IMG/VR virus record: IMGVR_UViG_3300048582_000075
Span: 1-25,352 of that record
Origin: a virus
DNA: 25,352 nt
Reading direction: 5' to 3' (one strand)
Positions 1-25,352 of this stretch are shown one piece after another. Within the stretch, counting starts at the first letter, position 1. Every line of letters begins with the position of its first letter. The position numbers and the translations under genes were made by a program. Under the pieces are notes generated by a model, which was not told where the DNA came from, ran no database searches, and worked only from the letters and a program-made list of their open reading frames with translations.

Positions 1-10
1 CGTTCGTCAT
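1..10 (-). CDS. Start of a leftward gene cut by the left edge
   Basis: Only the first three codons (Met-Thr-Asn) are inside the window. The reason to call it is the very good ribosome binding site GGAGAG seven bases before the ATG on the minus strand, 82 bp past the integrase stop codon. It would extend the leftward operon beyond the integrase. Nothing can be said about the product. Confidence 0.35.
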
Positions 11-91
11 TTCTGTCTCTCCAGCGGGTCCGTATCGGCCCTGTCATTCTTCTACGCGCGTTTGTGGCCAATGGCAACAGTCCGCACAAAA

Positions 92-1135
92 TTATTTCCG
101 CGCCAAAGCCTCGCCAATCGCAACGACCGTGCGCGCTTGGTCAACATAGATGCGACGAATGTCGGCAACCCGCGCGACGCTCCAGCCCATGATGCCTGCG
201 ATCGTTTCGTCGGTTAGCCCAGCTAGGCAAAGCTCGGTGCAGAATGTGCCGCGCAAGTCATGCAGCCGCTTGCCGACTATGCCCGCCGCGTCTCGATGCG
301 CGTTGAACGTGCCGGTTAGTCCTGATTCCGTCCAAGGCTTGCCGCGACTGTTGACTAGCGCGGTCGTCACGCCGGGCGCGCGGTATCGGGTGCGAAGATC
401 GGCCAAAAGATCGGCCAAGGCTGGCACGCTCGGCACGGTAACAACCCGCTCGCCGCCGCTCTTGCCGGTGCGCCACAAAACGGAATACTCGCCAAATGCC
501 GACAAGGGCAGCTTGACTAGATCCCCGCGACGCAAGCCGGTGAATCGGGCAAGGTCTAGCGCGTCCTGTAGCTGCACCGGGAGCGTCGGGCGCAATAGGG
601 CAATGTCCTCTGGCGTCCAGACAATCGCCGCCCGGTTGCCGCCTTTATATAGGTTCGGAATGCCATCGGCGACGTTCAACGCAAGCCGCCCCTGCACCCT
701 GCCCCAACCTAGCAGCCCGCGCAGCACAGTGACGTGATAGTCAGCCTTGCGCGGCGTCGCGGCCATGCTCTTGCGCCATGCCATGATGTCGGCACGAAAG
801 CGGCGGTCATCGACTGCGCCCATGGGCGCTTTGCCGAATTGCCGCCCGATGTTGTCCAGGCACCGGCTCCACTCGTTGCGCGTCGTCGTGGCGAGGTTCG
901 ACCATTCCGGCGACGTGCGCCAATCTGCGATCAGCGCCGCCAGCGTTTCGGCGGGTGCGGCTAGGCGGCGCTGTTGCGCTTCTAGGTATGCGGCGACGGC
1001 TGCGGGTGTTAGGCGCGGCTTGGGGCCACCTTCAACGCGCATGATCTGCGGGCCACCTCGCCAAGCGTAGAAAAAATGAATGCACGGCTTGCCCGGTCGG
1101 CGCTTTAGGACATAGGCGACACCGGCGAGGCTCAT
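92..1135 (-). CDS. int: Tyrosine-family phage integrase
   Basis: Site-specific recombinase expected to integrate and excise the phage chromosome. The 347-aa protein has the usual layout: an N-terminal arm-type region (about 1-60), a core-binding SAM-like domain (about 62-150) and a C-terminal catalytic domain (about 175-335). Visible catalytic residues are Arg202 (in TGLRRGDL), Lys225 (RTGKSGG), His292-x-x-Arg295 (LHDLRGT), Trp318 where many members have His (GW instead of GH), and the nucleophile Tyr330 (RRIYVD). The ATG overlaps the upstream stop by four bases (ATGA), so it is translationally coupled to the small gene before it. It is the last complete gene of the leftward operon, where lambdoid phages also keep int. 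No excisionase is recognisable; one of the small neighbours could serve. No attachment core can be identified from one end alone. Confidence 0.93.
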   Translation of the reverse strand: MSLAGVAYVLKRRPGKPCIHFFYAWRGGPQIMRVEGGPKPRLTPAAVAAYLEAQQRRLAAPAETLAALIADWRTSPEWSNLATTTRNEWSRCLDNIGRQFGKAPMGAVDDRRFRADIMAWRKSMAATPRKADYHVTVLRGLLGWGRVQGRLALNVADGIPNLYKGGNRAAIVWTPEDIALLRPTLPVQLQDALDLARFTGLRRGDLVKLPLSAFGEYSVLWRTGKSGGERVVTVPSVPALADLLADLRTRYRAPGVTTALVNSRGKPWTESGLTGTFNAHRDAAGIVGKRLHDLRGTFCTELCLAGLTDETIAGIMGWSVARVADIRRIYVDQARTVVAIGEALARK

Positions 1136-1317
1136 TGCGCACCCTTTAGCTTCTGCCAGCGGTCATAGTCCGACGACACGCCGGGCTTATTCGCTGGCAG
1201 GATCGTGATAGTCCCGTCCAATGTCAGCGAAAAGCCCCGGTCGTCATAGCCCAGGTCGCGGACATACTGCGCCGCCGTCTCAAGCGCTGTGCGGGAGGGG
1301 ATGCGAGCCTTACTCAT
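1132..1317 (-). CDS. Hypothetical 61-aa protein, coupled to int
   Basis: I do not recognise this family. The ATG at 1317 (MSKARIPSRT) is preferred over one three codons upstream because it still overlaps the preceding gene by eight bases, as is usual in this operon. The protein has a basic N-terminus, a short helix (TALETAAQYVRDLGY) and a C-terminal beta-like stretch ending in a charged tail. Its size and its position directly before the integrase make it a candidate excisionase or recombination-directionality factor, but no winged-helix signature can be read, so this is only a contextual guess. Confidence 0.7.
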   Translation of the reverse strand: MSKARIPSRTALETAAQYVRDLGYDDRGFSLTLDGTITILPANKPGVSSDYDRWQKLKGAQ

Positions 1318-1633
1318 CGCGCGCAATCAGTTCACGCAGCGCGGCGAGGGCGGCGGTGGCGTTATAGCGGGCCTCTTTGCGGTAGCCCGCCGTCACCGGG
1401 CCGCACTTGTCGTCGCCAAGCCCCATAAACAGTATGGGATGCCAAGCCCGCGCCACCCGCTCTACAGCCTCATCCCCTGCCAGCACAGCCTTAACCCGCG
1501 CCAGTTCGTCGGCGGCGTCTAGGAGCGCGGGGGCGGCGTTGTGTAGGGCTGTGGAAAACGCGCGCTTGTCCACAAAAAAGCCCGCCGTCGCAGCCCCATG
1601 CAGCCGCCGCAGTTCGGCAATATCGACAGTCAT
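1310..1633 (-). CDS. Hypothetical 107-aa protein
   Basis: Unrecognised small phage protein. The ATG at 1633 is chosen because GGGAGGAAG lies just before it and because it overlaps the stop of the 37-aa gene upstream. A longer reading reaching to 1786 would add an Arg/Pro-rich segment that is merely the frame-shifted shadow of that gene. The N-terminal half is predicted largely helical (ELRRLHGAATAGFF, then an Ala-rich helix around residues 30-55). The C-terminal part has HPILFMGLGDDKCGP and a final helix. It sits in the accessory part of the leftward early operon. Confidence 0.7.
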   Translation of the reverse strand: MTVDIAELRRLHGAATAGFFVDKRAFSTALHNAAPALLDAADELARVKAVLAGDEAVERVARAWHPILFMGLGDDKCGPVTAGYRKEARYNATAALAALRELIARDE

Positions 1634-1746
1634 CACTTCCTCCCAAACAGCCGCGCCCAAAACGACCGGCGCGCAAACGGTGGTGCGATCAACGCGGCAA
1701 GGCGCTCGCGGTGGTCGCGGTGGGGGGTGTAGGCGTGCGGGGTCAT
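1633..1746 (-). CDS. Hypothetical 37-aa microprotein
   Basis: A short open frame reading MTPHAYTPHRDHRERL and onward, ending in WARLFGRK. It fills exactly the gap between two larger genes: its ATG overlaps the stop of the upstream 107-aa gene (ATGA) and its TGA overlaps the ATG of the next gene. It is strongly basic with many His and Arg and has no hydrophobic segment. Double-ended coupling is the main support. It could be a small regulatory or DNA-binding peptide, or simply a spacer that keeps ribosomes moving. Confidence 0.5.
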   Translation of the reverse strand: MTPHAYTPHRDHRERLAALIAPPFARRSFWARLFGRK

Positions 1747-2066
1747 GCTGCTGTTGCCTTGGCGATGGCTGCATCAATCGCGGCAATGCGACGGTCGCGG
1801 CTATCGTCGGACGGTGGGTGGCGGAGGTCGTTGCGATACTGGTATGCGAGCGCTAGCAAGTCGGGCAACGCAGCAACCAAATGCGCGTTTGCTTCACCTT
1901 CATCGGCCCAAGGCTTTTTTGCCCAACTGCCGGACGGGGTAATTCGGCATTCCAAAATGGGATAACCCATGCCGCGCGTCGTGCTGTCGTCAGGGTTGCA
2001 CGCGCCCCATACCAACGTTGTTCCTTCTTCAACGCGCCAAGGCCCCGGTGTGTGTGCTGTCGTCAT
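1743..2066 (-). CDS. Hypothetical 107-aa phage protein with HTPGPW N-terminus
   Basis: The N-terminus MTTAHTPGPWRVEEGTTLVW is typical of a widespread group of small phage and prophage proteins of unknown function, usually found near recombination genes. The middle (about 30-55) has a beta-like stretch with Cys. The C-terminal half is helical (EANAHLVAALPDLLALAYQY, then an Ala-rich end). The start is supported by GGAAGGATGAAGG just upstream. It follows the 246-aa recombination-module gene after a 35-bp gap, the largest gap inside the leftward operon. Confidence 0.75.
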   Translation of the reverse strand: MTTAHTPGPWRVEEGTTLVWGACNPDDSTTRGMGYPILECRITPSGSWAKKPWADEGEANAHLVAALPDLLALAYQYRNDLRHPPSDDSRDRRIAAIDAAIAKATAA

Positions 2067-2101
2067 CCTTCATCCTTCCATATAACGCCGCGCTCTGCGG
2101 C

Positions 2102-2842
2102 TTAGGCTGCGGCGGGGTCGTAACCGTCGCCGTCCAGGCCGGGCGCGTCCGCATCGAGCGCAACGATGCCGCTGAGGAACGACTTCTTCAAAGCCGCAAC
2201 CGCGTCGATTTCATCGGCGAGCGTCTTCAAAACGCCGCGCACCTTTTCCAACCCGGTCGCGCGCTTTGCCATCAACTGGTCAAGCTCCTCCCGCGTTTCG
2301 GCGGCGTCGATCAGGGCGAGGGTCTTGCGCGCCCAGTCGCGGGTGGCGGCTTCCTTGTCCTCGTTAGACGCCGCCCCGGTTGACTGCCCGGCGTCGGTTG
2401 AGGGGGTTACAGCAGCGGCGTCGGGGAGTGACGCGGCGGGGGTGTTGGCGCGCTGTTGCAGCGGCTTGACCGTAAACAGCTTGCGGTTCTTCTTGTTCTC
2501 GGCAAGCGCCAGCGTGATAGGGCCGTCGATGTGGCTCATGTGGCTGATGCGGATGCCGCCGACCTTCATTCCGGCCCAAAGCACATCAGGGTCGCAATAG
2601 AGCGTCATCGACCGGCCTGCATACTTGGCGCTGTCTGCGCCCCATGCCGCCACGAGGACGCGCGACATCGACTTGCACGGGCGAAACACCTTGTTGTCGC
2701 CTTCGATCTTGACGGCAACCGGCTGCTCGGTGCCGGGCTGGACGTTGACGGCGGCGACCTTCACGGTGCGGCTAATGCCGACCAAATCGCCCGCGTTGAT
2801 CTGGTCGCTCTTGGCAACGATGACTTGTGACATATCGGACAT
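2102..2842 (-). CDS. Exonuclease-partner protein, possible ssDNA-binding or annealing protein
   Basis: A 246-aa protein encoded directly after the YqaJ-type exonuclease. The ATG at 2842 has an ideal AGGAGA site seven bases upstream, inside the end of the exonuclease gene. The N-terminal part (about 1-125) is beta-rich, with the segments VAVKIEGDNKVFRPCKSMSR, YAGRSMTLYCDPDVLW and VGGIRISHMSHIDGP. A Pro/Ala/Ser-rich linker follows (about 130-165). The C-terminal 60-70 residues are helical and charged (ETREELDQLMAKRATGLEKV) and end in an acidic tail. A beta-rich core, a flexible linker and an acidic C-terminus resemble the plan of single-strand-binding proteins, and exonucleases of this family are normally paired with an annealing protein. 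Neither RecT, Bet nor Erf is recognisable in it, so the role is inference from context. Confidence 0.8.
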   Translation of the reverse strand: MSDMSQVIVAKSDQINAGDLVGISRTVKVAAVNVQPGTEQPVAVKIEGDNKVFRPCKSMSRVLVAAWGADSAKYAGRSMTLYCDPDVLWAGMKVGGIRISHMSHIDGPITLALAENKKNRKLFTVKPLQQRANTPAASLPDAAAVTPSTDAGQSTGAASNEDKEAATRDWARKTLALIDAAETREELDQLMAKRATGLEKVRGVLKTLADEIDAVAALKKSFLSGIVALDADAPGLDGDGYDPAAA

Positions 2843-3516
2843 CAAAACATCTCCTGTTCAATCTTGCGCTCGGTCGCGATGAAGCGCCGGGCCTTGGTGT
2901 TGGCGTGAAAGTCGGCGATCACGGTCGCAACCTGGCGCTCGAATGTCGCCGCCGCTTCGATGATTGCCGCGTGAATTGCGGGGTCGGGCTCAACCCGGAT
3001 GACAGCCATCGGCAAGCCACCGCTGTAGCTGATAAAGTCCAGCCACTCGCGCCCGGTGACAAGCAGGCCGGTCTGGCACTGCATGACGTGCTCGTCTGGC
3101 ACGGTGCCGGATGCGATAGTCTGGACTTGGTATTTCTGGCGACGTGACTTGCCTTCGATCAGGCCGTCATCGCCGATCATGCCGTCCGGTGAATAGCCGA
3201 GCGTAAAACCCCATTCGTCATTGGTGACAAAGCCGACTTCATGCACCGGCGCGTAGTGCTTGGCATACAGGGCGCGCGCTTCGATCTCGTCAACGTGGCC
3301 GCGCAACATATCATCGCTGATGTAATGCGGCTCGACATAGCCGGTGATGCGCTGCGCTGCGATCTCGAACACGTGCGCGCGGCTCTTGTCGTTGTTGGCG
3401 ACTTTGAGCGTCGGCGTGATGATGTGCTTGATCTCGCTTGCCGTCAGCAAGCCGCACCGAGCCGCAAGCCATTGCTCGCTGCCCTGGTCGAAGCTGTCGT
3501 GAAAGGTGATGGTCAC
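2842..3516 (-). CDS. YqaJ/lambda-Exo-type recombination exonuclease
   Basis: Predicted PD-(D/E)xK 5'-3' exonuclease of the YqaJ viral recombinase family, which produces single strands for phage recombination. In 224 aa it shows the family marks: N-terminal GSEQWLAARCGLLTAS (substrate-contact region of the family), then GYSPDG with Asp111 and the LIEGKS strand with Glu121-x-Lys123 as the metal-binding and catalytic triad. HVMQCQTGLLVTG (about 143-155) matches the conserved helix with Gln. The GTG at 3516 is chosen because it forms a GTGA overlap with the upstream gene and lies eight bases after GAGGAG. A TTG one codon earlier is possible. The gene stands directly before its presumed recombination partner. 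Confidence 0.9.
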   Translation of the reverse strand: MTITFHDSFDQGSEQWLAARCGLLTASEIKHIITPTLKVANNDKSRAHVFEIAAQRITGYVEPHYISDDMLRGHVDEIEARALYAKHYAPVHEVGFVTNDEWGFTLGYSPDGMIGDDGLIEGKSRRQKYQVQTIASGTVPDEHVMQCQTGLLVTGREWLDFISYSGGLPMAVIRVEPDPAIHAAIIEAAATFERQVATVIADFHANTKARRFIATERKIEQEMF

Positions 3517-3788
3517 CAAGTCATCTCCTCAGCTTCCGACAAGTCCCGCGCTGTCGGCGCAACCCGCGCGGCGATCTCGGCGCGCTTGCGAAACAGGCTG
3601 ACGCTTGCCTTGGCGAGTGCCGACGAAAGCGCCGGGTCAACCTCTGACACGCACACATCGCCTTCGTGCATGGTCACGCACCAATGCGCGCCAAGGATGG
3701 GGCAGTTGATGCGGGCGGTTTCGAAGCGACGCACGCCGTCCGGGATGCGGGCGAGGATGGCGTCGGCTAGTTGGCGGTCGCTAATCAT
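3513..3788 (-). CDS. Hypothetical 91-aa protein
   Basis: Unrecognised. It starts with a helical segment (SDRQLADAILARIPDGVRRFE), continues with a short beta-like middle containing two Cys (NCPILGAHWCVTMHEGDVCV, plus a third Cys near residue 46), and ends with an Ala-rich helix and an acidic stretch. The three Cys and one His within about 25 residues could form a metal site, but the spacing matches no zinc motif I know. Four-base overlaps on both sides place it firmly in the leftward operon just before the exonuclease. Confidence 0.72.
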   Translation of the reverse strand: MISDRQLADAILARIPDGVRRFETARINCPILGAHWCVTMHEGDVCVSEVDPALSSALAKASVSLFRKRAEIAARVAPTARDLSEAEEMTW

Positions 3789-4132
3789 GCGCCGCGCTCC
3801 AGTTCGCGACCGCGCTTGATGGCGGCAAGGGCGACCGAAACGGTGTGTCCGTCGTCGTATCTTCCAGCGTAATAAGCTGACGCAATACCCTCATCGGCAC
3901 CGAGCGCCTTTTGCATGGTCGCCGCAATCTTCCGCGCCTCCACCAAATCCGGGTCAACAGGCGGCTGCCAGTTCAGTTCGCGGAGTGTGGCGGCGATGGC
4001 GCGCTGGTCGGGGTCGGTGTCGTAATCGCCGCGAAGAATGCGCGTGACCAAAAGTGCCACATCGCCGTCTTTGCCGTGTTCTTCCGCGCTGCGCCGCCGC
4101 GCTTCGACCGTGTAAATATCAGGCTGTGTCAT
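3785..4132 (-). CDS. Hypothetical 115-aa protein
   Basis: Unrecognised small acidic protein. It begins MTQPDIYTVEARRRSAEEHG, is predicted mostly helical, and contains a central stretch ending in LRELNWQPPVDPDLVEARKI and a C-terminal GRYDDGHTVSVALAAIKRG helix. The stop overlaps the ATG of the next gene by four bases. A three-base gap separates its ATG from the stop of the tiny membrane-protein candidate upstream. No function can be proposed. Confidence 0.72.
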   Translation of the reverse strand: MTQPDIYTVEARRRSAEEHGKDGDVALLVTRILRGDYDTDPDQRAIAATLRELNWQPPVDPDLVEARKIAATMQKALGADEGIASAYYAGRYDDGHTVSVALAAIKRGRELERGA

Positions 4133-4135
4133 GCG

Positions 4136-4213
4136 TCAAACTCCAAACAAAAGAGCAAAAATCCACATCACAAGCAGCGCCTCTGCGGCGCGGTGGAGGT
4201 GCGCGCGGGTCAT
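4136..4213 (-). CDS. Candidate 25-aa single-pass membrane microprotein
   Basis: A short frame beginning MTRAHLHRAAEALL, with a hydrophobic C-terminal half (ALLVMWIFALLFGV) long enough for one membrane span. The basic N-terminus would stay in the cytoplasm. Its ATG overlaps the upstream stop (ATGA), and its stop is three bases from the next start, so it exactly fills the gap between two genes. There is no separate ribosome binding site, so translation would rely on coupling. It could act in superinfection exclusion or membrane signalling, but this is speculation. Confidence 0.5.
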   Translation of the reverse strand: MTRAHLHRAAEALLVMWIFALLFGV

Positions 4214-4602
4214 GCGAACAGACCGGCGATGAAGTGCCAGACGGCGCGGCGGGCGTCGTCGCGCGCCCTCCGCTTGCCAACCCGCGCCGCCTCAGTCGTC
4301 AGCGCGTCCAGCCAGTCCGCAGGCTTGGGATATGCGCGCTCAAGCCAGTCGGTTGCGGCGTCGTGGCTGTCGATCGACACGCCGTCTTCCGAGAAGGCGT
4401 CAAACAGCGCATCCGTGCCAGCGTCGCCAATCGTGTCGTGGCCGAGATAGTGCGCCAGTTCACGCAGGCAAAAGACCGTGACGGATGCGTCCAGCGTGTC
4501 GCCGAACATGTCGTCTGCGGTGAATTGGTCGCCTTCAAAGCGGGCCTGGAGCCATCCGGCATGGGCGTAATCGCGGACGGGGCCGAGGTAGAGGCGGCTC
4601 AT
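4210..4602 (-). CDS. Hypothetical 130-aa protein
   Basis: Unrecognised acidic protein. The ATG at 4602 (MSRLYLGPVRDYAHAGWLQ) overlaps the preceding stop by four bases and is preferred to a longer reading starting nine codons earlier, which would run into the upstream gene. A long central region is rich in Asp (QFTADDMFGDTLDA and DTIGDAGTDALFDAFSEDG), followed by DWLERAYPKPADWLDAL. The C-terminus is basic and helical. Many small anti-host or anti-restriction phage proteins are similarly acidic, but there is no specific match. Confidence 0.7.
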   Translation of the reverse strand: MSRLYLGPVRDYAHAGWLQARFEGDQFTADDMFGDTLDASVTVFCLRELAHYLGHDTIGDAGTDALFDAFSEDGVSIDSHDAATDWLERAYPKPADWLDALTTEAARVGKRRARDDARRAVWHFIAGLFA

Positions 4603-4838
4603 GCTGCCACCTGCTTGGCCAGCGGGCAAAGCACCGAACCTGCGACAGTGTAGTCAAACAGGTCATCGGTGCCGTCCTCGGTGACAACATTCCAAAGCGC
4701 GCGGATCTGGTTCGTCGTGCCAGCGGCGCGGATGGTTGCGGAAAGCAGGCGGGCATAGCCACCCGGATTGCCCGCCAGCAGATGCTGGCGAGCAGTAGCA
4801 ACCGATGCCGCGTTTGATTTGGTAAGAGAGAGTGCCAT
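4599..4838 (-). CDS. Hypothetical 79-aa protein, first gene of the leftward operon
   Basis: Unrecognised. It is mostly helical (MALSLTKSNAASVATARQHL, then a Gly-rich turn and YARLLSATIRAA), with a C-terminal part containing NVVTEDGTDDLFDYTVAGS. It is the first gene behind the predicted leftward promoter, whose start site would give a leader of about 55 nt, and a purine-rich GGGGCGGGGAAG precedes the ATG. The PL-proximal slot in lambda holds the antiterminator N, so this product, or the leader RNA itself, is the place to look for antitermination. The protein has no Arg-rich N-terminus like N. Confidence 0.72.
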   Translation of the reverse strand: MALSLTKSNAASVATARQHLLAGNPGGYARLLSATIRAAGTTNQIRALWNVVTEDGTDDLFDYTVAGSVLCPLAKQVAA

Positions 4839-4900
4839 CGAGGCTTCCCCGCCCCGATCACCGGCTGGCCTATCCAGCAGCGGCGTCGGGGTGTGGGGTC

Positions 4901-4929
4901 TTTATGGGACAATCCGTCCCTATGGTCAA
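4901..4929 (-). promoter_or_regulatory. Predicted leftward early promoter PL
   Basis: On the minus strand a -35 box TTGACC (4929-4924), a 17-bp spacer and a -10 box CATAAA (4906-4901) read toward the first gene of the leftward operon. The expected start is near 4894. Operator OL1 fills the spacer and touches the -10, and operator OL2 touches the first base of the -35, so a bound repressor would block RNA polymerase. Confidence 0.7.
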
Positions 4930-4943
4930 GGACAATTTGTCCC
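4906..4943. promoter_or_regulatory. Left operator pair OL1 and OL2
   Basis: Two 15-bp palindromic sites: OL1 at 4906-4920 (GGGACAATCCGTCCC) and OL2 at 4929-4943 (AGGACAATTTGTCCC). Their centres are 23 bp apart, about two helical turns. OL2 contains a perfect GGACAA-T-TTGTCC palindrome. They lie between the repressor stop and the leftward operon and are the mirror image of the right operator pair. They are presumably bound by the adjacent XRE repressor and by the Cro-like protein. Confidence 0.8.
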
Positions 4944-4958
4944 GACTGTGTATTTTAT

Positions 4959-5255
4959 TTAATCGGCAGAATCCCGCCGAAAATTGACAGGTCTGGCGAT
5001 TGGGCGCGGGCGATAGCCGCCGTTATGCTCGTGGCCGGTGAGGACGTAGCAGGGGTCACGATCTACGGTCAGCGCCAGTCGTTCGATAAGATAGTGCGGC
5101 AACGGCGAGCGCGTCTCATACTTCTTATAACGCTCAAAAGGCAGGTCTAAAGCCGACGCCATCTGCGCCTGGGTCCAGCCTCGCTCGATCCGCAGACGCT
5201 TCACCCGAGCGCAAAACGCCTCGTTGAAGGTTGCTTCGTCCGGCCATGTCGTCAT
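4959..5255 (-). CDS. Short XRE-type phage repressor (CI-like)
   Basis: Predicted lysogeny repressor binding the flanking operators. In 98 aa it has one HTH_XRE domain (about 13-60) with the helix-turn-helix RIERGWTQAQMASALDLPFE and the recognition helix running into RYKKYETRS. A short basic tail follows (RPRPIARPVNFRRD). It ends there: there is no S24/LexA-type peptidase or long dimerisation domain, so RecA-triggered self-cleavage is not expected. The ATG at 5255 is chosen over a longer reading because the family domain starts just after it and because a TACAAT -10 box stands exactly six bases before it, implying a leaderless mRNA. It is divergent from the Cro-like gene. No terminator separates its stop from the leftward operon, so its transcript may read on. 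Which of the two divergent proteins is the maintenance repressor is inferred from position. Confidence 0.82.
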   Translation of the reverse strand: MTTWPDEATFNEAFCARVKRLRIERGWTQAQMASALDLPFERYKKYETRSPLPHYLIERLALTVDRDPCYVLTGHEHNGGYRPRPIARPVNFRRDSAD

Positions 5256-5261
5256 GCGCGT

Positions 5262-5267
5262 ATTGTA
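5262..5267 (-). promoter_or_regulatory. -10 box of repressor-maintenance promoter (PRM-like)
   Basis: TACAAT on the minus strand, six bases before the repressor ATG. No -35 box is present at 16-18 bp (the 17-bp position reads CGCCGG). A start seven bases after the -10 would fall on the A of the ATG. Operator OR2 is centred at -43 relative to that start, where a bound activator commonly contacts polymerase. Confidence 0.55.
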
Positions 5268-5290
5268 ACCCCGGAACGGAAAATCCGGCG

Positions 5291-5328
5291 GGGACAAATT
5301 GGCCTTGACGGTGGGGACGATTTGTCCC
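5291..5328. promoter_or_regulatory. Right operator pair OR2 and OR1
   Basis: Two 15-bp sites, OR2 at 5291-5305 (GGGACAAATTGGCCT) and OR1 at 5314-5328 (GGGACGATTTGTCCC), with centres 23 bp apart exactly as in the left pair. OR1 lies inside the PR spacer, centred at -19. OR2 overlaps the first base of the PR -35 and lies at -43 of the repressor promoter. Spacing, order and orientation relative to the promoter equal those of OL. Confidence 0.8.
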
Positions 5329-5333
5329 ATTAA
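5305..5333 (+). promoter_or_regulatory. Predicted rightward early promoter PR
   Basis: A -35 box TTGACG (5305-5310), a 17-bp spacer and a -10 box CATTAA (5328-5333) read toward the Cro-like gene, whose ATG begins six bases after the -10. The expected transcript starts at or next to the ATG. The geometry is the same as PL base for base. Confidence 0.7.
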
Positions 5334-5339
5334 TCGGCC

Positions 5340-5552
5340 ATGGACACAGCAACACTTGATTGGCCTTTGGTCGATAGCGCAGCAGCCGCACTAGGCGCTG
5401 GCAACGAGGCAAGGCGCAAATGGCGGCAAGCTGGCAGGCGCGTTCCTGCTGACTGGCGCATCCGCATTGCCGAACACCTGACCGCGCAAGGCGTCGCGGT
5501 TGCGCTGTCCGACTTTGACCGGCTGCCGACTTCGACGCGGCGCGCCGCATGA
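5340..5552 (+). CDS. Cro-like HTH regulator, first rightward early gene
   Basis: A 70-aa protein divergent from the repressor gene. A helix-turn-helix is visible in residues 10-45: AAAALGAGNEARRKWRQAG followed by RRVPADWRIRIAEHL. This matches the Cro/YdaS-type pattern in which a skipped Gly-containing turn leads to a recognition helix with KW, then VPxxWR. It probably competes with the repressor for the same operators and tips the switch to lytic growth. There is no Shine-Dalgarno site; the ATG is six bases from the PR -10 box, so the mRNA is probably leaderless. The stop overlaps the next possible start (ATGA). Confidence 0.78.
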   Translation: MDTATLDWPLVDSAAAALGAGNEARRKWRQAGRRVPADWRIRIAEHLTAQGVAVALSDFDRLPTSTRRAA

Positions 5553-5716
5553 CTTCTTCCAACCAATACCGGGCGACCACCGCCCGCGTATCTCGTGGCG
5601 CTCCCCCCTGCCGCCACGATGACACTACCCGCCCGGCTTGCAGCCTCACGGCTCGCCGGGCGGGGTTTTTCGATCTGGGGGCAAATCAACATCATGACGG
5701 GGTGAATACGCTATGA
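5549..5716 (+). CDS. Possible 55-aa coupled ORF spanning a terminator
   Basis: An open frame joins the Cro-like gene to the next gene by ATGA overlaps at both ends (it starts MTSSNQYRATTARVSRGAP and ends NQHHDGVNTL). Its second half, RRAGFFDLG, is the translation of the terminator hairpin and its U-run. Similar RAGFF peptides appear in many annotated phage genomes and may only reflect such terminators. If real, ribosomes translating it would disrupt the hairpin and let transcription continue, so it could act as a leader peptide. If not, the stretch is untranslated. Confidence 0.35.
   Translation: MTSSNQYRATTARVSRGAPPCRHDDTTRPACSLTARRAGFFDLGANQHHDGVNTL
5628..5670 (+). terminator. Rho-independent terminator after the Cro-like gene (tR1-like)
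   Basis: A perfect 10-bp stem CCCGCCCGGC (5628-5637) / GCCGGGCGGG (5655-5664) is followed by GTTTTT. The loop holds a smaller stem, AGCC-TCAC-GGCT. It would stop most PR transcription before the replication genes, as tR1 does in lambda, and implies some form of antitermination or translation-coupled read-through. Confidence 0.75.
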
Positions 5717-6159
5717 ACGCCAGCAACGTCTTACCGAAACCGCAGCCGCTAACGGAAAGCGATTACCGCCGACTGTTGGCAAAAGGCATCGCCCGCGTGA
5801 CGGGCAACACCGAGGTCGGGCGCTTTGGTATTGCCACCGGATGCGGCGAGAAGACCATGCGGAACGCCCGCGACGAGAAGACCTCGCTGCACGGTGCGAC
5901 TGCGTTCAATATGTTGCTGCAAGACCCGACCGCGCTTGACGAAATCCTTGCGGCGCTCGGGTTCCGGTTGTCGCCTGTTGAATCGGCGATGGGCGAGGAG
6001 GCCCGGCTGCTGTCTGACACGGCGGCGCTGATGGCTATTCATGCGGACGCTCTGGCTGATGGCCGCGTCGATCACGTCGAGGAAGCGCGCATCATCAAGG
6101 CGGCGCGCCCGGTGGCTTTGGCTTTGAATGCGCGGATTGCGCGGGCTGGTGTTGCATGA
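5713..6159 (+). CDS. Putative phage regulatory protein (CII-position)
   Basis: A 148-aa protein with a possible helix-turn-helix in residues 33-60 (TEVGRFGIATGCGEKTMRNA) followed by a helical region with ALDEILAALGFRLSP. Beyond residue 85 it is a long Ala-rich helical tail (SDTAALMAIHADALADGRVD, then an Ala/Arg-rich helix). The order repressor, Cro, this gene, then replication genes puts it in the slot held by cII in lambdoid phages, and the length is comparable to phage regulators of that class, but I see no sequence match. The ATG at 5713 follows GGGGTG. The stop overlaps the next gene's start. Confidence 0.72.
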   Translation: MNASNVLPKPQPLTESDYRRLLAKGIARVTGNTEVGRFGIATGCGEKTMRNARDEKTSLHGATAFNMLLQDPTALDEILAALGFRLSPVESAMGEEARLLSDTAALMAIHADALADGRVDHVEEARIIKAARPVALALNARIARAGVA

Positions 6160-6851
6160 GCCGCCCCCGCCTCCCCAAGCCCGAAGGCTTTGACGCTTTC
6201 GCCGAAGACCATGCGGGCGACGAGATCGCACGGCACTTCAAGATCAGCCGCGAGCGCACCAACCGCCACCTGCGCGAAATGCCGCTCGAATGGCGGAAGG
6301 CTCGCACCAAGACGCTGCAAATCCGGGCGGGTCGGTGCAGCGTCGCGGCGGCTGTCAAGGCTGCACAGGTCAAGAATACCAAGCCGATCCCCGACGATTT
6401 TGTCGAGGTGCTGATGGCTAGTTCCAGGCTGGCGGCAAGTCGTCACTTCAATATGCCGACAAGCACGCTTTACGCCATGTTCAAGCGGCTTCCTGCTGAA
6501 ACCCAGGCGGCGATCAGCGCGGCGGGTCAAGAGCGCAAGCGCGAGGCATCGGCGCGCAATGCCGTGAAGGCTGCGGCGGCGTCGAAGCGCAAGAAGACGC
6601 CGGGGAAAACATCGGGCGTAAATTGGGGCTTTAACAAGCCAACCGACATCGCGCCCGTATCAGGCGGTCTGGCCGCACAAGCCGCGCAACACCTGCGGCG
6701 CTACTACGTGCCGGTCTATCGCGGCGACGTGCTGAGCGAGGCGCTCAAGGGCCGCTACGTCGTCGGCAAGATGGCGCTCGATGAAGCGGCCATGATCGAA
6801 CTGGCGAAGGCGAAGGGCTGGAATCCGGATTCTTGGCGGGTGGCTGCATGA
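6156..6851 (+). CDS. Putative DNA-binding protein with two HTH-like segments
   Basis: A 231-aa basic protein. A helix-turn-helix-like segment occupies about 20-42 (AGDEIARHFKISRERTNRHL). A second is at about 88-112 (SRLAASRHFNMPTSTLYAMF). A Lys/Arg/Ala-rich linker follows (about 125-150). The C-terminus is a conserved-looking domain, HLRRYYVPVYRGDVLSE, then YVVGKMALDEAAMIELAKAKG. The doubled pattern suggests binding to DNA repeats, perhaps in regulation or replication. The start is set by an ATGA overlap with the gene before. I do not recognise a named family. Confidence 0.75.
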   Translation: MSRPRLPKPEGFDAFAEDHAGDEIARHFKISRERTNRHLREMPLEWRKARTKTLQIRAGRCSVAAAVKAAQVKNTKPIPDDFVEVLMASSRLAASRHFNMPTSTLYAMFKRLPAETQAAISAAGQERKREASARNAVKAAAASKRKKTPGKTSGVNWGFNKPTDIAPVSGGLAAQAAQHLRRYYVPVYRGDVLSEALKGRYVVGKMALDEAAMIELAKAKGWNPDSWRVAA

Positions 6852-7063
6852 CCGACCCCGTAAACAACCCCGCTCACTACACGCAAGGAAGCGTGGAGTG
6901 CATCGACGCCATCGAGTCCGCGCTTGGCCCTGACGGCTTTATTTCTTTCCTTCGCGGGCAGGTCATCAAATACACGTGGCGGCTCGGTCGCAAGGATGCC
7001 GCCCTACAGGACGCGCAAAAGGCGGCTTGGTATCAGGCCAAGCTGGTGGAGCGGTTGAAGTGA
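6848..7063 (+). CDS. DUF3310 family protein
   Basis: A 71-aa protein with the hallmark of DUF3310: NPAHYTQGSVECIDAIES near the N-terminus, then FLRGQVIKYTWRLGRKD and a final helix with WYQAKLVERLK. Such proteins are common in early regions of phages and are thought to act in nucleotide metabolism or host takeover, though no reaction is established. The ATG at 6848 overlaps the upstream stop by four bases. A longer reading would duplicate the end of that gene's sequence in another frame. Confidence 0.88.
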   Translation: MTDPVNNPAHYTQGSVECIDAIESALGPDGFISFLRGQVIKYTWRLGRKDAALQDAQKAAWYQAKLVERLK

Positions 7064-7239
7064 CCCCGCGCGCCTCAAACGGTCGGTTTCGCCGCATTGG
7101 TGAACGCGAGCGCCGCACACCGCCGCTGCTACGTCTGAAATGCGAGCGTGTCGCCAAGGGCAATCGCACGCGGGCTGCAAAGGCGCGGGCTGTCGTAATG
7201 GCGAAGCTGGGCGATCTGCGGCGGGAGTTGGGGCTGTGA
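7060..7239 (+). CDS. Hypothetical 59-aa basic protein
   Basis: A GTG start overlaps the DUF3310 stop (GTGA), and the TGA in turn overlaps the GTG of the next gene. The product is very basic (ASNGRFRRIGERERRTPP, then CERVAKGNRTRAAKARA) and is probably a nucleic-acid-binding peptide. There are two helical stretches and no Cys pairs. No family is recognised. Support comes from the tight coupling on both sides and from codon use like that of its neighbours. Confidence 0.68.
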   Translation: MTPRASNGRFRRIGERERRTPPLLRLKCERVAKGNRTRAAKARAVVMAKLGDLRRELGL

Positions 7240-7583
7240 AGGGCAACCGCAACTACGCGCTTGGCCGCCTCAAAACCGGCGTGATGAACAAGACGGAAGC
7301 TGCCTATGCGGAGTTCCTGGACGCCGAACAGCATCACGGGCGCATTGGCTGGCATCGGTTCGAGGGCGTCAAGCTGCGCCTTGCCGCCAACACTTTCTAC
7401 ACGCCTGACTTTGCCGTCATGGCGGGAGATGGCGTCATGGAAATGCACGAGGTCAAAGGCTTCTGGCAAGACGACGCCCGCGCCAAAATCAAGATTGCCG
7501 CCGATCAATACCCGTTTCGGTTTTTTGCCATCAAGGCGAAGTCGAAGCGCGAAGGTGGCGGCTGGCAAGTGGAGGCGTTCTGA
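7236..7583 (+). CDS. DUF1064 family PD-(D/E)xK nuclease
   Basis: A 115-aa protein of the DUF1064 family, small phage nucleases with the restriction-endonuclease fold. Visible residues are Glu21 in MNKTEAAYAEFLDA, Asp58 in FYTPDFAV, Glu72-x-Lys74 in MHEVKGFWQDDARAKIKIAA, and the family ending YPFRFFAIKAK. The role is probably processing of branched DNA or resolution during phage replication, standing in for RusA or Rap. The GTG start at 7236 is fixed by a GTGA overlap and lets the domain begin with the usual KTEAAYA segment about 20 residues in. Confidence 0.88.
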   Translation: MKGNRNYALGRLKTGVMNKTEAAYAEFLDAEQHHGRIGWHRFEGVKLRLAANTFYTPDFAVMAGDGVMEMHEVKGFWQDDARAKIKIAADQYPFRFFAIKAKSKREGGGWQVEAF

Positions 7584-7846
7584 TGCGCCCGCCATTCGCC
7601 CGCCAAGCCGCCCTACAGCGCGCCAAGGACGCCGACGCGAAGTCTGCCGCCTATCACGCTGTCACGGCGATCTGTGAGGCTGTGCAGGCGCGCATCACGG
7701 CGCATGGGGCCGATGGCCTCGCCGACTATTGCGCGCAATTCGCTGGCACGTCCAACACCGCGAAAACGGCGATCCTGGGGCTGGTGTTGCGCCAGCTTGG
7801 GCGGGACGTTCGCGATGAAGTGCGGGAGGTGTTGCCGCTATGCTGA
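7583..7846 (+). CDS. Hypothetical 87-aa protein
   Basis: Unrecognised, nearly all helical and rich in Ala and charged residues (ALQRAKDADAKSAAYHAVTA, then ITAHGADGLADYCAQFAG and VLRQLGRDVRDEVREVLPLC). The ATG shares one base with the stop of the nuclease gene (TGATG). The last seven bases overlap the following DnaA-like gene. It lies inside the replication module and could be an accessory of the nuclease or of replication. Confidence 0.72.
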   Translation: MRPPFARQAALQRAKDADAKSAAYHAVTAICEAVQARITAHGADGLADYCAQFAGTSNTAKTAILGLVLRQLGRDVRDEVREVLPLC

Positions 7847-8136
7847 CTGCGCCTCCCCGTTATCAGAATCCCGCGTCGCATATCAGCGTTATCGAGCGCG
7901 CCGCGTCGGCTACCGGCTTTGAAGCCGCGTTCATCATCGGGACAAATCGGTGGGAAGTCCTGTGTGAAATCCGCTGCGCCATCATGTTCGTTTTGGAGCG
8001 TCGCGGCGTTTCGCATGACACCATTGCGCGCCTGCTGAAACGCGAGCGCAGCACGATCACCACAGGCATTCAACGCGCCGAAAAGTTGCACGCTGCGGGC
8101 GGCGACTTTGCCCGGCTTTGCGAGGTCATCAAATGA
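7840..8136 (+). CDS. Stand-alone DnaA domain-IV-like DNA-binding protein
   Basis: A 98-aa protein whose C-terminal half resembles the DNA-binding domain IV of DnaA: RCAIMFVLERRGVSHDTIAR, then LLKRERSTITTGIQRAE. This parallels the DnaA pattern in which R-x3-M-x-L is followed by a loop helix and the signature that reads DHSTV in cellular DnaA and ERSTI here. There is no ATPase domain. It may recognise DnaA-box-like sites, recruiting or replacing host DnaA at the phage origin, or regulate transcription. It is immediately upstream of the replication initiator, whose ATG overlaps its stop, and near the candidate origin. Cellular proteins of this short type exist in alphaproteobacteria. Confidence 0.75.
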   Translation: MLTAPPRYQNPASHISVIERAASATGFEAAFIIGTNRWEVLCEIRCAIMFVLERRGVSHDTIARLLKRERSTITTGIQRAEKLHAAGGDFARLCEVIK

Positions 8137-8882
8137 GCCGGTGGTTCCGCTTTTACGCCGACACGCTCCGCAATCCGAAGGTCATGCGGCTGTCTGATAA
8201 GGACTATCGGCTGTGGTCGCGGCTGCTTGCCGTGGCCTGCGAAAATGATGGGAAACTGCCGCCGCTGGACGATCTGAAACTGCTTCTATCAATGCGCTAT
8301 GACCACCTTAATGAGGGTCTTAATCGACTGATAAGCGGGGGTCTTATCGACGCCTTAGCGACGGGCTATGAACCGCACAACTGGTCAAAGTTTCAATATA
8401 AATCAGACACTTCTAACGAGCGTGTCGCCAAACATCGGGCAAAGCGTAACGTTACAGTAACGCCCCCAGATACAGATACAGAACAGAGTATAGATACTAG
8501 CGTATCTATACCCCCCATATCCCCCGCCAAGCGGGGGCAATCTTTCGCCCTGCCTGAATGGGTGCCCGAAGCCGAATGGCTGGGCTTTTGCGAAATGCGC
8601 CGACGCATCCGCGCGCCACTCACCGACCGCGCCAAGGGCCAAATCGTGCGGCAACTCGAACAGCTACACGCTCGCGGCCATCCGCCCGGTCGCGTGCTCG
8701 ATCAGTCAACCGCCAACGCATGGCGCGGTGTTTTCGAATTGAAGGATGGAACCAATGACCGGAACCTGGGACGCAACACAGCCACGGCGGGACAGTTTGG
8801 GGGAAGTGCTGCACCGGCAAGCGGTCGGCTTGGTGCCGTGCTCGAACTCCTCGCCGAAACCCGCGCCGCGAACGGCAATTAA
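8133..8882 (+). CDS. Phage replication initiator-like protein
   Basis: A 249-aa protein starting MSRWFRFYADTLRNPKVMRL, the common N-terminus of phage replisome-organiser and lambda-O-like initiators, with a winged-helix domain in about 1-95 (LWSRLLAVACENDGKLP; LNRLISGGLIDA). A low-complexity linker (about 105-140) separates it from a C-terminal helical domain (about 145-200, WVPEAEWLGFCEMRRRIRAP and a DRAKGQIVRQLEQLHARGH helix). The linker-coding DNA is AT-richer and packed with inverted repeats, as in lambda O, where the origin lies inside the gene. The ATG at 8133 is taken from the ATGA overlap. The last 128 bases overlap the next gene in another frame. Confidence 0.8.
   Translation: MSRWFRFYADTLRNPKVMRLSDKDYRLWSRLLAVACENDGKLPPLDDLKLLLSMRYDHLNEGLNRLISGGLIDALATGYEPHNWSKFQYKSDTSNERVAKHRAKRNVTVTPPDTDTEQSIDTSVSIPPISPAKRGQSFALPEWVPEAEWLGFCEMRRRIRAPLTDRAKGQIVRQLEQLHARGHPPGRVLDQSTANAWRGVFELKDGTNDRNLGRNTATAGQFGGSAAPASGRLGAVLELLAETRAANGN
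8315..8537. repeat. Repeat cluster inside the initiator gene, candidate replication origin
   Basis: Direct repeats GGGTCTTAATCGAC (8315-8328) and GGGTCTTATCGAC (8339-8351) start 24 bp apart. The second is part of an inverted repeat GATAAG/CTTATC. Then follow a palindrome GTAACGTTAC (8446-8455) with a further GTAACG one base on, a perfect 10-bp inverted repeat GTATAGATAC-TAGC-GTATCTATAC (8488-8511), and CCCCCGC-CAA-GCGGGGG (8521-8537). An AT-rich stretch lies at about 8393-8420. The block codes for part of the N-domain and the protein linker. The origin role is inferred by analogy to lambda. Confidence 0.5.
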
Positions 8883-9372
8883 CCCCGACATCATGGAACT
8901 GCTTGCCGAACTCGCCGCGCGCTTTCCCAAGCATGGCGATCCGGCTGACGAAAAGCCCCGGCTGCGCTTGCTGGCCGAAGACCTGAGCGAAACCATGTCG
9001 TCCGCCGAACTGGCCGCCGCGATCAAGGTGGGGCGCAAGACATGGCGCTTCCTGCCGACGCTTGCCGAGATTGTCGAAGCCGGGGCCGATTACCGCGCCG
9101 AACGCCGCGACCGGCAGCGCGAAGCCGAACAAGCGCGACTGGTTGCCGATCTGCACCAGCCGGCCTTGCCAGCCCCGTCTGCCGATCTGGAAGCCGAACG
9201 CGCCGCGCTGATGGCCGAAACGATGGCAAAGCTGGACGCGGGTGTCGCCAAGCTGTTGCGCCGCGATCTGGAGCCACCCGCCGAGCCGCTGTCATGGCGC
9301 ATCATGCGGGAATCCGGGCGCAACGTCTCGCCGCAGCTCGAAGCGTGGCGAGATGAAATGTTCGCCCGATGA
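8755..9372 (+). CDS. Possible helicase loader or replication accessory protein
   Basis: A 205-aa protein from the ATG at 8755, which has GAAGGATGG upstream inside the initiator gene. The next in-frame ATG, 8893, has no ribosome site. The first 44 codons overlap the initiator gene in another frame. After residue 40 it is helical: LLAELAARFPKHGDPADEKP, then LAEDLSETMSSAELAAAI and WRFLPTLAEIVEAG. The pattern of a helix pair ending in an FxPTxxEI motif recurs in phage loader proteins of the G39P type, and the gene is directly after the initiator, where P-like loaders sit. A long coiled-coil-like Ala/Glu/Arg region follows (about 110-165). The function is inferred from position and this weak motif. 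Confidence 0.7.
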   Translation: MTGTWDATQPRRDSLGEVLHRQAVGLVPCSNSSPKPAPRTAINPDIMELLAELAARFPKHGDPADEKPRLRLLAEDLSETMSSAELAAAIKVGRKTWRFLPTLAEIVEAGADYRAERRDRQREAEQARLVADLHQPALPAPSADLEAERAALMAETMAKLDAGVAKLLRRDLEPPAEPLSWRIMRESGRNVSPQLEAWRDEMFAR

Positions 9373-9602
9373 CCAACCCCCTAATCCGCATCCTCAACCG
9401 CACAGTCGAACGGGAGAAACGTATGACCGACGAAGCAAACGACCGCCGCGAAGGTTACTGCGACGGGATCGCGGGCCATCACCAGCCAGACCGCAGCGCC
9501 GACTACCGCGAGGCGCGCGAAGACGGGGCCTTTGACCGGCAGATGCTGGCAATGGCGGCTGAGATGAAGCGCAGGGCTGCGCTAACGCTAGCGAGCGCAT
9601 AA
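9369..9602 (+). CDS. Hypothetical 77-aa protein
   Basis: Unrecognised. The ATG at 9369 overlaps the upstream stop (ATGA). A second in-frame ATG at 9423 has a better ribosome site (GGGAG) and would give 59 aa beginning MTDEANDRREGYCDGIAGHH. Either may be used. The core, RREGYCDGIAG then SADYREAREDGAFDRQMLAM, looks like a small helical early protein with charged faces. It shares the TAATG junction with the next gene. Confidence 0.65.
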   Translation: MTNPLIRILNRTVEREKRMTDEANDRREGYCDGIAGHHQPDRSADYREAREDGAFDRQMLAMAAEMKRRAALTLASA

Positions 9603-9838
9603 TGGCAAACGACACACAACCGCAGCCGTTCAAGTTTCACAGCAAGACGCGCAATAGCGACGGCAGCGTTACAGTCGAATACAGCGCCTCGTTCTGGAAC
9701 GGCGGCGTTGACGACGAACCGCAAGGCCGGCGTAGCCACAGGATGAAATCAACGCGCTTCCGAAACGGGCGTTGGAACGGCGTCAGCCGCAGCGTGTCGT
9801 ATTTCGCAGAACTTGAAAAGGCAGCGGCGAACGCTTGA
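9602..9838 (+). CDS. Hypothetical 78-aa protein
   Basis: Unrecognised, basic and polar. It begins MANDTQPQPFKFHSKTRNSD, is predicted to form beta strands in the first half (DGSVTVEYSASFWNG) and a short helix at the end (SYFAELEKAAANA). The ATG shares a base with the previous stop (TAATG). It is the last gene of the rightward early operon; its final codons contain the -35 box of the promoter that follows. Confidence 0.66.
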   Translation: MANDTQPQPFKFHSKTRNSDGSVTVEYSASFWNGGVDDEPQGRRSHRMKSTRFRNGRWNGVSRSVSYFAELEKAAANA

Positions 9839-9864
9839 GCAGCGCCGGGCTGCGATCAGATAAT
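9835..9864 (+). promoter_or_regulatory. Promoter before the candidate late regulator
   Basis: TTGAGC (9835-9840), an 18-bp spacer, and GATAAT (9859-9864) give a good sigma70-like promoter with its start near 9871. The next gene's ribosome site and ATG (9913) follow 40 bp later. This argues against reading that gene from the TTG at 9835. Confidence 0.5.
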
Positions 9865-9875
9865 TTACCCCTTTA

Positions 9876-9890
9876 CGTAGTGGCACTACG
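9876..9890. promoter_or_regulatory. 15-bp palindrome, candidate operator
   Basis: CGTAGTG-G-CACTACG is a perfect inverted repeat with 7-bp arms. It falls at about +6 to +20 of the predicted promoter just upstream and is not followed by a T-run. It has the same length as the repressor operators but an unrelated sequence, so a different regulator would bind. The product of one of the early HTH genes is a candidate. Confidence 0.5.
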
Positions 9891-9912
9891 CAAAACCGAG
9901 AGGATAGGCGAC

Positions 9913-10434
9913 ATGGCAAAGCGAGCGCGCAAGGCAACGCAACAGACCGCAGCGTCTGGCGATTTCACAGACCAGCTACGGCAAGGCGAGGGTTTCACTG
10001 ACGCCGCCGTCATCCTGGGGCTTGGTGAAACGCGGCGGGTGGCTTCAACAACACGGCGGCGGCAATCGCGGGTGGTTCGCTGGCGTTCCGATGGCTGGAT
10101 TGACGAACGGGGCGCGGCGTCGATCCTGCGCTTTGAACTGTTGCAGGACGCTTGCGGTTATGGCTCGGTGCGGTCATGCTGTGACAACAGCGTCGGCGGT
10201 GGCGGCGGTATGCCGCCCGCTGTGGTTCGAGCCCGGCAGATGCGCGCCCAAGCTGCAAACGCCGTGTCCGATCAGGTGGCGCTGATGGCGGTTGTCGAGA
10301 TGCTTGCGGACGAAGGCGAGCCAGAAGCCCTCAGGAAGCGTTTGTTTGGCGGTGTGGGGGATTGTGCCACAAATGCCGCTCAACGCGCTGTGCGGGCCGT
10401 GGCGGGCGATTTAGCGGGGTATTTCGGGGCGTGA
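9913..10434 (+). CDS. Unknown 173-aa protein in late-regulator position
   Basis: No family recognised. The ATG at 9913 is chosen because GAGAGGAT precedes it and because a predicted promoter and palindrome occupy the 78 bp upstream. The N-terminus is basic (MAKRARKATQQ). A segment TRRRQSRVVRWRSDGWIDER follows, then a region with two Cys (LLQDACGYGSVRSCCDNSVG), a Gly run, and a helical C-terminus with VALMAVVEMLADEGEPEAL. It is the last gene before the terminator and the virion genes, the place of the antiterminator Q in lambda and gene 23 in P22. A role in switching on late transcription is therefore a reasonable, unproven guess. Confidence 0.65.
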   Translation: MAKRARKATQQTAASGDFTDQLRQGEGFTDAAVILGLGETRRVASTTRRRQSRVVRWRSDGWIDERGAASILRFELLQDACGYGSVRSCCDNSVGGGGGMPPAVVRARQMRAQAANAVSDQVALMAVVEMLADEGEPEALRKRLFGGVGDCATNAAQRAVRAVAGDLAGYFGA

Positions 10435-10532
10435 AGCCGGGCTTGCTTGGCTGTCACAAACCAGTGGCGCGGCGGCACTTGACACCCCGGCCCGAATATG
10501 CCAAGAAAGCGCATTGTCTTGAATTGCGTCCG

Positions 10533-10562
10533 AAGCCCGCCCTAACACGGCGGGCTTTTCGT
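10533..10562 (+). terminator. Rho-independent terminator between early and late genes
   Basis: The stem AAGCCCGCC (10533-10541) / GGCGGGCTT (10549-10557) with a 7-base loop is followed by TTTTCGTTT. It ends the early rightward transcript, or an upstream late leader, about 100 bp before the first late gene. The 225-bp gap 10435-10659 also contains a TTGACA at 10479-10484 with no convincing -10 box, and the ribosome site GAGGTG before 10660. I see no gene in it. Confidence 0.75.
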
Positions 10563-10659
10563 TTGACGCTCCAAGCTGGCGCGGCCCCGGCACAATCCCT
10601 GCGATCCCCTAGCGCACCGACCGGCGAGCCGCGCCAACCCTATCCGACGAGGTGACACC

Positions 10660-11004
10660 ATGGGCGCATTGCGTATCGAGCAATATCGCGGCCCTGCCCG
10701 CGAGTTCAAGAACGGCGGGCTTGAGGGCAGCCAGACAATGCCCATGCCGGTTTTGCCGCTTGTTGCCGCTGCGGAACTGCTGACCACCAGCGGCACAAGC
10801 GCGGCTTCGGCAACGCTGAACGACGCAACCCGCGCGGTCTTCCTTCGCAACACCGGCTCAACCAGCATCGGCGTGCGGATCGGCACGGGCACGCCGACAG
10901 CCCTGGCGACCGATGCCAGCGTGGTTGCCGGTGAAGGTCGCTGGTTCGGTATCGCGGATTCGCTCGTCGGTCAGACGCTCAAAATCGCGGCGATTGATTA
11001 CTGA
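10660..11004 (+). CDS. Small beta-rich virion-type protein
   Basis: A 114-aa protein, the first gene of the late operon. After a short N-terminal region (ALRIEQYRGPAREFKNGG) it is rich in Ala, Thr, Ser and Val with the pattern of a small beta-sandwich: ASATLNDATRAVFLRNTGST, then VRIGTGTPTALATDASVVAG. Such single-domain proteins are often head decoration or tail-attachment proteins. It is coupled by TGATG to the tailspike candidate, so it may be the adaptor for that protein. GAGGTG precedes the ATG. No named family is recognised. Confidence 0.7.
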   Translation: MGALRIEQYRGPAREFKNGGLEGSQTMPMPVLPLVAAAELLTTSGTSAASATLNDATRAVFLRNTGSTSIGVRIGTGTPTALATDASVVAGEGRWFGIADSLVGQTLKIAAIDY

Positions 11005-13175
11005 TGTTCGGCGACTTTGGCTTTAACGGAAGTTTTGGCCGGTTTGGCATTTCGAGCGGTGGGGGCTCTGCGCCTGCGTCTGTCCTGTCTGCTGTGCAAG
11101 CCGATGGCTGGCAAGGCGTATGGGCATCTGCCACGCCGCCGACTTTTGACCCCGACAACAACCCGATCACGCAACGCTTTAGTCGTGCCGGCTATGACGC
11201 GAACGGCAACGCGACGACCTACACCGAGGACTTGGTTATTCTTCGCCGGGTGCGTAACCCTTATTCAGTTGGCGGCGCGCAACTGACCGACACGGCTTCA
11301 AACGTCGCCCTGCAAGATTACGTCCTGTCAACCGATAGCGCGGTGGGCGTCACCAACAGCAGCACCGAGATTAGCCCCAAGCCAATCGCCGCGTGGACAA
11401 TGCGCGACCGCCAGATGGTCGGCGATAGCATCTATTGGGAAATCGCGGCGTTTCACTATTACGCACGCAACGGTCGGCAAGTGGCCTGTGTCCGGGTGCG
11501 CGGCAATGACGGCACGACGCAAACGCCATGGCAGGTTGTATCGACAACCGCCGTTTCAACCTATTGCGAGGACGCCAACGCTGTTGAGGTGTATTCTGGC
11601 ACGCTCGATGTTTCGACGCTGGCGGCTGGCACGGTAAGCAACCCGGCGTCATGCTGGCTGGAAGCCGAAGTCATGCCGTGGATTGGCGGCACGGCGTCTG
11701 TCTGCCGCAGCGAGGATAGCAGCGTCGCCCGCGAATTCTCGCGCCGCTACTTTGGCCGCAACGTCACCCGTGCGGCGTCCCCGGCTTACGCCTATGTGGC
11801 GTCCGCTGGCGCTTCGCCCGCTGGCAATGATGCGACCGGCGTATGGTCTACCGACCCGACAGTGGCTGATGATTTTCCGTTTCTGACTGTCACGGGCGCA
11901 CTGACTGCTATGAATGTCGGCGCTGGCAACCAAGCCGCCACCAACAGCATCATGGACGGTTGCCGCATCCGCATTGTCGACACGGTAAGCATGGGTGCGG
12001 GGCCTGCGACGGCGCGCGCTCAAATCATCGCCAGCCTTATCGTGGAACGCGCCCCAGGCACCGCCCGCGCGGCTGCGATCATCACGCATGGCGCATCGTT
12101 CCGCCCTCGCCTGACCCTCACCGGCTCGCCTGTTAGCCTTACCGAAGGCTCGATTGTCTTTAACGATGTGACGATCAATCGGACTGGCGCTTTCACCTTT
12201 ATCGGCGAAGCGGCGAACCAGTTGCAGTGCAATTTTCACAACGTCGCCATGCCGAACACCAACACCGGCAGCATCCACACCAGCAACGCGCACGTCTATT
12301 TCTTTGGCATTACCTTTCCCACGACTGTTCCCTCGCTCGGCCAGACGGCGCTGCAAAAGCGCATCATGCGCGGAATTGTCGCCGATCTGAACAACACCGG
12401 CATGGAAGGTTGGGTAACGGTCGGCTGCAACATCACGCGGGTGAATGCGCTTGGGTTCGCCGACCCATCGAAGCCGTTTATTAGCTACAGCAACAAGTGG
12501 CTCAACCCTTCGTCTGCGGGCGGTGTTGGCTCGTTTCAAGGCGTTGTGTCTGGCGGCGATCTTGGCGGCTTGGTTTGGGTGCAAAACCTCATTGAAGCGA
12601 CGCACACGACAACGGCAACGGCGGGCTTTCGGTTTGCGAACGACAGCCCGGCTCTTGGAAACATCGTTCACGCGGTCATCCACCACAACACCGAAACAGG
12701 ATATGGCAGCGTCAATCGCCGCAATCAGGCTTACGACGAGGCTCCGGTCGCGCGGTTCCATAAGTTCATCAGCCAAGTTGGCGATCTGCCGTCGCAGCTC
12801 AACACCAAGGGCGACGTGTTCCAGCTTGACGCAACGCGGCTTGGCCAGTTTGCCTATACGCATGGCGTCGGTTGCCGTGGCAATTTCACTATGTTCCAGA
12901 CCAACAGCGCCGTCACCTATAGCGAAATGCAGACCTTTCCGGGTCTGAATTGCAGCATTGGCACTTCGTCAACGGTTCGCAATGACCCGCTATTCACCAA
13001 CTACCAAGGCACGGGCGGCTCTGGCGGCACGCCGTCAAGCGGCGCTGGCGGCGGCACCTACACGCTGACCGGGCCATCCCCGGCGCGCTCGCGTGTCGCT
13101 AACCCTGTGCTGGCGTTCGATCTGGCGGGCAATGCGCGGCCATCGGCAAACGACGCGGCGGGGGCTTACGCATGA
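11004..13175 (+). CDS. Tailspike or receptor-binding protein candidate, beta-helix type
   Basis: A 723-aa protein. The N-terminal 25 residues are Gly/Phe-rich (MFGDFGFNGSFGRFGISSGG) and probably attach to the virion. Residues 30-240 look like beta-rich domains. From about 250 on, the repeated short strands with Asn, Thr and Gly (SLTEGSIVFNDVTINRTGAF; IHTSNAHVYFFGITF; IVHAVIHHNTETGYGSVN) suggest a right-handed parallel beta-helix. The end, NPVLAFDLAGNARPSANDAAGAYA, resembles the D-x2-G-x2-R...GAYE closing motif of many parallel beta-helix proteins. It could bind or cut the host's surface polysaccharide; no catalytic pair can be assigned. It sits before the terminase, whereas P22 keeps its tailspike gene after the ejection genes. 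Confidence 0.72.
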   Translation: MFGDFGFNGSFGRFGISSGGGSAPASVLSAVQADGWQGVWASATPPTFDPDNNPITQRFSRAGYDANGNATTYTEDLVILRRVRNPYSVGGAQLTDTASNVALQDYVLSTDSAVGVTNSSTEISPKPIAAWTMRDRQMVGDSIYWEIAAFHYYARNGRQVACVRVRGNDGTTQTPWQVVSTTAVSTYCEDANAVEVYSGTLDVSTLAAGTVSNPASCWLEAEVMPWIGGTASVCRSEDSSVAREFSRRYFGRNVTRAASPAYAYVASAGASPAGNDATGVWSTDPTVADDFPFLTVTGALTAMNVGAGNQAATNSIMDGCRIRIVDTVSMGAGPATARAQIIASLIVERAPGTARAAAIITHGASFRPRLTLTGSPVSLTEGSIVFNDVTINRTGAFTFIGEAANQLQCNFHNVAMPNTNTGSIHTSNAHVYFFGITFPTTVPSLGQTALQKRIMRGIVADLNNTGMEGWVTVGCNITRVNALGFADPSKPFISYSNKWLNPSSAGGVGSFQGVVSGGDLGGLVWVQNLIEATHTTTATAGFRFANDSPALGNIVHAVIHHNTETGYGSVNRRNQAYDEAPVARFHKFISQVGDLPSQLNTKGDVFQLDATRLGQFAYTHGVGCRGNFTMFQTNSAVTYSEMQTFPGLNCSIGTSSTVRNDPLFTNYQGTGGSGGTPSSGAGGGTYTLTGPSPARSRVANPVLAFDLAGNARPSANDAAGAYA

Positions 13176-13591
13176 CCAACCACCGCCCTTGCACCTACCG
13201 CCCCGAATACTGCGACCTTGCGATTGAGGCGGGCAAGAATGGCAAGTCGCTCGTTTGGGTCGCGGCTCAGATTGGCGTTACCAAAGTGACGATCTACAAC
13301 TGGATCGAGAAGTTTCCCGAGTTTGCCGAAGCCATGGCGCTGCGGACGGTTCACGCGCAAGCCAAGTGGGAAGACATCGGGCAAGAGAACCTGATTACGC
13401 CGGGCTTCAGCGCCTCGGCTTGGTCGCGTTCGATGGCCGCGCGCTTCCCGGACGACTGGCGCGAGGTCAAGGGGACTGAATTGTCTGCGCCTGGGGGCGG
13501 GCCGATCCAAACTGAAACCAAGACGACCGTTGACGTGGCAGGGTTAAGCGATGAGCAGCTTGCAGCGCTTGCCTCAATTCACACCGGCTGA
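13172..13591 (+). CDS. terS: Terminase small subunit
   Basis: A 139-aa protein that should recognise phage DNA and start packaging. The N-terminal helix-turn-helix is clear: KSLVWVAAQIGVTKVTIYNW (about 27-46), followed by IEKFPEFAEAMALRTVHAQA and SASAWSRSMAARFPDDWRE. This is the pattern of the Terminase_2/ HTH small subunits that bind DNA as rings. The Gly/Pro linker and acidic C-terminus (VDVAGLSDEQLAALASIHTG) would contact the large subunit. Its ATG overlaps the tailspike stop, and its end overlaps the large-subunit gene by 41 bases. Confidence 0.88.
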   Translation: MTNHRPCTYRPEYCDLAIEAGKNGKSLVWVAAQIGVTKVTIYNWIEKFPEFAEAMALRTVHAQAKWEDIGQENLITPGFSASAWSRSMAARFPDDWREVKGTELSAPGGGPIQTETKTTVDVAGLSDEQLAALASIHTG

Positions 13592-15164
13592 CGTTCACGC
13601 GGCACGCAAGGAGCTTTCGCGCCGCCACCTGTCAGAGTTTGCGCGGATGGTGGATATTCCCACTGTGCCGCTGTCGGACGATGACGAGGAAGACAATTTT
13701 TCGATTATCCGCATCAAGCGCCTTGCGGATCACCACAAGCTAATCTGCGATAGCCTGACCAAGGTTGAACGCGGCGAAATCCCTAACTTGATGCTGCTGT
13801 TTCCGCCCGGCTCGGCAAAATCGACTTACGCTGACGTGCTATTCCTTCCTTGGTTCATGGCGCTAAAGCCGCGCCGCAACGTCATTCTCGCCAGCTACGC
13901 CAGCAACCTCGCCGCAAAGCAGGGACGCCGGGCGCGACAGCTAATTAAGTCAAGTTCCTTTCTAAACCTAACCGGGCGCTGCCTAGACCCAAGCAAGACC
14001 GCCGCCGACGAGTGGATGCTAGATAACGGCAGCGAGTTTATGGCGGGCGGGCTGCTGTCGGGATTGACCGGCAACCGCGCGCATCTTGGCGTTATGGATG
14101 ACCCTATCCAGGGCCGCGAGCAGGCGGAAAGCAAGACGATCCGCGACAAGACGTGGGAGGCTTACACAGACGACTTTTGCAGCCGCCTGATTCCGGGTGC
14201 GCCGCAGGTCATGATCTTGACGCGGTGGCATCAAGACGACCCCGCAGGCCGCATTTTGCCGGAAGATTGGAACGGCGAAAGCGGATGGTTTGACGGGCGC
14301 GACGGGCGGCGCTGGTATGTGCTTTGCTGTCCTGCCATCTGCGACCGGCCCGACGACCCGCTAGGCCGGAAGATTGGCGAGACGCTTTGGCCGGAATGGT
14401 TCAGCCTAGAGCATTGGAAGCCGTTCCAGCGCAACGCGCGCACTTGGACTAGCCTTTATCAGCAGAAGCCAGCGCCAGACGAAGGCACGTTCCTGAAAGA
14501 AGCGTGGTTTCATCGCTACGGAACCGCCGACAAGCCAAAGGCCCTGAACTATTACATGACAAGCGATCACGCGCCGAAAGGTGGCACGGGGTCGGATTGG
14601 AATGTGTTCAACATTTGGGGCATCGACGCAAAATCTAATATGTGGCTGGTGGACGAATACCGCTGCCAAGACACTTTCGACGTTGCTGTGGGTATCAAAC
14701 ACGACGAACGCGGCAACGCTACGGTTGCGGACGTTGGTGCTTTGGCGCTGATAAGACGTTACAAGCCGTTTGCATGGTTTCCTGAAGACGACGCAACGTG
14801 GAAGGCTTCAGAGCCGTTTATTCGCGCTGCGATGAGGCGAACGGGCGTCCATTGCCGGATTGAACCACTTTCGACCGCAGGCGGCGACAAGCCGACAAAG
14901 GCGCAACCGTTTCAGGCAAAGGCAAGCATGGGGGAAGTCTATCTCCCCGCTGGTTTTGTCGGTGACGAGATTATTAGGGAATACAAGTCTTTCCCCGCTG
15001 GAAAGCATGATGACCGAGTAGACGCGGCGGCAAACATGGGCCGCGCGCTCGATATGGCACACCCGGCGATCATAGCCAGCACACAACCGAAAGTCCCAAC
15101 GAGCCGTTGGGATAGAGCCTTTGCAGGCAATGACGAGGAGGCGGACAGTTGGAAGACAGCCTGA
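13551..15164 (+). CDS. terL: Terminase large subunit
   Basis: A 537-aa ATP-driven packaging motor with a nuclease domain. Motifs: Walker A PPGSAKST (85-92, the variant GSAKS form common in this family), Walker B LGVMDDP (179-185), coupling motif MILTRWHQDD (221-230). The RNase-H-like nuclease domain shows MTSDHAPKG (Asp339) and GKHDDRVDAAA (Asp487/488, Asp491). The ATG at 13551 lies 41 bases inside the small-subunit gene and is supported by AAGCGATGAG; the family N-terminus (about 80 residues before Walker A) fits. Rare codons (CTA, ATA, AGA, AGG, TCT) are more frequent here than in the flanking genes. P22-like portal and headful-type TerL together suggest headful packaging, though ends cannot be read. 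Confidence 0.93.
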   Translation: MSSLQRLPQFTPADVHAARKELSRRHLSEFARMVDIPTVPLSDDDEEDNFSIIRIKRLADHHKLICDSLTKVERGEIPNLMLLFPPGSAKSTYADVLFLPWFMALKPRRNVILASYASNLAAKQGRRARQLIKSSSFLNLTGRCLDPSKTAADEWMLDNGSEFMAGGLLSGLTGNRAHLGVMDDPIQGREQAESKTIRDKTWEAYTDDFCSRLIPGAPQVMILTRWHQDDPAGRILPEDWNGESGWFDGRDGRRWYVLCCPAICDRPDDPLGRKIGETLWPEWFSLEHWKPFQRNARTWTSLYQQKPAPDEGTFLKEAWFHRYGTADKPKALNYYMTSDHAPKGGTGSDWNVFNIWGIDAKSNMWLVDEYRCQDTFDVAVGIKHDERGNATVADVGALALIRRYKPFAWFPEDDATWKASEPFIRAAMRRTGVHCRIEPLSTAGGDKPTKAQPFQAKASMGEVYLPAGFVGDEIIREYKSFPAGKHDDRVDAAANMGRALDMAHPAIIASTQPKVPTSRWDRAFAGNDEEADSWKTA

Positions 15165-17014
15165 CCGCCAAGCCGCAGGGCCGCGACACCACCACCGAAC
15201 TGACCGCCGCCATCAAGCGGTTCGAGGAGTCCGAACACGTCACCCGCCCGGCGCGCGTGCTGTCTGAGCGTGACCGCGACTACAAAGACGGCAAGCAGAT
15301 CACCGACACTGAGCGCAAGGCCCTGACCGACCGCAAGCAGCCTGTGGTCATTTACAACCGCATTCAGCGCAAGGTGAACTACCTGTTGGGCCTGGAACGC
15401 CAGACCCGCAAAGACCCGCGCGCATTCCCTCGCACGCCGAACGATGAAGACGCGGCATCGGCTGCAACCGATAGCATCCGCTTTGTCTGCGAAAAGTCGC
15501 GGTGGGACGACAAGCGGTCGGAAGCCGCCGAAAACCTTGTCGTTGAAGGCACCGGCATTATCCGCATTGGTGCCAAGCAGACGCGCGAAGGTATCGACCC
15601 GGAAATCAGCCGCGTTGCTTGGGATAGGTTCTTCGCCGATCCGCACGCCAGCGCCTATGACTACCGCGACGCCAGTTACATGGGCGAAGTCATTTGGCAA
15701 GACATGGACGACGCCATTGCCAGTTTCCCCGATGGCGAGGCGGCGATTGTCGATACATGGGCGCGCGGCAAGGACACCGAGACATACGACGACAAGCCGA
15801 AGGACAACCTGTGGACGGACTATGGCCGTCGCCGGGTGCGGATTGTCGAAATGTATTACCGCGTCAAGGGCGTGTGGAACTTCTGCATCTTCACGCAGGC
15901 GGGGTTCCTGGTTGAGCCGCAGCCATCGCCCTATATGGACGAGGAAGGCCAGCCAGAGCATCCCTATGCGGTGCAGTCGCTCTATATCGACCGCGACAAC
16001 AACCGCTACGGCGACGTGCGGATGATGATTAGCCCGCAGGACGAAATCAACAAGCGCCGGTCGAAGGCCCTGCACCTTATCACCATGCGACAGGCGCGCA
16101 TCGGTCGCGGCTATGAAAGCAGCGCGGCGACGATCCGGCGCGAACTGGCAAAGCCCGATGGCATCATTGCGGCGGACGCTGGCGAGTTCGAGATTCTTGG
16201 CACGAACGACATGGCGGCGGCTAACCTGTCCATGTTGCAGGAAGCCAAGGCCGAGATTGACCTGTTGGGGCCGAACGCCGCGTTGCAAGGCAAGAACGAA
16301 CAAGCCATGTCGGGCCGCGCGCTGATGGCGCAGCAGCAGGGCGGCATGGTTGAAGTTGCGGTGTTTCTTGACCGCATCCGTTGCCTGTCGCTCGAAACCT
16401 ACCGCAAGGTGTGGAATCGCATCCGGCAGTATTGGACTGAGGAACGCTGGATTCGCGTGACCGACGATCAGCGCAACCTTAAATTTGTCGGCCTCAATCG
16501 CCCGGTGAAGGCTGTCGACGTGCTCGCCGAACAGATGGGCGTGACGCCGGAAAACTTCGCTGAGTTTGCACAACAGAATCCGCAAGGCGCGGCACAGTTG
16601 CAGGCGTTTGCACAGTCACCGGAAGGGCAGGCCATCGCCCGGACTGACAACGCGGTGAACGAGCTTGATGTCGACATCATTGTTGACGAAGGCATCGACA
16701 CGCCGACCGTTGCCGCTGAACAGTTTGATATGCTTATCAAGCTGGCGCAGATGCAGCCCGGCACGATCCCGCCAGACGTGCTTATCGAGGCATCGTCGCT
16801 CAAGAACAAGGACGCGCTTCTCGAACGTATGCGCCAGCCTAACCCGGCTGCGGAAATGCAGCAGCGCGGGCAAGCGGCACAGGTCGCCAAGGTTGAAGCC
16901 GATGCGACGCTGAAACAAGCGCAGGCGGCAAAGACCGGGGCCGAAGCGCAGGCCATCCCGGCGAATGTGGCGATGTCCGCATTGCAGGCCGGGCAAGCGA
17001 GCGTGATGGCATGA
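15149..17014 (+). CDS. P22-like portal protein
   Basis: A 621-aa dodecameric portal, the DNA channel at the capsid vertex. The N-terminus RFEESEHVTRPARVLSERDR, then QPVVIYNRIQRKVNYLLGLE and RKDPRAFPRTPNDEDAASA, is typical of P22 gp1-like portals, as is ALQGKNEQAMSGRALMAQQQ in the middle. The C-terminal 70 residues form an Ala/Gln-rich helix like the portal barrel. The start is a TTG at 15149, eight bases after a strong GAGGAG ribosome site, overlapping the terminase stop by 16 bases; there is no good ATG alternative nearby. Next comes a 49-aa gene and then the scaffold, as expected for this class. Confidence 0.93.
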   Translation: MEDSLTAKPQGRDTTTELTAAIKRFEESEHVTRPARVLSERDRDYKDGKQITDTERKALTDRKQPVVIYNRIQRKVNYLLGLERQTRKDPRAFPRTPNDEDAASAATDSIRFVCEKSRWDDKRSEAAENLVVEGTGIIRIGAKQTREGIDPEISRVAWDRFFADPHASAYDYRDASYMGEVIWQDMDDAIASFPDGEAAIVDTWARGKDTETYDDKPKDNLWTDYGRRRVRIVEMYYRVKGVWNFCIFTQAGFLVEPQPSPYMDEEGQPEHPYAVQSLYIDRDNNRYGDVRMMISPQDEINKRRSKALHLITMRQARIGRGYESSAATIRRELAKPDGIIAADAGEFEILGTNDMAAANLSMLQEAKAEIDLLGPNAALQGKNEQAMSGRALMAQQQGGMVEVAVFLDRIRCLSLETYRKVWNRIRQYWTEERWIRVTDDQRNLKFVGLNRPVKAVDVLAEQMGVTPENFAEFAQQNPQGAAQLQAFAQSPEGQAIARTDNAVNELDVDIIVDEGIDTPTVAAEQFDMLIKLAQMQPGTIPPDVLIEASSLKNKDALLERMRQPNPAAEMQQRGQAAQVAKVEADATLKQAQAAKTGAEAQAIPANVAMSALQAGQASVMA

Positions 17015-17160
17015 CTTGGGAAGCCTTGCCGATCAACTACGGACGCGGCGGCTATGTCGTGACGTGCAAGGCGGGCGCAATCGCGCGTTGCGCTCGTGTG
17101 CGCGACGTTAGCGCCCTGCCTGCCGCCGTGGCACAGCTTCAACAGGCCATCGCCGCCTAA
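17011..17160 (+). CDS. Hypothetical 49-aa protein between portal and scaffold
   Basis: A short frame starting in the ATGA overlap with the portal stop: MTWEALPINYGRGGYVVTCK, then two more Cys, Arg-rich turns and a C-terminal Ala/Gln helix (ALPAAVAQLQQAIAA). Codon use is like that of the neighbouring structural genes. No family recognised. The 113 bp after it up to the scaffold start hold only that gene's ribosome site (GAGGGC) and no convincing gene. Confidence 0.6.
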   Translation: MTWEALPINYGRGGYVVTCKAGAIARCARVRDVSALPAAVAQLQQAIAA

Positions 17161-17273
17161 CTGACAACAAGATTGCGAACCGACCTGCGAAGCGGGGCGC
17201 TTTGCCATGCCTGCCGCCGAGGCTTTTCGGGCGTTTGGTGCCGCCGACCTGACGGGCGTTTGACGAGGGCAAC

Positions 17274-18074
17274 ATGAGCACGGATGCAACACCGCTATCG
17301 GATATTCTCGACAATGACACGCCAGCCACCGAACCGGCAGCGCGCGACGATCAAGGGCGTTTTGCCTCGGTCGCCGCCGATACCGAAACGGGGCAGGAAA
17401 CGGGCGTAACGCCGCAGGAAGAACCGCCTGCCGCGATCAGCGAGCCGCCGTCGCAGTCTGTCGCGCCACCCGAACCGGCAACCATCCCCTATGCCGCCCT
17501 CCGTGACGAGCGAAACAAGCGCCAGGCGCTGGAAGCCGAACTTGCCCGATTCCGTGCAAGTCAACAGCCAGCCCCGCCGATGCAGACGCAGGCAGAACAG
17601 CCCGCCGATGCGCCGGATATGTTCGAAGACCCCGCCGGTTTCCAGGCATGGGTTCGCCAAGCCGCTGCCGCCGATGCCATGCAACTGGCTCGGCAGGAGT
17701 TCGCGCTTGAACGAACCCGCGCGTCGGCAATCGCCGCACAGTCCAAATATGCCGATTACGACGCCACGATTGAGGCGTTCAAAGGCTTGGCGGCGGCAAA
17801 TCCGGGTCTTGAGCAGACCATGATGCAGCAGCCCGACCCGGCTGAATGGGCATACAGGACGGCCAAGACGCATCTTGAAGTGGCGCAATACGGGAGCGTT
17901 GACGCTCTCGTGGAAGCCCGCATCAAGGCGCGCGAAGCCGAACTGGTTGCCGCTGCAACAGCGCAAGTCCGCCCGTCGCTTCCCCCGACGATCACCACCG
18001 ACCGCAATGTCGGCAACCGGACGCAAGGCCCCGCATGGAATGGCCCGAAACCGTTGTCGGCGATCCTCACATAA
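17274..18074 (+). CDS. Scaffolding protein
   Basis: A 266-aa protein placed between portal and coat. It is acidic and Pro/Glu/Ala-rich in the first 75 residues, then shows a coiled-coil-like helix (YAALRDERNKRQALEAELAR) and another helical region (AWVRQAAAADAMQLARQEFA; YADYDATIEAFKGLAAANPG). The C-terminus has the conserved end VGNRTQGPAWNGPKPLSAIL found in scaffolds of this phage group; the last helix usually contacts the coat. Such proteins direct procapsid assembly and leave before packaging. GAGGGC precedes the ATG. The coat gene follows after 21 bp. Confidence 0.85.
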   Translation: MSTDATPLSDILDNDTPATEPAARDDQGRFASVAADTETGQETGVTPQEEPPAAISEPPSQSVAPPEPATIPYAALRDERNKRQALEAELARFRASQQPAPPMQTQAEQPADAPDMFEDPAGFQAWVRQAAAADAMQLARQEFALERTRASAIAAQSKYADYDATIEAFKGLAAANPGLEQTMMQQPDPAEWAYRTAKTHLEVAQYGSVDALVEARIKAREAELVAAATAQVRPSLPPTITTDRNVGNRTQGPAWNGPKPLSAILT

Positions 18075-18095
18075 TCCCGAAAGGATACCACCAAC

Positions 18096-19205
18096 ATGGC
18101 TGACACCGTTCAGGCAACCGGCCTCACTGTCGAACAGTGGGACGATGCCTTCTTCACCGAATACCTGCATGACGGCGGTTTCAAGCCCCTCATGGGCACG
18201 AACGAAAACTCCGTCATTCAGGTCAAGGAAGACCTGACCAAGAAGAAGGGTGATGTCATCACCATCGCCTTGGTCAACCGTCTGACCAATGCCGCCGTCA
18301 CTGGCACTTCGACGCTGGAAGGCAACGAAGAAGCCATGGACACCCGGTCGCACTCGATCACCGTCAACAAGCGCCGGAATGGCGTCCGCGTTGCCGAAAT
18401 GAGCGAGCAGCGTTCGGCCATCCCGCTCCGCAACGCCGCACGCGCGACGCTGCTGGACTGGTCGATGGAAGACACCCGCGACCTGATCATCACCGCGCTT
18501 GGCTCGCTGAACGGGACGGCCTTCGTCAGCCGCACCGCCGCAATCGCCGATGCGTGGCTGGTCGACAACGCCGACCGCGTGCACTTCGGTGCTGGCGTTG
18601 GTTCGTTCACCGATCTGTCCGCCGATCTGGCGCAGCTCGATACGACCAACGACCTGTTCAACGCGACGGCGCTCGACGCGATGATCCTGAAGGCCAAGAC
18701 CTGCAACCCGAAGATTCGCCCGATGCGCGACGCTGGCAACGGCAAGCGCTATTATGTGGTCTTCGCCAACCCGCACGCCTTCAAGAACTTCCGCGACAGC
18801 ATCGACACCGAAGTCCTGGCGCAAACCAGCGTCCAGATGCAGGGTTCGAAGCTGTTCGAGGGCGGCGACCTGATGTGGAACGGCGCGATTATCAAGGAAC
18901 TTGATAACTGCCCGATCTACGAAAATCTGGGCGCTTCCGGCACCGCCGAAGTCACGCCGGTTTACCTCTGCGGCGCGCAGGCGCTCGGCATTGCTTATGC
19001 CAAGCGTTGGCGCACCGTGACGGAAACCTTCGATTACGGCGACAAGGATGGCGTGGCCGTTGACGGCATTTACGGCGTCAACAAGCTGACCTTCGGTTCG
19101 GGTTCGGGCGACCGCGACGATCTGAAGGATCATGGCGTCGTCACCGGCTTCTTCGCCACCACCGGCGCGGCAACCATCGCCGCCGCCGCCGCTGCCGAAG
19201 ACTAA
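18096..19205 (+). CDS. Major capsid (coat) protein
   Basis: A 369-aa coat protein starting MADTVQATGLTVEQWDDAFF, with MGTNENSVIQVKEDLTKKKG and LEGNEEAMDTRSHSITVNKR. This pattern is shared with the N4-gp56/P22-distant coat family, which uses the HK97 fold. The central part (YYVVFANPHAFKNFRDSIDT) and C-terminal part (YGDKDGVAVDGIYGVNKLTF) are also typical. Codon bias is the strongest in the window (GCC, ACC, CTG, AAG), as expected for the most abundant virion protein. A good AAAGGA ribosome site precedes the ATG. The gene is followed by its own terminator, which would set it apart from the downstream tail genes. Confidence 0.93.
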   Translation: MADTVQATGLTVEQWDDAFFTEYLHDGGFKPLMGTNENSVIQVKEDLTKKKGDVITIALVNRLTNAAVTGTSTLEGNEEAMDTRSHSITVNKRRNGVRVAEMSEQRSAIPLRNAARATLLDWSMEDTRDLIITALGSLNGTAFVSRTAAIADAWLVDNADRVHFGAGVGSFTDLSADLAQLDTTNDLFNATALDAMILKAKTCNPKIRPMRDAGNGKRYYVVFANPHAFKNFRDSIDTEVLAQTSVQMQGSKLFEGGDLMWNGAIIKELDNCPIYENLGASGTAEVTPVYLCGAQALGIAYAKRWRTVTETFDYGDKDGVAVDGIYGVNKLTFGSGSGDRDDLKDHGVVTGFFATTGAATIAAAAAAED

Positions 19206-19214
19206 GCCACAACC

Positions 19215-19249
19215 GGGCGGGGGCTTCATAGCCTCCGCCCACCTTTTCT
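19215..19249 (+). terminator. Rho-independent terminator behind the coat gene
   Basis: An 11-bp stem GGGCGGGGGCT (19215-19225) / AGCCTCCGCCC (19230-19240) with one G-U pair and a TCAT loop is followed by ACCTTTTCT. The T-run is displaced by three bases, so termination is probably partial and serves to lower expression of the low-copy head-completion and tail proteins. Confidence 0.65.
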
Positions 19250-19263
19250 AAGCGGGGTGCTGC

Positions 19264-19836
19264 ATGGCGACTTGCCGCTACATCATCAAGCGCGGCCTGC
19301 AAAAGCTCGCCATCATTGCGCCCGGCAACGACCCGGAAGCATCGGAAGCCGAAACCGGCCTCGCTGTGTTGCAGGGCCTGTTTGACACTTGGGCAAACGC
19401 CGGGATGTTCGGACGGCTCGACGCAGCCGGCATCACCGAGATTGAAGCGCAAGACATTGTGACGACCGCGCTGCCCGAAATTGGCGCGCCGGTTTCACTC
19501 CCCATTCTTGTCAAGAACAGCGACGGTGAAGACGTTTTGCCGCCTGACTTGGCCTATGCCGAATACGTCAACACCAGCACGTCTGAGCGCCGCGCCTATC
19601 TGTTCGACCGGCGAACGGCGAAATGGGCGCGCATTGATGCGCTGACGCTCGACACCGATTGCCCGCTTGCCGTCCGCAACAGCGAAGGCATGGCCTCGGC
19701 GCTGGCTGTCTATATGGCTGGCGACTTTGGTGTGGAGCCGGGGCCGCTGGTGCTGCGTCAGGCCGGATCGTTTCAGGTGGCGCTATCAACCCGCATGGGC
19801 GAACCGCGCGTTGAAACAACGGCGGTCTATTTCTAA
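19264..19836 (+). CDS. Head-completion (P22 gp4-like) protein
   Basis: A 190-aa protein of the P22 gp4-like head-completion (tail accessory factor) family. It should bind under the portal after packaging and provide the platform for the tail. The N-terminus, CRYIIKRGLQKLAIIAPGND, then ETGLAVLQGLFDTWANAG and the DLAYAEYVNTSTSERRAYLF region, are family-like. The C-terminus has SFQVALSTRMGEPRVETTAV. Order coat, gp4-like, gp10-like matches P22. GCGGGG before the ATG is only a moderate ribosome site. It ends in a TAATG junction with the gp10-like gene. Confidence 0.85.
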   Translation: MATCRYIIKRGLQKLAIIAPGNDPEASEAETGLAVLQGLFDTWANAGMFGRLDAAGITEIEAQDIVTTALPEIGAPVSLPILVKNSDGEDVLPPDLAYAEYVNTSTSERRAYLFDRRTAKWARIDALTLDTDCPLAVRNSEGMASALAVYMAGDFGVEPGPLVLRQAGSFQVALSTRMGEPRVETTAVYF

Positions 19837-21200
19837 TGCGGCTGCAATACGGCCTAGCCGCATATCGCCGTGACGCATCGGGCTTGCCCGAAATGCGCGT
19901 GGTCAACCAGTATGTCGAAGCGCAACCCGCAGCAGGTGGCTTGCCGGTGCTGTTGGCGCGGCCCGGGCTGGCTCTACAGCGCAACAATACCGTTTTGCCA
20001 GTGTCGGGCCTGTTTCAGCAGGACGGCTGCGTAGGGGGCCGCCTTGCCAGCGTAAGCGATGCTTTGCGGCTCGATGGCGTGCCGATTGGCGCTGTGTCCG
20101 GTTCGGATCGTGTCCGTTGGGCGGCTGGCGAAGGCGAATTGCTGTTTTGCCGGGGAGGGCGCATCTGGCGCACCGAAGGCACAACGGTTGCGGCTGTGAC
20201 GCTGCCAGACGACTTTTACGCCGTTGACATCGGCTTTCTTCGCAGCCGGTTTATCGCCGTCCAGCAAGGCACCGGGCGCATCTATTGGTCAGAGGAGCTT
20301 GACGGCACCGACTGGCCTGCTTTGAACTTTGCGACCGCCGAGCGTATGTCAGACCCGCTGATTGGCTTGCAGGTTGTCGGTGACTTCCTGTGGCTTATGG
20401 GCGGCGAGGGCGCGGAAGTTTGGGCTCCGACTGCGGACGATGACTTGCCGTTTGCGCCGATTGACGGGCGCGTGCTGTCCAAGGGCTGCGCGGCGCGCGA
20501 TACCATCCAGCTTGCCGATAACAGCCCGGTTTGGGTGACGCATGACGGCGTTGTGGTTCGCGGCGGTGACGTGCCGTTGCGGATCAGTACGCACGCGATT
20601 GAGGAGCGTATCGCCGCGACGCCATTTAGCGCGCTGTCGGCTGTTGTGCTGCCTTGGCGCGGCCATGTTTTCTATGTCCTCAAGACGGCGCAAGGCTCGC
20701 TGGCTTATGACTTTGCGACCGGCGAATGGTCGGAATGGTCAAGCATCGGGCGCAACAACTGGCGCGTGGATTGCGCGGCACAGGTCGGCGCTGACGTGTT
20801 TGTTGGCGATGACGCAAGCGGGCGCATCTGGAAACTGAGCGACGACACCGCAACCGACGACGGCACCGAGATTCAGCGCATCTTTACCGCGCTGGCTCCA
20901 ATGCCTGCGGGCGTGCTGCCGTGTCATGATCTGCGGCTCCAGGCTTCGACCGGACGCGCGCCGATCAGCGTCAACCCGGTTATCGAAGTTCGGGCATCAC
21001 GCGACGGCGGCTTTACATGGGGCGCGTGGCGGCAAGCATCGCTAGGCACGGCGGGCGAATATCGCACGCGGGCGGCATGGCGTCGGCTTGGGCTTATCGA
21101 CGCGCCGGGCATGGTGTTCGAGTTCCGGCTTACCGATGCGACGCCTTGGCGGGTTTCGGGTGTGGCAATCAATGAGCCTTTTGGCGGGCGTGGTCGATAA
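19836..21200 (+). CDS. Packaged-DNA stabilisation (P22 gp10-like) protein
   Basis: A 454-aa protein similar to P22 gp10, the tail hub that plugs the head together with gp4 and holds the needle and spikes. Diagnostic pieces are VNQYVEAQPAAGG near the N-terminus, FRSRFIAVQQGTGRIYWSEE-like strands (about 135-155), LDGTDWPALNFATAERMSDP, WLMGGEGAEVWAPT, and LAYDFATGEWSEWSS. The repeated strands fit a beta-propeller. The C-terminal 100 residues (ASRDGGFTWGAWRQASLGTA, then a WRRLGLIDAPGMVFEFR region) are typical phage hub sequence. It begins and ends with TAATG junctions. Confidence 0.9.
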   Translation: MRLQYGLAAYRRDASGLPEMRVVNQYVEAQPAAGGLPVLLARPGLALQRNNTVLPVSGLFQQDGCVGGRLASVSDALRLDGVPIGAVSGSDRVRWAAGEGELLFCRGGRIWRTEGTTVAAVTLPDDFYAVDIGFLRSRFIAVQQGTGRIYWSEELDGTDWPALNFATAERMSDPLIGLQVVGDFLWLMGGEGAEVWAPTADDDLPFAPIDGRVLSKGCAARDTIQLADNSPVWVTHDGVVVRGGDVPLRISTHAIEERIAATPFSALSAVVLPWRGHVFYVLKTAQGSLAYDFATGEWSEWSSIGRNNWRVDCAAQVGADVFVGDDASGRIWKLSDDTATDDGTEIQRIFTALAPMPAGVLPCHDLRLQASTGRAPISVNPVIEVRASRDGGFTWGAWRQASLGTAGEYRTRAAWRRLGLIDAPGMVFEFRLTDATPWRVSGVAINEPFGGRGR

Positions 21201-21787
21201 TGGCACAGCCTCCGCTTCGTCTCACTCGCCTGCCGTCGCAAGAGCCGCGTTGGGAGTTCACGCAGCGCGCATGGCAAAAGGCCATGGAAGCGATTGAGGA
21301 ATCCTTCGCGGGGCTTGCGGCGTCTGTCGCGGCTATCGAAGCAGCGCAAGCGGCGGCTGATGCTGCCAACTTAGCGGCTGCGGCGGCTAACACGGCTGCG
21401 GCGACGGCACAGACGGCGGCTGAAACGGTCGAAGCGTCAAGCGCGCTTGCCAACAGTTACACGACCGGCCTGACGATCACCGCGACCGATGCAGGGACTT
21501 CGGCAACCATCACGATCAGCGCGCACACGCGCGTCTATGGCGACGGGTCAAGCGTTTCGGTCATGGGCGGCTCGCTTACCGGGCTGGCCTATAGCAGCAG
21601 TTTTTGGGTCGGCTATGTGGACGCGGCAAGGACTGGCGGCGCTGTGACTTACACGTCCAGCGCGTCGATCCAAGGCAACGGCACAAGCGCGGATTATCAC
21701 TTTGTCGGCGCGGTGACGACACCCGCCGCGCTTGGCGGCCCTGAACCGGGCGTGCCTGTCTTGCCGCCTGGGGCGAATATCCCGTGA
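21200..21787 (+). CDS. Coiled-coil tail protein, needle or fibre candidate
   Basis: A 195-aa protein. The N-terminus (RLPSQEPRWEFTQRAWQKAM) is followed by a long Ala-rich heptad helix (about 35-85: SVAAIEAAQAAADAANLAAA and beyond), then a beta-rich C-terminal domain (about 90-180: GLTITATDAGTSATITISAH; SVMGGSLTGLAYSSSFWVGY) and a Pro/Gly tail. A trimeric coiled coil ending in a beta knob, encoded straight after the gp10-like gene, is how P22-type needles (gp26) look and sit. Fibre or spike adaptors share this layout too, so the choice is open. No chaperone gene is apparent. Confidence 0.72.
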   Translation: MAQPPLRLTRLPSQEPRWEFTQRAWQKAMEAIEESFAGLAASVAAIEAAQAAADAANLAAAAANTAAATAQTAAETVEASSALANSYTTGLTITATDAGTSATITISAHTRVYGDGSSVSVMGGSLTGLAYSSSFWVGYVDAARTGGAVTYTSSASIQGNGTSADYHFVGAVTTPAALGGPEPGVPVLPPGANIP

Positions 21788-22203
21788 TTTACGAAGCCAC
21801 GTCCGACGACATTCCGGCGCTTATCGAGGTCGGCAAGGCATTTCACGCGGCATCAAACAACCATATCCCGATGTGTCTGGAAACGCTGGAACGGACGCTG
21901 TTGCACCTGTTGGACAGCCCGGACGGCGTTGTCCTGATGACCGACAAAGGCTCGGCAACTGGCGCGCTTTTGCACCCGGCATGGTTCAACGCCTCACATC
22001 GCACCGGCATGGAACTTTTTTGGTGGGCACCCGCTGGCGACGGCTTGGCGCTGTTCGATGCGCTGGAGGCTTGGGCGATCAGCAACGGGGCGCAGAGCTT
22101 CGGCATGACGGCATTAGAGGCGCTGCGGCCTAGCGCAGTCGGGGCGCTGTATCGGCGGCGCGGTTATCGGCCTGTTGAACATAATTACGCAAAGGTGTTT
22201 TGA
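21784..22203 (+). CDS. GNAT-like acetyltransferase in the tail module
   Basis: A 139-aa protein with a GNAT-like plan: MIYEATSDDIPALIEVGKAF (strand and helix 1), a central sheet (GVVLMTDKGSATGALLHPAW; TGMELFWWAPAGDGLALFDA), and a C-terminal ALYRRRGYRPVEHNYAKVF, which resembles the Y-x3-GF/Y end of motif B. The acetyl-CoA loop (Q/R-x2-G-x-G/A) is not clear. In its place is WAPAGDGLALFDAL, so cofactor binding needs proof. The GTG start overlaps the preceding stop (GTGA). Small GNAT-like proteins occur in tail modules of other alphaproteobacterial phages; a role in modifying a host or virion protein is open. Confidence 0.68.
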   Translation: MIYEATSDDIPALIEVGKAFHAASNNHIPMCLETLERTLLHLLDSPDGVVLMTDKGSATGALLHPAWFNASHRTGMELFWWAPAGDGLALFDALEAWAISNGAQSFGMTALEALRPSAVGALYRRRGYRPVEHNYAKVF

Positions 22204-22204
22204 T

Positions 22205-22963
22205 ATGGCGATTGCAACGGCGGCACTTATTGCGGGCGCGGCGACGCTTGGCGGCGCGGCGATCTCGTCCGGCAATAACAAGTCGGCAACCAAGACGGCA
22301 GCTAACGCGGCACAGCAGACGGCGCGCGAAAACAACGCACTCCAGACGCAGCAGCGCGGTGAAAACATTGCCCGGCTAGACCCGTTCTTCAACCGTGGCA
22401 GCAACGCGGGCAATCAAATCGACGCGCTCTTGTCCGGTGGCGCTGGTGCTGACCAAGCCTTCCAACAGTTCCGCGATGGCAGCGGTTACAACTTCATCCG
22501 CGACGAAGCCTTGAACGCCACACGCGGGGCTTTTGCCGGGCGCAGCGTCGGGCAGTCTGGCGCGGCGATGAAGGCATTGCAGGAACGCGCCGGGCAGATT
22601 GGCAGCGCGGTCGGGTTTCAACCGTATTTGAACGCATTGCAGACGCAACAGGCAACCGGGCTTGGCGCAGCGTCGGCACTCGCGGGCGTCGGGCAGAACT
22701 TCGCCAACAACGTGAGCGCCAACAACAACAGCGCGGCCTCTGCAACCGGCAACGCGGCACTCGCGGGCGCATACAACACCAACCAGGCTATCGGGCAGGG
22801 CGTCGGGGCCTTTACCAACTTGCTCGGCTCTAGCTTTGGCGGCGGTGGCGGCGGCTTCAATGCGGGCGCGGCTTTGGCTGGCACGCAGATGCTACCGCAG
22901 TTTGCCGCGCCGGGGATTGGCTTTGCTGGCGGCGGCGTGTTGCCGGGCGGGGGGACGTTCTAA
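22205..22963 (+). CDS. DNA ejection protein (gp7/gp20-like role)
   Basis: A 252-aa protein with a hydrophobic N-terminal segment (MAIATAALIAGAATLGGAAI), then a Gln/Asn/Ala-rich helix and a conserved core: ENIARLDPFFNRGSNAGNQI, FRDGSGYNFIRDEALNATRG and GRSVGQSGAAMKALQERAGQ. The C-terminus is Gly-rich (SSFGGGGGGFNAG). Such proteins are packed in podovirus heads and expelled to form the channel for DNA entry. The ATG at 22205, preceded by AAGGTG, is preferred to one ten codons earlier that lies inside the acetyltransferase gene. Confidence 0.78.
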   Translation: MAIATAALIAGAATLGGAAISSGNNKSATKTAANAAQQTARENNALQTQQRGENIARLDPFFNRGSNAGNQIDALLSGGAGADQAFQQFRDGSGYNFIRDEALNATRGAFAGRSVGQSGAAMKALQERAGQIGSAVGFQPYLNALQTQQATGLGAASALAGVGQNFANNVSANNNSAASATGNAALAGAYNTNQAIGQGVGAFTNLLGSSFGGGGGGFNAGAALAGTQMLPQFAAPGIGFAGGGVLPGGGTF

Positions 22964-24255
22964 TGGTGGTCGATATCAACTGGAACCTCGCCACGGCACA
23001 GCCGAATATGCTGCAACTGGCGCAGCAGGGCTTTGAGCAAGGCCGCGCGCAAAAGATGCAGGGTATTCAGGATCAGGCCCTGGCCAAGATCAGCGCCAAC
23101 CCGAACGACGCGAGCGCCATCAACGCGCTCTTGCCGGTCAATCCGGAACTTTATGGGCGGTTGTCGGGCGCGCTACAGCAGCGCCAGCAAGCCGAACAGC
23201 AGGCCGCACAGCAGGCAACCCGCCAACAGGCCATCGGCGGCGCGCTGTCGCAGCTTGACGGCCTGCCCGAGCCGGTGCGGATGCTGGCACAGTCCGACCC
23301 CGAAGGCGCAATGCAGCTTTGGGAAATGTCAGGCAAGATGGACGAACAGCAGGCGGCGGGCGCAAAAGCCAATGCCGAACGGCTGGCGGCTGTTGTCACC
23401 GGACTTGCCGAATTGCCGCCCGAACAGCGGTTTGCACAGGCCGTCCAGCTTGCGCCGCAGTTCGGTCTTGACCCGGCGCGCATCACCCCGGAATCACTGA
23501 GCGATCAGGGCATCCAAGCGATTTTGGCGCAGGCAATGGGCGTCAAGGGCGTGCTTGATTATCGGTTGAAGGAGCGCGAGTTCGGCGCAACGCAAAGCTA
23601 TCGGGCGCAGACGCTTGGGGTGCAGATGCGCGGGCAGGATATGACCGATGCGCGGGCGCGTGCGGCGGCTGCAAGCGGTGGCGCTGTTGGCGGTATGGGC
23701 AAGGCTCCGAGCGGTTATCGCTGGAAAGCTGACGGCACGCTTGAGCCGATCCCTGGCGGCCCTGGCGAAGGCGGCAAGCTGACCGAAGGCGAGGCCAAAG
23801 CAACCGGCCTTTATCGCAGCGCGGCGGCATCGGCGAAGGCGTTGAACGATCTGGCGGGCAAGAACTGGAACCCGTCGATTGTCGCCCGCACGCTCGCCGA
23901 AGGTGGCGCAACAGCACAGACGGCGCTTTCCCCGCTTGACCGGCGCGCTTACAACGCCTTCCGCAACCTTGCGATGGCATCGCTGCGGCTTGAATCCGGC
24001 GCGGCTCTGACCCCGCAGGAAATCAGCCTAAAGGCTATGCAGTTTATCCCGTTGCCCGGTGACGATCAGGCGACGCTTGCCGACAAGGCCGAACAGCGCG
24101 GCGCGGCACTGTCGGCGCTTCGTGATGCCGGCGGGCGCGGGACACGCGACCTGCCGCGCGTGACGGGCGGCGCTCCTAAGGCGACCCCTGACAAGCGCGT
24201 TGCAGGCGGCACCCTAACCGCGCCCGTAAACGGCGTCCGCGAGTGGAGGCCCTAA
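22963..24255 (+). CDS. Internal virion/ejection protein
   Basis: A 430-aa protein. The N-terminus (WNLATAQPNMLQLAQQGFEQ) is followed by Gln/Ala-rich coiled-coil-like helices to about 190, a flexible Gly/Pro middle (SGYRWKADGTLEPIPGGPGE), and a conserved C-terminal domain with ALSPLDRRAYNAFRNLAMAS, LRLESGAALTPQEISLKAMQ and FIPLPGDDQATLADKAEQRG. The latter block is common in ejection proteins of podoviruses of alphaproteobacteria. The order of three consecutive ejection-type genes mirrors P22 genes 7, 20 and 16. TAATG joins it to both neighbours. Confidence 0.8.
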   Translation: MVVDINWNLATAQPNMLQLAQQGFEQGRAQKMQGIQDQALAKISANPNDASAINALLPVNPELYGRLSGALQQRQQAEQQAAQQATRQQAIGGALSQLDGLPEPVRMLAQSDPEGAMQLWEMSGKMDEQQAAGAKANAERLAAVVTGLAELPPEQRFAQAVQLAPQFGLDPARITPESLSDQGIQAILAQAMGVKGVLDYRLKEREFGATQSYRAQTLGVQMRGQDMTDARARAAAASGGAVGGMGKAPSGYRWKADGTLEPIPGGPGEGGKLTEGEAKATGLYRSAAASAKALNDLAGKNWNPSIVARTLAEGGATAQTALSPLDRRAYNAFRNLAMASLRLESGAALTPQEISLKAMQFIPLPGDDQATLADKAEQRGAALSALRDAGGRGTRDLPRVTGGAPKATPDKRVAGGTLTAPVNGVREWRP

Positions 24256-25352
24256 TGCCGATTGACGTTAAAGGCCCTGACGGCGTGGTGACGCGCTTTC
24301 CTGACGGCACCCCTGACGCGCGCATTGGCGTTGTCATGGCGGGCATCTATGGCAAGCAGAAGACCCGCGACGGCGCGCGAGAAGGCCAGCGCCAGCAGAT
24401 GCGCCGCAATCCCTTGCTTGGCATTGGCGACCGCTTCAATGACGCGGTTACGCTTGGCCTGGGTGACGAGATTGCGGGCGTTGCGTCGGCTGGATCGAAC
24501 GCACTTCTCGGCGGCATCGGAACCGGGCTGCGGGCGCTTGGCGTCAATAATAACCTGCCTGAGTTTGCGCCCGTTGAAGCCTTCCAGCGCGGTCGCCAAG
24601 AGTTCAAGGACGACACCGCTAAGGCAAAGCGCGAAATGCCGGTTGCGTCGGGCGTTGCTGACGTGGCGGGGCTTGTCGGCTCGATTGGCACAGCCCCGGC
24701 GCGCGCGGCTGTTGGCGGGCTTCGTGCGGCTGTGACGACTGGCGCAAAGCAAGGCGCGATCATGGGCGGCGTGTCTGGCGCTGCGGGTTCGGATGGCAAC
24801 CTTGTCGAACGCGCCGCTGCGGGCGCTGTCGGGGCTGGCATCGGCGGCGCTGGCGGCGGCGCTTTGCCGTTTGCGGGCCGCATGATCTCGAACACCGTTC
24901 AAGGCGCGCAACGCATGACCGGGCGCGGCGGCACGGTTGCGCCTTCGGTTGTTGCAGACGCGCTCAAGGCCGATGGCGGCATTCGTCGCGCTTCGACCAT
25001 GGTTGACGACGCACAGACGCGCGGCGTTCCGCTGGCGCTTGGCGATACCGGCGACAACGCGCGGGCAATCCTGGCATCAACTGGACGCCAACCCGGCGAG
25101 GCTCGCACGATTGTGCGTGACATGGCGATCGGTCGCCAAGAGGGGCAGGCCGACCGCATTGCGGGCGCTATCGGGCGCGACCTTGGCCCCGTGGCTAACC
25201 CGCGTGCTGTGTCTGAGGCGTTGCAGCAGGAAGCCAAGGCGGCAGCAGCGCCGCTGTATGCCGAAGCCTACGCAGCCCCTACGCCGATCACAGACGACCT
25301 CGCCGCCATTCTGAAGCGCATCCCGCGCGCCGCAGTCGATAACGCCAAGCGC
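24255..25352 (+). CDS. Large ejection/DNA-transfer protein, 3' end missing
   Basis: An open frame of 366 codons running off the right edge. It starts MPIDVKGPDGVVTRFPDGTP, a short motif seen at the N-terminus of many phage injection proteins. A region with amphipathic and hydrophobic helices follows (DRFNDAVTLGLGDEIAGVAS; VADVAGLVGSIGTAPARAAV; Gly/Ala-rich stretch at about 170-220) that could insert into membrane. After that comes a repetitive charged helical part (RRASTMVDDAQTRGVPLALG and on). It probably corresponds in role to P22 gp16. The start is set by the TAATG junction. Confidence 0.8.
   Translation, partial: MPIDVKGPDGVVTRFPDGTPDARIGVVMAGIYGKQKTRDGAREGQRQQMRRNPLLGIGDRFNDAVTLGLGDEIAGVASAGSNALLGGIGTGLRALGVNNNLPEFAPVEAFQRGRQEFKDDTAKAKREMPVASGVADVAGLVGSIGTAPARAAVGGLRAAVTTGAKQGAIMGGVSGAAGSDGNLVERAAAGAVGAGIGGAGGGALPFAGRMISNTVQGAQRMTGRGGTVAPSVVADALKADGGIRRASTMVDDAQTRGVPLALGDTGDNARAILASTGRQPGEARTIVRDMAIGRQEGQADRIAGAIGRDLGPVANPRAVSEALQQEAKAAAAPLYAEAYAAPTPITDDLAAILKRIPRAAVDNAKR

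Follow-up and report, generated by a model that had tools for sequence, protein, structure and literature searches.

The two matching blocks that flank a small repressor gene in this viral DNA are the left and right control regions (OL/PL and OR/PR) of the lambda-type immunity region of a temperate phage. The whole explanation of the switch, in which a repressor dimer on palindromic sites would close both promoters and activate its own promoter PRM, is given a probability of about 0.86. Judging from the sequence and its relatives, it is very likely that one small repressor shuts both promoters by means of matching pairs of sites. The window referred to below is the whole stretch of 25,352 nucleotides that was analysed.

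Gene content of the phage region

The gene order of the window is that of a lambda-type temperate phage. As in such phages, the repressor gene lies between the divergent promoters PL and PR, each of which is overlapped by operators. PL would drive the recombination and integration genes, and PR would drive the Cro-like, CII-like and replication genes; replication proteins are found among the rightward genes, beside the Cro-like and CII-like ones. The main genes are the following:

92-1135, minus strand: tyrosine integrase, end of the left operon (PF00589, 2e-10; phrog_1, 4e-28)
2842-3519, minus strand: YqaJ/RecE-like exonuclease, left operon (PF09588, 1e-13; phrog_149, 3e-28)
4959-5255, minus strand: CI-like repressor, 98 aa, single helix-turn-helix (HTH) domain (profile, AlphaFold2 and PDB matches)
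5340-5552, plus strand: Cro-like protein, 70 aa, first gene of PR (homologues at the same place)
5713-6159, plus strand: CII-like regulator, right operon (phrog_101, E 3.6e-05)

The window was also scanned for Rfam families and tRNAs, without a match. The terminase large subunit (13551-15164) is, among phage records, closest to that of the cyanophage Pseudanabaena phage Pan3, with 46% identity. The integrase matches in plasmids come from alphaproteobacteria, and from these the host class is guessed to be alphaproteobacteria.

Sequence and layout of the two blocks

The earlier note had counted 36 identical bases of 43, without gaps, between 4943 down to 4901 on the minus strand and 5291 up to 5333 on the plus strand, and a recount gave the same figure. 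When positions 4600-5700 were resampled 100 times with a first-order Markov model, the highest-scoring inverted 43-mer had 32 matches. Exact 13-bp sites of the form GGACN5GTCC start at 4907, 4930 and 5315, and the site starting at 5292 has one mismatch; outside the two blocks, no exact GGACN5GTCC occurs in the whole window. On both sides the order is operator 2, TTGAC, operator 1 and CATNAA, with a spacer of 17 bp. The claimed distance of 23 bp between operator centres is found on the left (4913 and 4936) as well as on the right (5298 and 5321), together with the 17-bp spacers, and the midpoints of the two operator pairs are 385 bp apart, as had been claimed. The elements are arranged as follows:

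4901-4929, minus strand: PL core, with TTGACC (4929-4924), a 17-bp spacer and CATAAA (4906-4901)
4906-4920: OL1, GGGACAATCCGTCCC, overlapping the PL -10 and spacer (sequence; kept in relatives)
4929-4943: OL2, GGGACAAATTGTCCT on the minus strand, adjoining the PL -35 upstream (sequence; kept in relatives)
5262-5267, minus strand: PRM -10, TACAAT, 6 nt before the repressor ATG
5291-5305: OR2, GGGACAAATTGGCCT, one half-site off consensus (sequence; relatives share the offset)
5305-5333, plus strand: PR core, with TTGACG (5305-5310), a 17-bp spacer and CATTAA (5328-5333) (sequence)
5314-5328: OR1, GGGACGATTTGTCCC, overlapping the spacer and -10 of PR and lying 72 nt upstream of the repressor ATG

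The centre of OR2 lies 43 nt upstream of the predicted start of PRM, which is the repressor ATG. No -35 consensus is present for PRM in the window, where CGCCGG stands at 17-bp spacing, and a third right operator, OR3, is likewise absent from the window (score -16 at the position of the PRM -10). An operator near -42 combined with a weak PRM -35 is a mark of lambda-type switches and, by position, is found here, and the overlap of OR3 with PRM is missing from the window.

Conservation in related viruses

A search of related viruses for the paired sites, which the earlier note had proposed as a check, bore out the arrangement: homology to the repressor identified 30 viral contigs, and in every one the repressor gene is flanked by such sites on either side. 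The sites are exact on both sides in 28 of them, and the remaining two (L025 and L027) have one mismatch upstream. When viral contigs were scanned independently, by DNA alone, the half block O2-TTGAC-O1 turned up in 56 contigs, and in 55 of these a repressor gene adjoins the sites (54 recognized by HMM and L106 by inspection of its open reading frames), L087 being the sole contig without one; in such pattern-selected loci one half block is guaranteed by construction, and the opposite side is not. The comparative set consisted of 74 non-redundant loci.

Of the 72 loci with a scoring OR1, 49 have it at -72 relative to the repressor ATG. The distance between OR2 and OR1 is 23-24 bp in relatives, and the OL pairs are 22-25 bp apart, with OL2 mostly 23-24 bp from OL1. 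Some loci have no recognisable OR2, and OR3 is present on the PRM -10 in 38 of the 74; one example is GGACATAATGTCC, which stops 2 nt short of the ATG. Parsimony on the tree requires OR3 to change 12 times and OR2 16 times; hence, the number of operators changes readily.

OR2 is lacking in a sub-group of loci (L030-L043), where OR1 is accompanied by an OR3-like site, GTACAATTTGTCC, that ends directly at the ATG, and where the left side has one strong OL site and, at a distance of about 67 bp, a weak one. In L008, the left operators are separated from the repressor by a gene for a 237-aa protein (1379-2092), placed like the rex genes of lambda, and in other relatives up to about 2 kb lies there. 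A tandem array of 15-nt units, with at least 13 copies in register, is present in L010 (1502-1809), and its translation consists of pentapeptide-like repeats.

The repressor and the reading of its sites

Residues 16-54 of the repressor match HTH_31/HTH_3, slightly under the Pfam cut-offs. The AlphaFold2 model has five helices with a mean pLDDT of 85 and a low-confidence tail, and places the recognition helix at residues 40-48. The nearest solved folds are C.BclI, 434 Cro, 434 repressor and C.AhdI; the comparison with C.BclI (Foldseek TM 0.61/0.77, E 1.4e-3) assigns the protein the fold of the C proteins, and its best profile match among solved structures is 434 repressor. With 98 aa and an HTH domain only, it does not have the C-terminal domain that provides cooperativity and RecA-stimulated cleavage in lambda-type repressors, and neither the profile search nor the model revealed a C-terminal or oligomerisation domain. 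A search of phage records with the repressor gave no match, and a search of plasmids gave weak partial matches and no others. Two partial HTH matches in Arachidicoccus, from one scan of genome contigs, were judged unrelated. The Cro-like protein has a helical AlphaFold2 model, for which no fold match was found in the PDB.

The earlier note had proposed two divergent promoters with two operators each, in identical geometry, under one repressor, and this is backed not only by the conservation in relatives but also by covariation between protein and DNA. The base that flanks the 13-bp palindrome is the same across the operators of one genome and differs between genomes, the mean majority fraction per genome being 0.77, compared with 0.57 ± 0.014 when sites were permuted. 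The repressor column that is most informative for this base is residue 40 (1.41 bits). Glutamine at this residue goes with A (28/28), alanine, proline or serine with T (19/19) and leucine, phenylalanine, tyrosine, lysine or arginine with G (11/11), giving 58 rows with zero exceptions, in residue classes that were drawn after the table was seen. The 58 rows leave out one genome with an unclear flank and those with valine or threonine at residue 40, in which the flank base is mixed. The window has Phe40 and a flanking G. In a tree computed with the recognition helix excluded, residue 40 and the flank base each underwent four changes, all of them coincident; an independent-pairs test of the covariation had few changes on well-supported branches and hence no power for significance.

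In an HMMER alignment, residue 40 falls on Gln28 of 434 repressor, a residue in contact with the outermost base of the operator. Replacement of this Gln28 by alanine in the laboratory reportedly shifted the preference at the outermost base from A to T. Because the flank base covaries with residue 40, the computational case for the 98-aa protein as the reader of all four sites is strong. It is considered somewhat probable that residue 40 determines the outermost base of the operators by a nearly one-to-one code, with all operators of a genome shifting together. If this is true, immunity specificity would evolve through one residue together with coordinated changes at four to five sites, and nature would repeat the laboratory switch of 434 repressor from Gln28 to Ala. 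Through the covariation of residue 40 with base 7, the way in which repressor-operator specificity evolves can be tested with a few synthetic sites.

Proposed switch and starts of the transcripts

In the proposed mechanism, a dimer of the 98-aa HTH repressor would read the GGACN5GTCC palindromes. When bound at OL1 and OR1, it would cover the spacer and the -10 of each promoter and so close PL and PR. Since PRM is without a -35 and OR2 is centred at -43 (-42 in lambda), a repressor bound at OR2 would be placed to activate this promoter, that is, its own. OR3, in those relatives where it is present, would turn PRM off, resulting in negative autoregulation.

In 46 of 71 loci, exactly 6 nt separate the end of a -10 hexamer from the repressor ATG, and the mean -10 score at that position is 2.1, compared with a shuffle maximum of -4.1. 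The cro ATG follows OR1 by 11-15 nt in 63 of 72 loci and, in the window, follows the PR -10 by 6 nt. As the -10 is so close to each ATG, the mRNAs of both the repressor and the Cro-like protein are probably leaderless and start at the AUG. Leaderless mRNA has been shown for cI and for paaR2 (PMC8630535).

Alternative explanations

It might be supposed that the repressor is a longer product of 123 aa that starts at an ATG at 5330, inside OR1. The repressor frame is indeed open upstream through OR2 and OR1 (5256-5330) in 55 of 72 loci, compared with 21-23 for the other sense frames, and close relatives share similarity of the form MGQIVPxVKxN/D in the upstream extension. However, an in-frame start near OR1 exists in just 14 of 72 loci, the longer product would require a promoter upstream of PR, and the conserved -10 stands 6 nt before the start of the 98-aa form; the 123-aa product is thus unlikely. 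It is very improbable that the Cro-like protein is the main user of the operators and that the 98-aa protein binds elsewhere. The Cro-like gene, too, is conserved beside OR1, and in lambda both proteins use shared sites, but the operator flank covaries with a residue in the recognition helix of the 98-aa protein and the left operator pair is retained although cro is present only on the right.

The earlier note had regarded PL and PR as copies of one element and their distance as suited to DNA looping, as with lambda CI, and neither claim was sustained. The left-right identity reflects common function and a duplication event is not demonstrable, since the match is concentrated in the functional core and left blocks match foreign left blocks equally well (30.9/43 with the left blocks of other genomes, 29.7/43 with their own right blocks). 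In the window, left and right agree at 27 of 29 core positions (half-sites, flanks, -35 and -10) and at 9 of the 14 others; of pairs taken from different genomes, 6% attain this non-core value. A recent duplication of one element in this phage, with duplication or gene conversion keeping the copies identical, would account for the high identity between the blocks and for a left-right identity above the 26.9 obtained with permuted partners; yet this excess lies largely in the flank bases, which are set by the common repressor (2.53 vs. 1.18 of 3), the non-core excess is small (6.7 vs. 5.9 of 14), and such an origin is judged improbable. Bridging of the left and right operator pairs by the repressor, in the style of lambda CI, is a doubtful proposition as well. 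The pairs do flank the repressor gene in nearly all relatives, but the protein is a single HTH domain with a low-confidence tail, the distance from OR1 to OL1 in relatives ranges from 376 to 2124 bp without helical phasing of the OR-OL distance (Rayleigh p 0.5-0.99), and additional genes are inserted between the pairs, e.g. in L008.

Comparison with known systems

Two operators per side had been called unusual, which does not stand: OL1, OL2, OR1 and OR2 are already annotated in Rhizobium phage 16-3 (NC_011103) (PMC12429752), and many relatives of the window have a third right operator, as described above. Like the window, phage 16-3 has its repressor gene between two pairs of operators, one pair on either side, with the -35 between the operators or at the inner one and the outer OR2 overlapping the PR -10. 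It differs in operator sequence, in spacing (17 on the left, 26 on the right) and in its C repressor, which has 263 aa and no detectable similarity (BLASTP E 0.40), so that homology within one family was not found.

The lambda, 434 and P22 CI-Cro systems share with the window the divergence of PL and PR, an OR2 near -42 of PRM and a similar gene order; the HTH domain is homologous to that of 434 repressor, many relatives have OR3 on the PRM -10, and the repressor mRNA appears to be leaderless, as for lambda cI. In contrast to these systems, the window repressor is without a C-terminal domain for cooperativity or cleavage, the window has neither OR3 nor OL3, and the Cro mRNA is apparently leaderless too. 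Phage 933W likewise has no OL3, and its repressor was reported to be non-cooperative at adjacent sites (PMC3317979); it differs in having OR3 and in its repressor and operators.

The same 15-bp core is the proven target, AGGACAAATTGTCCT, of the 434-like HTH region of M.SsoII/M.Ecl18kI (PMC3978073, PMC3695355), and GGACN5GTCC is also known as a motif in Mollicutes (PMC5282649). An Ecl18kI restriction-modification (R-M) regulatory site, AGGACAATTTGTCCT (L111, 1501-1531), shares the core with the phage operators. M.Ecl18kI was considered as an outside test of the residue-40 rule and was set aside, as its recognition helix differs and aligns at the N-terminal part only. R-M controller (C) proteins resemble the repressor in that C.BclI and C.AhdI are among its best fold matches; they differ in governing R-M genes, whereas the present sites lie in a phage immunity region with integrase, exonuclease and CII-like genes. 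CTX-type RstR repressors (NF041951) are weakly matched by 54 of 64 family members, and membership was rejected for the window repressor, with 28.9 bits against a cut-off of 80.

Set beside these systems, the relatives make up a family of some 74 non-redundant switches in phages, in which the repressor has a single domain, the geometry shows no sign of looping, OR3 is optional and two genes are probably leaderless. The family is a compact natural set of variants in which to ask how much of the lambda paradigm, namely OR3, cooperativity and looping, a stable switch requires.
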